Shown piece after piece: positions 1-64,000 of a stretch of 64,000 bases of DNA. Source of the stretch: Rheinheimera sp. A13L (GTDB lineage Bacteria > Pseudomonadota > Gammaproteobacteria > Enterobacterales > Alteromonadaceae). Where the stretch lies: positions 1-64,000 of the forward strand of contig NZ_AFHI01000067.1 in the NCBI RefSeq assembly GCF_000217935.1. The letters run 5' to 3'. Under the pieces are notes generated by a model, which saw only the letters and a list, made by a program, of their open reading frames with translations, was not told where the DNA came from and did no database searches. The first letter of the stretch is position 1. The number at the start of each line of letters is the position of its first letter. The position numbers and the translations under genes were made by a program.

Positions 1-28
1 CCCGCAGGCCCTTTTTTAGCATCAGTGA

Positions 29-2626
29 TTAGAACTTGTAATTTACTTTACCGTAAATGTACTGACCACGAGGGTTGTACATGCTGGTGACATAACCATA
101 CAGATCACCATCACCATCACCTATGGCAAAAGGTGGCTCTGTATCAAACAGGTTATTGATACCAATAGTCAGTTTGGTTTGTTCATTCAGGTTGTAATAC
201 CCCTGAACATCTACCAGTACCTGAGCTTTGATCATACGTGACTGGTTCTCTTCAAAGTCCAGTGAGCCGTCAAAGTCGATATCTGGTGTATCTTCAAACT
301 CACCAATGTAGCTCAGTACTGTCGATACGCCCCAGTCGTTTAACGACCAGTCTGCTGTGCCTGTCCAGCGATGTTGTGGGTAACGGTATTCACCAGTGTA
401 GTCCTGACCATCTTTTTCAAAATTATTCAGGTAGGTGTACTCCAGGTTAAATTTCAATTTACCCATGTTGGATAAATCCATTTTGTAGCGGCCAGAGAAG
501 TCAATACCGTCGGCTTCCTGAGAACTGACATTAAAGAAAGTATTGTTAATCCGGTCCAGCTCACCCAGAGTCTGGCCTGGCAGCGGAGCCCGGCGCACGC
601 AGATGGTGCTGTTCTGGTTACCACATTCGGCAGCATAAACATCACCAAACGGAACTTCGTCAATTTTGTTGTCCTGCGTAATGCTCCAGACATCCACACT
701 GAAATCCAAATCATCTGTGACTTGCCAGATGGCACCTATGTTCCAGCTTTCAGACTCTTCTGCTTCTAAATCCGGGTTACCGGCAAACAAAATAGTGTAA
801 TCCGTTGAAGCACAAGCCGGATTGGCTGCATCAGGGGTAGGGCAACGGAAGGTATCAGTAAAGAACTGAGACTCCTCTGATGGGCCTAAACCTACCTGTG
901 CCAGTGATGGGGCACGGAAACCCTGGCTCCATGAAGCCCGTAACGACCATGCATCCGTTGGCGTAAAGTGGAAGGCTATTTTTGGATTGGCTGTACCACC
1001 AAAATCACTGTAATGGTCGTAACGTTCCGCCAGCTGCATTTCCAGATTTTCTAACAGAGGCACAGAGATTTCGATATAAGCGGCTTTTTGTGAACGGCTG
1101 GCCGCAGCTGAAACAGACTCAGTGCCAAAAATTAAACCACGCTGGAATTGATCGTCCGGCACATCTGAGGCGTCTTCTTTGCGGTATTCAATACCTGCTG
1201 CTAAAGACACTGCACCATGGCTGACGTCAAACAATTCGCCACTGATCCGGGCGTCCGCTGAGGTCATATGGGATTTACCACGACGTACTAAGTTTGTCGT
1301 AATAGCATCAATCACAGATTGTGGGTTTTGCACACCACCAAAGGGGTTGTAGCGGCCTGCATTGATTTCTTGTTGCAGGAAGTCGGTGCGGATCCAGCCC
1401 TGTGACTTGTCACCGGTTTGAGTGGACGCGCTACGGCCTTTCTGTACAGCGGTTTCCCAATCCCAGTTATTAAAGTTACCACGTAAACCGGCCAATATCC
1501 GCAGCGTATCTGAGGTAATATCCCAACGTCTGTTGCCTGCATCTACTGTGCGGTAGCGGCTGATTTGTACATCCCGGCCAAAAGGGTTATTGGGGTGAGT
1601 GCCTGGCACGCTTAAACCTGCGCCTTCATTCAGAGGTGTCGCTGCGCCACCAGCAGCTGAGATATTGTGTTGGGCTGCAATTTCAGTAAAAAGCTCAACA
1701 TCGTCGTTGATATCCCGATTCATGCTGAGGATAGCGCCCATACGTTCAGCTTCAGGTACTGCAATAGAGTGTGGACCATAGTCGTATACACAGGTGGCTC
1801 CATTGCGCTGATCAGCCGGGCAACCAGGGTCTATAGTCACCACGCCATCCACAATAAAACGACCAGGGTAGCCCATGGAAGAACGGAAATCCTGACCGCC
1901 ATAAGGGGTTTGATTGGCTGTGCCAAAACGGCCTAACTCATAGTTGTCGATTTGTGAGTTATTAAAATAGTCCAGGATCAGCGTTGCGTTACTTTTGTCA
2001 TCGCCCGCTCCCCAAACCACAGAAAAAGTTTTTTCATGGTAGTTAGGACCTGTAGTGCCACCATAACCTGCGGTTAAATCTGTGCCTGTATAGTCTTTAC
2101 GCATGATAATATTGATTACACCGGCCACTGCGTCAGAGCCATAAATGGCAGAGGCGCCGTCTTTTAAGATATCAATACGCTCAATGGCAGCCATTGGGAT
2201 GCTGTTAATATCCACAAAGCTGTTCACTATACCTTCAGCAAAAGGGCTGCTGGCTACACGACGACCATTAATTAACACCAGGGTCGCATCAGCGCCAAAA
2301 CCTCTTAAACTGACAGCTGCAGCACCGTTAGCCGTAGAGTCCTGGCTGTTACCTCTGGTTGAAAAACTACCAGAGCCTGCAGACGGAAGGCGTTCCAGTA
2401 ATTGTTGCAGGTTATCAAAACCTGATTTGTCTATATCATCACGGCTTATAATGGTGACAGGTGAAGGGCCTTCCAGATCGGTTCTTTTAATATGAGAACC
2501 TGTCACTGCTATACGTTCGACCTCTTTACCTTCTTCAGCTTGCTGAGCAAAACTATGTCCGCTGAATAACACAGCACTGACGGCTATAGCGCAACGGCTT
2601 AATTGTATGATTTTGTTATTATTCAT
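29..2626 (-). CDS. TonB-dependent outer-membrane receptor
   Basis: An 865-residue TonB-dependent receptor that should import a large or scarce substrate across the outer membrane using TonB-ExbBD energy. Residues 1-27 are a signal peptide ending in HSFA. Next comes a TonB-box-like stretch (ERIAVTGSHIKR) and a plug domain at about 45-170, with typical plug motifs (LRGFGADATLVLINGRR, then DGASAIYGSDAVAGVINI). The rest is a long beta-barrel ending in an aromatic residue (YGKVNYKF). The length is normal for the family. A GGAAG ribosome site precedes the ATG. Neighbouring genes do not reveal the substrate: there is no adjacent ABC transporter, hydrolase or sigma/anti-sigma pair inside the window. 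The family is certain, the ligand unknown. Confidence 0.93.
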   Translation of the reverse strand: MNNNKIIQLSRCAIAVSAVLFSGHSFAQQAEEGKEVERIAVTGSHIKRTDLEGPSPVTIISRDDIDKSGFDNLQQLLERLPSAGSGSFSTRGNSQDSTANGAAAVSLRGFGADATLVLINGRRVASSPFAEGIVNSFVDINSIPMAAIERIDILKDGASAIYGSDAVAGVINIIMRKDYTGTDLTAGYGGTTGPNYHEKTFSVVWGAGDDKSNATLILDYFNNSQIDNYELGRFGTANQTPYGGQDFRSSMGYPGRFIVDGVVTIDPGCPADQRNGATCVYDYGPHSIAVPEAERMGAILSMNRDINDDVELFTEIAAQHNISAAGGAATPLNEGAGLSVPGTHPNNPFGRDVQISRYRTVDAGNRRWDITSDTLRILAGLRGNFNNWDWETAVQKGRSASTQTGDKSQGWIRTDFLQQEINAGRYNPFGGVQNPQSVIDAITTNLVRRGKSHMTSADARISGELFDVSHGAVSLAAGIEYRKEDASDVPDDQFQRGLIFGTESVSAAASRSQKAAYIEISVPLLENLEMQLAERYDHYSDFGGTANPKIAFHFTPTDAWSLRASWSQGFRAPSLAQVGLGPSEESQFFTDTFRCPTPDAANPACASTDYTILFAGNPDLEAEESESWNIGAIWQVTDDLDFSVDVWSITQDNKIDEVPFGDVYAAECGNQNSTICVRRAPLPGQTLGELDRINNTFFNVSSQEADGIDFSGRYKMDLSNMGKLKFNLEYTYLNNFEKDGQDYTGEYRYPQHRWTGTADWSLNDWGVSTVLSYIGEFEDTPDIDFDGSLDFEENQSRMIKAQVLVDVQGYYNLNEQTKLTIGINNLFDTEPPFAIGDGDGDLYGYVTSMYNPRGQYIYGKVNYKF

Positions 2627-2961
2627 GTTTTCTGGCTTCCTAGCTGGATTTTAGTAGTTGCATTCTTTATAAGTGTTATAAGTACCCGACAAAGCGAGCG
2701 CCCTAGATATAGTACAAACGGACTAAGTTTGTAAATGGGGTAATAAGGTGTAATTTATGTAACAACTGTATTTTTGTAGTGTTTTTTCTGTTTGTAAAAT
2801 GATCTATCTTGTGTGTTAAAAGGCTTCAGAGGCTGGATTCACTTCAGCTGATTTCACTGCCTCTTCCTTTACAACAGTTCTGGTAAAAACTACAAAATAC
2901 GCTCAGAATCCATTTTTTTCAGACCAGCTGCATTTTGATTTTTAAGCCAGGAGGCTTTTTG
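2627..2961. promoter_or_regulatory. divergent intergenic region with a 7-bp inverted repeat
   Basis: This 335-bp gap separates the TonB receptor from the divergent phosphoethanolamine transferase and must hold both promoters. It is AT-rich. The clearest structure is an exact inverted repeat, TACAAAC-7 nt-GTTTGTA, at 2713-2733, about 90 bp upstream of the receptor start. It could be a regulator operator, but no family is recognised. No Pho box or Fur box was seen. Confidence 0.35.
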
Positions 2962-4692
2962 GTGAACTCGTCGTTACTACATTCGTTGTTTCGTGTTTTT
3001 GGATTAATACTCTTTGCTTTGGTGCTGTTGTCGCCTGTGCTGGTGCAATGGCCGGAACAGGATTTTGTGCCTTATTTGCAGTGGAAACTGATAGCTGCGG
3101 TCTGGTGTTACCTGTTGGTTTTGTCGTTATTCCGTTCTTTATGGCCAGGTTTAGTCTTGCTCTTGCCTGCTGCTTTGCTGGTACCACAGGAAGTGTTTTA
3201 CCTTTTGACCTATCAGAAAAATACCGATGCCCATGTCATTGCCATAGTGGCAGAAACGGACCTGAGTGAAGCTTTGGGTTATCTGACCGGTGTAGGTGTT
3301 TTTTTAGCTCTGGCAGTGCTCGCTATTCTGTTGTTGTGGTGGTATCTGGTGCGCAGCGCCTGGCAACGTCACTGGCGCTGGGAAGCGGGTGTGCGTCCTG
3401 TTGTCTGGCTGATAGGTATTGGTGTGCTGGCAAGTCTGAGCTGGAATGAGTGGCAGTATCAGCAAATCAATAAAGCTAAACAACGCAGCAATCCGGAAGA
3501 AAATGTTTTTGTGCAACGACCCTTGCCTTACAGCTATGAAAAGTTTCATGCCACTTATCCGCTGAATGTGCTGCTGGCGCTGAACGAATTTGCCAAACAA
3601 AAACAAGCTGTGGCGGATGTTGCAGACAGCACCGCTTTGTTTAAATTTTCCGCGAAACAAACTGAAGTACCACAGGCCCGACAAATTTATGTACTGGTGA
3701 TAGGGGAAACCTTAAGACCGGACAGATTGCAGCTCAATGGCTACAACAGAGCCACTACGCCCCGTCTGGCCGGCACAAAAAATGTGATCAGTTTCACCGA
3801 TATGGTCAGTCCGTGGGCATGGACCCGTATGTCTGTGCCGGTGATTCTTTCGAGGAAAAGCCCTGTGGATCAGCGTTATTTTCCGACAGAAAGTTCTCTG
3901 GTAGCAGCTTTTAAAGAAGCAGGTTTCAGTACGGCCTGGCTGTCTACTCAAAGTCCGCTCGGCGTGCATGACTCTTCCATAGCTTTGCACGCCAGCGAAG
4001 CGGATCAGCTTCAGTATTTAAACCCTGTAGGCTATAAACAAGAAGGTTTTTACGACGAGATACTCTTGCCTGCAGTAGAACTTGTATTAAAGCAAAACCA
4101 TGCCAGACAGCTGATCGTGCTGCATACCCTTGGCAGTCATTTTAGTTATGCTGACCGTTACCCTGAAGCTTTTGATTTGTTTACACCTTCAGGCAAAGGG
4201 CAAGCGGTCAGTATGCACAATAAAAAATCCAAAGTGCTGCTGAACAATGCCTACGACAATAGTGTGGCCTACACCGACTTTATTTTATTCACTCTGATTA
4301 AGCAGTTGGAGCAAACTCAAAGTATCAGTACCTTGTTTTACGTATCGGATCACGGTGAAAATATTTTTGATGGTCAGTGTGACAAAAGTGGTCATGGCCA
4401 TAATACCGAACGTGATTACAGAGTGGCCTCTCTGCTCTGGACCTCAGATGCCTACAATCAACTTTATCCTCAGAAAAAAGCACTGGCTGAGCAACGTCGT
4501 CAACAGCCTTTAATCACCAGCAGCATTTTCCACAGCCTGCTTGACCTTGCAAATATTCAATACCCTGATCAAAAGCTTAACCGAAGCTGGGTGAATCCTG
4601 ACTGGCGCCCTGTCCCCAGGTTGTTACAACAGGGACTGAATTTTGACAAAGCCAAAAGGGTAGGGGTTTGTCAGGAACTTAAAGCTCCTTAA
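2962..4692 (+). CDS. phosphoethanolamine transferase, CptA/EptC-like
   Basis: A membrane-anchored sulfatase-fold enzyme expected to transfer phosphoethanolamine to a lipopolysaccharide or other periplasmic acceptor. The N-terminal third (about residues 1-165) carries several hydrophobic helices; the rest is a periplasmic catalytic domain. Seen: IGETLRPDR with the predicted nucleophile Thr250, a LHTLGSHF segment, SDHGEN with metal ligands Asp463/His464, and a downstream GHGHN. At 576 residues it matches the size of CptA, and its VAETDLSEALGYL and RSWVNP segments recall CptA more than EptA; that assignment is an inference. The start chosen is GTG 2962, since AGGAGG at 2949-2954 lies 7 nt upstream; TTG 2959 or an upstream TTG at 2935 are less likely. 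No Pho box precedes it, although the next gene has one. Confidence 0.8.
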   Translation: MNSSLLHSLFRVFGLILFALVLLSPVLVQWPEQDFVPYLQWKLIAAVWCYLLVLSLFRSLWPGLVLLLPAALLVPQEVFYLLTYQKNTDAHVIAIVAETDLSEALGYLTGVGVFLALAVLAILLLWWYLVRSAWQRHWRWEAGVRPVVWLIGIGVLASLSWNEWQYQQINKAKQRSNPEENVFVQRPLPYSYEKFHATYPLNVLLALNEFAKQKQAVADVADSTALFKFSAKQTEVPQARQIYVLVIGETLRPDRLQLNGYNRATTPRLAGTKNVISFTDMVSPWAWTRMSVPVILSRKSPVDQRYFPTESSLVAAFKEAGFSTAWLSTQSPLGVHDSSIALHASEADQLQYLNPVGYKQEGFYDEILLPAVELVLKQNHARQLIVLHTLGSHFSYADRYPEAFDLFTPSGKGQAVSMHNKKSKVLLNNAYDNSVAYTDFILFTLIKQLEQTQSISTLFYVSDHGENIFDGQCDKSGHGHNTERDYRVASLLWTSDAYNQLYPQKKALAEQRRQQPLITSSIFHSLLDLANIQYPDQKLNRSWVNPDWRPVPRLLQQGLNFDKAKRVGVCQELKAP

Positions 4693-4695
4693 GTT

Positions 4696-4729
4696 CTGTC
4701 ATAATTCTGTCATTTAAAAGTCATAAAAT
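4696..4729 (+). promoter_or_regulatory. PhoB-activated promoter of the porin gene
   Basis: Pho box CTGTCATAATTCTGTCAT at 4696-4713, almost the textbook consensus. It is followed by exactly 10 bp and a -10 hexamer TAAAAT (4724-4729), the same geometry as E. coli phoA. A third 11-bp repeat (AAGTCATAAAA, 4718-4728) continues the array. Confidence 0.88.
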
Positions 4730-4904
4730 AGACTCCGAAACGTCACGTGTCGGAAGCTTTATTGTCATATTTGCAGTAACTCAACGACGGACGATGAATA
4801 AATAAATGGGCTCAGCGGCTGGACTTCTGCGCCCAATGGTTATAATTCAGCTAAACAGAGCTTCTGTTGTTAGCCCTAAGTCCCTACCTGAAAAGGATAA
4901 AATC

Positions 4905-5810
4905 ATGTTTGCAAAAACTTTTATAAGTATTGCATTGGCTTTAAGTTGTGTTGCTACCGCCCAGGCAAAAAGCTGGGAAATCTACGGAAAAATTAACGTT
5001 TCAGCACAGCAGTCCGATGAGGGCGAAGGATCGTTCGGCGAATTAAAAAGTAATGCCTCACGTTTTGGTATCAAAGGCGATTATGCTTTGGATGGTGATT
5101 TAACCCTGGTTTATCAACTGGAGTGGGAAGTTGACCCTTCAGATGAAGCAAACGAAAAAAATATCAAATCCAGGGACCAGTTTATTGGCTTGGCAGGTGC
5201 TTTTGGTACTGTAACTGCTGGTCGTCATGATACAGCTCTGAAAGTATCACAAGGCAAAGCAGATTTATTCAGCGACTATGAAGCGGATATCAAAAACTTA
5301 TGGAAAGGCGAAAACCGGATGAGCGATTCTCTTGCTTATACTTCACCGTCTTTTCAAGGCTTTAAGCTGGTGCTCAGTTATGTGATGGAAGATGAAGCTG
5401 ATGCAGATGATTCGCAGTCTTATGCTTTAGTGTACGGCGATGACAGTTTAAAAGATTCCAGCTGGTATGCAGCAGTGGCCTTGGATAGTGAAATCAATGG
5501 TTATGATACAACCCGTGCCACAGTGCAGTTTAAAGTCGCTGACTTTAAGTTGGGTGCCATGGTGCAACAACAAGAAGAAGTAGTAACAGGAAAAAAATCT
5601 GACGGTTATTTGGCAAGCCTGGCTTACCCTCTGAATAAGTGGGAGTTAAAAGCTCAATACCAGACTTTAGAAGATGACAATGGTATTTCTGTGGGTGCTG
5701 ATTATAAATTAGGTAAAAACACCAAATTATTTGGTTGGTATACCAGTTTTGACTTTGACAGCAAAGTCGACAGCGATTATGTGGCAGTGGGTATCGAACA
5801 TAAGTTCTGA
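4905..5810 (+). CDS. phosphate-starvation-regulated outer-membrane porin
   Basis: A 301-residue general-type Gram-negative porin. It has a signal peptide (MFAKTFISIALALSCVATAQA), then beta-barrel strands beginning SWEIYGKINVSAQ, a classical ASRFGIKG strand, an FGTVTAGRHDTAL strand, and a C-terminal phenylalanine (GIEHKF) expected for Bam recognition. The ATG at 4905 is chosen because it starts a clean signal peptide and follows AAGGA; an upstream in-frame ATG at 4806 would give a leader with no sense. A strong Pho promoter lies about 175 bp upstream, so the protein is inferred to be a phosphate-stress porin in the role of PhoE or OprP. The sequence does not show whether it is anion-selective. 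A rho-independent terminator follows. Confidence 0.9.
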   Translation: MFAKTFISIALALSCVATAQAKSWEIYGKINVSAQQSDEGEGSFGELKSNASRFGIKGDYALDGDLTLVYQLEWEVDPSDEANEKNIKSRDQFIGLAGAFGTVTAGRHDTALKVSQGKADLFSDYEADIKNLWKGENRMSDSLAYTSPSFQGFKLVLSYVMEDEADADDSQSYALVYGDDSLKDSSWYAAVALDSEINGYDTTRATVQFKVADFKLGAMVQQQEEVVTGKKSDGYLASLAYPLNKWELKAQYQTLEDDNGISVGADYKLGKNTKLFGWYTSFDFDSKVDSDYVAVGIEHKF

Positions 5811-5830
5811 GCTCAATTTTAGATAGACAA

Positions 5831-5853
5831 GGCAGCCAGGTGGCTGCCTTTTT
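5831..5853 (+). terminator. rho-independent terminator of the porin gene
   Basis: GGCAGCCA-GG-TGGCTGCC hairpin followed by five T residues, 20 bp after the porin stop codon. Confidence 0.9.
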
Positions 5854-5958
5854 GTTGTCTGAGATAAAATCCATAGTTTGAGCGCTAAGTGACTACTTAA
5901 ATGGTAAATGCTTGGTTATGATGAATACAAAGTAGTAGCTGACAAAAAGTAGGTTTTG

Positions 5959-6690
5959 ATGTGGAAGTGGGTGGTTTTGTTGTGGCCTTGCCTGACGTGG
6001 GCGGCTGAGCCATTAAGAGCTGTGGTCAGTCAAACCAATACTGCACCTTATGCCATCTTTGATCAACACAACCAATTGGCGGGTGGTGTAGCCAAAGAAT
6101 TGCTGGATACCCTGGCTGCACGGTTAAAAAAACCAGTGTTGTATCTTGATTTACCCCGAGGCAGGGTCGTGGAATGGTTAGTCACGGATCAGGCTGATAT
6201 CAGTTGTTTTCTGAATCCCGAATGGGTGCCTGCCACCTATAAGCTAAACTGGACTCCTGTATTGTTTCACACCAGACAATATATAGTGCGCCGGATTGAA
6301 GATAGCCCGGTGCGTTCTGATCAGGATTTGGTTCGCAAGCGGATAGGCACAACCAGAGGCTTTAGTTACCCTGAGTTGCAGTCCTTATTTGATACCCAGA
6401 CTGCGGTGCGTGACGATGCCGAATCGCTGGAGAAAAACATTCAGCGTCTGGAGCAGGGACGGATAGATGTGGTGATGACTGTAGACTTAAGTTATGGCCA
6501 CTACCAGCAACAGTTTGATACCTCAAAACTGGCGGTGGATCCGCTCTGGGCTGAACCTGCCGCCGTGTATTGTGCATTGAATCCAAAAAATACGCTGTTG
6601 GTGCAGCAAATTCAGCAGCAGTTGGGCTTGATGCAACAACAAGGCGTGATGAAAAAGGCGCTGCAGCGTTGGAAACATTCGTCTATTTAG
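5959..6690 (+). CDS. orphan periplasmic solute-binding-like protein (SBP family 3)
   Basis: A 243-residue exported protein with a signal peptide (MWKWVVLLWPCLTWA) and the fold signatures of the amino-acid-type solute-binding family: an early APYAIFD segment, GGVAKELLDTLAARL, then RIGTTRGFSYPELQ and a late LEQGRIDVVMT segment. The ATG at 5959 follows AAGTAGG by 5 nt. No permease or ATPase gene is adjacent, so it is unlikely to serve a locally encoded ABC importer. Such orphan proteins are common in Alteromonadales and have no assigned function. Its last 4 bases overlap the convergent NTF2-like gene. Confidence 0.75.
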   Translation: MWKWVVLLWPCLTWAAEPLRAVVSQTNTAPYAIFDQHNQLAGGVAKELLDTLAARLKKPVLYLDLPRGRVVEWLVTDQADISCFLNPEWVPATYKLNWTPVLFHTRQYIVRRIEDSPVRSDQDLVRKRIGTTRGFSYPELQSLFDTQTAVRDDAESLEKNIQRLEQGRIDVVMTVDLSYGHYQQQFDTSKLAVDPLWAEPAAVYCALNPKNTLLVQQIQQQLGLMQQQGVMKKALQRWKHSSI

Positions 6691-7097
6691 AGCATATTTC
6701 CCGCACAGATCTGCCATTTCTCACCTTGCCGTTTCGCCACATAAAGGGGTGTACAGCTCAGACCCACTTTGTGCTGTCGTCCTCTTTGATACCACTGCTG
6801 TTCTGCATTGATTAAAAAAGTATCCAGATCCAACTGCTGCAGGTGCAACAACTGATAAATCCAAACCCTGTCCTGGTGCCTGTCTATTAACTGCTGTTGA
6901 TAGTCTATAAGTTGCGCTGGCCCTGTCAGGCGTTGGCCAAATAAATTGACCAGTACAGCATCTTCACTAAAGCAACTGCTGAATAATGACCAGTTACGCT
7001 GATTAATAGCACTTTGCAAAAGCACTAATAATTGTTCTGCATGCTGTAGGTTGGACTGAACATTTGCTCCAATTCTGTAAACGGCCTGTTCCAGCAT
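6687..7097 (-). CDS. NTF2/SnoaL-like protein, predicted SoxR target
   Basis: A 136-residue soluble protein with no signal peptide. It has the pattern of the NTF2-like/SnoaL fold: an N-terminal helix pair (LQSAINQRNWSLFSSCFSEDAVLVNL), a GQRLTGPAQLIDYQQQLI segment, then beta strands ending TPLYVAKRQGEKWQICAG. Members of this fold include small enzymes and binding proteins, so the reaction cannot be named. The start ATG (7095-7097) follows AAGGGGA. It is transcribed divergently from soxR, and the gap holds a SoxR box within a minus-strand promoter of MerR-type geometry. It is therefore inferred to be induced by redox-cycling agents. The 3' end overlaps the solute-binding gene by 4 bp. Confidence 0.72.
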   Translation of the reverse strand: MLEQAVYRIGANVQSNLQHAEQLLVLLQSAINQRNWSLFSSCFSEDAVLVNLFGQRLTGPAQLIDYQQQLIDRHQDRVWIYQLLHLQQLDLDTFLINAEQQWYQRGRQHKVGLSCTPLYVAKRQGEKWQICAGNML

Positions 7098-7127
7098 AAA
7101 AATCCCCTTTTGGTTTAAATTGCGGTT

Positions 7128-7158
7128 ATGCTAAAACCTCAAGTTAGGTTAAGGTCAA
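7128..7158 (-). promoter_or_regulatory. SoxR-type promoter driving the NTF2-like gene
   Basis: Reading the minus strand: -35 TTGACC (7153-7158), a 19-bp spacer, and -10 TAGCAT (7128-7133). The 19-bp spacer is the long spacing used by MerR-family activators. The spacer region carries CCTCAAGTTAGGTTAAGG on the plus strand (7137-7154), which differs from the E. coli soxS SoxR box at a few central and right-arm positions. Its location next to soxR suggests direct control and possible autoregulation of soxR. Confidence 0.8.
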
Positions 7159-7168
7159 TAGTTTTTTT

Positions 7169-7642
7169 ATGCAGCAACTAAAAACAGTGTTATCAGTGGG
7201 CGAAGTGGCAAAACGGACAGGGGTGTCAGTCGCTACTTTGCATTTTTATGAACAAAAAGGACTGATCCATAGCCAGCGAAATGCAGGCAATCAGCGTCGT
7301 TATTCGCGGGATGTGTTACGCCGGGTGGCCATTATTAAAGTAGCGCAGCGTACCGGTATTCCGCTGGAGCAAATAGGTAAGGCCTTGTCGGTATTGCCAC
7401 CGGGCCAGAATGCCGATCAACACCACTGGCAGCTGATGTCTGAGCAATGGAAAGCTGAACTGGATTCCCGTATAGCGCAACTGACGGATTTAAGGGATCA
7501 GTTGAGCATGTGTATAGGTTGTGGTTGTTTATCTATGGCGCATTGCCCGCTGCGTAATCCGCAGGATAAGTTGGCCGCACAAGGGGCCGGTGCGCATTTT
7601 TATCCATTGCCTGGTGAGGTGTTGCCGGAAGAAAAACCCTGA
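7169..7642 (+). CDS. soxR: redox-sensing transcriptional activator SoxR
   Basis: A 157-residue MerR-family regulator. An N-terminal helix-turn-helix ([25 protein letters not shown]) is followed by a dimerisation helix and a [2Fe-2S] cluster motif, [13 protein letters not shown], with Cys115, 118, 120 and 126 in the same spacing as E. coli SoxR. These four cysteines separate SoxR from other MerR proteins. No soxS lies next to it; the divergent gene is an NTF2-like protein. This fits the non-enteric pattern in which SoxR directly controls a few genes. A clear ribosome-binding site was not seen before the ATG. Confidence 0.95.
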
Positions 7643-7855
7643 CCGAACTGTTAAGGTTTCAGTCAAAGGGCTTTTAGGCTAGAATATCGCTGTTTTTGTA
7701 GTATTCAACCCGCTTGCCATAAGGAACTTTGTCGCCGATGTAGTTGTTAAACCGTTTTTTCTATCTGTAAAAGTAAAAACGCAATTTGGGGCGTGACTGC
7801 TTTTATGCCGGAAAAAAATGCGTTTATTAAGTACTCAAACACAAAGGAATTCCTG

Positions 7856-9340
7856 ATGTTTCAATCCATACGACAGCAATGGCTGTCTAATGTTCGTGGC
7901 GATCTGTTATCTGCCATAGTGGTGGCTCTGGCACTTATTCCAGAAGCTATAGCCTTTTCTATTATTGCCGGTGTAGATCCTAAAGTAGGTTTATACGCTT
8001 CTTTTGCTATTGCTGTGATCACCGCTTTTGCCGGTGGCCGTCCAGCTATGATTTCTGCCGCTACGGGCGCTATGGCGCTGCTGATGATTACTCTGGTAAA
8101 AGAACATGGTTTGCAGTATCTGTTAGCTGCCACTGTGCTTACTGGTGTGTTCCAGATTGTATTTGGCTGGCTGAAACTGGGAGAACTGATGCGTTTTGTT
8201 TCCCGTTCTGTGGTGACTGGTTTTGTCAATGCCTTAGCTATTCTGATCTTTATGGCCCAGTTGCCTGAACTGACTGGTGCTCATGGCACTGTATTGGTAT
8301 ACGGTATGACGGCTTTGGGCCTTGCCATTATTTATCTGTTTCCTTATATCAATAAAACTATCCCTTCGCCTTTGGTCTGTATTGTCGTACTGACTGCATT
8401 AGCGCTGTATTTTGGTCTGGATCTACGCACTGTCGCCGATATGGGCCAACTGCCGGATAGCCTGCCAATTTTCTTATGGCCAGATGTGCCGCTGAATTTT
8501 GAAACTCTGCAGATTATCTTCCCTTATGCTTTGGCTTTAGCTTTAGTAGGTTTATTAGAGTCTTTAATGACAGCCACTATTGTCGATGATTTAACAGACA
8601 CCAGCAGTGATAAAAACCGTGAATGTGTGGGCCAGGGCATCGCCAATATAGGTTCTGGTTTAATTGGCGGTATGGCGGGTTGTGCCATGATTGGTCAGTC
8701 GGTGATCAACGTCAAGTCAGGCGGTCGCACCAGATTATCAACATTGCTTGCCGGTGTTATCTTATTGATCATGGTGGTGTTTTTAGATCAATGGGTTGGT
8801 CTTATCCCTATGGCTGCATTAGTCGCAGTGATGATTATGGTCTCTATTGGTACCTTCAGCTGGTCTTCCGTGACTGACTTAAAGAAAAACCCAAAAAGCT
8901 CCAGCATAGTGATGATAGCCACAGTACTTGTCGTGGTCTTTACTCACAATCTGGCCTATGGCGTTTTTATTGGTGTGCTGCTCAGTGCTTTATTTTTTGC
9001 CAACAAAGTCGGCAAAATTTTGTATATAGGTTCCAGTTTATCAGCCGATGGTCACGAGCGTGATTATCAGGTGGTAGGCCAGGTGTTTTTCAGCTCGGCC
9101 GATCAATTTGTGGGCGCTTTTGATTTTAAAGAAGCCGTTGAAAAAGTTCGGATCGATTTAAGTAAAGCGCATTTTTGGGACATCACAGCCATCAGTTCTT
9201 TGGATAAAGTAGTGATTAAATTCCGTCGTGAAGGCACAGAAGTAGAGCTGATTGGCCTAAATGAAGCCAGCGCAACACTGGTTGATAAGTTTGCTGTGCA
9301 TAACAGACCTGACGCTATTGAAAAGCTCATGGGCCATTAG
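7856..9340 (+). CDS. SulP-family anion transporter with STAS domain
   Basis: A 494-residue inner-membrane transporter. Residues 1-400 hold about a dozen hydrophobic segments with SulP hallmarks ([23 protein letters not shown] near the start, [26 protein letters not shown] in the middle). The C-terminal 90 residues form a STAS domain ([23 protein letters not shown]). Family members carry sulfate, bicarbonate or dicarboxylates, and the substrate cannot be fixed from sequence. The ATG at 7856 is preferred because it follows AAAGGA; upstream in-frame starts give no conserved sequence. Ten bases separate its stop from the following UspA-family gene, so the two are probably co-transcribed. Confidence 0.9.
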
Positions 9341-9350
9341 GAGAGATGAT

Positions 9351-10205
9351 ATGACCAAAAAAGTAATAGCTTGTATTGATACATCCTGTTATGCAGAAGC
9401 TGTATGTGATTATGCTGCCTGGGCTGCCAATAAACTGGCCGTGCCCATGTCGGTTTTGCATGTACTGGATAAAGCCGTAGCTGCAGCTACGTCAGACTTA
9501 AGTGGCAGTATAGGTTTAGGCGCTCAGGAAGCCTTGCTGGAACAACTGGCCAAACTGGATGAAAGCAAGGCCAAACTGGCTTTAGAGCGTGGGCGTTTAT
9601 TGCTTGATGCTGCCAAAAGCCGTGCTGAAGCAGCAGGTGTTGAGTCGGTCGACGAACGTTTGCGGCATGGCGACTTTGTCGATACCTTGCTTGAACTGGA
9701 AGAGCAAACCCGCTTGCTGGTGATAGGCAAAAGAGGCGCTGGCAGTTCTGAAGCTCATGGTCGTATTGGCCTGCATGTCGAACAACTGATCCGCAGTGTA
9801 GAAAAACCTGTGCTTTTAAGTCAGCAGCAATTTGTTGAACCTAAACAAGTGATGCTGGCTTATGATGGCAGCGCCACAGCAGTGAAAGGGCTGGAAATGT
9901 TATCTGCCAGTGCTTTGTGCCGTGGTTTGCCTGTGCATCTGGTGATGGCCGGAGCTGATACTGAAGCCACCCGGGCGCAATTAAGTCAGGCGGCAGCTTT
10001 ATTGGAGCGTGCTGGTTTTACTGTGGTTCAGGCTATAGTGGCAGGGGAAGCGGAAGAGGCTTTACATCAGTACCAGCAAAATCAGCATATTGATTTGATG
10101 GTGATGGGCGCTTATGGCCACTCCCGTATTCGGCAGTTTATTTTGGGCAGCACGACGACGGCTATGCTGAGCAAAGCCCGCTGTTCTTTATTGATATTAC
10201 GCTGA
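9351..10205 (+). CDS. tandem-domain universal stress protein
   Basis: A 284-residue cytoplasmic protein with two UspA domains, roughly 1-155 and 160-284. The second keeps the ATP-binding loop G-x2-G-x9-G-S/T (GAYGHSRIRQFILGSTT). The first has a degenerate version (GKRGAGSSEAHGR). The start ATG 9351 follows AGGAGA by 6 nt. It lies 10 bp after a SulP transporter gene; SulP-Usp pairing suggests the Usp protein modulates the transporter or the response to its substrate, which is an inference. Confidence 0.9.
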   Translation: MTKKVIACIDTSCYAEAVCDYAAWAANKLAVPMSVLHVLDKAVAAATSDLSGSIGLGAQEALLEQLAKLDESKAKLALERGRLLLDAAKSRAEAAGVESVDERLRHGDFVDTLLELEEQTRLLVIGKRGAGSSEAHGRIGLHVEQLIRSVEKPVLLSQQQFVEPKQVMLAYDGSATAVKGLEMLSASALCRGLPVHLVMAGADTEATRAQLSQAAALLERAGFTVVQAIVAGEAEEALHQYQQNQHIDLMVMGAYGHSRIRQFILGSTTTAMLSKARCSLLILR

Positions 10206-10240
10206 AATAAAAAAGGGGTCAGAACTGAAGTTCTGACCCC
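10205..10240 (-). terminator. terminator of the TonB receptor operon
   Basis: Perfect 12-bp stem (GGGGTCAGAACT) with a 2-nt loop at 10215-10240. On the minus strand it is followed by TTTTTTATTT. It ends the minus-strand receptor transcript and also lies just past the plus-strand usp gene. Confidence 0.88.
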
Positions 10241-10257
10241 TGAACAAAAAAACTGAC

Positions 10258-12903
10258 TTAGTATTTGTAGCTGAAGCTTAAACCGTAGCTTTGGCCTTCA
10301 ACACGACGCTGTAATAATTCGCCTTGTTGAGTGATTTCAACATCTTCATCCAACAGGTTTTTCAGCGACAGTTTCACTGAAGTCGATTCAAATGGCGTGT
10401 AAGAATAGACAAAATCCAGTGAGTTAAACGGCTGCTCATAGGCATCATCTTTATCGTTTACACCAGCAAAAGCGATACGCTTACCAAAGACGTTGTACGT
10501 CATGGTGGCGTTGTGCTTGTCGTCGTCAGAATCGAAGCCTAACTGGAAGTTCACTACATGTTTGGAGTGACCACTTAATGGGCGCTTCAAATTGGTCAGG
10601 TTAGTACCGGCAAAAGGCTGAATGGTAATTTCAGACTCGCTGTAGGTGAAGTTACCGGCCACAAAGAAGTTATCCAGCCAGTTATTGCCTTCAAACATAT
10701 TCAGTTGTTGCAGGAATTCAGCTTCCACACCGTACACTTCACCTGTGTCACCGTTACGGAATGACATCAGTAAGTTACCGTCTGAACCACTTAATTCAAT
10801 GGATTCAATTGGCTTATCCAGATCTTTGTAGAACACACCCACACTATAGTTGCTTTCGTCGTAGTACCACTCTAAACGGGCATCGTAGCTGCTGACATCA
10901 GTCGTTTGCAGGCCAGAAAAACCTGTTACTTTAAAATCAGTCACAGGATCAACGAATAGTACTGGTGTTACTTCACGTAAGTCAGGGCGAACTACAGTGC
11001 TGCTGTAACCAAAGCGGGCCTGCAAATCTTCACTGACAAACCAGGTTAAAGACAAGGAAGGGTAAAAACCATCTTCGTTCAGCGGGAAATCTTCGACATT
11101 ACCACTGATTTCGCCATCCCCATTCAGTGGGATAGAGATTTGGCGGAAGTCTTCATAACGTACACCAAAGTTTAAACGCAGCAGGTAGTCATAGTTCATT
11201 TCCATGCCAACATAAGCCGCATCGATCATCTGCGCTGCTATGTAGTCATCTGCCTGAGTGGTGACGTTAGAAATCTGGAAACCATTGGCTGTATTGAGGA
11301 TATTTTCATCAGAAAAAATCTCTGAAAAGCTTTGGCTCAACTGATCCAGGCCATAACCTACTGTATTGAAGTTAAACAAGTTGGTTTCTGATACACGGGT
11401 CCGCTCAAAATAAGAATAACCGCCGTTCAGTGTCATCTCAGCTTTACCTAAAGTAAAGGGCAGTTTGGCATTCCAGCTGGCGTTTTCAGTGTCATCTTCC
11501 ATTTTACCGAAGCTGTAGTTGACAGCATTCTGGTTACGACGCAGGAAAGAGGTAACAGAGCCGTCAGCCTGAGTTTCGTTTAAGTAACGATAATAGAGTT
11601 CACCTGGTGCATCACGTTCTGCTTTAGCGTCCGTGTATTGCCAGTCAAGGCTGATGTCGTATAACCATGGCAGCATGTGACGACCGCGGACCTGGTTACT
11701 GAACATCGAACGCTCTTCGTACACTATCGAAGTGTCGGTGTTAGATCTGTTCGCTTCGTTCACGGTTTCAATACTGTCACCGTTCTTAATTTTGACTTCA
11801 TCTTTGGTATCACGCAGATAAATAGATGCAGTTTCAAAACGGTGGTTTTCATCCAGCTCTAAACCAAAGTTCAGCATACCGGACAATTTCACCTGATGTT
11901 CTGTACCTTTAATATCGTCGTAAATATTTAAAGGTACTAAGTTATCGCCTGAGACAGAAAAATAACGTTCCTGTTCTTCGATATTCTGAGTGGATCTGTC
12001 ATAACTGACACCGGCCATTACACCAAAAACCGATGAACCAAGATCGAATTTATCGCCAAAAGATACACTGCCATCAAAATCGGGTTTTACACTTTCACGT
12101 TGTACATCTACATCACGGTTAAAAGCTAAACCTAATTCACGCACTATGGTGTTAGCCTGGGCCAGATTGCCTGCGTTAATGCCACCCAAAGCTTCTGCAA
12201 TATTAATAGGTGTAATAGTGCCATACTGATCCAAAGCGGTGCGCAGTTCAGGCGACATAGTACGGGTGCCGTCGTCGCTGCCCATCCAGTCATCACCACC
12301 ACCATTGTAGCTATAGCCTTTATCACTGTTCAGGCTGTTATAACCGGTACCAACAGACAGATTAAAACTGCGTTGCAGCGGAATAGATGCAGTGCGTATA
12401 TTGACGTTACCACCACCAAAAGCGGCTGGCAGCTCAGGTGAATAAGCTTTTTGTACCACTAAACTTTCAATAATACCGGCCGGGAACATATCCAATGGGA
12501 TGACGTTCCTTGTTGGATCCGGGCTTGGTACCATAGCGCCGTTTAATAAGGTACTGGAATAACGTTCCCCTAAACCACGCACATAAATAAACTTGTCTTT
12601 AACTAAGGTTAAGCCAGTCACCCGGCGAAGTGCTGTGGCTGCGTTGCTGTCGCCTGCTCTGGAGATTTGCTCCATGCCTAATAATTCTGCGACATAAGGT
12701 TGTTCACGGCGCTCTGCAGCAGCGGAAGCGGCTGAACTCATCAGACGGCCTGATACTTCAATACGTTCAACGGCCTGTTCTTGTTCTGCAGGTTCTGCAG
12801 GAGCTTCCTGGGCTGATACAGGCATCATGCTTGCTGTGGCTGCTAAAGCCAGAAGCACACTACGGCCAACCTGACTGATTTTAAAACTTTGCTTGCTGCT
12901 CAT
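10258..12903 (-). CDS. TonB-dependent receptor of the Pho-controlled lipoprotein operon
   Basis: An 881-residue outer-membrane receptor. It has a signal peptide (ending MMPVSA), an acidic Glu/Ala-rich linker, a TonB-box-like VERIEVSGR, and a plug at about 60-180 containing KFIYVRGLGERYSSTLLNG and FGGGNVNIRT. A large beta-barrel follows and ends SYGLSFSYKY. It is the second gene after a lipoprotein gene on the same strand (116-bp gap with two hairpins, no obvious new promoter). The operon starts at a Pho box, so the receptor is inferred to be made under phosphate limitation and to take up a phosphorus-containing compound. The ligand itself cannot be read from the sequence. A strong terminator follows. 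Confidence 0.92.
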   Translation of the reverse strand: MSSKQSFKISQVGRSVLLALAATASMMPVSAQEAPAEPAEQEQAVERIEVSGRLMSSAASAAAERREQPYVAELLGMEQISRAGDSNAATALRRVTGLTLVKDKFIYVRGLGERYSSTLLNGAMVPSPDPTRNVIPLDMFPAGIIESLVVQKAYSPELPAAFGGGNVNIRTASIPLQRSFNLSVGTGYNSLNSDKGYSYNGGGDDWMGSDDGTRTMSPELRTALDQYGTITPINIAEALGGINAGNLAQANTIVRELGLAFNRDVDVQRESVKPDFDGSVSFGDKFDLGSSVFGVMAGVSYDRSTQNIEEQERYFSVSGDNLVPLNIYDDIKGTEHQVKLSGMLNFGLELDENHRFETASIYLRDTKDEVKIKNGDSIETVNEANRSNTDTSIVYEERSMFSNQVRGRHMLPWLYDISLDWQYTDAKAERDAPGELYYRYLNETQADGSVTSFLRRNQNAVNYSFGKMEDDTENASWNAKLPFTLGKAEMTLNGGYSYFERTRVSETNLFNFNTVGYGLDQLSQSFSEIFSDENILNTANGFQISNVTTQADDYIAAQMIDAAYVGMEMNYDYLLRLNFGVRYEDFRQISIPLNGDGEISGNVEDFPLNEDGFYPSLSLTWFVSEDLQARFGYSSTVVRPDLREVTPVLFVDPVTDFKVTGFSGLQTTDVSSYDARLEWYYDESNYSVGVFYKDLDKPIESIELSGSDGNLLMSFRNGDTGEVYGVEAEFLQQLNMFEGNNWLDNFFVAGNFTYSESEITIQPFAGTNLTNLKRPLSGHSKHVVNFQLGFDSDDDKHNATMTYNVFGKRIAFAGVNDKDDAYEQPFNSLDFVYSYTPFESTSVKLSLKNLLDEDVEITQQGELLQRRVEGQSYGLSFSYKY

Positions 12904-12941
12904 TTGAACTTGGTCCTATCAGCTAATTCTTTCTTACATCA

Positions 12942-13013
12942 AGAGGCCGGGCTTATCCAAAGGAGGCCCGGCTGAAATGAATTTAACCCGCAGTCAGAGA
13001 GTGGCTGCGGGTT
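12942..13013 (-). other. two hairpins between the lipoprotein and receptor genes
   Basis: Two GC-rich inverted repeats fill the 116-bp gap: GCCGGGC/GCCCGGC (12946-12952 with 12966-12972) and AACCCGCAG/CTGCGGGTT (12985-12993 with 13005-13013). Neither is followed by a good T-tract on the minus strand. They look more like processing or stabilising structures, or a weak attenuator, than a full terminator. Confidence 0.5.
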
Positions 13014-13019
13014 CAGGTC

Positions 13020-15707
13020 TTAGTCGTCTAAACCAACTGTCCAGCCAGCAGTCCAGTCGCTGCCTTCTTTCACTGCACCGATAAAGTCGACATCTTCAAA
13101 GAAGCTGTTTACCTGAGACATGGCTTTTGGAGTGGTGGTATTGATAGTGAAGATACCGTTCAGAACTGCAGCCTGATTAGCAGCAACACTGTTGCCTTCC
13201 TGAGCCATAAACCACTGTTCAACTGTAGTGGTAGCAGACACTTCACCTTTAAATGGTTCAGCACAAGCTATTACTGAGTGAGTCAGTTGCAGTTCACCAG
13301 TAGCTGCCAGGTTGCGAGACTCGTCAGATTCAATCTCTAAACATTCACCCATACCATCCGGGCCTGTGATGATAAAGTTATGCAGTTTGGCATTAGTACC
13401 AGCACGTAACAGGATACCTTCTGAGTCGTCATCACCGTCAAAGTTGTTACCGATAATGGTCATATTGGCAACAATTGGGTTGGATACAGGCAGTGCACCG
13501 AAGCTACCTGACTGGTTATCTGCTTCAATACCACGGTTTGCTTTGGCATCATCAGCGGCATGTTTAACTAACACAAACTGCATGTTACCGCGCCAGCCGT
13601 CAGCCCAGTCCAGAGAATCATCACCGTTAGCTGTTAAAACTACGTTTTTACAGCTGACTGAACCACCGAAGAACTCCACACCATCATCGACGTTCTGGTG
13701 AACCTGAATGTTTGAACACTGGGTTTGTGAGCCCACACCAAAAAAGGTGATACCGTTTAATTCATTGTCAGGGATAACTTCAAAACCAGCGTGTTTCACA
13801 ACCACGTAGTTTAATTTGCCGCTGTTATCTTCCCAGTTAGCTCCACCGTACGGGCCTGCTTCACCTTCTGCTTCTATCTGACAGTTAGCTAAGTTTGATT
13901 GATCACACTTGTTGCTAGGTGCGTTACCCAGCAATACCAGACCACCCCACTGACCTGAAGTGGTAGGTGAACCTATCATGTCCTGTACCGACGTCATGAC
14001 GATAGGGTTTGCCGCAGTACCGTTGGCATCAATTTTTGAGCCACGGGTAATCACCAGGAAGTCGGCACCTGATTTACCAAAAATATGCACGCCAGGCTGA
14101 ATAGTTAAAGTAGCATTACTCTTATTGTCGTTACCTATACGGACACGGCCATTTAATACATAGTCAGCACCGGCTGCTAAAGTCACGTTAGTCAGGATGT
14201 CGCCTGTTAACTGGCAGTTTAAACGACCTGTTAAGCTGGCAACTTCAGTAGTACCTGTTGGGCAAGAGGTTAAATTCACGCCATCATTTTGGTGTAAAGA
14301 CACAGTCCAGCCTTTGGTCCAGTCGTTAGTACCATCAAAAGCACCAATGTAGTTCACCACGTCAAACCAACCGTCTACATTATTCGATACGTTGTAACCA
14401 TTGCCTAAAGCCGGAGAGTTAGGTGCAGGCATGTAGCCACCCAGCAAGGCGTCGCCCACTAAGTTGTTTGGCTGAGCTTCAAACCAGGTTCTGGCGTTAA
14501 AAGTCACGTTGCCTGCATCGTCTTCAATGTCTTTAAAAGGTTCAGCACAATCAATAATGGAGTTACGGAAAACTAAATCACCGCTGTTGGCAAAGTTGGC
14601 TGTTTCTGTGCTGTTAATTTCAAAACACTCACCCATACCTTGAGGGCCAGTCACGATAAAGTTATAAAGTTCAGCAGAAGTACCGGCACGTAATAAAATG
14701 CCTTCTGAATCTTCATCACCATCAAAGTTGTTACCGATAATGGTAACGTTAGACACTCGTGGTCTGCTAATCGGAGTTGCGGTGAAGTTGCCTGATTGGT
14801 TATCTGCTTCGATACCACGGTTAGCTTTAGTATTGTTTGGATTGTGACGGATTAAGATATGCTGTGCACGACCAGTCCAGCCATCTGCCCAGTCTAAAGA
14901 GTCATCACGGTTACCTGTTAACACTACATATTTAACATCTACAGTACCACCGAAAAATTCTACGCCGTCATCCACGTTGTTGTGGACCTGAATGTACTCA
15001 ACACTAGTGCCACGGCCTACACCGAAAAAAGTAATACCATTTAATTCGTTGTCCGGAATAACTTCAAAACCAGCGTAACGTACTTGCAAATACTTTAATG
15101 CACCGCTGTTATCTTCAGGGTCAGCACCGCCGTATGGGCCTGCTTCACCTTCAGCTTCTACCTGACAAGTTGCCAAAGCAGCCTGGTCACATTTGTTGCT
15201 TGGTGCTTTACCTAACAAAACCAAACCACCCCATTCACCGGTCGATTCGTCGTCAGATAAACCTAACATGTCGTTTACTGACGTCATGATGATTGGGTTA
15301 GTCGCAGTACCAACAGCCTGAATTTTAGAACCTCGGGCGATTACTAAGTAGTCGGCACCACTTTTACCAAAAACTTTAGTGCCAGGCTGAATAGTTAAAG
15401 TAGCGCTGTTAGCGTTGTCGTTACCAATTGTTACTTTGCCGGATAAAGCCCAGGCTCTATCTGCAGTCAAAGTGATATCACTGGTAATAGTGCCCGTAAT
15501 TTCACAGACTGGAGTCGTAACGCCAGCTAAAGCTGAACCTTGAGTTGCAAAAGAAGGACAAGAACTGGTTGGTGGTGGAGGAGTACCGCCGCCGTTGTTG
15601 CCGTCGTTACCATTGCCAGTGTTGATATTGATATCACCGCCACCGCAACCAGCTAATACTAAAGCTGAGGCGATTGCACTCAATTTTAAGAATTTACGTA
15701 AAGCCAT
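13020..15707 (-). CDS. duplicated beta-helix-like surface lipoprotein, Pho-regulated
   Basis: An 895-residue lipoprotein. The signal peptide ends in lipobox VLAGC with Cys21, followed by a Gly/Asn-rich and Pro-rich linker (residues 22-48). Two homologous halves follow, about residues 50-481 and 482-895. Each opens with a CP segment and repeats the same landmarks in order: TLTIQPG, FGKSGAD, SKCDQ-like SNKCDQ, VEAEGEAGPYGGA, FEVIPDNELNGITFFGVG, DDGVEFFGG, DDSLDWADGW, ANRGIEADNQSG, NFDGD-DSEGILLRAG, and finally an IGA..DWT.GWTV motif. The repetitive short strands rich in Asp/Asn/Gly suggest a right-handed parallel beta-helix that may bind calcium or a polyanion. GGAGA precedes the ATG. It is the first gene of an operon with a TonB receptor and follows a Pho box; function unknown. 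Confidence 0.85.
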   Translation of the reverse strand: MALRKFLKLSAIASALVLAGCGGGDININTGNGNDGNNGGGTPPPPTSSCPSFATQGSALAGVTTPVCEITGTITSDITLTADRAWALSGKVTIGNDNANSATLTIQPGTKVFGKSGADYLVIARGSKIQAVGTATNPIIMTSVNDMLGLSDDESTGEWGGLVLLGKAPSNKCDQAALATCQVEAEGEAGPYGGADPEDNSGALKYLQVRYAGFEVIPDNELNGITFFGVGRGTSVEYIQVHNNVDDGVEFFGGTVDVKYVVLTGNRDDSLDWADGWTGRAQHILIRHNPNNTKANRGIEADNQSGNFTATPISRPRVSNVTIIGNNFDGDEDSEGILLRAGTSAELYNFIVTGPQGMGECFEINSTETANFANSGDLVFRNSIIDCAEPFKDIEDDAGNVTFNARTWFEAQPNNLVGDALLGGYMPAPNSPALGNGYNVSNNVDGWFDVVNYIGAFDGTNDWTKGWTVSLHQNDGVNLTSCPTGTTEVASLTGRLNCQLTGDILTNVTLAAGADYVLNGRVRIGNDNKSNATLTIQPGVHIFGKSGADFLVITRGSKIDANGTAANPIVMTSVQDMIGSPTTSGQWGGLVLLGNAPSNKCDQSNLANCQIEAEGEAGPYGGANWEDNSGKLNYVVVKHAGFEVIPDNELNGITFFGVGSQTQCSNIQVHQNVDDGVEFFGGSVSCKNVVLTANGDDSLDWADGWRGNMQFVLVKHAADDAKANRGIEADNQSGSFGALPVSNPIVANMTIIGNNFDGDDDSEGILLRAGTNAKLHNFIITGPDGMGECLEIESDESRNLAATGELQLTHSVIACAEPFKGEVSATTTVEQWFMAQEGNSVAANQAAVLNGIFTINTTTPKAMSQVNSFFEDVDFIGAVKEGSDWTAGWTVGLDD

Positions 15708-15764
15708 TACTCAATCTCCAATAAGTACGAACAGGAAAGCTGTTGTTATAAAAAGCTGGGGCCA

Positions 15765-15798
15765 ACCATACTCAGGCTTAATGACTGTTTTATTACAG
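15765..15798 (-). promoter_or_regulatory. PhoB-activated promoter of the lipoprotein-TonB receptor operon
   Basis: On the minus strand: Pho box CTGTAATAAAACAGTCAT (15781-15798), differing from consensus mainly at positions 5 and 13. It is followed by exactly 10 bp and TATGGT (15765-15770) as -10. The -10 lies about 58 bp from the ATG. Confidence 0.78.
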
Positions 15799-15859
15799 TG
15801 GCAGGCAAAGAGATTGAACTTTCAGTGCAGGCCACGGCTGGCGCGGTCTGGCGCTGGAG

Positions 15860-15892
15860 TTGTCAGAAAAGGTTCATCAAATTGTCATTTAA
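15860..15892 (+). promoter_or_regulatory. possible upstream PhoB repeat array
   Basis: Three consecutive 11-bp units, TTGTCAGAAAA, GGTTCATCAAA and TTGTCATTTAA, lie head to tail on the plus strand between the lipoprotein and phoB promoters. They resemble PhoB repeats but no convincing -10 follows at the usual 10-bp distance. They may be an accessory PhoB site. Confidence 0.4.
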
Positions 15893-16028
15893 AAGACTTT
15901 TTTCTATATTAGAAAAATGTAAGCAGATTGATTGTTTTTTATTTCTGTTGAAAACATCTGGTAAAACCAGTTTGGTTTTGTGTAAAGACCACCTGAGCTG
16001 GTCATTACAGGGCTGAATGCTTGTTTCT

Positions 16029-16062
16029 CTTTCATAAAAGTGTCATAAACTAACGCCATACT
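16029..16062 (+). promoter_or_regulatory. autoregulated Pho promoter of phoB
   Basis: Pho box CTTTCATAAAAGTGTCAT (16029-16046), 10 bp, then -10 CATACT (16057-16062). The arrangement and bases closely follow the E. coli phoB promoter, whose -10 is CATAAT. The start codon lies about 40 bp downstream of the -10. Confidence 0.87.
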
Positions 16063-16101
16063 GGTCACAATCAATAAATTAGCTTGAATTGGTAGAGGGT
16101 T

Positions 16102-16788
16102 ATGTCTAGAAAAATCCTGGTTGTAGAAGATGAAGCACCGATCCGTGACATGTTGTGTTTTGTGCTTGAACAAAATGGCTATCAGGCCAGCACAGCGGAA
16201 GACTTTGATTCAGCTGTGAACATGTTAGTAGAACCTTATCCGGATTTAGTATTGCTGGACTGGATGTTGCCTGGTGGCAGCGGTATTCAGTTTGCAAAAA
16301 AAATGAAAGGACACGAACTGACCCGCACTATTCCTATCATTATGATCACAGCTCGCGGTGAAGAAGAGGATAAGGTTCGTGGTCTGGAAGTGGGCGCTGA
16401 TGACTATGTCACTAAGCCATTTTCACCAAAAGAGCTGATGGCTCGCATTAAAGCGGTGATCCGTCGTGTTGCGCCAACCAGTCTGGATGATGTGATTGAA
16501 GTGCAAGGCTTAAAGCTGGATCCTGTATCACACCGCGTCACTGCGGCTGAGCAAGCTGTAGATATGGGGCCTACCGAATTCCGTTTATTACACTTTTTTA
16601 TGACCCATCCTGAGCGGGTTTACAGCCGTGAACAGTTGCTGGATCATGTATGGGGTACTAATGTGTATGTCGAAGACAGAACAGTAGATGTGCATATACG
16701 CCGTTTACGTAAAGCCATTTCGCTGGCTGGGCATGACCGTTTAGTGCAAACTGTACGGGGTTCGGGTTATCGTTTCTCTGCCAAGTAA
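16102..16788 (+). CDS. phoB: phosphate regulon response regulator PhoB
   Basis: A 228-residue OmpR-type response regulator. The receiver domain (1-120) has the acidic pocket Glu9/Asp10, phosphoacceptor Asp53 ([13 protein letters not shown]) and the conserved Lys in [13 protein letters not shown]. The C-terminal winged helix (about 130-228) ends with [17 protein letters not shown] and [12 protein letters not shown]. The RRVAP and LDPVSHRV linker segments are typical of PhoB. It would bind the Pho boxes listed in this window, including its own. The gene is followed by an ERIC-like element and then phoR. Confidence 0.96.
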
Positions 16789-16812
16789 ACGAGATCCAGT
16801 TTTTATCGCTAT

Positions 16813-16938
16813 TTACCCTAAGTAATTGGAGTTGCAGCTAGGCGGCAACTGAAAGAGACCCCATGAACATAGTTGTCCTATGTGATTGGGGCGAAAGAGG
16901 GCAGCCAACAACGCTGCGGCTTCAAGTACGACGGGTAA
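16813..16938 (+). repeat. ERIC-like element, copy 1 (between phoB and phoR)
   Basis: About 124-126 bp with terminal inverted repeats TTACCC/GGGTAA and the ERIC landmarks in order: GTAATTGGAGTTGCAG, GGCGGCAA, a central CCCCATGAACATAG and CTATGTGATTGGGGCGA palindrome, GGCAGCCAAC, then GCTTCAAGTACGACGGG. It fills most of the 162-bp gap in the phoB-phoR operon and ends 13 bp before the phoR ATG, so it is probably transcribed. Confidence 0.88.
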
Positions 16939-16950
16939 TAAGTAGGTGTT

Positions 16951-18269
16951 ATGCGTTTGTTACTATCTAAAAGGAAGATTTTAAGTAGAATCTTCCTTTT
17001 ATTTTTTATTGTTGCATTAGTTGGCTGGCTGTTTGACCTGCTGTTTCCTGCTTTATTTGCCGCCTCAGTGGTACTGCTTGGCTGGAATTACCGGCATATT
17101 TTTGTATTGGATAAATGGCTATGGCGCGATAAAAAACTAACGCCACCAGCAGGTGATGGCAGCTGGCAGCAGGTTTTTGATGGCATTTATTATCGTCAGC
17201 GCAAAGCCCGCAAAAAAATAAAGAATTACGTGCTCTGATCCGGCGTTTTCGTGACGGCGCTGAAGCCTTACCTGATGCTATAGTGGTGCTCAACAGTGAC
17301 TGGACCATTATCTGGTGTAATAAACTGGCGCAGCAACTGGTTGGTTTACGCTGGCCGCAGGATGAACGTCAGCGTATTGATAACCTGATCCGTAATCCGG
17401 AATTTCAGACTTATATTCAGCAAAAACAATTTGAGCAGCCACTGGAGTTGTCTTCTCCGGTTAATGAAGATTTGGTACTGGAATACCGTATGCTGCAATA
17501 CGGCGACGATCAGCACTTACTGATAGTGCGGGATGTCACCCAACTGAAACTGCTGGAGCAGGTACGTAAAGACTTTGTGGCCAATGTCTCGCATGAATTA
17601 CGCACCCCGCTCACCGTATTGCAGGGTTATCTGGAAGTGATGGATGCGGATAATTTACCCAACGCCGCTATTTGGCTGAAGGCGCATACTGTGATGCTGG
17701 AGCAAACCAAACGTATGGACGCTCTGGTACAGCAATTGCTGACCTTGTCACGTATTGAAGCCGCAGCCAAAGTGCAGTTTGAAGATCATATTGATGTGCC
17801 TGCTATGCTGGCGATGCTGGAGCAGGAGTCAAACACCCTAAATCGTGAAAAGCAGCATCAGATCAGTTTTTCAATTGAACCTGGTTTGTTGGTCTCCGGC
17901 ATTCGTGAAGAGTTACGTAGTGCTTTTTCTAACCTGATCACCAATGCGATTAAATACACCCCTAATGGTGGAGAGATCCAGGTCAGTTGGGTTAGGCAGC
18001 ATCAAAAAGCTGTGTTTAGTGTCAGTGACAATGGGGAAGGTATAGCACCTCAACATGTGAAACGACTGACCGAACGTTTTTACCGGGTTGATCAGGCCAG
18101 AGCACGTGCTACGGGCGGCACAGGTTTAGGTTTAGCTATAGTGAAACATGTGTTGCAACGCCATAACAGTAAGCTGATGATTTTCAGTGAGCCGAAAAAA
18201 GGCAGCAGCTTCTCGTTCAGTTTACCTGCTGAAAACCTGCCAAAACGTAAATCTATTAAAGCTCGTTAG
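16951..18269 (+). pseudogene. phoR: phosphate sensor kinase phoR, interrupted by a frameshift
   Basis: Two adjacent reading frames together give a full PhoR (about 438 residues). The first (16951-17238) holds two N-terminal membrane helices and the WQQVFDGIYYRQRKARKK linker, then runs into TGA. The second frame is -1 relative to it and continues without a gap as KELRALIRRFRDGAEALPDAIVV, a PAS domain, the HisKA box NVSHELRTPLTVLQGYL (His codon at 17592) and an HATPase with NLITNAIKYTPNGG and TGGTGLGLAIVKH. The switch lies at a run of seven A residues (17212-17218). Adding one A would restore the gene. It may be a real mutation, an assembly indel, or slippage that still yields PhoR. All catalytic motifs are intact, so a sequencing artefact is a serious possibility. 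The last 14 bp overlap the convergent LysR gene. Confidence 0.85.
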
Positions 18270-19128
18270 AAGGTACTGCCTGCTGCAGAAAGTGCAGAAA
18301 CTTTTGCAGCAGTGCAGGCTGATAATTTTTATGTTGGACCAGTCTGAAATGCCGTTGCAGCTGCAAAGGACTTTGCAACAATACCAACTGTCCTGCTTTG
18401 ATTTCATCCTGTACGGCCAGCAAAGGCAAGCAGCCTATACCCAAACCTTGTTTCACCGCTTGCTTAATAGCTTCAGGCCGTTCCAGTTCCAGCAGGGTGT
18501 TCGGTGCCCAACGCAAGCGTGCCAGTTCGTGTTCCAGTACGGCTCGGGTGCCCGAACCTTGTTCCCGCACTATCCAGCGCTCTGCCAGTAATTGTTCAGT
18601 TGATAAATTCTGATGCAGCTTAGGGTGGCCTATGAGTACCGTCAGATCCTGTCGCCAATGATGGATATCAAATTCAGCACTCAACACTGGTCCTTCGATA
18701 AAACCCAGTTGTGCTTGCTGCTGATGCATCAGATGCAGCACTTCACTGCTGTTACAAAGCCGCAATGTAAAATCGATCTGGGGATGCAAGGCCGTAAATT
18801 GCGCCAATAAAGCGGGCAATAAATAACAACCTACTGTTTCACTGGCGACCAGCCGTAGCTGACCTTTGTCGGGGGTTGAGTGAACCAGTTCTTGCTGCAG
18901 TTCAAGCAACAGCTGTAATTTTGGTAAGAGATCCAGGGTGTGCTGGGTTGGAATTAACTGCCGTCCCTGACGCAGAAATAACTGATGGCCCAGTCGTTGT
19001 TCCAGCTCTTTTAATGCCTGGCTGGCCGCTGATTGGCTTAATGCCAGTTGGTCAGCCGCTTTGGTCAGACTATGCTGCCGGCAAATCGCATCCAATAACA
19101 ACCAGTGGCGTGGACTGGGATAATTCAT
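18256..19128 (-). CDS. LysR-family regulator, YeiE-like
   Basis: A 290-residue LysR-type regulator. The N-terminal winged helix-turn-helix is clear (HSLTKAADQLALSQSAASQALKELEQRLG), and residues 90-290 form the effector-binding domain. The start at 19128 is preferred over an upstream ATG at 19224 because it places the HTH at the normal distance, and the longer version would overlap the divergent gene. It is divergent from a YeiH-family membrane protein. That arrangement is the same as yeiE-yeiH in enterobacteria, so it probably controls that gene. Confidence 0.85.
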   Translation of the reverse strand: MNYPSPRHWLLLDAICRQHSLTKAADQLALSQSAASQALKELEQRLGHQLFLRQGRQLIPTQHTLDLLPKLQLLLELQQELVHSTPDKGQLRLVASETVGCYLLPALLAQFTALHPQIDFTLRLCNSSEVLHLMHQQQAQLGFIEGPVLSAEFDIHHWRQDLTVLIGHPKLHQNLSTEQLLAERWIVREQGSGTRAVLEHELARLRWAPNTLLELERPEAIKQAVKQGLGIGCLPLLAVQDEIKAGQLVLLQSPLQLQRHFRLVQHKNYQPALLQKFLHFLQQAVPSNEL

Positions 19129-19222
19129 TTGTTTATCTAATTTGATGAATAAGATTAATCCATTATTCTTATTTTTAACGCTCAGTACAATAGCGCTGTC
19201 ACTTTCACTAAGATGAATTCCC

Positions 19223-20182
19223 ATGCTGGTCTTATTGCTGCTTAGTTTGTTACTGCATTTATGTTATCTGGCTTTTCCTGTGTTGGAACAGCTGATCAGT
19301 CCGGTTTTTGTCGCTTTGTTGCTGGGCTTAGTAGCTGCTTTTGTGTTGCCACTGTTTTCCATTCAGCCCCGTCAGTTAGTGGCGTCCAGGCTGGATAGGA
19401 TCGGCAGTTGGCAGCAAAAGGCTTTACGTTTGGGTATAGTTCTGTTCGCCTTTAGTGTTGAACCACAACTGGTAATGCACACCAGTCCGCTGGCTTTAGT
19501 GCAGCTGGTTGTTCTAGTTCTGTTGGTGCTGAGCGCTGCGCTCTGGCTTGGGGGCAAAGTATTTAAACTACCCAAAGAGCTGGTGCTTTTAATTAGTTGT
19601 GGCTTAAGTTTTTGTGGTACTTCAGCAATTTTTGCCAGCTGGTCTGTACGGCAAAGCGGGCAGGCGACTTTAACTCAAAGTCTGGCTGTGGTGCTTTTAA
19701 TGGGGTTGCTGTCGTTGTTGGCCTATGCGGTGCTGATGCACACTGGCTGGTTGCCGGAAACACAGCTGGCCTGGTTGATTGGCAGCACAGCGCCTGAAGT
19801 ATCACAGGCTGTGGCTGCAGGCAGTCAGTTAGGGCAGGCTGCGCCGCAGGCTGTGATCGCCAAGTTATTCAGGGTCTGTTTACTGGTGCCATTTTTACTG
19901 CTGCTCAGTTTTCAAAGTAAAAACAAGGAAGGTTTTGTCTTTCCCTGGTTTGTGTTGGCTTTTGTGGCTGTTCTGCTGCTGACTATGGTTTTTTCAGTAC
20001 CTGTCTGGTTCAGTCAGGGTGCTGTACTGTTGTCACAAAGTTGTCTGATTTTCGCCATGCTGGTGACTGGGCTTTTAACCTGTTGGCAGGATCTAAAACA
20101 ATGCAGCGGCAAAGTTTTTGCGTTTGCCGCTGTGGTGATGAGCTTACTTTTTAGTCTTTCTTATCTGTTTTTGCCGGGTTAG
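19223..20182 (+). CDS. YeiH/UPF0324-family putative sulfate/sulfite exporter
   Basis: A 319-residue polytopic inner-membrane protein with about 9-10 hydrophobic helices. The YeiH hallmark glycine-rich region is present (LISCGLSFCGTSAIFASWSVRQ), and a second conserved segment reads GSTAPEVSQAVAAG. The family is annotated as putative sulfate exporters, with weak experimental support. It is divergent from a LysR gene likely to regulate it. Its last 32 bp overlap the convergent M20 peptidase gene. Confidence 0.82.
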   Translation: MLVLLLLSLLLHLCYLAFPVLEQLISPVFVALLLGLVAAFVLPLFSIQPRQLVASRLDRIGSWQQKALRLGIVLFAFSVEPQLVMHTSPLALVQLVVLVLLVLSAALWLGGKVFKLPKELVLLISCGLSFCGTSAIFASWSVRQSGQATLTQSLAVVLLMGLLSLLAYAVLMHTGWLPETQLAWLIGSTAPEVSQAVAAGSQLGQAAPQAVIAKLFRVCLLVPFLLLLSFQSKNKEGFVFPWFVLAFVAVLLLTMVFSVPVWFSQGAVLLSQSCLIFAMLVTGLLTCWQDLKQCSGKVFAFAAVVMSLLFSLSYLFLPG

Positions 20183-21461
20183 CCAGATAGTCCAGCGCCA
20201 GAGCTGTTAAAGCCCGGACGCCATTTTCCAGTGCCTGTTCATTCACCTGAAACAGTGGCGAATGGTTAGGCGCTGTTTGTTCCACCGGAGTATTTTCCGG
20301 GGCTATGCCTAAAAAGAAAAACACGCCCGGTACTTCTTGCTGGAAAAACGAAAAGTCTTCCGAAGCAGTAATAGGTTTAATTGGCGCAACCCCGGCTTTG
20401 CCTGCAGCCCAGCTTAAGCTTGGCATAGCCCATTCAGTCAGTGTGGCATCATTCCAGGTCACAGCAGCAAAACTATGGTTATGAAACTCAGCTGTGGCGC
20501 CACTGGCGGCGGCTATATGTTCTGAAGTGTGCTGCATTTTTTGCAGTAGCTGTTCGCGCATTTGTGGATCAAAAGTGCGTATTGTGCCTTCGAGTTTTAC
20601 GTCATCCGGAATAATGTTCCAGCGCACCCCCCCATGCACCTGACCTACAGACAAGACGGCTGGGGCCTGGGTGACATCCAGCTGGCGGGCAGGAATCTGA
20701 TGCAGAGCTGTGATCAACTGACCTGTCACAGCTATAGGATCTACCCCACGCCATGGGCTTGAGCCATGCACCTGCTTGCCTTTGACAGTGATATTAAAAC
20801 TGTCTGCCGCCGCCATTATGCCTTCACTTTTCACCTGTAACTGGCCGGCAGGACCAGGCCAGACATGCAGACCAAAAATGGCATCAGGTTTGTATGTGGC
20901 AAATACGCCTTCTTTGAGCATCAGCTTGGCGCCACCTTCTTCACCGGCAGGAGGGCCTTCTTCGGCGGGCTGAAATACAAACAGAATAGTACCGGCCAGT
21001 TCAGCTTTAAGCTCTGTCAGCACTGAGGCTGTCGCCATCAGCATAGCCGTATGAGCATCGTGACCACAGGCATGCATCACACCTACGTCCTGACCATTAA
21101 AAGTACTGCGCACTTTAGAGGCAAAAGGTAAATCCACCTGCTCTGTCACAGGCAGCGCATCCATATCAGCGCGCAAAGCCACTGTCGGGCCAGGTTTAGC
21201 GCCTTTTAATACGCCCAGGACGCCATGATGAGCTATGCCGGTTTGTACTTCTAAACCAAGAGATTTTAAATGGGCTGCTACTTTCTTCGCTGTATTGACT
21301 TCGCGGTTCGACAACTCAGGGTATTGATGGAAATGACGGCGCCATTGCAGCATTTCTGGCTGAATTTTTTGAATAGCCGTTTCGGTCCGGGGTTTTAAAT
21401 CTGTACTGGCCTGAGCTGAAAAAGTGCTGGCCAGCAGAACACAAAAAACAGTTCGCAACAT
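20151..21461 (-). CDS. exported M20-family amidohydrolase/peptidase
   Basis: A 436-residue metal-dependent hydrolase with a signal peptide (MLRTVFCVLLASTFSAQA), so probably periplasmic. It belongs to the M20D group of aminoacylase/hippurate hydrolase-like enzymes. Metal-binding signatures seen: RADMDALPV, MHACGHDAHTAMLM, FQPAEEGP, the GLHVWPG histidine, and a C-terminal NHSPLF histidine. A dimerisation lid domain lies at about 210-330. Family members hydrolyse N-acyl amino acids or dipeptides; the exact substrate is not evident. The 3' end overlaps the YeiH-like gene by 32 bp. Confidence 0.9.
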   Translation of the reverse strand: MLRTVFCVLLASTFSAQASTDLKPRTETAIQKIQPEMLQWRRHFHQYPELSNREVNTAKKVAAHLKSLGLEVQTGIAHHGVLGVLKGAKPGPTVALRADMDALPVTEQVDLPFASKVRSTFNGQDVGVMHACGHDAHTAMLMATASVLTELKAELAGTILFVFQPAEEGPPAGEEGGAKLMLKEGVFATYKPDAIFGLHVWPGPAGQLQVKSEGIMAAADSFNITVKGKQVHGSSPWRGVDPIAVTGQLITALHQIPARQLDVTQAPAVLSVGQVHGGVRWNIIPDDVKLEGTIRTFDPQMREQLLQKMQHTSEHIAAASGATAEFHNHSFAAVTWNDATLTEWAMPSLSWAAGKAGVAPIKPITASEDFSFFQQEVPGVFFFLGIAPENTPVEQTAPNHSPLFQVNEQALENGVRALTALALDYLANPAKTDKKD

Positions 21462-21504
21462 GGGAGTTCCTTCTGGGTGAAGTCACTACCATACTGGCAC
21501 AAGC

Positions 21505-21535
21505 TTAAAAAGCAAAGTGCCTTGCGACACTTTGC
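21505..21535 (-). terminator. terminator downstream of uppP
   Basis: On the minus strand, GCAAAGTG-8 nt-CACTTTGC is followed by a TTTTT tract, 20 bp past the uppP stop. Confidence 0.8.
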
Positions 21536-21554
21536 CGGAAAGGGGCATCTGGGT

Positions 21555-22355
21555 TCAGAAATAAAACACAAAAGCCAGCAGGAATACACCTAAAGCTAAA
21601 CGGTAGATCACAAAAGGCATCATGCCCATTTTTTCTATCACTTTAAGGAAAAAATGAATGCAGACGTAAGCAGAGATAAAGCTAAGCACAGTGCCTAAAC
21701 CTAAAGCTGTCCAGTCGACTGCCTGTTCGCTTTTCAGTAATTTCAGTGTTTGGTAACCACCGGCCAGCAGAATAATTGGGATAGAAATCAAAAAGGAGAA
21801 ACGTGCTGCCGCTTGTCGGGTTAACCCCAGAAGCAGGCCTGCTGTCATGGTAATACCTGAACGTGAGGTGCCAGGGATCAGGGCTATAGCCTGAGCCAGA
21901 CCAATAATAATCACATCTTTTACCGTCAACTGGTCAGTTTGTTTGATTTGTTTGGCTTTTGCATCGGCATACCACAATAACAAACCAAAAATGATGGTTG
22001 TACTTGCGATAACTAGAGAAGAGCGGGCATAGACTTCAATAAAGTCCTTAATCAGCAAGCCAAACAAAGCTGCTGGTATAGTCGCCAGAATAATCAGCCA
22101 GCCCAAGCGGCTGTGTTGGTCGTGTTGGCCTTTTAAGCTGCCAAACCAGCTGACGCTGATAAGACCTACATCACGACGAAAATAATGCAGTACAGCAGCC
22201 AGTGTGCCTAAATGCACTGCCACATCAAACGCCAGCCCCTGATCACTCCAGCCCAGTAACTGTGAAGGTAAAATCAGATGAGCTGAACTTGAAATAGGTA
22301 AAAATTCGGTAAAGCCTTGCAGTAAAGCCAATACAATAATTTCGAGTGTGGTCAT
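21555..22355 (-). CDS. uppP: undecaprenyl-diphosphatase UppP/BacA
   Basis: A 266-residue integral membrane phosphatase that recycles undecaprenyl diphosphate for peptidoglycan and surface polysaccharide synthesis. Both family signatures are present: the N-terminal [14 protein letters not shown] with its glutamate, and [17 protein letters not shown] with the catalytic serine and arginine. Seven to eight membrane helices and the length match E. coli UppP. It stands alone, with terminators on either side. Confidence 0.95.
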
Positions 22356-22410
22356 AACTATCCATAATGCGGGTGATTAAGTTAAAGGTCGTGTTGTTCG
22401 CTTGTTTAAG

Positions 22411-22436
22411 TAAAGGCCTGCCGCGAACAGCAGGCC
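22411..22436 (-). terminator. terminator after the CorC/HlyC-family gene
   Basis: GGCCTGC-8 nt-GCAGGCC hairpin followed on the minus strand by TTTACTT, 18 bp beyond the stop codon at 22454. Confidence 0.65.
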
Positions 22437-22453
22437 GTTCTCAACAGACAGAA

Positions 22454-23776
22454 CTAGCCTGTCTTATGATCAGGATCGGAAGCATCTTCGTCTTCAGGCA
22501 GTTTACTGGCGAGAACTTTATCAATACGCTTACCATCCATATCGACAATTTCCAGTCTCCAGCCTGCAACATCTATAGTATCTGCTGTTTTAGGTATTTT
22601 ACCTAACTGATACATCACCATGCCATTGAGTGTCTGAAAACGGCCTTCGATTTCATCAGGAATTTCACGGATATTCAGCGCATCTTTAAAGTCGATCATA
22701 GGGATCAGACCGTCAATCAACAAACTGCCATCTTCTCTGCGTACCAGCATCTGATCGTCTTCATCATCATCCTGCCCAAATTCGCCGGTCAGCGCATCTG
22801 TCATATCCTGCAAAGTCACTAAACCTTTTAAATCACCATATTCATCAACCACAAATACCATTTGGCTGCCCGATGTTTTGAAATGGTCCAGTAACTCCAT
22901 GCCGGATAAGCTGTCAGGCACATAATTACAGGCTTTTGCCAGAGAGGCGATATGGATTTCATTACCCGCTATAGACTGCGCCAACAACTGCTTGGCTGAA
23001 ACTATACCTACCAGGTCATCCATGTTGTTGCGGCATACCGGGAAACGTGAATGAGGGGCCTGCATCACCAGCTTCAGGTTGTCTTCAATGGGCTTGTTCA
23101 CATCCAAAAATACGATGTCAGAACGGGGCACCATCAAGGAGGAAATGCTTCGTTCATCCAGACGAAATACGTTTTTCACCATGGTATGTTCAGATTGCTC
23201 AATGATACCGGCTGATGAACCCTCTTGCAGCATGGCTTGAATATCTTCGTGGGTTACATTGTCGGTGATGATGTGACTGAAACCCAGAAACTTCATAATG
23301 GCGTGAGTGGAGCCAGAAAGCATCCAGACAAAAGGCTTGGTCGCTATAGCAAGCAACGCCATAGGTCGCGCTACCAGACAGGCAATGCGTTCTGCGCTCA
23401 CCTGACCAATACGTTTTGGCACCAGTTCGCCCACTACTATCGACACATAAGTAATGATAATAACTACCAGTATGGTCGAGACTATGCTGGTCACTTCAGG
23501 GGCGAAACCAAAACTTTGCAGCCAGATTGATAAAGGTTCAGCCAAAATGGATTCACCGAAGATACCGTTCAGAATACCTATAGAGGTAATACCTATCTGA
23601 ACAGTGGATAAAAACTGAGTAGGATCTTCAGATAGTTTTAATGCAGCTTTGGCAGAGCTGCTGCCGCTTTGTGCCAAAGCAGTTAATCTCGACTTTCTCG
23701 CTGTCACTATTGCGATTTCTGACATAGCGAACAGACCATTTAAAATGATCAGGCCAACAAGAATAAAGATTTCCAT
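22454..23776 (-). CDS. CNNM/CorC-HlyC-family membrane protein with CBS domains
   Basis: A 440-residue protein with three parts. Residues 1-200 form the DUF21/CNNM transmembrane domain (MEIFILVGLIILNGLFAMSEIAIV, IGITSIGILNGIFGE). Residues about 215-345 are a CBS pair (SSLMVPRSDIVFLD, VVDEYGDLKGLVTLQDMTDAL). The C-terminal 80 residues are the CorC/HlyC transporter-associated domain (LIDGLIPMIDF to LEIVDMDGKRIDKV). The family was named hemolysin by early error; members are linked to magnesium or cobalt efflux and resistance. No paired transporter lies beside it. Confidence 0.9.
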   Translation of the reverse strand: MEIFILVGLIILNGLFAMSEIAIVTARKSRLTALAQSGSSSAKAALKLSEDPTQFLSTVQIGITSIGILNGIFGESILAEPLSIWLQSFGFAPEVTSIVSTILVVIIITYVSIVVGELVPKRIGQVSAERIACLVARPMALLAIATKPFVWMLSGSTHAIMKFLGFSHIITDNVTHEDIQAMLQEGSSAGIIEQSEHTMVKNVFRLDERSISSLMVPRSDIVFLDVNKPIEDNLKLVMQAPHSRFPVCRNNMDDLVGIVSAKQLLAQSIAGNEIHIASLAKACNYVPDSLSGMELLDHFKTSGSQMVFVVDEYGDLKGLVTLQDMTDALTGEFGQDDDEDDQMLVRREDGSLLIDGLIPMIDFKDALNIREIPDEIEGRFQTLNGMVMYQLGKIPKTADTIDVAGWRLEIVDMDGKRIDKVLASKLPEDEDASDPDHKTG

Positions 23777-23802
23777 AGCGTGTTATTTAAGCTCCGTTGA
23801 GT

Positions 23803-24153
23803 TTAAGGTTGTACTAACAAATAAGCTGTGGGTAACTGATAACTGTATTCAATCAGTTGCCCTGAATCAGTCAGGATCAGATACAAGTTCTGTTCGTTGA
23901 ATTTTCTGGCTTGGGGATCAATAAAACGCACCACCCACAGATGTTTTTGTGTGGCGGATGATGCTTTTTGGGCATATTTGGGCGAGATTGAAGACCAATG
24001 CTGCGCAATACTCTGTTGCTGTTGCAACTGAACTATGGAGTGTTCTGCATGTTTAATGGCTTCTGAATGAGTCAAAGACTCATCAGCTACTGCGGTAAAC
24101 TGTGTTAACGCTGCAATCAAAAAGACTACAGCGCACCTTCGGAGAGGATTCAT
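23803..24153 (-). CDS. small exported protein of unknown function
   Basis: A 116-residue protein with a signal peptide (FLIAALTQFTAVA). The mature part is mostly helical at the start (SEAIKHAEHSIVQLQQQQSIAQHW), then beta-rich (LWVVRFIDP, LYLILTDSGQLIEYSY). This resembles a small periplasmic PepSY- or DUF-type domain, but I do not recognise the family. It lies 26 bp upstream of the CorC-like gene on the same strand, so the two may be co-transcribed. Confidence 0.65.
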   Translation of the reverse strand: MNPLRRCAVVFLIAALTQFTAVADESLTHSEAIKHAEHSIVQLQQQQSIAQHWSSISPKYAQKASSATQKHLWVVRFIDPQARKFNEQNLYLILTDSGQLIEYSYQLPTAYLLVQP

Positions 24154-24275
24154 ATGAAGTATGTGTTTTTTTGTCTGTAAAAATAAAAATTTATCTTACC
24201 TATCATTTTAAACTAGTAAAGCAATTTATCTCTTTCACAGCAGATAATGTGTTGCTTTGTTGACGGTTTTTCGCT

Positions 24276-25388
24276 TTATGGCACAGGCTCTGACGGCCTG
24301 TTTTTGCTCCTGAGCAGTTGTTCCGGATCATCGGCAAGATGCTGTGGCGCTCTGAGCCATTCCCGCCAGATAGCAACCAGCAAAGCCATCAGCACAGGGC
24401 CAACAAACAGACCCACCATGCCCATTGTTTGCACGCCACCAATTAAACCAAAAAAGGTTGGTAAAAAAGGCAGTTTGACTGGCCCGCCCACCAGGGTTGG
24501 CCTGATGGTTTTATCAACAATAAAGAGTTCTATACTGCCCCATAAAAACAAACCCACACCAGCTGTTAAATCACCAGTGCCGACCAGATAAATCGAAATC
24601 AAGGTAAAAGATAAAGGTGCGCCACCAGGAATAAGCGCCATAAAACCTGTTAACACCCCAAAAGCAACGGGGGAGGGCACTCCGGCTATCCAGTAGGCGA
24701 CGCCTAACACAACCCCTTCGCCAATAGCGATAATGGTCATGCCTATGACGGTTGAGCTGACGGTCGCTGGTACAACGCGGGAAAAACGGTTCCAGCGATC
24801 AGGTAGAATACGCTCACCTACAGTATCCAGTTGCCAGGCGATACGCTCACCGTCTTTATACAAAAAGAATAAAGTGATCAGCATAAATAATAAGGTCAGC
24901 ATTAATCCGGCTGTAGTCCAGCCAAAATTTAATACCCACTTGGAGATGCCACTGATTTGTTCGCCACTGACTAAACTGACTACTTGCCCCAATTGGTGAG
25001 GTTCGGCTAAATAAGTTTGCCAGTAGGTCGCCAGAGTGTCACCCACACCTGGCAATGCTCTGAGCCAATCCGGCACAGCGGCGCCATGTTCATTGGCGTG
25101 TTTCAGCCACTCAATCCAGGCCCGTATTTCTTCCATCGCATAGCTAAAGACCATAACCAGAGGGATCACCAGACCTAAAACAATGGCAATGATGGCCACA
25201 CTGGCGGCTAAAGTGGAGTTATTGCGGCAATAGTTCAGCAAATGGCGATACAAAGGCCAGCTGGCAAAGCAGATAATGAGAGCAGCCAGTACAGGAACGA
25301 GGAAACCTATAAAAAAGAATACTCCTGCACCGAGGATAACCAGCAATAAAGCTCTGCTGATGGCGTCGTTACTAAAAATCTGTGGCAT
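24276..25388 (-). CDS. AI-2E-family (PerM/YdiK-type) permease
   Basis: A 370-residue inner-membrane protein with about eight helices in the typical arrangement: two N-terminal hairpins, a soluble segment at 95-150, then a membrane block containing GVLTGFMALIPGGAPLSF and TLVGGPVKLPFLPTFFGLIGGV. These motifs define the AI-2E transporter superfamily. Family members have been linked to autoinducer-2 export, Na+/H+ antiport and other roles, so no substrate is claimed. It lies 45 bp after the ppx gene on the same strand. Confidence 0.88.
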   Translation of the reverse strand: MPQIFSNDAISRALLLVILGAGVFFFIGFLVPVLAALIICFASWPLYRHLLNYCRNNSTLAASVAIIAIVLGLVIPLVMVFSYAMEEIRAWIEWLKHANEHGAAVPDWLRALPGVGDTLATYWQTYLAEPHQLGQVVSLVSGEQISGISKWVLNFGWTTAGLMLTLLFMLITLFFLYKDGERIAWQLDTVGERILPDRWNRFSRVVPATVSSTVIGMTIIAIGEGVVLGVAYWIAGVPSPVAFGVLTGFMALIPGGAPLSFTLISIYLVGTGDLTAGVGLFLWGSIELFIVDKTIRPTLVGGPVKLPFLPTFFGLIGGVQTMGMVGLFVGPVLMALLVAIWREWLRAPQHLADDPEQLLRSKNRPSEPVP

Positions 25389-25433
25389 CTGTAACTGTTC
25401 CTTTCTGTCTCTGGACCCCAGGGTACTAAATAA

Positions 25434-27011
25434 TTACTCTTCATCCGCACCGGATGAATCAAACCCCGGACTTTGTAAACTGCACTCCACTAAATACGGA
25501 CAGTCGAGTACAAAGGCAATCTTTTTCAGATGTAATTGCTCTTGTTGCAGATCAGCGACCAATAAAGGTTGTTGTTCCAGCCATTCTTTAGGCAGTAGCA
25601 GTGTTAATTGCTGAGTTTTCCCTTGCGCTATAAGTTCGGGCAAGAAGTCGTTACGGCGTTTTTGATTCAGTAACACAGCCAGACGCAACAGCACCAGTAA
25701 AGACACCACAGTGCTTGAACTGTACAGATAAAACTGCGACAGATCTTCAGTTTTAATTTTACGGCGATGTGAGCGCACCAGCGTGGCTATTAACTGCTGT
25801 TGTTCCTGGTTAAACCCCGGTAAGTTGGCATTTTTTAAAATGTAAGACGAGTGCCGCTGTACGCTGGATGAGTTGATATGCAGGCCTATTTCGTAGACTG
25901 TGGCTGCCCAGCTTAATAAATCAGCCAAATCATCCGTCAGTTGCCAGCTGTGCCGCAGTTGGGCAAATAATTCCAGCGCTGTGTTGCGCACTCTGTCAGC
26001 CTGACTGGTATCAATGCTGTATCTTTTAATCAGACTCTGAATGGTGTGTTCACGAATGTCATGGTGATGCAGACGGTCACTCATTTCATACAGCACCCCT
26101 TCACGAAGCGCTGCGTCGACATAATACATCTGCGAAATGCCAAGCATATTAAAAGCGGCAATTAGAATAGCTAAACCAGAGCAAATCAGTAACTTACGAT
26201 CATCAGCTAAACCAGGTAAATCCAGTTGCAAACTGTTTTCCTGAGCGATCAGCAATTCTTTTAATTGCAGCAGGTGCTCAAGCTCAATACAGGCCGGATG
26301 CCAGCCTAGGCCAATAATAATATCGCGGATGGTCTTGATAGTACCTGAAGTGCCTACAGCTTGTTGCCAGCCGGTTTCGCGGTAAGCTGAGACTATAGGT
26401 TCCAGCTCCTGCTCAGCCTGCAAAATAGCCCGTTCGAATTTTTTTGCACTGATACGGCCATGAGGAAAATGGAACTGAGCATAGCTGACACAACCCATAT
26501 TACGACTGGCCAGTCTGATTGGCAAAAAGCCTTCGCCTATGGCGAATTCAGTGCTGCCACCGCCTATATCCATCACCAGCCGACGCCCCTGATAATGCTC
26601 AAAATGCGCCACCCCCTGATAAATAAAGCGGGCCTCTTCCTGACCTGAAATCACTTCAACAGGAAAAGGAAAAACCGCCTGGGCCCGGCGCAAAAACATA
26701 GCACTGTTTTTTGCACGCCTTAAGGTGTAAGTCGCGATAACCCGCACCGATTCAATGGGCACAGGTTTTAAGGTATCGGCAAACTGACTCAGTACAGCCA
26801 AACCACGCAACATGGCTTCTTCGGTTAACAATAAATCTTCTGTTAAACCTTCAGCCAGCTGTACTTTTTGTTTTTCGCGATGCAACAGTTGCAAAGCGCC
26901 ATCTACCACACGAGCTATCACCATATGAAAGCTGTTGGAGCCTAAATCAACGGCCGCCATATAAGCGGCTTTTTGTGCATCTGTCGTGTCTGTGCTGGTC
27001 CAGTGGGTCAT
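25434..27011 (-). CDS. ppx: exopolyphosphatase Ppx
   Basis: A 525-residue Ppx/GppA enzyme that releases phosphate from polyphosphate ends. It has an ASKHA-type nucleotide fold: phosphate-1 loop AAVDLGSNSFHMVIAR, the catalytic glutamate region GQEEARFIYQGV, phosphate-2 loop VMDIGGGSTEFAIG, and NMGCVSYA. A C-terminal HD-like helical domain lies beyond about 310. The start overlaps the ppk1 stop by 4 bp, giving translational coupling. The ppk1-ppx operon begins at a Pho box, so synthesis and breakdown of polyphosphate are controlled together. Confidence 0.95.
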   Translation of the reverse strand: MTHWTSTDTTDAQKAAYMAAVDLGSNSFHMVIARVVDGALQLLHREKQKVQLAEGLTEDLLLTEEAMLRGLAVLSQFADTLKPVPIESVRVIATYTLRRAKNSAMFLRRAQAVFPFPVEVISGQEEARFIYQGVAHFEHYQGRRLVMDIGGGSTEFAIGEGFLPIRLASRNMGCVSYAQFHFPHGRISAKKFERAILQAEQELEPIVSAYRETGWQQAVGTSGTIKTIRDIIIGLGWHPACIELEHLLQLKELLIAQENSLQLDLPGLADDRKLLICSGLAILIAAFNMLGISQMYYVDAALREGVLYEMSDRLHHHDIREHTIQSLIKRYSIDTSQADRVRNTALELFAQLRHSWQLTDDLADLLSWAATVYEIGLHINSSSVQRHSSYILKNANLPGFNQEQQQLIATLVRSHRRKIKTEDLSQFYLYSSSTVVSLLVLLRLAVLLNQKRRNDFLPELIAQGKTQQLTLLLPKEWLEQQPLLVADLQQEQLHLKKIAFVLDCPYLVECSLQSPGFDSSGADEE

Positions 27012-29128
27012 AAGCTGGCCTGAGTGGATTGCTGCAACTGAGCAAAATAATCGTAGATTTCCTGTTGGGAGCGAATGCTACGCTTATTGCCTCTTTTTAC
27101 ATAGTGGTTGCTTTGATCTTTATCGATAATCCGCGCTTTGACATTGTCATGCCACTGAATATCCAGCGTAGTCATAATTTGCTGTTTAATGGCTGCATCA
27201 TAAATAGGCACACCCACTTCGACACGTTGATCCAGATTACGGGTCATCCAGTCAGCTGATGAGATGTAGACATCGGTGTCGCCGCCATTGTTAAACACAT
27301 AAATCCGGGCGTGTTCAAGGTATCTGTCCAGTACACTAATCACATGAATATTGTCACTCATGCCTTTAACACCTGGAATAAGCGAACACATACCCCGTAC
27401 TATAATACGGATTTTTACACCAGCCATACTGGCTTTATAGAGCAAATTAACTATTTGATTATCAACCAGGTTATTGATTTTTAATATGATTTCAGCTTTT
27501 CTGCCTGATGTGGCAAAACTGGTTTCCCGCTCTATTAAGGCGCAAAGTTTAGGCCTGCTCCAGGTCGGTGACACCATCAGGTGATTAAACTGAAATGCTT
27601 TGTAGCTGTACTGAATAAACTCAAATACCTGATCCACTTCATCACAAATTTCACTATGGCAAGTGAACAAACTCATGTCGGTATATATACGGGCCGTTTT
27701 TTCGTTAAAGTTACCTGTGCCTATATGGGCAAATTTTACAGTTTTGCCTTTTTCCTGACGGCTGATCAAACAGAGCTTAGAGTGAATTTTTAAGGTTTGC
27801 AGGCCAAAGATGACTTCAATGCCGGCTTCTGTCATGCGGCGTGCCCAATTGATGTTATTTTCTTCATCAAAACGGGCTTTCAATTCCACCACTACAGTCA
27901 CTTTTTTGCCATTACGCACCGCATCAAGCAGAGAGTTAATGACTCGTGAGTTTTTAGCGACACGGTACATGGTCATTTTGATACTGCTGACTTTTGGATC
28001 AAAAGACGCCTGACGCACCCACTCGGTGAAATAACTGAAGCTGTGGTAAGGGTAATACAGCAAAATATCTGAAGTACGAATAGCTTCAAAACTTGTGGTA
28101 TGACGTTCAAACTCCGGGCTTTTCAGCACTGGCATAGGCGGGAATTCTAAAGACGGGTGGCCTATATTTGGAAAACCAATAAAATCTTTAAAGTTCCGGT
28201 ACTTACCACCTGGTATTAAAGAGTCATAGGAGCTGTAGCCCAGCAATTTTTTCAGCATTTTTAGCATATGCTCAGGCATGTTTGCATCGTAAACCATACG
28301 CACAGGTTCTGATTTCAGCCGCTGTTTAATGCCCTTGGACATTTTATCGATCAACGACTGGTCCAACGTATCGCTGATATTGTATTCGGCGTCGCGGGTC
28401 AGTTTCAGTGAAAATGCCTGAATTTCACAAAAATCAAAAAAGCCATCAAATAAGTCTTTCAGGCAGTACATGATGATGTCGTCAAGCAAAATGATTTGCC
28501 TGCGGTAGCGGCCTCTTTTTTTACTTTTATTCAGATGGAGCGGCAACTCAACAAAACGTGACATCACGTCTGTTGGCACCTGCACTATGGCGTATTCGGC
28601 TTTATTAGAGCCAGTCATTTCGACCATCAGGTAAGTGGCATTGTCTTCTAAATGTTTAGCCAGTTTGACTTCTTCAGCGGATAAAATAATAGGAGAAATA
28701 TGGCGCTGTACTTCGCTGCGGTAGTAGCTACGAACCCACTGAGCCTGGGCGTCGGTCAGTTTGTAGTTGTCAATCAGCTCAATGTTGTATTTGCGCAGGG
28801 CTTGCAGCAGGTCGTCATAAATTTTATTAAAACGTTCGCCCAGCGTCATCACTATATGTTGAATATCGTGCAGCAACTGTTCGGCATCTTCCTGCTCATT
28901 GGCATGGTATTTTTTCAGTAAAATACGGCGTTTAACATCAGCGACACGCACCCGGAAAAACTCATCCATGTTGTTGGAATAAATACCTAAAAAACGCAAC
29001 CGTTCAATCAGTGGGTTACGTTCATCTGCAGCTTCCTGCAGCACACGGCCATTAAAGGCCAGCCAGCTTAATTCGCGGGGGAAATAATTCGTATCGCTCA
29101 CAGTATGTTTTAACTCTGCAAAGACCAT
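27008..29128 (-). CDS. ppk1: polyphosphate kinase 1
   Basis: A 706-residue Ppk1 that makes polyphosphate from ATP. The N-terminal domain (ELSWLAFNGRVLQEAADERNPLIERLRFLGIY) is followed by the head domain and two phospholipase-D-like catalytic domains. Seen: LLYYPYHSF, the autophosphorylated histidine in IHSKLCLIS, HIGTGNFNEKTARIYTD, and the second essential histidine in YLEHARIYVF. The length equals the family norm. It is the first gene of the ppk1-ppx operon and has its own Pho promoter about 30 bp upstream of the start. Confidence 0.97.
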   Translation of the reverse strand: MVFAELKHTVSDTNYFPRELSWLAFNGRVLQEAADERNPLIERLRFLGIYSNNMDEFFRVRVADVKRRILLKKYHANEQEDAEQLLHDIQHIVMTLGERFNKIYDDLLQALRKYNIELIDNYKLTDAQAQWVRSYYRSEVQRHISPIILSAEEVKLAKHLEDNATYLMVEMTGSNKAEYAIVQVPTDVMSRFVELPLHLNKSKKRGRYRRQIILLDDIIMYCLKDLFDGFFDFCEIQAFSLKLTRDAEYNISDTLDQSLIDKMSKGIKQRLKSEPVRMVYDANMPEHMLKMLKKLLGYSSYDSLIPGGKYRNFKDFIGFPNIGHPSLEFPPMPVLKSPEFERHTTSFEAIRTSDILLYYPYHSFSYFTEWVRQASFDPKVSSIKMTMYRVAKNSRVINSLLDAVRNGKKVTVVVELKARFDEENNINWARRMTEAGIEVIFGLQTLKIHSKLCLISRQEKGKTVKFAHIGTGNFNEKTARIYTDMSLFTCHSEICDEVDQVFEFIQYSYKAFQFNHLMVSPTWSRPKLCALIERETSFATSGRKAEIILKINNLVDNQIVNLLYKASMAGVKIRIIVRGMCSLIPGVKGMSDNIHVISVLDRYLEHARIYVFNNGGDTDVYISSADWMTRNLDQRVEVGVPIYDAAIKQQIMTTLDIQWHDNVKARIIDKDQSNHYVKRGNKRSIRSQQEIYDYFAQLQQSTQASL

Positions 29129-29156
29129 AACAGGCTCCTGATCGGGTTCGGGAGCT

Positions 29157-29190
29157 ACTCTATGGCAGTTTTATGACAGACTGATGAAAG
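29157..29190 (-). promoter_or_regulatory. PhoB-activated promoter of ppk1-ppx
   Basis: On the minus strand: Pho box CTTTCATCAGTCTGTCAT (29173-29190), 10 bp, then -10 TAGAGT (29157-29162), 28 bp from the ppk1 start. The box overlaps the foot of the terminator hairpin of the upstream GcvR-like gene. Confidence 0.82.
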
Positions 29191-29210
29191 GATCAAGGGT
29201 CTGATCCTTT
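29186..29210 (-). terminator. terminator of the GcvR-like gene
   Basis: AAAGGATCA-6-7 nt-TGATCCTTT hairpin about 27 bp past the stop of the GcvR-like gene. The T-tail is short. It overlaps the ppk1 Pho box by five bases. Confidence 0.6.
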
Positions 29211-29236
29211 AATACAGGAATATTTTTTCAGCTGGG

Positions 29237-29737
29237 TTAGTGTTCAATATCAACCACTACATCCGAGGCTATAGCTTCCAGTGCTTTGACCACTTCATCT
29301 TTATTCAGACCTGCAGGCAGCTCTACTGTAGCTATGGCGTGAAACAACGGAACACCCCAGTTGGGAGCACTTTGTTTAGAACTTTCAAAATGAATAATAT
29401 TGGCGCCTTTGTGTTTCATCACGCTGGACAGCTCTCGTACTATGCCCGGTCTGTCGTTGCCTGTAATAACAAATTGCAGCTGTTTATCCGGATGAATTGC
29501 ACTGTCTAAACCTTGCTGAATTTTTATATCCAGGTCTGACATGCGTTCAAGCTCTGTTGTTAACGCAAATACATGCTCTTCAGATACTTCCAGTTGCAAT
29601 ATACCAGCGAAGTAGCCCCCTAAATGACTTAAATTACTGGCCATCCAATTGCCCTGATGACTGGTGATCACTGTAGCCAGTTGTTCGACTAAACCTGCTT
29701 TATCCCGACCTATAACAGTTAAAATCAACTGCTTCAT
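29237..29737 (-). CDS. GcvR-like double ACT-domain protein
   Basis: A 166-residue cytoplasmic protein made of two ACT domains: residues 1-80 (ILTVIGRDKAGLVEQLATVIT) and 88-166 (QFVITGNDRPGIVRELSSVMKHKGANI). This is the architecture of the glycine-cleavage repressor accessory protein GcvR, which senses glycine and restrains GcvA. It is slightly shorter than E. coli GcvR (190), and no gcv genes lie nearby, so the functional name is tentative. An ERIC-like element lies just upstream. Confidence 0.85.
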   Translation of the reverse strand: MKQLILTVIGRDKAGLVEQLATVITSHQGNWMASNLSHLGGYFAGILQLEVSEEHVFALTTELERMSDLDIKIQQGLDSAIHPDKQLQFVITGNDRPGIVRELSSVMKHKGANIIHFESSKQSAPNWGVPLFHAIATVELPAGLNKDEVVKALEAIASDVVVDIEH

Positions 29738-29765
29738 ATTACATCTCCTGGAGAGTCAAATCTGA

Positions 29766-29890
29766 TATACCCGTCGTACTTGAAGCCGCAGCTTTGTTGA
29801 CTGCGTTCCTCGCCCCAGTCACATAAGACCGCTATGTTTCTGGGGTCTCGCTCACTTGTCGCCGCCCTGCAACGTCAATTACTTAGGGTA
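29766..29890 (-). repeat. ERIC-like element, copy 2 (upstream of the GcvR-like gene)
   Basis: About 125 bp, inverted relative to copy 1. It starts TATACCCGTCGTACTTGAAG, has a central palindrome around CAGTCACATAAGACCGCTAT, and ends ATTACTTAGGGTA. It lies 28 bp upstream of the GcvR-like start codon, so it would be in that gene's 5' leader or promoter, and about 150 bp upstream of the pstS promoter. Confidence 0.88.
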
Positions 29891-30042
29891 GGAAAATTCG
29901 AAAGAACTTAGAAAAACAGTGAGTTAGCTAGCGTTAGCTTCCCCCATTGTAGACCTCTGGCTGGTTTTTGACAGTCAAGTCGTCGCAAATCTCCCTGCAG
30001 AGTTAAAAAAAACTGCTGTAGCTCAAAAGATGTTCTTTGGTT

Positions 30043-30076
30043 TCGTCATATTAGTGTCATATTTCTTTCTTATGAT
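30043..30076 (+). promoter_or_regulatory. PhoB-activated promoter of pstS
   Basis: Pho box TCGTCATATTAGTGTCAT (30043-30060), exactly 10 bp, then -10 TATGAT (30071-30076), about 60 bp from the pstS start. The first two bases depart from consensus. Confidence 0.85.
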
Positions 30077-30135
30077 AGGTCCCAGAAAACAACCTGAACC
30101 ACGAACAGGCATTTGTCTGTTGTGAGGAGAGCAAC

Positions 30136-31116
30136 GTGAAAGTAGCAAAATTATTAACTTCAATCAGTCTTATTGCAGCCACTTTAGGCCTGACAGCACA
30201 AGCTGCCATTATCGAAGCAGACCCGAATTTGCCTGCTTACGTAAAATCTACTGGTGTTTCAGGCAACATTTCCAGTATAGGTTCTGATACCTTAAACAAC
30301 CTGATGACAAAATGGGCTGAAGAATTCCGTAAGCAATATCCAAACGTGAATATCCAAATCCAGGGTGCAGGTTCTTCTACTGCTCCTACAGCTTTAACTG
30401 AAGGCACCTCTAACTTCGGCCCTATGAGCCGTGCAATGAAGCCATCAGAAGTACAGGAATTTGAAGCTAAATATGGCTACAAACCAATGGCTATTCCTGT
30501 AGCTATCGACTTATTGGCTGTGTATGTAAACAAGGACAACCCGTTGCAAGGTCTGACTATTGCTCAGGTGGACGCCATTTTCTCAGCAACCCGTAAATGT
30601 GGTTATAAAGAAGATGTGACACGCTGGGGCCAGTTAGGTATGGAAGGTGCATGGGCAAACCGTGATTTCACTATGTACAGCCGGAACGCAGTATCAGGTA
30701 CTTACGGTTACTTCAAAGATGTTGCCTTATGTGGTGGTGATTTTAAATCAAGCATCAACGAACAACCAGGTTCTGCTTCTGTAGTGCAGGGTATCAGTGA
30801 GTCTATCAACGGTATTGGTTACTCAGGTATCGGTTACATCACGTCAAGCGTTAAAGCTTTACCTTTAGCGAAAAAAGAAGGCGAGCCGTTTTATGCTCCA
30901 AATGCGGATCATGCTTTAGACGGTAAATACCCGTTATCACGTTTCCTGTACGTTTACATCAACAAGCACCCAAACAAAGAAATGCTGCCTTTAGAGCGTG
31001 AGTTTGTGCGTTTTGTGATGTCAAAAAATGGTCAGGACGTAGTAGCACACGACGGTTATGTTCCGGTGCCAGCTTCAGTAGCTGCTAAAGCTCTGGCTGA
31101 CCTGGGTATTAAATAA
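30136..31116 (+). CDS. pstS: periplasmic phosphate-binding protein PstS
   Basis: A 326-residue high-affinity phosphate-binding protein of the Pst ABC importer. It has a signal peptide (ending LTAQAA). Phosphate-binding segments seen are [25 protein letters not shown], and [14 protein letters not shown]. It is of the PstS subtype common in Vibrio, Shewanella and Alteromonadales, about 20 residues shorter than E. coli PstS. A GAGGAG ribosome site lies 8 nt before the ATG. It has its own Pho promoter and terminator, so it can be made in excess over the membrane subunits. Confidence 0.95.
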
Positions 31117-31132
31117 GTTGTACTGATTAACA

Positions 31133-31161
31133 CAAGGCACCTTCAGGGTGCCTTGTTTTTT
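31133..31161 (+). terminator. terminator after pstS
   Basis: CAAGGCACC-5 nt-GGTGCCTTG hairpin followed by TTTTTT, 17 bp past the pstS stop. It separates pstS from the independently promoted pstC operon. Confidence 0.88.
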
Positions 31162-31231
31162 CTATTAAAAGCAATAGTTTGATCTTTCCCGCTCGGATTC
31201 GTTTGTGTCATTTATATGACAAAAAGCCACT

Positions 31232-31265
31232 CTGTAATATTTCCGTCATAAAACTCTACTATAGT
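31232..31265 (+). promoter_or_regulatory. PhoB-activated promoter of pstC
   Basis: Pho box CTGTAATATTTCCGTCAT (31232-31249), exactly 10 bp, then -10 TATAGT (31260-31265), identical to the E. coli phoA -10. It lies 37 bp upstream of the pstC ATG and rules out upstream in-frame starts. Confidence 0.87.
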
Positions 31266-31301
31266 TGCCTGCATCTAAAAGTAACTGGTGGTATAGCAAC
31301 T

Positions 31302-33590
31302 ATGCACTCAACCCATCCAAGTCAGCAGTCAGCCGGTGATTCGCCGCGTTCCTTACTGCCAACTGGTGAACGTCGTGCCCGTTTACGGCGCTGGCGCTCT
31401 GTTAAAGATAAAATCTCCAAATATGGTATCAGCTTTGCCGGCATCAGTGTGGTGCTGGCTTTTGCCACTATATTTGTTTATCTGTTTTCTGAAGTGGGGC
31501 CTTTGTTCTCCTCAGCCTCAGTGGATCAGAAAACCAGCTATCAAAGTCCTGCTACAGAACCTCTGTATAGCAATATAGAGCGTTATGGTGAGATAGGCTT
31601 AACTGTGACAGCAGATGCAAAGCTGCAGTTTTTTAACGCGGACACAGGTGAGCTGACACAACAAGTGCAATTGGCTTTACCCGCTGATGTCACAGTCACT
31701 ACCTTTGCTAAAGCTGACCCTCGCACCGGCACTATCATTCTGGGTTTATCCAACGGTCAGGCACTGATTGCCAAGCATGAATATCTGTTGAGTTATCCAA
31801 ACGATAAACGTCAGGTGAATCCTAAAGTCAGTTATCCTTTAGGTGAAGCTCCGGTACAGGTTGATGCTCAAGGTCAGGCTTTAGTGGCTATAGCCATACA
31901 GGAAAAAGACGAAAACCGGATGTTGAGCGCTTATACGGCTGATGGTCGTTTAGTGTTGTCAAATATGGTGGCAGAAACTGTGTTCCTGACCGGCGAAACT
32001 ACAGTGGTACGCACCGATTACACTTTACCTGACGCACCAGCTTCAGCCAGCAGAATTCTGATCGACAATACTTTTCAGAATTTGTTTGTTGCCGATAAAG
32101 CAGGGCAAATCCATTATTACGCCATCAATAACCCGGAGCAGGCGCGTTTAGTCCAAAGCGTCAATGCGGTGAAATCAGGTGAACAGATCACCGCCATTGA
32201 GTTTTTGGTCGGTACTGTGTCTTTGATTGTGGGCTCATCCAAGGGTGAATTAACCCAGTGGTTTTTAGTGCGTGACCAACACAATAACTTTGACTTAAAA
32301 CAAATTCGTGATTTTGAGCAGCACCCTGGTGCTATTACTCAGATCGTTGCTGAATATTCCCGTAAAGGTTTTATGGCCATAGATGACAAAGGTCATCTGG
32401 GCATTCATTACGGCACTTCAGCACGCACTTTGTTTTTAGATGCCTTTGATGATGAGCTGATGGCAAAACAAATTGCTATTTCCCCTATCAATACCAATTT
32501 CCTGTTGCTGGACAACAAAGGTCAGATGCATAAGTTTGATTTGGAAAATGCTCATCCGGACGTGTCTTACAGAGCGCTTTGGAATGAAGTCTGGTACGAA
32601 GGCCGTGATGAAGCCAAATACATTTGGCAAGCTTCTGCCGGTTCAGATGAATTTGAAGCCAAAATGAGCATGGTGCCTTTAGCTTTAGGTACTTTAAAAG
32701 CCGCATTTTTTGCCATGTTGTTTGCTACCCCTCTGGCCATCATGAGCGCTATTTATGTCGCTTACTTCATGACGCCTGTACTGCGTGGCAAAGTGAAACC
32801 TACCATCGAAATTATGGCGGCCTTGCCAACAGTTATTCTTGGCTTCTTAGCAGGTTTATGGCTGGCGCCTTTTGTAGAAGAGTATTTAAGCGCTGTGTTC
32901 GCCATTCTGATCCTGATGCCATTTATGATGCTCGCTGCAGCTTACTTATGGCGTTATATGCCTGAATCTATTCGCAATCGTTTTGGTTTAGGTTGGGAAG
33001 CCGCGTTTTTAGTGCCTGTGATTATTCTGTTTGGTTATTTGGCGGTCAGTGCCAGCCCTGTTATCGACAACGCTTTTTTTGATGGCAGTTTACGCCAGTG
33101 GTTTACCGACAATGGCATTAACTACGACCAGCGTAATGCGTTGATTGTGGGTATAGCCATGGGCTTTGCTGTTATTCCAAATATCTTCTCTATTGCTGAA
33201 GATGCCATTTTTAACGTGCCTCGCCATTTAACTCAGGGTTCTTTAGCTTTGGGCGCGACACCATGGCAAACCATGGTTGGTGTGGTATTGCCAACAGCCA
33301 GTCCAGGTGTTTTTGCTGCAGTGATGGTGGGTTTTGGCCGCGCTGTGGGTGAAACCATGATAGTGCTGATGGCCACGGGTAACAGCCCGGTAGTGAACTT
33401 TAATATCTTCGAAGGTATGCGTACTTTATCCGCCAATATAGCGGTGGAGTTACCTGAGACAGCCGTTGGCAGCACCCACTTCCGTGTGTTGTTCCTTGCT
33501 GCTTTGGTGTTGTTTGTCTTTACCTTTGTATTTAATACCCTCGCCGAAGTGATACGGCAGCGTTTACGTCAACGCTTCAGCAATCTGTAA
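31302..33590 (+). CDS. pstC: phosphate ABC permease PstC, long form
   Basis: A 762-residue inner-membrane permease, more than twice the size of E. coli PstC (319). One helix at about 50-72 is followed by a roughly 380-residue periplasmic insert with beta-propeller-like repeats (LTVTADAKLQFFNADTGE, ILIDNTFQNLFVADKAGQIHYY). The canonical permease domain occupies about 455-762, including the EAA-type loop [24 protein letters not shown]. The start at ATG 31302 is fixed by the promoter at 31232-31265; the upstream sequence has only a weak ribosome site. The long form is known in Vibrio and Shewanella relatives. The function of the insert is not established. Confidence 0.93.
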   Translation: MHSTHPSQQSAGDSPRSLLPTGERRARLRRWRSVKDKISKYGISFAGISVVLAFATIFVYLFSEVGPLFSSASVDQKTSYQSPATEPLYSNIERYGEIGLTVTADAKLQFFNADTGELTQQVQLALPADVTVTTFAKADPRTGTIILGLSNGQALIAKHEYLLSYPNDKRQVNPKVSYPLGEAPVQVDAQGQALVAIAIQEKDENRMLSAYTADGRLVLSNMVAETVFLTGETTVVRTDYTLPDAPASASRILIDNTFQNLFVADKAGQIHYYAINNPEQARLVQSVNAVKSGEQITAIEFLVGTVSLIVGSSKGELTQWFLVRDQHNNFDLKQIRDFEQHPGAITQIVAEYSRKGFMAIDDKGHLGIHYGTSARTLFLDAFDDELMAKQIAISPINTNFLLLDNKGQMHKFDLENAHPDVSYRALWNEVWYEGRDEAKYIWQASAGSDEFEAKMSMVPLALGTLKAAFFAMLFATPLAIMSAIYVAYFMTPVLRGKVKPTIEIMAALPTVILGFLAGLWLAPFVEEYLSAVFAILILMPFMMLAAAYLWRYMPESIRNRFGLGWEAAFLVPVIILFGYLAVSASPVIDNAFFDGSLRQWFTDNGINYDQRNALIVGIAMGFAVIPNIFSIAEDAIFNVPRHLTQGSLALGATPWQTMVGVVLPTASPGVFAAVMVGFGRAVGETMIVLMATGNSPVVNFNIFEGMRTLSANIAVELPETAVGSTHFRVLFLAALVLFVFTFVFNTLAEVIRQRLRQRFSNL

Positions 33591-33605
33591 TTAAGGGGCA
33601 CTTTG

Positions 33606-35285
33606 ATGAAATCTTTATTTGGCGTAAGAGCCTGGTTCAGATCGGGGACTCCCTGGATTTGGTTAAACGCTGGAGCCATTGCTTTGTGTCTGGTGATGGT
33701 GATAGGTGTGTTGGGGTTGATTGTCGTACGTGGCGGCAGTCACTTCTGGCCAGCGGATTTACAGCAGACTGAATGGTCTCCTGAATCCGGTCAGAAAAAA
33801 GTGATTATGGGTGAACTGGTTCGTGCCGAAACAGTGTCTGCTGTGATGTTGCGTGAGTCAGGTGCTACAGTGCCTGCAGAGCTGGAAGCTGTCACCCGTT
33901 ATCTGGTCAAAGTAGGTAACCGCGATCTGTATGGCCGGGATTTCTCCTGGTATATGGATTATGAAATCACCGGATGGACAGCTCCAGAAGGCGCTATTGC
34001 GCTGGAGCGTCGTGAGCGTGGTAATTTTTATGGTTTCCCGCTTAAGCTGAACGAAGGCGATACCCTGATCGCTGAAGGCGACGCTATGTGGCCTGAGTTG
34101 TTAAAACGGGTTGAACGCGCTAACGGTATTTTTCAACAGATGAAAGATATCGAAAAAAATGACATCAGCCGCATCAATAACCAGATTGAGAAGTTACGTT
34201 TAACCGAACGTCGTCTGGTTCTGGATAAGGTGTCTGATGCTGAAATGGCTGAATTCAAAGCTCAGGCTGAAGCAGAAAACAAAGTTCTGAACGATGAATA
34301 TGCGGTGATCCAACAAAAACTGGATCAACTGCGTGCAGAATCAAATCGTGACAACTTAGTGGCACGTTCTGCAGAAGGCCGTGAAGTAACCATTTCACTG
34401 GCAAATATCGTTAAGGCTTTTGCGCCAAACGATATGTCGGTCTGGCAAAAAACCAGACATTACTTTAGTGGCATTGGCACTTTCCTGACGGAAGAGCCAC
34501 GGGAAGCCAATACCGAAGGCGGTATATTCCCTGCTATTTTTGGTACTGTCACTATGGTCATACTGATGGCTATTATAGTGACGCCTTTTGGGGTGCTGGC
34601 AGCCATTTATCTGCGTGAATACGCAAAACAAGGGCCACTGCTGAAAATCATCCGGATTTCGGTCTATAACCTGGCTGGTGTACCTTCTATTGTGTACGGT
34701 GTTTTTGGTTTAGGTTTCTTTGTGTACATTATGGGCGGCAGCATCGATCAGCTGTTTTACCCTGAAGCTTTACCAAGCCCGACTTTTGGTACTCCGGGTT
34801 TATTCTGGGCGTCTTTGACCCTGGCATTGTTGACTCTGCCTGTCGTCATTGTATCGACAGAAGAGGGTTTATCCCGTATTCCAAGTACTATTCGTATGGG
34901 TAGTCTGGCCTTAGGTGCGACCAAATCTGAAACTTTATGGAAAGTGGTGGTGCCGCTGGCCACTCCGGCTATGATGACGGGATTAATTTTAGCTGTAGCC
35001 CGTGCTGCAGGTGAAGTAGCACCTCTGATGCTGGTAGGTGTAGTGAAACTGGCGCCTACTTTACCTATAGATGGCAATTTCCCGTTTATTCATTTAGACC
35101 AGAAGATCATGCACTTGGGTTTCCACGTCTTTGATGTGGGTTTCCAGAGTCCGAACGTTGAAGCTTCGCGTCCATTGCTCTATGCCACAGCACTGGTGCT
35201 GGTGTTATTGATTGTGGTGCTGAATATGGCGGCTATATATATGCGTAACCGATTACGTGAAAAATACCGCAGCGATACAGATTAG
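33606..35285 (+). CDS. pstA: phosphate ABC permease PstA, long form
   Basis: A 559-residue permease, again longer than E. coli PstA (296). One N-terminal helix ([18 protein letters not shown]) is followed by a periplasmic region of about 250 residues. Part of that region (about 175-255) is a predicted coiled coil ([20 protein letters not shown] and following). The permease domain at 300-559 carries [16 protein letters not shown] and [24 protein letters not shown]. The ATG at 33606 follows AAGGGGCA; the TTG codon just before it is not needed. It lies 15 bp after pstC in the same operon. Confidence 0.93.
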
Positions 35286-35294
35286 ATAGCAGCA

Positions 35295-35315
35295 GGCCTG
35301 CGTGGCAGGCCTTTG
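35295..35315 (+). other. hairpin between pstA and pstB
   Basis: GGCCTGC-3 nt-GCAGGCC followed by only three T residues. It is too weak for full termination; it may attenuate or stabilise the pst transcript. Confidence 0.5.
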
Positions 35316-35341
35316 GTCACAAGCTCACAGAATTTCATAGA

Positions 35342-36166
35342 ATGGTAACGAAGATGAATCAAGATAAATTAACTGCTCCACCGGTAGAAAACGAATTGAA
35401 ACTGTCGGATGAAAAAATCAAACTTCAGGTCAATGATCTGAAGCTCTATTATGCAGATTCGCTGGCACTAAAAAGCGTCAATATGACGATCCCGGAAAAA
35501 CGCGTCACGGCTTTTATCGGCCCTTCAGGTTGTGGTAAATCCACCTTGTTGCGCTGTTTTAACCGGATGAACGATTTAGTGGATATCTGCCGTATTGAAG
35601 GGCAGATTTTAATGGATGGTCAGAATATCTATGATCCGAAAATTGACGTGGCTGAGTTACGCCGTCAGGTCGGTATGGTATTCCAGAAACCTAACCCATT
35701 CCCAAAAAGCATTTATGAAAACGTGGCTTATGGCCTGCGTCTGCAAGGCGTTAAAGATAAACGTATTCTGGATGAAGTGGTCGAAACTTCATTAAAAGGC
35801 GCAGCTTTGTGGAACGAAGTGAAAGACCGTTTGCATGACAATGCCTTTGGTTTATCTGGTGGTCAGCAACAACGTTTGGTCATAGCTCGGGCTATTGCGA
35901 TTGAACCTGAAGTGTTATTGCTCGATGAGCCGGCTTCAGCTTTGGATCCAATTTCTACGCTGAAAATTGAAGAACTGATTTATGAGCTCAAAGATAAATA
36001 CACTATCGTGATTGTTACCCACAATATGCAGCAGGCAGCCCGTGTATCCGACTATACTGCATTTATGTATATGGGTGATTTAATTGAGTTTGATGCCACC
36101 AATAAGATGTTTACCAATCCATCGCAGCAACAAACTGAAGATTACATCACAGGCCGTTTTGGTTAA
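35342..36166 (+). CDS. pstB: phosphate ABC ATPase PstB
   Basis: A 274-residue ATP-binding subunit that powers PstCA. Seen: Walker [11 protein letters not shown]-loop [21 protein letters not shown], signature LSGGQQQRL, Walker [14 protein letters not shown], and switch histidine IVTHNMQQA. Two starts are possible, ATG 35342 or ATG 35354; neither has a strong ribosome site. The N-terminus is about 20 residues longer than in E. coli. It lies between pstA and phoU. Confidence 0.96.
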
Positions 36167-36193
36167 CGGATTAGCCCCCACGAGGAGAGAGCG

Positions 36194-36904
36194 ATGGACA
36201 AAATGAATTTAACGAAGCACATTTCCAGCCAGTTTAATGAAGAAATTGAGCAGGTTCGCAACCATGTGATGGCAATGGGTGGCTTAATTGAACAACAACT
36301 GGCGGATGCGCTGAATGCTATTGCCAGCAGTGATGCCGATTTAGCTCGTCAGGTGATCGCCAATGATGTGAAAGTAAACGACTGGGAAATTAAAATTGAC
36401 CATGAATGCACCCGTATCATTGCCAAACGCCAGCCAGCAGCCAGCGATTTACGCCTGATTATGGCTATTATCAAAACCATTTCTGACTTAGAGCGTATTG
36501 GTGATGAAGCCGAACGTATCGCTAAAGTTGCATTGGAGTCTTTTAACAGTGCACAGCAGGATTTGCTGGTAAATCTGGATAATATGGGCCGCCATGTCGC
36601 TCAGATGCTGCACGATGTATTGGACGCTTTTGCCCGTATGGACGTGGAAGCCGCTTTAGCAGTGCACCGCGAAGACAAAAAAGTAGACCGTGAATACGAA
36701 GCCATCACCCGTCAATTAATGACCTACATGATGGAAGACCCACGTTCTATTCCTAAGATCATGAATGTATTGTGGTCTGCCCGTTCTATGGAACGTATTG
36801 GCGACCGTTGTAAAAACGTGGCTGAATACATCGTCTTCCTGGTCAAAGGCAAAGACGTGCGCCACAGTGATGAAGAAAAATTAGAGCAAGAAGCCCGCAG
36901 TTAA
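36194..36904 (+). CDS. phoU: phosphate signalling protein PhoU
   Basis: A 236-residue all-helical protein with two PhoU repeats ([27 protein letters not shown], and the second around [23 protein letters not shown]). Metal-binding acidic motifs are visible in each ([15 protein letters not shown] and [20 protein letters not shown]). It links the Pst transporter to PhoR and represses the Pho response when phosphate is plentiful. GAGGAGAG precedes the ATG, 27 bp after pstB. A strong terminator ends the operon. Confidence 0.96.
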
Positions 36905-36928
36905 AAAATTTCAGCATTTAGTTGTCAT

Positions 36929-36965
36929 AAAAGCCTGATAAAACCTATGTTTTATCAGGCTTTTT
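36929..36965 (+). terminator. terminator of the pst-phoU operon
   Basis: A 16-bp perfect stem (AAAAGCCTGATAAAAC) with a 4-nt loop, ending in TTTTT. It lies 25 bp after phoU. Confidence 0.93.
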
Positions 36966-37059
36966 ACACTCTGGCCTTTTCAGGCGTTTTTATTACACTT
37001 TGATTGCAGTACAATGCGCGCCGACTTTCGTCAACTCAACAACAAGAGGCACACTCATT

Positions 37060-37734
37060 ATGCCAAATCACTTTTTGGCGGTTTTCGCAAAATCCCCCAT
37101 CAAACCATTGGAAGAACATATCAAAAAGGTTTTTGATGCCAGCCTGTTGCTGCTGCCATTTTTTGATGCAGTGTTTTTGAAGGATTGGGATAAAGCGGCT
37201 GAAGTTCGCAAATCTATTGTGACGTTGGAAAAGGATGCCGACAATTTAAAACGTGATATACGCGTGCATTTGCCACGTGGGCTGTTTTTACCTGTGGAAC
37301 GAACGGATTTATTAGAGCTGGTTTCGCAGCAGGATAAAATTGCCAACAAAGCCAAAGATATCACGGGCCGTGTTTTAGGTCGTGAGCTGGAAATTCCTGT
37401 TCCTATACAGGTGGAGTTTAAAGCCTATTTACAGCGTTGTATCGATGCTGTCGAACTGGCATGTGAAGCAATCAATGAACTGGACGAGCTGTTGGAAACT
37501 GGTTTTCGTGGCCGCGAAGTCGATTTAGTGATCAAAATGGTCGAACGTATCGATGAAATCGAGCATGATACCGACCAATTGCAGATCAGTTTACGTAAAT
37601 TTGTGCGTAAAGCTGAAGCCGAAATGAATCCGGTTGATGTGATGTTCCTGTACCGCACTCTTGAGTGGGTTGGCGATTTAGCTGACTGTGCTTTGAAAGT
37701 AGGTTCACGTCTTGAAATCATGTTGGCTCGATAA
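37060..37734 (+). CDS. DUF47/PhoU-like Pit accessory protein
   Basis: A 224-residue all-helical protein of the DUF47 (TIGR00153) family, distantly related to PhoU. Conserved segments: FAKSPIKPLEEHIKKV at the N-terminus, EKDADNLKRDIRVHLPRG and VDVMFLYRTLEWVGDLADCALKVGSRLE. It sits 19 bp before a Pit transporter gene, and such proteins are thought to control Pit activity. The ATG at 37060 follows AAGAGG, and upstream in-frame sequence is not conserved. A possible -10 (TACAAT, 37010-37015) precedes it; no Pho box was found. Confidence 0.92.
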   Translation: MPNHFLAVFAKSPIKPLEEHIKKVFDASLLLLPFFDAVFLKDWDKAAEVRKSIVTLEKDADNLKRDIRVHLPRGLFLPVERTDLLELVSQQDKIANKAKDITGRVLGRELEIPVPIQVEFKAYLQRCIDAVELACEAINELDELLETGFRGREVDLVIKMVERIDEIEHDTDQLQISLRKFVRKAEAEMNPVDVMFLYRTLEWVGDLADCALKVGSRLEIMLAR

Positions 37735-37753
37735 TTTTTAAGGTAATTCACAG

Positions 37754-39022
37754 ATGGATATTTTAACTACGTACGGCTATACGCTGATTATCGTAGCCGC
37801 AGTATTTGGCTTTATTATGGCTTATGGTGTAGGTGCCAATGATGTGGCAAACGCCATGGGTACTTCAGTAGGATCCAAAGCTTTAACTGTTAAACAAGCA
37901 ATTTTTATTGCTGCTATTTTTGAATTTGCCGGCGCTTATTTAGCGGGCGGTTCTGTAACTTCTACCATTCGCAGTGGCATCGTTGACCCTATTCACTTTG
38001 CTTCAGCGCCTGAACTGATGGTATTTGGCATGATTGCAGCCTTGTTGGCTGCTGGTACCTGGTTGCTGGTTGCTTCTTATTATGGCTGGCCTGTGTCCAC
38101 GACTCACTCTATTGTTGGTGCCATTATCGGTTTTGCCGCTGTAGGTGTGGGTGTAGATGCGGTGGAGTGGGGGAAAGTAGGTGGCATAGTTGGCAGTTGG
38201 GTCGTGACTCCTGTGCTGGCTGGTATTCTGGCCTACTTAATTTTTATGAGTGCCCAGCGTTTAATTTTTGATACTGATAATCCGCTGGCTAACGCTAAAA
38301 AATATGTGCCTTTTTATATGGCTTTTGCAGCGCTGATGATGGCTTTGGTGACTGTGACTAAAGGTTTAACTCATGTGGGCTTAGACCTGAGCACAGAACA
38401 AAACCTGATGATAGCCGGTAGTATCGCTGTGGTTGTGGGTATTGTGGGTAAAATTGCGATTAGCCGGGTGCATATAGACCCAATGGCCGATAAAGAAATG
38501 CATTTTACCAACGTTGAAAAAATCTTCGGTATTCTGATGATCACTACAGCCTGCTGTATGGCTTTTGCTCACGGTTCTAACGATGTAGCGAATGCCATTG
38601 GACCTTTGGCTGCTGTGGTCAGCGTGATCCAGTCGGGTGGTGAAGTGGTAGGTAAAGCCAAACTGGACTGGTGGATTTTACCTCTAGGTGCTGTGGGTAT
38701 TGTGATTGGTTTAGCCACTTTAGGCGCTAAAGTGATTAAAACTATAGGCACTGCGATTACGCATTTGACCCCAAGCCGTGGTTTTGCGGCTGAAATGTCT
38801 GCTGCGACCACTGTAGTTATAGCTTCTGGTACTGGCTTACCCATCTCTACCACTCAAACTCTGGTTGGTGCTGTATTAGGTGTAGGTTTAGCCCGGGGTA
38901 TTGCCGCTCTGAATTTAGGTGTAGTACGTAATATCTTTATTTCATGGGTAGTGACTTTACCTGTGGGTGCTGGTTTAGCCATCGTATTTTTCTATATTAT
39001 CAAAGCTATTTTTAGCGTCTGA
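37754..39022 (+). CDS. pit: low-affinity inorganic phosphate transporter Pit
   Basis: A 422-residue proton/metal-phosphate symporter with about 10 membrane helices. Both duplicated signatures of the family are intact: GANDVANAMGTSVGSKAL in the first half and HGSNDVANAIGPLAAV in the second. VSTTHSIVGAIIG and ISTTQTLVGAVLG provide the paired second motif. Co-transcribed with the DUF47 gene and placed next to the pst operon, it provides uptake under phosphate-rich conditions, complementing Pst. Confidence 0.95.
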   Translation: MDILTTYGYTLIIVAAVFGFIMAYGVGANDVANAMGTSVGSKALTVKQAIFIAAIFEFAGAYLAGGSVTSTIRSGIVDPIHFASAPELMVFGMIAALLAAGTWLLVASYYGWPVSTTHSIVGAIIGFAAVGVGVDAVEWGKVGGIVGSWVVTPVLAGILAYLIFMSAQRLIFDTDNPLANAKKYVPFYMAFAALMMALVTVTKGLTHVGLDLSTEQNLMIAGSIAVVVGIVGKIAISRVHIDPMADKEMHFTNVEKIFGILMITTACCMAFAHGSNDVANAIGPLAAVVSVIQSGGEVVGKAKLDWWILPLGAVGIVIGLATLGAKVIKTIGTAITHLTPSRGFAAEMSAATTVVIASGTGLPISTTQTLVGAVLGVGLARGIAALNLGVVRNIFISWVVTLPVGAGLAIVFFYIIKAIFSV

Positions 39023-39040
39023 TCCCTGCTGTTGTGTGAT

Positions 39041-39071
39041 AAAAAATCCTGGCTTTTGCCGGGATTTTTTT
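39041..39071 (+). terminator. terminator after pit
   Basis: AAAAAATCCTGGC-TTTT-GCCGGGATTTTTT hairpin with one G-T pair, 19 bp past the stop codon. Confidence 0.9.
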
Positions 39072-39223
39072 ATTCGTAAAACTCTGTTGCAGCGCACTTA
39101 AACATTGTCAGGCTATACTTCGCAGCTTCTGGGGTTCTGTCGCAAATTAATAGCTTGTCGCTTTGCTTTTTAATTTTATTCGATTAAATTGGTTTTAATT
39201 GAGGTTAATCATCGGAATAAAAG

Positions 39224-40135
39224 ATGAAACGTGTGCCCAGTATTAAACAGTTGCAATACCTGCTTGCTTTGCATGAACACCAGCATTTTGGTCGTGCTGC
39301 TGAAGCTTGTTACATAGGTCAGTCCACCTTAAGTGCCGCCATCGCCAACTTAGAAGAAACCATGAACGCGCAGTTGCTGGAGCGCGATCATAAAACCTTT
39401 ATTTTTACCCCTTTGGGTGAAGATGTGGTGCGCCAGGCCCGTTATATAGTGGAACAGTGTGAAGAGCTGACAGAATTTGCTAAATGTCAGGGTAAGCCGA
39501 TGGCGGGTCCTTTGCGTTTAGGTTGTATTCCTACCATTGCGCCTTTTGTATTAAGTGAAGTGATGGCGCTGTCGCGTGAACGTTTTCCTGAGCTGCAATT
39601 GTTGCTGCGGGAAGACACCACTGAAAACTCGTTACAGTCGTTGATTGAAGGGCGATTAGACTTAGTCTTACTGGCTTTACCTTATGACACTGGTACTTTG
39701 CATACCGAAGTGCTGGCACAAGACCCTTTTAAGCTGGTATTGCATAAGGACTGGCTGGACCGTGGTTTTCAGCAAGACATCAGCCAGTGGCCGGATGAAA
39801 GTATTTTTCTGCTGGAGCGCGAGCATTGTATGACAGGCCATGCAGTAAAAGCCTGCGAGCTGGATGACAACCGTAAAGTAAATCCGTTTTTTGCTACCAG
39901 CCTGCACACCTTAAGTCAGATGGTCAATAACAAACTGGGTGTGACTTTTATGCCGCAGATGGCGATTAACAGCGGTTTGTTGCGTGGCACTGAGCTGGTG
40001 GCGCAGAAACCAAGCTCTGGTCAGGCGTACCGTGATATTGGCGTAGCCTGGCGTCCTACGTCCAGCAAACTACGCAGTTATCGCCAGATGACGCAGTTAA
40101 TATCTGAAGTGTTACAGCAAAAATGCGGTGATTAA
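39224..40135 (+). CDS. oxyR: hydrogen-peroxide sensor OxyR
   Basis: A 303-residue LysR-type regulator. The HTH (HFGRAAEACYIGQSTLSAAIANLEE) and the effector domain match OxyR. The two redox cysteines are present as Cys202 and Cys211 in REHCMTGHAVKAC, nine residues apart as in E. coli Cys199/Cys208. The peroxide-reactive site Thr-x-x-Ser-like T...SLHTLSQMV and the G-I-T-like GVTFMPQMA segments are also seen. It stands alone, without an adjacent catalase or peroxiredoxin gene. Confidence 0.95.
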   Translation: MKRVPSIKQLQYLLALHEHQHFGRAAEACYIGQSTLSAAIANLEETMNAQLLERDHKTFIFTPLGEDVVRQARYIVEQCEELTEFAKCQGKPMAGPLRLGCIPTIAPFVLSEVMALSRERFPELQLLLREDTTENSLQSLIEGRLDLVLLALPYDTGTLHTEVLAQDPFKLVLHKDWLDRGFQQDISQWPDESIFLLEREHCMTGHAVKACELDDNRKVNPFFATSLHTLSQMVNNKLGVTFMPQMAINSGLLRGTELVAQKPSSGQAYRDIGVAWRPTSSKLRSYRQMTQLISEVLQQKCGD

Positions 40136-40138
40136 AAC

Positions 40139-40891
40139 CTAATGCAGATTGGGCAAGGTCAGTTGGGGATAGGTTTGATAAAACTGCTTCAGCTGACCTG
40201 TTTTGTATAACGAAAGAAAGCGCTTATCCCACAAGGCTTTAAATAAACGGCCTGATTCATTGTCAGCAAAAGCCAGATAAATAGGATCACGCAGCATCTC
40301 CTGATAACGCAAAGGTTGCAGCTGTACAGCTCCTTCTCCTTTTAAGTACTGATGTAATTCACTTTTTTCCGCCAGATAAATATCAACCCTGCGATTTTTA
40401 ACCAGCTCCAGACCTTGTTTTATATCCAGTACCTCATAGCCTTTTTCCGGCAGGCCTAATACCAGATGTAAGTCGTACGCTAAATCCCAGGCTAGTTTAT
40501 GCTGTTTCAGCAGTTCCAGTTGTGGCGGTGCCGTATGGGTAGGATCGTAAATAGCAACTATTAAATCAAAATCAAAGGGGTGGGCAGACAGCAGTAATCC
40601 TTGATGCTCATTGCCTGACTCATAGGCGGATAAGCCTGGTACCATATGGTGTTTACCTTGCTGCACCAGATGGATAGCGCGGCCAAAGTTACTGAAATGC
40701 CACACCAGTTCTGTCTGATCTTTTGGGTAAATCAGCTGAAACAAATCTGCATAAGCACCAGTACCATCGGCATTCGTGAAACCTGGCCAGACAGGGGTAC
40801 TGATCTGAAGCTGTGATTGTGCTTTTTGCTCCGCAACGGCGGATTGCACTATGAAAAAGCAAAACAAAAGTACAGTAAGGCGATACATCAT
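40139..40891 (-). CDS. orphan periplasmic solute-binding-like protein
   Basis: A 250-residue exported protein with signal peptide MMYRLTVLLFCFFIVQSAVA. The mature part resembles SBP family 3: ISTPVWPGFTNADGTGAYADLFQLIYP near the start, a FSNFGRAIHLVQQGKHHMVPG segment, and KNRRVDIYLAEKSELHQYL. No transporter genes flank it. It is related in style to the proteins at 5959-6690 and 62103-62780. It is convergent with oxyR, with a 3-bp gap. Confidence 0.72.
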   Translation of the reverse strand: MMYRLTVLLFCFFIVQSAVAEQKAQSQLQISTPVWPGFTNADGTGAYADLFQLIYPKDQTELVWHFSNFGRAIHLVQQGKHHMVPGLSAYESGNEHQGLLLSAHPFDFDLIVAIYDPTHTAPPQLELLKQHKLAWDLAYDLHLVLGLPEKGYEVLDIKQGLELVKNRRVDIYLAEKSELHQYLKGEGAVQLQPLRYQEMLRDPIYLAFADNESGRLFKALWDKRFLSLYKTGQLKQFYQTYPQLTLPNLH

Positions 40892-41078
40892 GCGGTTTTG
40901 TCCTTGAGCTTTTCCAAAGCTTAGCTGAAATTTTGCTCATTGCTGTTGTGGCGAAAAATAGCTTGTATTGAAAAAAACATCTTTGTAGACTGCCGCCGCG
41001 CTGCAACAGTGCATCGCGTCAGGTGTCGGCATCAATGCCGGTTTGATACAGTTTGTCGGTAAAGCGGACTTATAAATT

Positions 41079-42113
41079 ATGCAAGTTAAAGATTTTTCCT
41101 TTGAGCTGCCAGAGCAGCTGATCGCACGTTTTCCTAAAGCAGAACGTTCCAGCAGTCGTTTATTAAAAATGCAGCGCCAGACTGGTGAGTTATCCCACCT
41201 GGTGTTCACTGATTTGCCCGGACAACTTAATAGCGGCGATTTATTGGTATTTAATAATACCAGGGTGATCCCAGCCCGCTTATTTGGTCAAAAAGAATCA
41301 GGTGGCAAAGTAGAAATTCTGGTGGAGCGGGTGCTCGATACTCAGCGCTTTTTGGCGCATGTTCGCGCCAGTAAAGCCCCAAAGCCAGAGAGCATTATTC
41401 TGGTCGATGACAACACCCAACTTAAAATGCTGCAGCGCCACGATACCTTGTTTGAGCTGGAGCTGTTAGGGGAAGAGCCTGTATTGACTATGTTAGACCG
41501 GCTGGGCCATATGCCGTTGCCACCTTACATAGACAGACCCGACAGCGACGAAGATAAGCAGCGTTATCAGACTGTCTATAACCAGAAACCCGGTGCTGTA
41601 GCTGCACCAACAGCGGGTTTGCATTTTGATGAGCCTTTATTGGCGGCATTAAAAGCCAAAGGCATAGAGTTCGCTTATGTCACTTTGCATGTTGGGGCTG
41701 GTACTTTTCAGCCGGTGCGGGTGGATAATGTGCTGGATCACCAGATGCATGCTGAATACATTGAAGTCGATCAGGCCGTAGTGGATGCCATTCATGCCTG
41801 TAAAGCGCGTGGTAACAGAGTGGTGGCTGTGGGGACTACATCGGTTCGTTCGCTGGAATCTGCTGCTCAAATCGCATTACAACAAGGCAAAGACTTACAG
41901 CCTTATAGCGGCGACACTAAAATATTTATCTACCCGGGTTACCAGTTTCAGGTGATTGATGGCTTAGTCACTAACTTCCATTTGCCAGAATCCACATTGA
42001 TTATGCTGGTCAGTGCTTTTAGTCAAAAAGACTATGTAATGCAGGCCTATCAAACCGCGATAGAGCAGGAGTATCGTTTTTATTCCTATGGCGATGCGAT
42101 GCTGCTCCTGTAA
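41079..42113 (+). CDS. queA: S-adenosylmethionine:tRNA ribosyltransferase-isomerase QueA
   Basis: A 344-residue enzyme that turns preQ1-tRNA into epoxyqueuosine-tRNA, using the ribosyl group of SAM. It has the QueA opening [14 protein letters not shown], the core [14 protein letters not shown], the [17 protein letters not shown] segment, and [21 protein letters not shown] near the end. It is the first of a conserved block, queA-tgt-yajC-secD-secF. No preQ1 riboswitch was recognised in the 187 bp upstream. Confidence 0.96.
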
Positions 42114-42130
42114 ATTTTCCTTAATCGATC

Positions 42131-42209
42131 GTAGGGGCGGGTCTTGTACCCGCCGGTCTATTGATACCGCGATGTTCATCGACGGGCCGGGACAGGCCGC
42201 GGCCACTAC
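42131..42209. repeat. 79-bp REP-like palindromic element between queA and tgt
   Basis: The element begins GTAGGGGCG and ends GGCCACTAC, near-inverted repeats of each other. Internally it has hairpin GGCGGGT-5 nt-ACCCGCC (42136-42154) and a GC-rich half (CGGGCCGGGACAGGCCGCGG). Its GC content is well above the flanks. It looks like a small dispersed repeat rather than coding sequence; no second copy was seen in this window. Confidence 0.6.
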
Positions 42210-42241
42210 AAATTGTTGTCTCTGCAGTGCTTGCGGGCACG

Positions 42242-42280
42242 AAAGGCCATACCGCTTTAAAGGTGGGGTTTGGCCTTTTG
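42242..42280 (+). terminator. possible terminator before tgt
   Basis: AAAGGCCA and TGGCCTTT form an 8-bp stem with a 21-nt loop followed by TTTTG. A TACAAT at 42287-42292 just downstream may be the tgt -10, so queA and tgt may be partly uncoupled here. Confidence 0.45.
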
Positions 42281-42339
42281 TTCTGCTACAATCGGGCGCG
42301 AAAAAAGCCGGACTGTTTTTCTGGCAGAGACTGAGGTAG

Positions 42340-43476
<1,137 letters not shown>

Positions 43477-43530
43477 GATTTCATTTTTTAATTTTTAACA
43501 CTTTTAATTTAAAACTTTAGGGGACATGTG

Positions 43531-43869
43531 ATGAGTTTATTTATTTCCAATGCATACGCCAACGCTCCAGCTACAGCACCTGCAGGTGGTGGCTGGGATT
43601 TACTGATTATGTTAGCGGCATTCGGTTTGATCTTTTATTTCCTGATCTACCGCCCGCAAGCTAAACGTGTAAAAGAGCATAAAAACCTGATGTCTGCGTT
43701 AGGCAAAGGCGATGAAGTCTTAACTCAAGGCGGTTTAGTGGGGCGTATTGCAAAAATTGCTGACGATAAAGATTTTGTTGCTATCGCGTTAAACGAGACC
43801 ACTGAAGTCACAGTGCAGAAATCTGCTATCGCTGCCGTACTGCCGAAAGGCACGATGAAATCACTGTAA
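43531..43869 (+). CDS. yajC: Sec translocon accessory protein YajC
   Basis: A 112-residue inner-membrane protein with one membrane helix (LLIMLAAFGLIFYFLIYRPQAKR) and a small cytoplasmic domain (GDEVLTQGGLVGRI). It forms a complex with SecD and SecF. The ATG at 43531 follows TTAGGGGA; a GTG immediately before it is a less likely start. Confidence 0.95.
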   Translation: MSLFISNAYANAPATAPAGGGWDLLIMLAAFGLIFYFLIYRPQAKRVKEHKNLMSALGKGDEVLTQGGLVGRIAKIADDKDFVAIALNETTEVTVQKSAIAAVLPKGTMKSL

Positions 43870-43881
43870 AAGGATTTTAAT

Positions 43882-45732
43882 GTGTTAAACCAGAATTCCA
43901 TCTGGCGGTACTTAGTGGTGATCATCGTCATGGGCGTCAGCATGCTGTACGCCCTGCCGAATTTATATCCTAATGACCCGTCGATACAAATCAATGCAAG
44001 CCGTGGTGCTGATGTTACTCAGCAAACCGTGGATGAATTGCAAAAAGCTTTTACTGAACAAGGGTTAACACCTAAGTCAGCTGTATTGGAAAAAGGCCAG
44101 GTGCTGGTTCGCTTTTTAAACACAGAAGATCAGTTAAAAGCGCGTGAAGTTGCGAATAAGACGTTAGGCGACAACTTCGTGACTGCATTAAATCTGGCTC
44201 CGGCTACACCAGCCTGGCTGGATGCTATAGGTGCGGCTCCAATGAAGTTGGGTCTGGACTTACGTGGTGGTGTTCACTTCCTGATGGAAGTGGATATGAA
44301 AACCGCGATGGAAAAAAACGTCAACGATTTAGTGCTGGTGTACCGTACTGATCTGCGTGAAGCCAAAGTTCGTTACCGCGCTGTGACTGCTGATGTGCCT
44401 AATTTAAAGGTCAATCTGAGTTTCCGCACCGCTGATGATTTAGCTGCGGCTAAAACCTTGTTAAGCAGCAAAGACCGCGACATGACTTTTACTGAAACTG
44501 ACGATCTGACTTTGGTTGCCGGTTTTAGTGAACTCAAAGTAAAAGCATTACGTGAAGATGCTGTAGCGCAGAACATCACTATTATCCGCAACCGTGTCAA
44601 TGCTATTGGTGTGGCTGAACCTTTAGTGCAACGTCAGGGCGCTGAACGTATTGTGGTTCAATTACCAGGTGTACAGGACACAGCTCGCGCCAAAGAAATT
44701 TTAGGTGCAACTGCCACTCTTGAATTCCGTATGGTGGATGAAGCCGGCGATTTACAAAGTGCGATAGAAGGCCGGGTGCCACCTAATGCACAGTTGTATA
44801 ACGACCGTGAAGGTCGCCCTGTGTTGTTGCAAAAACGTGTGATGCTGACAGGCAACCATATTATTGGTGCCAACAGCAGCTTCGATGAATACAGCCGTCC
44901 TCAGGTCAATATTGATCTGGATGCCAAAGGTGGCAATACCTTCTCGCAAGCGACCAAAGAAGCTATTGGTAAGTCGATGGCTACTGTATTTATTGAATAC
45001 AAACCTACCGACAAAAAAGATGCTCAGGGCCGCACTATTCTTGAGAAAAAAGAAGAAGTGATTAACGTGGCCACTATTCAGGCGCGTTTAGGTCGCAGTT
45101 TCCGTATCACAGGTGTAGATAGTCCGGCTGAAGCACAAAACCTGGCCTTGTTATTACGTGCCGGTGCTTTGATAGCTCCTATTCAGATTGTCGAAGAACG
45201 TACTATAGGCCCAAGCCTGGGTCAGGAAAACATTGAGCTGGGTACCAACGCTATTATGGTGGGTATGTTGCTGACTGTGATCTTTATTGCCTTCTACTAC
45301 AAGTGGGTAGGGGTGGTCGCTAACCTGGCATTAGCCAGCAACGTGGTACTGTTGATTGGTGTTTTGTCTATGGTGCCTGGCGCTACTCTGACCTTGCCGG
45401 GTATGGCTGGTATCTTATTAACCATAGGTATGGCTATTGACGCCAACGTACTGATTAACGAGCGTATTCGTGAAGAACTGGCCAATGGTCGTTCCGTACA
45501 GCAGGCTATTCATGAAGGTTATAACAGAGCTTTTGCTACCATTACCGACTCCAACATTACCACTTTCTTAGTGGCGATTATTCTGTTTGGTTTAGGTTCT
45601 GGCCCGGTCAAAGGTTTTGCCGTGACTTTAGCCATAGGTATTATCACCTCTATCTTTACTGCTGTGACCGTATCCAGATTGTTTGTCAATCTGATCTGGG
45701 GTGGCCGTAAAGTTGAAAAATTACCTATATAA
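43882..45732 (+). CDS. secD: protein translocase subunit SecD
   Basis: A 616-residue RND-type inner-membrane protein that uses the proton gradient to assist Sec-dependent export. It has an N-terminal helix (LVVIIVMGVSMLYALPNLY), a large periplasmic P1 domain containing KLGLDLRGGVHFLMEVD, and a membrane block with GMAIDANVLINERIREEL. The start is GTG at 43882, 12 bp after yajC and preceded by AAAGGA. Confidence 0.96.
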   Translation: MLNQNSIWRYLVVIIVMGVSMLYALPNLYPNDPSIQINASRGADVTQQTVDELQKAFTEQGLTPKSAVLEKGQVLVRFLNTEDQLKAREVANKTLGDNFVTALNLAPATPAWLDAIGAAPMKLGLDLRGGVHFLMEVDMKTAMEKNVNDLVLVYRTDLREAKVRYRAVTADVPNLKVNLSFRTADDLAAAKTLLSSKDRDMTFTETDDLTLVAGFSELKVKALREDAVAQNITIIRNRVNAIGVAEPLVQRQGAERIVVQLPGVQDTARAKEILGATATLEFRMVDEAGDLQSAIEGRVPPNAQLYNDREGRPVLLQKRVMLTGNHIIGANSSFDEYSRPQVNIDLDAKGGNTFSQATKEAIGKSMATVFIEYKPTDKKDAQGRTILEKKEEVINVATIQARLGRSFRITGVDSPAEAQNLALLLRAGALIAPIQIVEERTIGPSLGQENIELGTNAIMVGMLLTVIFIAFYYKWVGVVANLALASNVVLLIGVLSMVPGATLTLPGMAGILLTIGMAIDANVLINERIREELANGRSVQQAIHEGYNRAFATITDSNITTFLVAIILFGLGSGPVKGFAVTLAIGIITSIFTAVTVSRLFVNLIWGGRKVEKLPI

Positions 45733-45738
45733 GGAATT

Positions 45739-46683
45739 ATGATGAAGTTTCTTGATTTTAAAGAACCGCTTAACTTTATGCGCTTCAAATCGCCAGCCAT
45801 CATATTTTCTTTGTTGCTGGTACTGGGGTCTCTGTTCAGTATTTTCACCAAAGGTATTAACTTTGGTCTGGATTTTACCGGCGGTATAGTGGTTGAAGCT
45901 GGTTTTGAGCAGCAAGCCGACCTGCCAAAAATCCGTACGGCTTTGGCTGCAGATGGTTTCCCTGATGCAGTAGTGCAGTATTTTGGCACCTCGACTGAAG
46001 TGATGATCCGCATTGCGCCACGCGCTGATGTTGAACAGGCTGTGGTGGGTGAGCAGATTATTGAGTCTATTCAAAAAGTGGAAAAAGGCGAAGTCACCAA
46101 GCGTCGCGTTGAACAGGTGAGTGCTTCAGTAGGTGACGAGCTGAAAGATGACGGTATGTTGGCTTTATTAGCCTCTTTTATCGGCATCATGATGTATGTG
46201 GCCTTTCGCTTTGAATGGCGTTATTCAGTAGGCTCTGTAGTGGCGTTAATTCACGACGTCATCATCACTGTAGGTATGTTTTCTATCACAGGTATGGAGT
46301 TCGATTTAACTGTATTGGCGGCCTTGTTAGCGCTGGTTGGTTATTCAATCAACGACACCATAGTGGTATTTGACCGTATCCGTGAAATGTTCCGTAAACT
46401 GCGTGAAGCCACAGTCGAAGAAACAGTGAATGAAGCAATCACTTCCACATTGAGCCGCACCACTATTACCTCTGGTACCACGGCCTTGTCCTTAGTGGCG
46501 CTGTTTTACTTAGGCGGCCCGCTGTTACATGGGTTTGCTGCGGCCTTGTTATTTGGTATTGCCATTGGTACTTATTCTTCGATTTACGTAGCAAGTTCTG
46601 TTGCTGTGTTGTTAGGCGCATGCCGTGAAGATTTGTTACCAGAAGTGATTGAAAAAGAAGGTGAGAATACTCCTTCGCTTTAA
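45739..46683 (+). CDS. secF: protein translocase subunit SecF
   Basis: A 314-residue partner of SecD with six helices. The P1 domain contains GLDFTGGIVVEAGF; the membrane block has ALVGYSINDTIVVFDRIRE and LSRTTITSGTTALSL. The AAGGA ribosome site and 6-bp gap to secD indicate co-translation. It ends the operon, followed by a strong terminator. Confidence 0.96.
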   Translation: MMKFLDFKEPLNFMRFKSPAIIFSLLLVLGSLFSIFTKGINFGLDFTGGIVVEAGFEQQADLPKIRTALAADGFPDAVVQYFGTSTEVMIRIAPRADVEQAVVGEQIIESIQKVEKGEVTKRRVEQVSASVGDELKDDGMLALLASFIGIMMYVAFRFEWRYSVGSVVALIHDVIITVGMFSITGMEFDLTVLAALLALVGYSINDTIVVFDRIREMFRKLREATVEETVNEAITSTLSRTTITSGTTALSLVALFYLGGPLLHGFAAALLFGIAIGTYSSIYVASSVAVLLGACREDLLPEVIEKEGENTPSL

Positions 46684-46702
46684 TGACGGGATTATAGCTG
46701 CT

Positions 46703-46733
46703 AAGAAAGGCCGGTTTCCGGCCTTTCTTTTTT
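46703..46733 (+). terminator. terminator of the queA-secF operon
   Basis: A 12-bp GC-rich stem, AAGAAAGGCCGG, with a TTT loop, followed by TTTTTT. Confidence 0.93.
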
Positions 46734-47097
46734 GAAACAGAAATAAAGATTTATTCTGCATAAATTGTTTGCTTATTATTTGCTCGCCTTCTTGATTATC
46801 CTTTTGATTTTATTGGATTTATCTAACAGACTTTCTCCTTGCTTGCATGGCTAAGCAGTTTTTCATCAAAACTATCCGGTTAAAGATGGCGTAAAACTGC
46901 ATGCTTTATCATTTTGCCCTTATCTGGTCAGATCAGTTTTATTTTAGCGCTTGGCGCACTGGATAAAACTTGTTATAAAAGACGTGTAGAGCTCCACTGT
47001 TGAAGTTTTCGGCAGTCTGAGCCGGACAGGTTTACCCTACAAAAAAGCCTGACGGAACAGTGAAAACATCGGAATGAGTTCTGCTAATCAGTGACTG
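46734..47097. other. non-coding gap with no recognised feature
   Basis: About 360 bp upstream of ERIC copy 3 and the malic enzyme. I see no credible reading frame, RNA gene or operator. It is AT-rich in the first half and holds a possible TTATAAA -10 near 46970, which is too weak to call. Confidence 0.4.
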
Positions 47098-47222
47098 TAC
47101 CCAAAGTAATTGGAGTTGCAGGGAGGCGACAAGTGCGTGAGACCCCAGGAGCATAGTAGTCCTATGTGACTAGGGCGAGGGCGCGTAAGTAACAAAGCTG
47201 CGGCTTCAAGTACGAAGGGGAT
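47098..47222 (+). repeat. ERIC-like element, copy 3 (upstream of malic enzyme)
   Basis: About 125 bp in the same orientation as copy 1. It opens TACCCAAAGTAATTGGAG, has central ACCCCAGGAGCATAG and CTATGTGACTAGGGCGA, and ends CTTCAAGTACGAAGGGG. The 3' terminal repeat is less well kept than in the others. It lies about 140 bp upstream of the malic enzyme start. Confidence 0.86.
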
Positions 47223-47249
47223 GCACTGGTACGATCTGAAAATTAGTGG

Positions 47250-47277
47250 TTCTAAAGGGCTGACTTGCTCTTTAGAA
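47250..47277 (+). other. hairpin in the malic enzyme leader
   Basis: TTCTAAAGGGC-6 nt-GCTCTTTAGAA, an 11-bp stem with one G-T pair, 87 bp upstream of the start codon. There is no T-tract after it, so it is not a terminator. Confidence 0.5.
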
Positions 47278-47364
47278 TGAGCCACCTTTTGGGTTGCACC
47301 ACAGCTCATGGCAAATAGAAGATAACAGCCCACAGGGCATACTTACTCATGGAACCTCTTACCT

Positions 47365-48606
47365 ATGTCAGACTTTCGAGAACAGGCGCTTAAGTATCAC
47401 GCCGAGCCTAAACCAGGCAAAATCAGTATTGAAATCAGTAAACCAGCTGAAACAGTCAGAGATCTCGCTTTGGCTTACAGCCCGGGTGTGGCTGAGCCTG
47501 TGCGTGAAATAGCGAATAACATTGATGATGTCTACAAGTACACAGGCAAAGGCAATCTGGTCGCTGTGATCAGCAACGGCACAGCTATATTGGGTTTAGG
47601 TAACCTCGGTCCTATGGCTTCTAAACCAGTGATGGAAGGTAAAGCTCTGCTGTTTAAGCGTTTTGCCGGCTTAGACTCCATCGACATTGAAGTGACACAC
47701 CGTACTACTGAAGAGTTTATCGATACTGTGGCTAATATAGCCGATACCTTTGGTGGCATTAACCTTGAAGATATTAAATCGCCTGAGTGTTTTGAGATTG
47801 AAAAAGAGCTGATCAGACGTTGCAATATTCCGGTGTTTCATGATGACCAACACGGTACAGCCATAGTCACAGCCGCAGGTTTACTGAACGCTTTGGAAAT
47901 TCAGGGCAAAGACATTAGTAAAGTAGTGATCGTTTGTTTAGGTGCCGGTGCAGCAGCTATTGCCTGTATGGAGCTGTTGATCAAATGTGGTGCTAAGCGT
48001 GAACATATTTATATGCTCGATACCAAAGGTGTGATCCACACCCGCCGTAACGATTTAAACAAATACAAAGAGCTGTTTGCCAATAACACGGACAAACGCA
48101 CACTGGAAGAAGCAATGGAAGGCGCCGATGTATTTGTTGGCGTGTCAGGACCAGATGCTCTGCCAGCAGAAGCCTTAAAGCTAATGGCCGATAAACCTGT
48201 CATTTTTGCCTGCTCTAACCCGGATCCGGAAATTAAGCCTGAACTGGCGCATGCCCAGCGTAGCGACTTAATTATGGCGACAGGACGCTCTGATTATCCG
48301 AATCAGGTGAATAACGTATTGTGTTTCCCTTTCATTTTCCGTGGTGCTTTGGATGTTCGTGCCAAAGTGATTAACGATGAAATGAAACTGGCTGCAGTGC
48401 AGGCTATTCGCTCTATTGCGAAAGAGCCGGTATCGCAGGCTGTGTTAACAGCTGCTCAGGTAGATTCACTGGAGTTTGGTGCGGACTATATTATTCCAAA
48501 GCCAATGGACCCACGTTTATTATCCCGCGTTGCCCGCGCAGTGGCTGAAGCGGCTGTGGCATCAGGAGTGGCACGTTTGCCTATGCCTGAAAATTATATG
48601 CAGTGA
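47365..48606 (+). CDS. malic enzyme, single-domain form
   Basis: A 413-residue enzyme that decarboxylates malate to pyruvate, reducing NAD(P)+. It has the N-terminal malic domain (LALAYSPGVAEPVREI, GLGNLGPMASKPVMEGK, and metal-binding PVFHDDQHGTAIV), then the nucleotide-binding fold (VVIVCLGAGAAAIACMELL). It lacks the C-terminal phosphotransacetylase-like domain of the 759-residue E. coli MaeB. The cofactor preference is not clear. The ATG at 47365 follows a weak ribosome site. Confidence 0.93.
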   Translation: MSDFREQALKYHAEPKPGKISIEISKPAETVRDLALAYSPGVAEPVREIANNIDDVYKYTGKGNLVAVISNGTAILGLGNLGPMASKPVMEGKALLFKRFAGLDSIDIEVTHRTTEEFIDTVANIADTFGGINLEDIKSPECFEIEKELIRRCNIPVFHDDQHGTAIVTAAGLLNALEIQGKDISKVVIVCLGAGAAAIACMELLIKCGAKREHIYMLDTKGVIHTRRNDLNKYKELFANNTDKRTLEEAMEGADVFVGVSGPDALPAEALKLMADKPVIFACSNPDPEIKPELAHAQRSDLIMATGRSDYPNQVNNVLCFPFIFRGALDVRAKVINDEMKLAAVQAIRSIAKEPVSQAVLTAAQVDSLEFGADYIIPKPMDPRLLSRVARAVAEAAVASGVARLPMPENYMQ

Positions 48607-48610
48607 TGAG

Positions 48611-48648
48611 TTGGGGCCAGAGTCAGAACTCAGGCCCCAGTTTTATTT
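48611..48648. terminator. bidirectional terminator between malic enzyme and metJ
   Basis: TTGGGGCC..AGT and ACT..GGCCCCAG pair around a short loop, followed on the plus strand by TTTTATTTATT. It lies between convergent genes. Confidence 0.75.
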
Positions 48649-48982
48649 ATTCTTCGTCAGAATCCGCTTCCTGGATCACAGGAATTGGCTTACCCATACT
48701 GGTTAAAATGTTACGCACTTCCACTGGAATTTGATGTGGATTGTCTTTGCGTAAATCTTCATCTGCAGGCAAAGGCTGGCCAGTGAAGGCATGCAAAAAA
48801 GCTTCGCACAATAATTCGCTGTTGGTGGCATGGCGCAGGTTATTCACCTGACGGCGGGTTCTTTCATCTGTTAACACTTTTAATACGTTCAACGGGATAG
48901 AGACTGTAATCTTTTTCACCTGTTCGGACTTCTTTCCGTGTTCCGCATAAGGGTGAACATACTCACCATTCCACTTTGCCAT
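48647..48982 (-). CDS. metJ: methionine repressor MetJ
   Basis: A 111-residue ribbon-helix-helix repressor with SAM as corepressor. The DNA-binding strand [43 protein letters not shown] is recognisable in parts and typical of MetJ. It is divergent from metB, and the gap contains tandem met boxes, so it controls metB-metL-metF and probably itself. AAGGTA precedes the start codon. The length matches E. coli MetJ (105) with a short acidic tail. Confidence 0.95.
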
Positions 48983-49115
48983 AGGGATACCTTGATTGAA
49001 TTTAGTTATATGGTCTGTTGACCTTTGCTACGTTGTCGCGCACGTACACGTAATTAAACGAAATTTTACTTCTTTATACTCCCGAGTACAAACACTGTGC
49101 AAGATTTAATCGTAC

Positions 49116-49177
49116 AGACGTCTAAATGTTTTGACTTCTTAGTTTTGGCGGGTATACTTTTAGACGTCTAAACATCT
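49116..49177 (+). promoter_or_regulatory. metB promoter flanked by MetJ operators
   Basis: Two met box pairs: AGACGTCT plus AAATGTTT at 49116-49131, and AGACGTCT plus AAACATCT at 49162-49177. Each contains a perfect 8-bp met box. Between them are -35 TTGACT (49131-49136), a 16-bp spacer and -10 TATACT (49153-49158). The second pair lies at the expected transcription start. Confidence 0.88.
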
Positions 49178-49193
49178 AAATTTGAGGTTTTTT

Positions 49194-50462
49194 ATGAGCA
49201 AACAACACTCAGCCACAGTAGCTGCCCGCGCCGGAATAGCGCAGGACTCTGCTTATGGTGCTGTTACGCCACCTTTGTATTTAACCTCAACTTATGAATT
49301 AAAAGCCTTTAAGCAGCCGGGAAAATACGATTATTCACGCTCGAATAACCCAACACGGGATTTATTAGGTGATGCCCTGGCAGAGCTGGAAGGTGGTGCT
49401 AAAGGTTTAATTACCGGCACTGGCATGTCAGCCTGTTTATTGGCGCTGCAATTGATTGGCCCGGAAGATACCTTAGTGATCCCCCATGATTGTTATGGTG
49501 GCAGCTACCGTTTATTCCTGAATTTAGCCTCTCGTAAAAAAGCCTTTCAACTGGTGGTCGTCAATTTCCAGCAAGCTGACTGGGCAGAACAAATTAAAGC
49601 GGCCAAACCAAAAATGATTTGGGTGGAAACCCCAAGTAATCCGCTTTTACAAATTACCGATGTGAGAGCTACGGCTGAACTGGCAAAAACACTAAATGCG
49701 ATTCTGGTGGTGGATAACACCTTCTTATCACCGGCTTTGCAAAACCCTATAGCTCTGGGCGCTGATATAGTGGTTCATTCCACTACTAAGTTTATTAATG
49801 GCCATAGCGACATTGTAGGTGGAGCTTTAATCACCAAAGACGCTGCCGTAGGTGATGAACTGAAATGGTGGGCTAATTGTTTAGGCGTAACAGGTGGTGC
49901 TTTTGACGCCTACCAGACTTTACGTGGCCTGCGTACTTTATTGCCCCGTATTAAGCAACATCAGCACAATGCAGAGCTGGTGGTCGATTATCTGCAAAAA
50001 CAGCCGCTGGTTGGCCGTATTTATTACCCAGGCTTAAAAGATCATCCTGGTCATGCCATTGCCAAAGCCCAGCAACACGGCTTTGGTTCCATGCTGAGTT
50101 TTGATCTGGCCGCCGATGAAGCCTATTTAGCTGTATTTTTTGAAGCCCTGCAGTGTTTCACTTTGGCTCAGTCTTTAGGTGGTATCGAAAGCTTAATTTG
50201 CCACCCTGGCTCTATGACTCACGCCTCTTTAGATGCCGTCACACAAAAAGCGGCAGGCATAGGCCCAACCTTAATTCGTTTATCTGTGGGTATTGAAGAT
50301 ATTCAGGATTTGATAGCCGATCTGGCTCAGGCTTTTGCTGCGGTCGATGCAGCTATAAAGCAAAACAACCCAACAGCAGAAGTTCAGTCAGAGCCAGCAA
50401 CAGCAGCGACAACTGAACAGCAACAATTCAGATTAAATCCGGCACTTAGTGTTTTATGGTGA
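49194..50462 (+). CDS. metB: cystathionine gamma-synthase MetB
   Basis: A 422-residue PLP enzyme of the Cys/Met metabolism family. It joins O-succinylhomoserine and cysteine in methionine synthesis. Seen: YDYSRSNNPTRDLL, GTGMSACLLAL, VETPSNPLLQITDV, VVDNTFLSPALQNP, the PLP lysine in HSTTKFINGHSD, and SLGGIESLICHPGSMTHAS. A Gln/Thr/Ala-rich C-terminal tail of about 30 residues is unusual. The ATG at 49194 follows TTGAGG. It is first in the MetJ-controlled operon. Confidence 0.94.
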   Translation: MSKQHSATVAARAGIAQDSAYGAVTPPLYLTSTYELKAFKQPGKYDYSRSNNPTRDLLGDALAELEGGAKGLITGTGMSACLLALQLIGPEDTLVIPHDCYGGSYRLFLNLASRKKAFQLVVVNFQQADWAEQIKAAKPKMIWVETPSNPLLQITDVRATAELAKTLNAILVVDNTFLSPALQNPIALGADIVVHSTTKFINGHSDIVGGALITKDAAVGDELKWWANCLGVTGGAFDAYQTLRGLRTLLPRIKQHQHNAELVVDYLQKQPLVGRIYYPGLKDHPGHAIAKAQQHGFGSMLSFDLAADEAYLAVFFEALQCFTLAQSLGGIESLICHPGSMTHASLDAVTQKAAGIGPTLIRLSVGIEDIQDLIADLAQAFAAVDAAIKQNNPTAEVQSEPATAATTEQQQFRLNPALSVLW

Positions 50463-50467
50463 ATGTT

Positions 50468-53766
<3,299 letters not shown>

Positions 53767-53779
53767 GGTCATACATAGC

Positions 53780-54313
53780 ATGGACGACAGATGTTTCCTC
53801 AGTCTGAAGTTCAGCCCAGAGCAACAACGGCTGCTGTATGCTTATCAGCAGCCTGCTTTTTGTCAGGAAGCCAAGTGGCATCCGGCCGACAACCTGCATC
53901 TGACACTAGTGTTTTTAGGTCAGCAAGCTTTAGCTGCGCAGCAGCAATTATGGTTACAAAGCCTTGAATTGCTGCACCAGCTACCGACTTTTGAACTTTG
54001 TTTTGATGAGCTTAATCAGTTCAGTCACGCCAAAGTGCTGTATCTGGGCGTCTCTCAACCACCCGAAACTCTGATGGCCCTTCAACAGCAGCTGCAACAA
54101 CTGGCTTTGCCTTTTTTGAATGCGCCTGTACCGGAACATTTTGTGCCTCATGTCACCCTTGCGCGTAAGTTTCAGTCTGCAGCTGTTTTTCCCATGCCAG
54201 TTCAGCCTTTACACCTGTTTTGTACAGAAGTAGCTTTGTATCACTCCATCAGTACGAAACATGGGGTGAGTTATCAGCCAGTGCATACTTATACTTTAGT
54301 CCCAAAGGCCTGA
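53780..54313 (+). CDS. thpR: RNA 2',3'-cyclic phosphodiesterase (ThpR/LigT-like)
   Basis: A 177-residue member of the 2H phosphoesterase family. The two catalytic H-x-T-x motifs are HLTLVFLG and HVTLARKF. The ATG at 53780, 13 bp after metF, gives a normal N-terminus (CFLSLKFSPEQQ). An earlier in-frame ATG at 53717 would overlap metF without conserved sequence. It may be transcribed with the met operon, but there is no functional link. Confidence 0.85.
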   Translation: MDDRCFLSLKFSPEQQRLLYAYQQPAFCQEAKWHPADNLHLTLVFLGQQALAAQQQLWLQSLELLHQLPTFELCFDELNQFSHAKVLYLGVSQPPETLMALQQQLQQLALPFLNAPVPEHFVPHVTLARKFQSAAVFPMPVQPLHLFCTEVALYHSISTKHGVSYQPVHTYTLVPKA

Positions 54314-54390
54314 ATCTTTACACTAGATCAATATCTTAGCAGCTAGACTTAGTTACACTCAGCTTGTGTTCTGTTACCGGACGGATTCAG

Positions 54391-56145
54391 ATGTCGCACC
54401 GCTCTTATTTGTTTTCTTTGCGTATTGGCCATGCGCTGCGGGAATGTCTGGCCGAAGGCTATAGCTTTGGCGCTTTTAAGTTAGATCTGCTGGCCGGTAT
54501 CACAGTGGGTATTATTGCTATTCCTCTGGCGATGGCGCTCGCTATTGCCAGTGGTGTGCCGCCACAATACGGATTGTACACCGCTGTGATCGCAGGTTTT
54601 CTGATAGCCCTGACCGGTGGCTCGCGTTACAGCGTCAGCGGGCCTACAGCCGCTTTTGTCGTTATTTTATACCCCGTGGCACAAAGTTATGGTCTGGCTG
54701 GTTTGTTGCTGGCCACCATTTTATCTGGAGTGATGCTGATCATCATGGCGGCCATGCGTTTTGGCCGTTTTATCGAATACATTCCCGAAGCTGTGACTTT
54801 AGGTTTTACCAGCGGTATTGCTGTGGTCATTGCCACTTTGCAAATGAAAGACGTCTTTGGTTTACCTGTAGACAAGCTATCTGAGCATTATCTGGAAAAA
54901 TTACAGCAACTGTCTTTAGCTATGCCTGAACTGCACTGGCCGTCCTTGCTGGCGGCTGCTGTTACTTTAGCTGTGATGTGGCTCTGGCCAAAACTCAAAC
55001 TACCCTTGCCACCGCATTTACCCGCCATAGTGATAGCTACAGCTTTGGCCTTAGCGCTGGCTCAGTGTGGGCTGGAGCTGGATACCATAGGCAGTCGTTT
55101 TAGTTATGTATTGCCTGATGGTTCGCAAGGGCAGGGCATTCCAGCCGTGTTACCCGAATTGACCTGGCCCTGGTTACAGGCTGGCCCCGATGGGCAAGCT
55201 TTACAATTCAGCACTCAAATGGTGAAAGACTTATTGGCTGCAGCTTTTGCAATGGCCATGTTAGGCGCTATTGAATCCTTGCTTTGCGCTGTAGTCTTGG
55301 ATGGTATGACAGGGCGCAGACACAGCGCCAATAGTGAATTATTAGGCCAGGGTATAGGTAATATAGTGGCACCTTTTTTAGGCGGATTTACCTCCACAGC
55401 GGCTTTAGCGCGTTCTGCTGCCAATGTGCGGGCTGGCGCTCAGTCACCGATAGCCGGCATGATCCATGCGCTGGTGGTGTTATTAGCTTTGCTGGTGTTG
55501 GCGCCTGTATTGGCGTATTTACCTATGGCGGCTATGGCGGCTTTGCTGTTAGTTGTAGCCTGGAATATGAGTGAAGCCCCTAAAGCTGTGCATCTGCTGA
55601 AAACCGCGCCCCGTAACGACATCATCATTTTTCTGATTTGTTTTGGCTGTACTGTGCTCTTTGATATGGTTATTGCCATCAGCTGTGGCATGGTCATCGC
55701 CGCTTTTTTCTTTGTGAAGCAAGTGGCGGATATGACCCGGGTAGCGGATATCAGTCATAACAGAAAATACGTGCTTGAGCCTTTGCCTGAAGGCTGGAAA
55801 GCATTTCGCATCAGTGGCCCTTTGTTTTTTGCAGCAGCCGACCGGGTTTTTGGGGAGTTATCGCTAAAACTCAAACAGCAGCAAGGCGCTATTTTAGTTA
55901 TGGATGCTGTTACTTTAATGGATGCTGGCGGACTATCAGCTTTTACCAAACTGGTCAGTCTGGCTGAGAAACAGGGGATTCATTTATTGGTGACAGACTT
56001 AAGCTTCCAACCGCTAAAAACTCTGGCCAAAGCTAAGGTGCAACCTTTAGCTGGTCTTTTGAGTTTTTATTCAACTTTGCCCGAAGCTCTGAACAGCCTG
56101 CCGGGTCAGAACATCGATCCGCAAGGCGAAGCTGTGGGTTTATGA
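54391..56145 (+). CDS. dauA: SulP-family transporter, DauA-like
   Basis: A 584-residue SulP transporter. About 12 helices contain GIIAIPLAMALAIASGVPPQYGLYTA, LTGGSRYSVSGPTAAFVVIL, and STAALARSAANVRAGAQSPIAGM. A C-terminal STAS domain starts near 440 (FRISGPLFFAAADRVFGEL, VMDAVTLMDAGGLSAFTKL). This resembles E. coli DauA, a C4-dicarboxylate carrier at acid pH. The ATG at 54391 follows GGACGGA. It is not closely related to the SulP at 7856-9340. Confidence 0.87.
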   Translation: MSHRSYLFSLRIGHALRECLAEGYSFGAFKLDLLAGITVGIIAIPLAMALAIASGVPPQYGLYTAVIAGFLIALTGGSRYSVSGPTAAFVVILYPVAQSYGLAGLLLATILSGVMLIIMAAMRFGRFIEYIPEAVTLGFTSGIAVVIATLQMKDVFGLPVDKLSEHYLEKLQQLSLAMPELHWPSLLAAAVTLAVMWLWPKLKLPLPPHLPAIVIATALALALAQCGLELDTIGSRFSYVLPDGSQGQGIPAVLPELTWPWLQAGPDGQALQFSTQMVKDLLAAAFAMAMLGAIESLLCAVVLDGMTGRRHSANSELLGQGIGNIVAPFLGGFTSTAALARSAANVRAGAQSPIAGMIHALVVLLALLVLAPVLAYLPMAAMAALLLVVAWNMSEAPKAVHLLKTAPRNDIIIFLICFGCTVLFDMVIAISCGMVIAAFFFVKQVADMTRVADISHNRKYVLEPLPEGWKAFRISGPLFFAAADRVFGELSLKLKQQQGAILVMDAVTLMDAGGLSAFTKLVSLAEKQGIHLLVTDLSFQPLKTLAKAKVQPLAGLLSFYSTLPEALNSLPGQNIDPQGEAVGL

Positions 56146-56241
56146 TCACAAGCAGTAATTTAACCGCATCTCTTATTCCGACTTCTGCGCTGGGGCATTT
56201 TGGTCTAAGCTGTGGTCTTTCTGCAGTGGATCGGATGCTTG

Positions 56242-56296
56242 TTTGAATTTATGAATTAAATAAAATAAAAATTCACTAATTCAGCATAATAATTCT
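56242..56296 (+). promoter_or_regulatory. candidate ArgR operator region upstream of argC
   Basis: This AT-rich stretch holds five ARG-box half-sites: TTTGAAT and TATGAAT in one direction, then ATTCACT, ATTCAGC and ATTCTTG in the other. The TATGAAT and ATTCACT halves are 14 bp apart rather than the usual 4. The number of half-sites is suggestive, but no perfect 18-bp ARG box was found. Confidence 0.5.
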
Positions 56297-56384
56297 TGAA
56301 ACTGCATGGCGAAGCCACTACACTGGCCACACTTTTTGGCGTGACCTTAATTTATTATTTATGTTTTCGGAGACTCTGCATCCT

Positions 56385-57425
56385 ATGTCCACTCAATCCA
56401 CTTCCCCTGGCTCCAAACTGCGTAGCGCTGTATTAGGTGCTGCTGGCTACAGCGGCGCTGAACTTGCCGTTATGTTGGCACGGAACCCGTATTTTGAGTT
56501 GAGTTATGCTTTTGCTTCCGCTGGCCGCGCTGCTGAACCTTTTGCAAATTTATATCCACGTTATCAGGGTGTTGTTGATGTTTTAGTGCAGCCGTGGACG
56601 GACGATTTAGTGGAAGACTTAGCAGGCAAACTGGATGTGGCTTTTTTAGCTTTGCCCCATGAAGTCAGTGAAGCTGTTACGCCTTTGTTACTGGCAAAAG
56701 GCATAGCCGTCTTTGATTTATCAGGTGCCTTCCGTTTAAAAGACCCGGCTTTGTATCCTAAATATTATGGCTATGAGCATCAGCATCCGGAATTACTGGA
56801 TCAGGCCGTGTATTCACTGATGGAGTGGTTGGAGCAACCTTTGCCACAGTTGGTATCTGTGCCAGGTTGTTACCCTACAGCCTGTTCGCTGGCGTTGTTG
56901 CCTTTATTAAAGACGGGTTTAGTGGCCGATGGCTGTATTCCTGTCATTAACGCTACCAGCGGTGTGTCTGGTGCTGGCCGTAAAGCTGCATTAAGTACGT
57001 CGTTTTGCGAAGTGGGTCTGAATGCCTATGGCTTTTTTAAACACAGACACAGACCTGAAATCGAGCAGAATTTAGGCCGCAAAGTGGTGTTTACGCCGCA
57101 CTTGGGCAACTTTAAGCGTGGCATTCTGGCCACCAGCGTGGTGACTTTAAAATCTGGTGTCACTGCAGAGCAAGTCGCTGCCGCTTTTCAGCAGGCTTAT
57201 GCAGCTAAACCATTAGTACGTTTAGTCAAGCATTCACCCAATGTAGCTGATGTAGCGGGCACACCATTTTGTGATATCCACTGGCAACAGGATGGTGAGC
57301 AACTGGTGATTGTCTCTTGTATTGATAACCTGCTCAAAGGCGCCGCCGCTCAGGCGATGCAGGCGGCGAATATTAAATTTGGCGCACCTGAAACTGCGGG
57401 TTTATTTGCAGGAGCAGCAGAATGA
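56385..57425 (+). CDS. argC: N-acetyl-gamma-glutamyl-phosphate reductase ArgC
   Basis: A 346-residue reductase, the third arginine step. Seen: VLGAAGYSGAELAVMLAR (NADP-binding), FLALPHEVSE, VFDLSGAFRL, catalytic Cys in SVPGCYPTACSLAL, GVSGAGRKA, and FTPHLGNFKRGI. ATG 56385 lies 11 nt after CGGAGA; ATG 56361 would add 8 residues, and the choice is not firm. First gene of argC-B-F-G-H. Confidence 0.93.
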   Translation: MSTQSTSPGSKLRSAVLGAAGYSGAELAVMLARNPYFELSYAFASAGRAAEPFANLYPRYQGVVDVLVQPWTDDLVEDLAGKLDVAFLALPHEVSEAVTPLLLAKGIAVFDLSGAFRLKDPALYPKYYGYEHQHPELLDQAVYSLMEWLEQPLPQLVSVPGCYPTACSLALLPLLKTGLVADGCIPVINATSGVSGAGRKAALSTSFCEVGLNAYGFFKHRHRPEIEQNLGRKVVFTPHLGNFKRGILATSVVTLKSGVTAEQVAAAFQQAYAAKPLVRLVKHSPNVADVAGTPFCDIHWQQDGEQLVIVSCIDNLLKGAAAQAMQAANIKFGAPETAGLFAGAAE

Positions 57426-58192
57426 GCCAGACACCTTTAGTACTTAAAATGGGTGGCCGTTTATTACAGGATCAGGCCGCTTTAGATGCCTTATTAAAAG
57501 TGTGTGCCCAGTTAAAAACTCAGTATCCGATAGTGCTGGTGCATGGCGGTGGTGATCAGGTGGATCAGTGGCTGGCTAAATTTGGTTTTACGACTGAAAA
57601 AATTGATGGCCAGCGGGTATCTCCTGCTGAACAAATGCCTGTGATTACCGGTGCTTTAGATGGTGCAGTGAACGCTGATATGGTGGCGCGGGCTACCTTG
57701 CAGGGCTTAAATCCTGTGGGATTAAGCCTGGCAGCAGGTGGTAGTTTAGCTTTTGATATTAATCAGAAGTTAGGTGCTGTTGGTATTGCCAAACCTAATA
57801 ATCCACTGCTGCTGAATACCTTATTGGCCCAGGGTTTTACGCCTGTATTCAGCTCTATTGGCTTAAGTGCCGATGGCCAGTTACTCAATGTGAATGCCGA
57901 TATTGCAGCAGCTGCTATTTGCCAGTTGGTGCAAGGCCAACTGGTATTACTGACCGATGTACCGGGAATTCTTGACGCCACTATGCAGCTTATCCCCACT
58001 TTAACTGCAGCCCAAGCGCAGCAACTGGTGCTTGATGGGGTGATTAAAGGTGGCATGAAAGTAAAACTGGATGCTGCGCTTGAAACAGCACAAGCACTGA
58101 AACGTAATATTACAGTGGCAGGATGGCAGCATCCCGACGATTTATTAAAGTTGATGCAGCAACAAGCAGTAGGGACTTGCATCGTGTATTAG
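57422..58192 (+). CDS. argB: acetylglutamate kinase ArgB
   Basis: A 256-residue amino-acid kinase that phosphorylates N-acetylglutamate. It has LVLKMGGRLL, LVHGGGDQVDQWL, NVNADIAAAAICQL, LLTDVPGILD, and VIKGGMKVKLDAAL. The start overlaps the argC stop by 4 bp, so translation is coupled. The length suits the short, feedback-insensitive enterobacterial-type enzyme. Confidence 0.95.
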   Translation: MSQTPLVLKMGGRLLQDQAALDALLKVCAQLKTQYPIVLVHGGGDQVDQWLAKFGFTTEKIDGQRVSPAEQMPVITGALDGAVNADMVARATLQGLNPVGLSLAAGGSLAFDINQKLGAVGIAKPNNPLLLNTLLAQGFTPVFSSIGLSADGQLLNVNADIAAAAICQLVQGQLVLLTDVPGILDATMQLIPTLTAAQAQQLVLDGVIKGGMKVKLDAALETAQALKRNITVAGWQHPDDLLKLMQQQAVGTCIVY

Positions 58193-58273
58193 TTTAGAAA
58201 CTAAACAGTGTCTCAATAATTGAGCCTGTTGCAACGATAAGGATGCCGCCTAGCGGACATGCAGTGTGTTTTT

Positions 58274-59188
58274 ATGAGTAAATTAACCCAGCTTTTATGT
58301 TTAGCTGAATTAGACCAGACCCAATTATCCGACTTGCTGGAGCTGGCGCTTCAGATCAAACAAAAGCCAGAGCAGTACAGCTCTGCACTTAAAGGCAAAA
58401 GCATTGCCTTGTTGTTTGAAAAACCTTCTTTGCGAACCCGCGTCAGCTTTGATGTAGGGATCAACAAATTAGGTGGTCACAGTGTGTATCTGGATCAGCA
58501 AAACGGGGCTATGGGCGTACGCGAATCAGTGGAAGATTTTGGCAGTAACCTGGCTTGTTGGTGTGATGCCATAGTGGCGCGGGTCTATTCTCAGAAAACA
58601 TTAGTGCAGCTTTCGCAAAGCAGCAAAAAGCCAGTGATTAATGCACTGAGTGATCTGTACCATCCTTGTCAGGCACTGGCGGATTTGTTGACGTTAAAAG
58701 AGCATTATGGCGATTTAAGCAAAGTGCACCTGGCTTTTGTCGGTGATGGTAACAATGTCTGCCACTCCTTGATGTTAGGTGCAGCTATTCTGGGCATGAC
58801 GCTGACTGTGGTCACACCACAAGGCTTTGGTCCTGATGCTCATGTATTGTTAAAAGCTCAGGTGATGGCAGAAAAAAGCGGCGCTAAACTGACCTTAAGT
58901 CAGCATGTGTCAGCTGCTGCTGGTGCCGATGCTATTTACACCGACACCTGGATGTCGATGGGTGCTAAGGCTGACCCTAAGCTGGTCGAGAACCTGTTTG
59001 CACCTTATCAAATCAACACTGCAGTGATGCAGCGTTTAGCAGTCAAACATTTTATGCACTGCCTGCCAGCTCACCGTGGTCAGGAAGTGACCAGCGAAGT
59101 GCTGGACAGTGATAATTCGCTGGTGTTGCAGCAGGCAGAAAACCGTATGCACGCTCAGAACGCAGTATTAGTCAGTTTATTTAGTTGA
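58274..59188 (+). CDS. argF: ornithine carbamoyltransferase ArgF
   Basis: A 304-residue transferase making citrulline. It has the carbamoyl-phosphate motif [14 protein letters not shown], the HPCQALADL segment, the [12 protein letters not shown] ornithine-domain motif, DTWMSMG, and the [11 protein letters not shown] catalytic cysteine. Two starts are possible: ATG 58274 (used here, matching the usual N-terminus) or ATG 58259, 15 nt after AAGGA. The 66-bp gap after argB has a CTCAAT/ATTGAG palindrome. Confidence 0.92.
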
Positions 59189-59196
59189 GGTTGGAC

Positions 59197-60399
59197 ATGA
59201 GTATCAAGAAAGTAGTTTTAGCTTATTCAGGTGGTTTAGACACATCGGCGATCGTGCCTTGGTTAAAAGATAACTACGACTGTGAAGTCATAGCTTTTGT
59301 AGCCAACGTTGGGCAAGGTGATGAAGAACTGGCTGGTGTGGAAGAAAAAGCCATTAAGTCAGGCGCAAGCTCGTGCTACGTGGTCGACCTGCGTGAAGAA
59401 CTGATTAAAGAAGTGATTTACCCAACCTTAAAAACAGGTGCAGTGTATGAAGGCCAGTATTTGCTGGGTACTTCAATGGCGCGCCCTGTGATTGCCCGTG
59501 CTCAGGTTGAACTGGCGCTGAAATTAGGTGCAGATGCTTTATGCCATGGTTGTACTGGTAAAGGTAACGATCAGGTGCGTTTTGAAGGTGCTTTTGCCGC
59601 CTTAGCGCCGCAGTTAAAAGTGATAGCGCCATGGCGTGAATGGCAATTTAACTCACGTCAGTCCTTGCTAAATTATCTGGCTGAGAAAAATGTGCCAACC
59701 ACAGCTTCTGCCACCAAAATTTATAGCCGTGACGCCAACTTATGGCACATCTCGCACGAAGGTGGTGAGATTGAAAACCCGTGGAATGAACCATCAGATC
59801 AAATCTGGATGTGGACTAAATCTCCAGAGCAGGCGCCGGATAAAGCCGAACATATTCAGTTAAGTTTTGAAAAAGGCGAACTGACGAAGTTAAATGGTGA
59901 AGCGGTAGCTCCAATCAAAGCCATTGAAGTACTGAACGCTATCGGTTCAGAACATGGTATTGGCCGTATCGACATCGTCGAAAACCGTTTAGTGGGTATG
60001 AAATCCCGTGGCTGTTATGAAACGCCTGGCGGCACTATTTTAGTCGCGGCATTACGCGCTTTGGAATCTTTGGTGTATGACCGTACTTCACTGAAATACC
60101 GTGAAGAAGTGGGCTTAGAGTTTGCTCAGCTGGTCTATGATGGCCGTTGGTTCACGCCGTTAAAAGATGCCTTGTTAGCTGCTGCTACTTCTCTGGCTGA
60201 CCAACTGACAGGTGACATAGTCGTCAAGCTGTACAAAGGCAATGTGACAGTAACGCAACGTCGTTCACCCAACAGCCTGTACTCTGAAGCCTTCGCTACT
60301 TTTGAAGGGGATGAAGTGTACAACCAAAAAGATGCTGCAGGTTTTATCCGCCTGTACAGCTTAGCCAGCCGTATTCGTGCTTTGCATAGAAAAGGTTAA
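59197..60399 (+). CDS. argG: argininosuccinate synthase ArgG
   Basis: A 400-residue ATP-dependent enzyme joining citrulline and aspartate. Seen: ATP loop [30 protein letters not shown], and [17 protein letters not shown]. It is 8 bp after argF; TTG 59185 overlaps argF and is a less likely start than ATG 59197, which follows GAGG. It is separated from argH by an ERIC-like element. Confidence 0.96.
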
Positions 60400-60442
60400 G
60401 CTCCTGGCGTAATTATTCGGGCGGCCATTAAGCCGCCCATTC

Positions 60443-60570
60443 TATACCCTTCGTACTTGAAGCTGCCGCTTTGTTGACTGCGTTCTCTCGCCCCAATCAC
60501 ATAGGACTACTATGTTCATGGGGTCTCGCTCTCTTGCCGTCGCGCTGCAACATCAATTACTTTGGGTATA
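60443..60570 (-). repeat. ERIC-like element, copy 4 (between argG and argH)
   Basis: 128 bp, inverted relative to copies 1 and 3, with full TATACCC and GGGTATA ends. It opens TATACCCTTCGTACTTGAAG, has central CCCCAATCACATAGG and ACTATGTTCATGGGG, and ends ATTACTTTGGGTATA. It is the best preserved copy. It lies 43 bp after argG and 27 bp before the argH ATG. Confidence 0.92.
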
Positions 60571-60597
60571 TCTACTATTAATGCAGAGGTATTTATC

Positions 60598-61977
60598 ATG
60601 GCGATGTGGGGTGGTCGGTTTACCGAAGCCAGTCTGGCCGAGTTCAGTGAATTTAATGACTCATTAAGTTTTGATTATCTGCTGGCGCAACAGGATATTC
60701 AGGCCTCCCGTGCCTGGACCCTAGGCTTGCTTGAAGCTGGCATTATTACGGCTGCTGAAGCAGAGCAACTGGATCATGCGCTGGCTGATTTAGCTTTGGC
60801 TTTGGAATCTAATCCTAAGCTGCCGTTGCAGACGCAGGAAGAGGATATTCATAGCTGGGTGGAAGCTCAGTTGCAGCAAAAAATTGGTGCTGTGGCGAAA
60901 AAACTGCATACAGGCCGCAGCCGTAACGACTTAGTGGCGACCGATTTACGCTTGTGGACCAAGCTGAATGCCAATCAGGTTCGCAGCACGTTAATCACCG
61001 CTATTGGTGCCCTTATTACTTTTGCTGATGCGCATTTTGGTGCTGTGATGCCGGGCTTTACTCACCTGCAACGGGCTCAGCCTGTGTTGGTCAGTCACTG
61101 GGCTTTGGCTTACATCGAAATGTTTAAACGGGATTTAAGCCGTATCGACGATGCTTTGGCGCGTATGGATGTTTGTCCTTTAGGTTGTGGCGCTTTGGCT
61201 GGTACTGGCATTCAAATCGACCGCACAGCTTTAGCGCAGCGTTTAGGCTTTAAATCCGCAGCGCTCAATAGCTTAGATGCAGTATCTGATCGGGATTATG
61301 TGGTGGAATTATCCGCTACCGCCTCTTTGTGTATGACGCATTTATCGCGTTTATCCGAAGATGTGATCTTCTTCTGCTCAGGCGAAGCGGCTTTCTTCAA
61401 GTTGGGTGATGCCATCAGTAGCGGCTCATCCTTGATGCCACAAAAGAAAAACCCTGATGTATTTGAGTTATTACGTGGCAAAACCGGCCGGGTACTGGGG
61501 CATTTAGTGGCTATTTTGCATGTACTCAAAGGTTTGCCTTTGGCGTACAACAAAGATATGCAGGAAGACAAACAGGGCTTTTTTGATTTAATGGCAAGCT
61601 GGCAACAGTCCTTGCTGGTGCTGGCGACTGTATTGCCGCATTTATCCGTTAATGTAGAACGTTGCCGTTTAGCAGCAGAGCTTGGGTACAGCAATGCGAC
61701 AGATTTGGCCGATTATCTGGTGGGTAAAGGCATCGCCTTCCGTGACGCTCATGAACTATCCGGTGAGCTGGTGCTGGTGGCGTCAAAACAGCAAAAACCT
61801 CTGGAAGCTTTAGCTTTAGCTGAAATGCAGCAGGTATCGCCTTTAATCAGTGATGATGTTTTTGCCGCCCTGACCATTGAAGCTGGTCTGGCTAAACGTG
61901 CTGCTTTGGCGGGCACCAGTCCTGACAGAGTCAAAGAAGCGATGGACGCGACTAAGCTCTGGTTCGAAGCCTTATAA
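60598..61977 (+). CDS. argH: argininosuccinate lyase ArgH
   Basis: A 459-residue lyase giving arginine and fumarate. It has WGGRFTEASLAEFSEFNDS, HTGRSRNDLVATDLRLW, FTHLQRAQPVLVSHWALAY, and the catalytic GSSLMPQKKNPDVFEL. It ends with no N-acetyltransferase domain, so it is not the ArgHA fusion of many marine relatives. AGAGG precedes the ATG at 60598, while an upstream in-frame start would begin inside the ERIC element. Confidence 0.95.
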   Translation: MAMWGGRFTEASLAEFSEFNDSLSFDYLLAQQDIQASRAWTLGLLEAGIITAAEAEQLDHALADLALALESNPKLPLQTQEEDIHSWVEAQLQQKIGAVAKKLHTGRSRNDLVATDLRLWTKLNANQVRSTLITAIGALITFADAHFGAVMPGFTHLQRAQPVLVSHWALAYIEMFKRDLSRIDDALARMDVCPLGCGALAGTGIQIDRTALAQRLGFKSAALNSLDAVSDRDYVVELSATASLCMTHLSRLSEDVIFFCSGEAAFFKLGDAISSGSSLMPQKKNPDVFELLRGKTGRVLGHLVAILHVLKGLPLAYNKDMQEDKQGFFDLMASWQQSLLVLATVLPHLSVNVERCRLAAELGYSNATDLADYLVGKGIAFRDAHELSGELVLVASKQQKPLEALALAEMQQVSPLISDDVFAALTIEAGLAKRAALAGTSPDRVKEAMDATKLWFEAL

Positions 61978-62007
61978 TTCAAAATCTTGTTATTCAAAAC
62001 CTTAATG

Positions 62008-62043
62008 AAAAGCCGGACAGTTTGAAGTAGTCCGGTTTTTTTT
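62008..62043 (+). terminator. terminator of the arginine operon
   Basis: CCGGAC-11 nt-GTCCGG hairpin flanked by A- and T-runs (TTTTTTTTT), about 30 bp after argH. Confidence 0.85.
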
Positions 62044-62102
62044 CCGGCAACGCTTGCGGAAGTTTGGCTATACTTTAAAAAAATTGGGTGGGCTTGAAGC
62101 TG

Positions 62103-62780
62103 ATGACAAGGTGGCTCTTTTTGTGTTTTGTGGCATCAGTGCAAGCCACACCTGTGGTCAAAGCTGGCCATCCAACGAATTTTAGTCTGTCTTTACCTGG
62201 AGCAGCAGAGCCGCAAGGTTATGATGCTTCTGTATTACGCTGCATAGAGCAACAAAGCCAGTTGCAGTTTGACTGGAAAAGTTACCCAAACATGCGCTTA
62301 TTTCATCATGTCGCAACAGGAGAGCTGGATTTAGTCTACCCGGCTTTGTTTGATGCTGAGCGTGATAAAAGCTCTGTGCGGTCTATCGAGTTTGTTACAG
62401 TGAATAATATATGGTTAACCTTGCCAGACTCAAAAGTGGATCTGGCAAACAAGGCCATCTCCGTCTCTGTAAAACGTGGTTCGCTGCAAGCCAGCTATCT
62501 GGAAAAAGCGGGGTATTTGAATGTTGTTTATGTTGAAGAATTTGATAAGCAATTGCGGACTCTGGACGCCAGAAGAGTGGATGCTGCCTTGCTACCGGAT
62601 TTGTCATTAAACGCATTGCTGTCTGATCGCAGTCCGGTTTACCGTCAGCATATTTTTAATACCACATCAGGTGGTTTTTATCTGGCTAAAGAATTTGCCA
62701 AACATCATCTGAACTCGGTGAATCAGGCTATTCTGCTTTGTCAGCAACAAATTCCAAAGCCAGCGTTGCCTGATGAATAG
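62103..62780 (+). CDS. orphan periplasmic solute-binding-like protein
   Basis: A 225-residue exported protein with a signal peptide (WLFLCFVASVQA). The mature part resembles SBP family 3 (PGAAEPQGYDASVLRCIEQQ, ATGELDLVYPALFDAERDK, ISVSVKRGSLQASYLEKAG, RRVDAALLPDLSLNALL). It contains two cysteines (one in LRCIEQQ, one in LLCQQQ). ATG 62103 is preferred to GTG 62088. No transporter is adjacent, as with the two other proteins of this kind in the window. Confidence 0.72.
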   Translation: MTRWLFLCFVASVQATPVVKAGHPTNFSLSLPGAAEPQGYDASVLRCIEQQSQLQFDWKSYPNMRLFHHVATGELDLVYPALFDAERDKSSVRSIEFVTVNNIWLTLPDSKVDLANKAISVSVKRGSLQASYLEKAGYLNVVYVEEFDKQLRTLDARRVDAALLPDLSLNALLSDRSPVYRQHIFNTTSGGFYLAKEFAKHHLNSVNQAILLCQQQIPKPALPDE

Positions 62781-62799
62781 CCTGATTAACGGTCAGATG

Positions 62800-63495
62800 T
62801 TATTGAGAAAGGGCCTGCTTCGCCTGAAACTCCAATTCAGCTTTGAGTTCAACCGGCAGTTTGAGCTGGCGTGCTAACTCCTGCAAATAAGCTCCTTCCA
62901 TATAGTTTTGTTCATTGATCACCAATAAACTGGCCAGATACATCTCCGCAGCCAGTTCCTGTGTGGTCGCTGCTTTTGCTATCTCGGCAGGGTCCAGTGG
63001 CTTGGCCAGTTCCTGATCAAACCAGCGCTGCAGGCTTAAATCCGACGTCAGTTTGGCTATTTCTCTGTCGATCAATTCACGTTCCTGCTGATCGATATGG
63101 CCGTCGGCTTTCGCCGCAGCAATCAGCGCTTTTAGAATAGCGTTACTGTGTTGTTCCGCCTCTGCTGCAGGTAAACGATCCACTGTCTGAGGCTCATGTT
63201 GATCCACTGTCCCTTTGTTTTGTTGTTGCCAGTTACCATAAGCTTTGTAAGCCAGTACACCCAAAGCAGCCAAACCGCCATAAGTAATAACTTTTCCTCC
63301 CAGACTTCGGCCTTGTTTTGAACCGAGCAGCAAAGCTAAAGCTCCACCTGATAAGGCTCCGCCACCAAAGCCAGACATGAGTTTGCTGACTGAGGAAGTC
63401 GCTGAAGAGGGAAAAGAACTTTGTGGTGATGATTTTTGTTGCATCAGATCTGAGCCTGCTTTTAGCAGTTGGTCCAATAAGCCTTTGGTATTCAT
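62800..63495 (-). CDS. DUF533 (YebE-like) TerB-fold protein
   Basis: A 231-residue protein. The N-terminal 60 residues are Ser-rich with a low-complexity hydrophobic/glycine segment (LMSGFGGGALSGGALALLLG), then a membrane-like helix (YGGLAALGVLAYKAYG). Residues 110-231 form a TerB/DUF533 helical domain (LKALIAAAKADGHIDQQERELI). The family is widespread in Gammaproteobacteria and of unknown function. It is convergent with the solute-binding-like gene. Confidence 0.88.
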   Translation of the reverse strand: MNTKGLLDQLLKAGSDLMQQKSSPQSSFPSSATSSVSKLMSGFGGGALSGGALALLLGSKQGRSLGGKVITYGGLAALGVLAYKAYGNWQQQNKGTVDQHEPQTVDRLPAAEAEQHSNAILKALIAAAKADGHIDQQERELIDREIAKLTSDLSLQRWFDQELAKPLDPAEIAKAATTQELAAEMYLASLLVINEQNYMEGAYLQELARQLKLPVELKAELEFQAKQALSQ

Positions 63496-63574
63496 AAATA
63501 GAAGTCCTTGAATTGCCGTTAGTTCTTCTCAGACTTATTTCACAGCGGAAAATTCAGACTAAGTTGCAAAAGGT

Positions 63575-63601
63575 AAAAAAAGAGGCCGCTAAAAAGCGGC
63601 C
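63575..63601 (-). terminator. terminator of the PBP1A gene
   Basis: GGCCGCT-4 nt-AGCGGCC hairpin followed on the minus strand by TCTTTTTTT. Confidence 0.9.
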
Positions 63602-63631
63602 CTGGACGACAACAAATCAACTGAGACTAGC

Positions 63632-64000
63632 TCAGAACAGTTCTATTTCGTCCTGTTGTTGCTGGTTATTTTGAGTTGGCAATTGTTGCACTGAGGAATT
63701 CACATAAGTTTTGGGTTCAGTACCTTGTTTAAAAAACTCGAAGCCACTGCTGTTATCTGTCGCCTGAGTTAATAAACCTGTTTTCAGATCAATACGTACT
63801 GAGGTGATGCCCACAGGTGGCTGTATATATACTTGTGGTTTATCTTTTAACGCAAATCCAACAAATTCCTGCCAGGCAGGTAAAGCGGTTTTAGCTCCGG
63901 ATTCACCACCAGCTATTTGATCTTTGCCTAAATTATTATTCCAGGCGGTTTTACCTAAGCGGCTTTCAGCGTCATCAAAACCTACCCATGAAGTCACCAC
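63632..64000 (-). CDS. mrcA: penicillin-binding protein 1A, C-terminal part (runs off the window)
   Basis: The last 122 residues of a class A penicillin-binding protein. The VVTSWVGFDDAESRLGKTAWNN segment matches the end of the transpeptidase domain, followed by the GESGAKTALPAWQEFV helix and a Gln/Asn-rich tail (QNNQQQQDEIELF). This is typical of MrcA in gammaproteobacteria. The frame stays open to the window edge, so the 5' part, including the glycosyltransferase domain, lies outside. Confidence 0.82.
   Translation of the reverse strand: MVTSWVGFDDAESRLGKTAWNNNLGKDQIAGGESGAKTALPAWQEFVGFALKDKPQVYIQPPVGITSVRIDLKTGLLTQATDNSSGFEFFKQGTEPKTYVNSSVQQLPTQNNQQQQDEIELF

Follow-up and report, generated by a model that had tools for sequence, protein, structure and literature searches.

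A Pho-box-preceded lipoprotein and TonB-dependent receptor pair of Rheinheimera, a domain-duplicated homolog of ElpS/Cc0171 with a possible role in phosphorus capture

Introduction

To our knowledge, the passage of large or complexed phosphorus compounds across the outer membrane is poorly understood. Two genes next to phoB in Rheinheimera sp. A13L, encoding a large lipoprotein and a TonB-dependent receptor, raise the question of what kind of system they form and whether it could serve such a passage. A sequence-only reading of the window (the whole stretch of 64,000 nucleotides analysed here, positions 1 to 64,000 of contig NZ_AFHI01000067.1) had put the two genes forward as an undescribed phosphorus acquisition system under Pho control. 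It had also proposed a survey of the pair and its Pho box in other genomes and a structure prediction of the lipoprotein.

Gene arrangement

The pair and its surroundings comprise the following features:

13020..15707, minus strand: gene of an ElpS-family surface lipoprotein (895 aa) with two tandem beta-helix domains
10258..12903, minus strand: gene of a TonB-dependent receptor (881 aa) from a clade adjoining ElpS-like lipoproteins
16102..16788, plus strand: phoB, the divergent neighbour
10214..10241, minus strand: intrinsic terminator after the receptor gene (fold −21.8 kcal/mol, z −6.4)

On the minus strand, the lipoprotein gene comes first and is followed by the receptor gene. Both open reading frames had the lengths given by the sequence-only reading, and the duplication it had noted in the lipoprotein was evident in a self-alignment, in which the two halves shared 59% identity (E 6e-175; each copy approximately 420 residues). 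The strong terminator after the receptor gene and the back-to-back position of phoB were likewise borne out.

Past the terminator, on the opposite strand, the window carries genes of the Usp and sulfate-permease families. They occupy positions 7793-10205: one is a sulfate-permease-family gene that includes a STAS domain, the other belongs to the universal-stress family, and their frames overlap. On the other side, phoR (16789-17290) showed an apparent frameshift near a run of seven A (approximately 17212-17218), with the membrane part in one frame and the remainder (ORF 17283-18269) in another. phoR was uninterrupted in the three relatives compared, and the break in the window is either a sequencing error or a real loss.

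Homology to ElpS and Cc0171

ElpS and its neighbouring receptor Cc0171 were described in 2010 for Caulobacter crescentus (PMC2996285). According to the part of that report available to us, cc0170 (elpS) and the TonB receptor gene cc0171 precede type II secretion genes, homologs are found in Shewanella and Bacteroides, those of elpS and cc0171 co-occur, and ElpS is induced by phosphate starvation, anchored on the surface and shed (PMC2996285).

Among the genomes compared, locus L276 encodes a protein of 518 residues (L276:2536-4089, GTG start, at 190 kb of its contig) with the published marks of ElpS, namely LAGC at residues 17-20 and Asn38. Its gene is followed by a receptor gene and then by gspD, E and F (type II secretion D, E and F). 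From these marks and the adjoining type II genes we infer that the protein is cc0170 and the genome that of C. crescentus or a near relative. Against this protein, each half of the window lipoprotein showed 34% identity (E 1e-65 for one, 8e-57 for the other). The L276 receptor, which was not among the 42 paired receptors of the tree described below, aligned with the window receptor at 31% identity (E 1e-85). Because of the marks, the neighbours and the alignments, the window pair is, by sequence, a homolog of ElpS/Cc0171 with a doubled lipoprotein. Homology to ElpS, which the sequence-only reading had left unclaimed, was thus found, and its description of the system as new had to be given up, the available part of the 2010 report having already noted the co-occurrence (PMC2996285).

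Four GANTC sites lie upstream of the ElpS-like gene, in its promoter region (L276:2236-2535), in line with a methylation effect at elpS reported in the part of PMC5172544 available to us.

The two systems share a homologous lipoprotein and receptor, a lipoprotein gene in first position, a link to phosphate starvation (for the window pair predicted from its Pho box and −10-like hexamer), and a lipobox with a low-complexity linker after the cysteine. The presumed ElpS copy in L276 has approximately the length of one repeat domain (518 aa) and stands ahead of type II secretion genes, whereas the window form has two domains, lies beside phoB and has stem-loops between its genes. In the order around Henriciella, the window lipoprotein was matched in 115 of 150 genomes. 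The receptor was next in all 17 single-domain Caulobacterales loci, which had been hand-chosen from a longer match list, and a GspE-like motif followed further on in 12 of them. Pfam models identified type II secretion C, D, E, F, H and J in L153 and D, E, F and G in L146, and NCBIfam models identified D, E and F in both. No type II secretion genes were found past the pair in the window, where the Usp- and sulfate-permease-family genes stand instead. Since the downstream genes of L053, L065, L067 and L099 are also other than type II secretion genes, this adjacency appears to be a feature of the lineage and not a defining one.

Co-occurrence of lipoprotein and receptor

A scan of genome records with the lipoprotein yielded 79 loci, spanning Rheinheimera, Alishewanella, Arsukibacterium, Idiomarinaceae, SAR86, Halieaceae, Hyphomonadaceae and their kin, and one Poribacteria record. 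A receptor match adjoined the lipoprotein in 78 of these 79 loci (those within one genus not being independent); the sole unpaired one, L093, had no receptor in its contig of 5.4 kb. phoB (at least 90% identity) was the divergent neighbour only in the group of Rheinheimera, Alishewanella and Arsukibacterium. The receptor gene came first in five of the 79 loci (L095-L098 and L109, of the Halieaceae type and Poribacteria), and the Poribacteria locus had a TonB-family gene nearby as well.

Within the window's family, the lipoprotein was matched in 121 of 147 drawn genomes. All 20 regions that were hand-chosen from a longer list of family matches carried the pair, ten of them with a shorter lipoprotein (529-541 aa); the family also includes members with open frames of more than 1,300 aa. 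A draw of 299 Pseudomonadota genomes, which overlapped the earlier sets in the window genome and other genomes of its family, contained the lipoprotein in 31. A locus was taken from 30 of these 31, and the receptor was next door in 28 of the 30, the two others being L233, at a contig end, and L252, without a receptor. The draw receptors had bit scores against the paired receptors at least twice those against the other receptors of the window genome; in L234, L235, L236 and L239 the receptor matched a member of the query set at 100% identity. In a quick tree with 13 further receptors from the window's genome as contrast, and with long branches flagged, the 42 paired receptors were placed on one side of a branch with an SH-aLRT support of 100. 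Judged by gene neighbourhood in the genomes covered, the pairing of lipoprotein and receptor is nearly obligate.

In two SAR86 loci (L073:4708-17367 and L081:3002-18614), the pair lay beside a phytase gene with a second TonB receptor gene, and beside PPK2 and Ppx-family genes. L073 alone had a PHO4 phosphate transporter, and L081 had phoB/phoR-like genes. The SAR86 locus L076 carried type II secretion genes instead of the phytase set. In C. crescentus, the PhoB regulon includes the type II genes along with several TonB receptors, according to the available part of a further report (PMC11208175). The SAR86 neighbours, this regulon and the Pho boxes described below together support a role linked to phosphorus.

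Pho boxes

The region between the lipoprotein gene and phoB contains the following promoter elements:

15781..15798, minus strand: Pho box CTGTAATAAAACAGTCAT of the lipoprotein gene
15765..15770, minus strand: −10-like hexamer TATGGT, beginning 10 nt past the Pho box
16029..16046, plus strand: Pho box of phoB, CTTTCATAAAAGTGTCAT

Boxes were scored with a weight matrix made from five E. coli boxes, with the strand and the distance before the lipoprotein start fixed. The lipoprotein box, 91 nt ahead of the start, scored 19.4 (p ~0.0008, approximately 0.08% of random 108-bp single-strand segments from relatives' loci reaching this score). With TATGGT 10 nt downstream, the Pho-type promoter that had been proposed at 15765-15798 was confirmed as a sequence feature, and a PhoB-type box at promoter distance, our test of Pho regulon membership, was present. 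A spacing of 10 nt between box and hexamer is usual for PhoB-activated promoters. A −10-like hexamer with at least four of six matches stood at the same offset in 11 of the 32 upstream regions that were matched by the box regular expression, the window included, and by eye TAGGGT or a similar hexamer stood there in many other regions.

Across the survey, a box at p<0.05 was found before 62 of 76 lipoprotein starts and none before the remaining 14; L089, L092 and L106 were dropped from the 79 loci, having no start in reach. The boxes were present in 30/30 loci of the group with phoB as neighbour, 17/19 of Idiomarinaceae and Marinifaba, 5/8 of SAR86, 7/10 of Alphaproteobacteria and 3/9 of the others. 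In the receptor-first Halieaceae and Poribacteria loci, no box reached p<0.05 ahead of the lipoprotein. All 20 chosen regions of the window's family had a box at p<0.05, in a scanned stretch 12 nt longer than that of the null. The possibility that the phosphate link is an accident of proximity to phoB was rejected, since, of the 18 Idiomarinaceae and Marinifaba loci whose examined flanks gave no phoB match, 16 kept the box; this count omits L054 (phoB-phoR upstream), and some of the 18 had a weak histidine-kinase match.

Two other search schemes were discarded. A plain IUPAC search with three mismatches returned 133 matches where 98 were expected and lacked discriminating power, and the weight matrix was used instead; an unrestricted scan of 350 nt mainly found the box of phoB itself.

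Intergenic region

The gap between the two genes measures 116 nt and folded, as RNA, into two stem-loops in the window (z −2.4):

12985..13013, minus strand: stem-loop just past the lipoprotein stop (RNA fold), terminator-like in 30/47 loci
12946..12972, minus strand: second intergenic stem-loop (RNA fold), single copy in the window

Among the 47 loci with a gap of at least 60 nt, the window included, 37 had a perfect stem of at least eight pairs between the genes. The terminator-like hairpin seen in 30 of the 47 loci compares with 0.3% of base-shuffled copies. A strict scan for perfect stems scored no hairpin in the window itself, because of a break in the first stem and a weak T-run. Of the proposed two-gene unit, the genes, promoter and terminator were therefore retained, and a simple joint transcript is not assured because of the stem-loops between the genes. 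The stem-loops are likely to cause unequal expression, with more lipoprotein than receptor. Separate control of the two genes is also suggested by Caulobacter, since elpS is reported to be induced and cc0171 to be constitutive; in the available part of the report, deletion of cc0171 did not stop ElpS production (data not shown there) (PMC2996285).

Repeat domains and predicted structure

The lipoprotein gene encodes the following parts:

15645..15707, minus strand: signal peptide and lipobox ending in Cys21
14298..15569, minus strand: repeat domain 1 (approximately residues 47-470)
13029..14261, minus strand: repeat domain 2 (approximately residues 483-893)

Cys21 of the lipobox did not vary across a 38-row alignment. 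The lipoprotein matched no Pfam or NCBIfam family above the cut-off; against the PDB, the best sequence match had an E value of 0.59 and a profile search gave none. Two repeat domains were counted in 62 of 93 lipoproteins, one in 28 (17 of which had been chosen for being single-domain) and three in 3. The count required at least 70% coverage of the domain model, by which L074 (1277 aa) was scored as two. Three domains were present in L070, L071 and L072. One-domain forms occur in the Pseudidiomarina loci and in a single Rheinheimera (L066), so repeat copies seem to have been gained and lost.

Eight residues were invariant in 161 repeat domains (D246, D247, E250, D268, D272, E300, N320 and N349). 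D246-E250 and D268-D272 are spaced 22 residues apart, each after neighbouring predicted strands. Such a ladder of acidic residues, placed through sequence spacing and predicted strands and not through model coordinates, would suit a metal site.

AlphaFold2 modelled the lipoprotein as a beta-helix (mean pLDDT 87, pTM 0.55), in agreement with the earlier view of the protein as beta-helix-like and not SusD-like. The domains are well modelled, to go by these scores, and their mutual placement is unsure. The top Foldseek matches were PL6 alginate lyases and a glucanase (beta-1,3-glucanase), with tailspikes lower, all of which we take to be known beta-helix proteins. Among the 50 matches listed, TM-scores to beta-helix proteins were 0.08-0.20 by query length and identities were 6-12%. 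Because the TM-scores are low, the predicted fold names no ligand. The receptor had Pfam plug and beta-barrel domains. Its model (pLDDT 83.5) matched many haem, siderophore and metal receptors, TbpA among them, and such structural matches give no pointer to the ligand.

Proposed function

We hypothesize, with a probability of roughly 0.6, that the pair consists of a PhoB-induced beta-helix capture lipoprotein and its dedicated receptor, in a gammaproteobacterial, domain-duplicated form of ElpS/Cc0171. Under phosphate starvation, PhoB would act on the box at 15781-15798 and switch on the lipoprotein gene, and less of the receptor would be produced, either through transcription that continues beyond the intergenic stem-loops or from a different start. 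The lipoprotein would be exported and anchored on the cell surface. There, its two beta-helix domains, in each of which adjacent coils carry invariant acidic and amide residues, would bind a phosphorus-bearing ligand, probably via a divalent metal. The ligand would then be handed to the dedicated receptor for import powered by TonB. No report of transport or binding by any family member was found in the literature, and a limited literature search recognised no functional work on gammaproteobacterial members. Against the proposal stand the 14 of 76 lipoprotein starts without a box at p<0.05 and, in C. crescentus, the reported constitutive expression of the receptor, the continued production of ElpS after receptor deletion, and an intracellular phosphate level that did not change on transfer to poor medium (data not shown there) (PMC2996285). 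The shedding of ElpS also counts against capture in that it fits a secreted role equally well.

Such a secreted role could be that of a helper of secreted phosphatases, in which the lipoprotein is shed by a type II-secreted protease and acts as a stabiliser or activator of an extracellular phosphatase, the receptor acting separately, for example in product import. ElpS, itself without phosphatase activity, raised alkaline phosphatase activity in the supernatant when overexpressed, but its deletion left the activity unchanged, as stated in the available part of the report (PMC2996285). The type II secretion genes past the pair, present in Caulobacterales loci as well as SAR86 L076, would agree with a helper; in the window genome, however, the only GspD over the cut-off sits on another contig. 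Nor does a phosphatase helper predict near-obligate pairing with one receptor clade, which a system that captures and imports a phosphorus-bearing ligand plausibly explains better, and we regard the helper role as unlikely.

The lipoprotein might instead be a lyase- or hydrolase-like beta-helix enzyme cutting a phosphorylated or phosphate-rich glycan, with the receptor importing the pieces. Its best structural matches, the PL6 lyases and the beta-1,3-glucanase, and the constant residues on neighbouring coils would fit an enzyme. However, no enzyme family was found over the Pfam and NCBIfam cut-offs, the matches combine low TM-scores with the low identities given above, and tailspikes and adhesins often have this fold as well, making an enzyme distinctly unlikely. 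A pair that serves a metal or siderophore, with phosphate as a signal only, would fit the haem, siderophore and metal receptors among the best structural matches of the receptor, as expected of solved receptors generally. In our judgement this is very unlikely, since phytase, polyphosphate and phosphate-transport genes adjoin the pair in L073 and L081.

Comparison with other systems

The capture reading can be extended, as a tentative view at somewhat less than even odds, to a class of TonB-linked phosphorus importers apart from SusCD. In this class, a beta-helix lipoprotein on the cell surface, built from one to three repeats, would grip a phosphorylated polymer or metal-phosphate complex through metal ions on the constant acidic residues and pass it to a co-evolving receptor, and ElpS would be the first, misread member. 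The co-travelling lipoprotein family and receptor clade, mostly behind Pho boxes and including SAR86 marine bacteria, offer a concrete candidate pair for such passage, and the ElpS puzzle of 2010 (no enzyme activity, no effect of deletion on phosphatase) would become a question of transport.

Pairs of the SusC/SusD type likewise combine a lipoprotein gene with a dedicated TonB receptor gene. In contrast to SusD, the window lipoprotein is a predicted beta-helix, and no SusD family was matched when Pfam and NCBIfam were scanned with E values as high as 0.1 admitted. The window receptor had no carboxypeptidase-like N-terminal domain in the Pfam scan. PL6 alginate lyases share the parallel beta-helix and were the top Foldseek matches of the lipoprotein, but at 9-10% identity, with low TM-scores and no match to a sequence family. 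TbpB differs from the window lipoprotein in having another fold and in being under iron control. The TbpA/TbpB system is similar in that a surface lipoprotein works with a TonB receptor, and TbpA was among the Foldseek matches of the window receptor.
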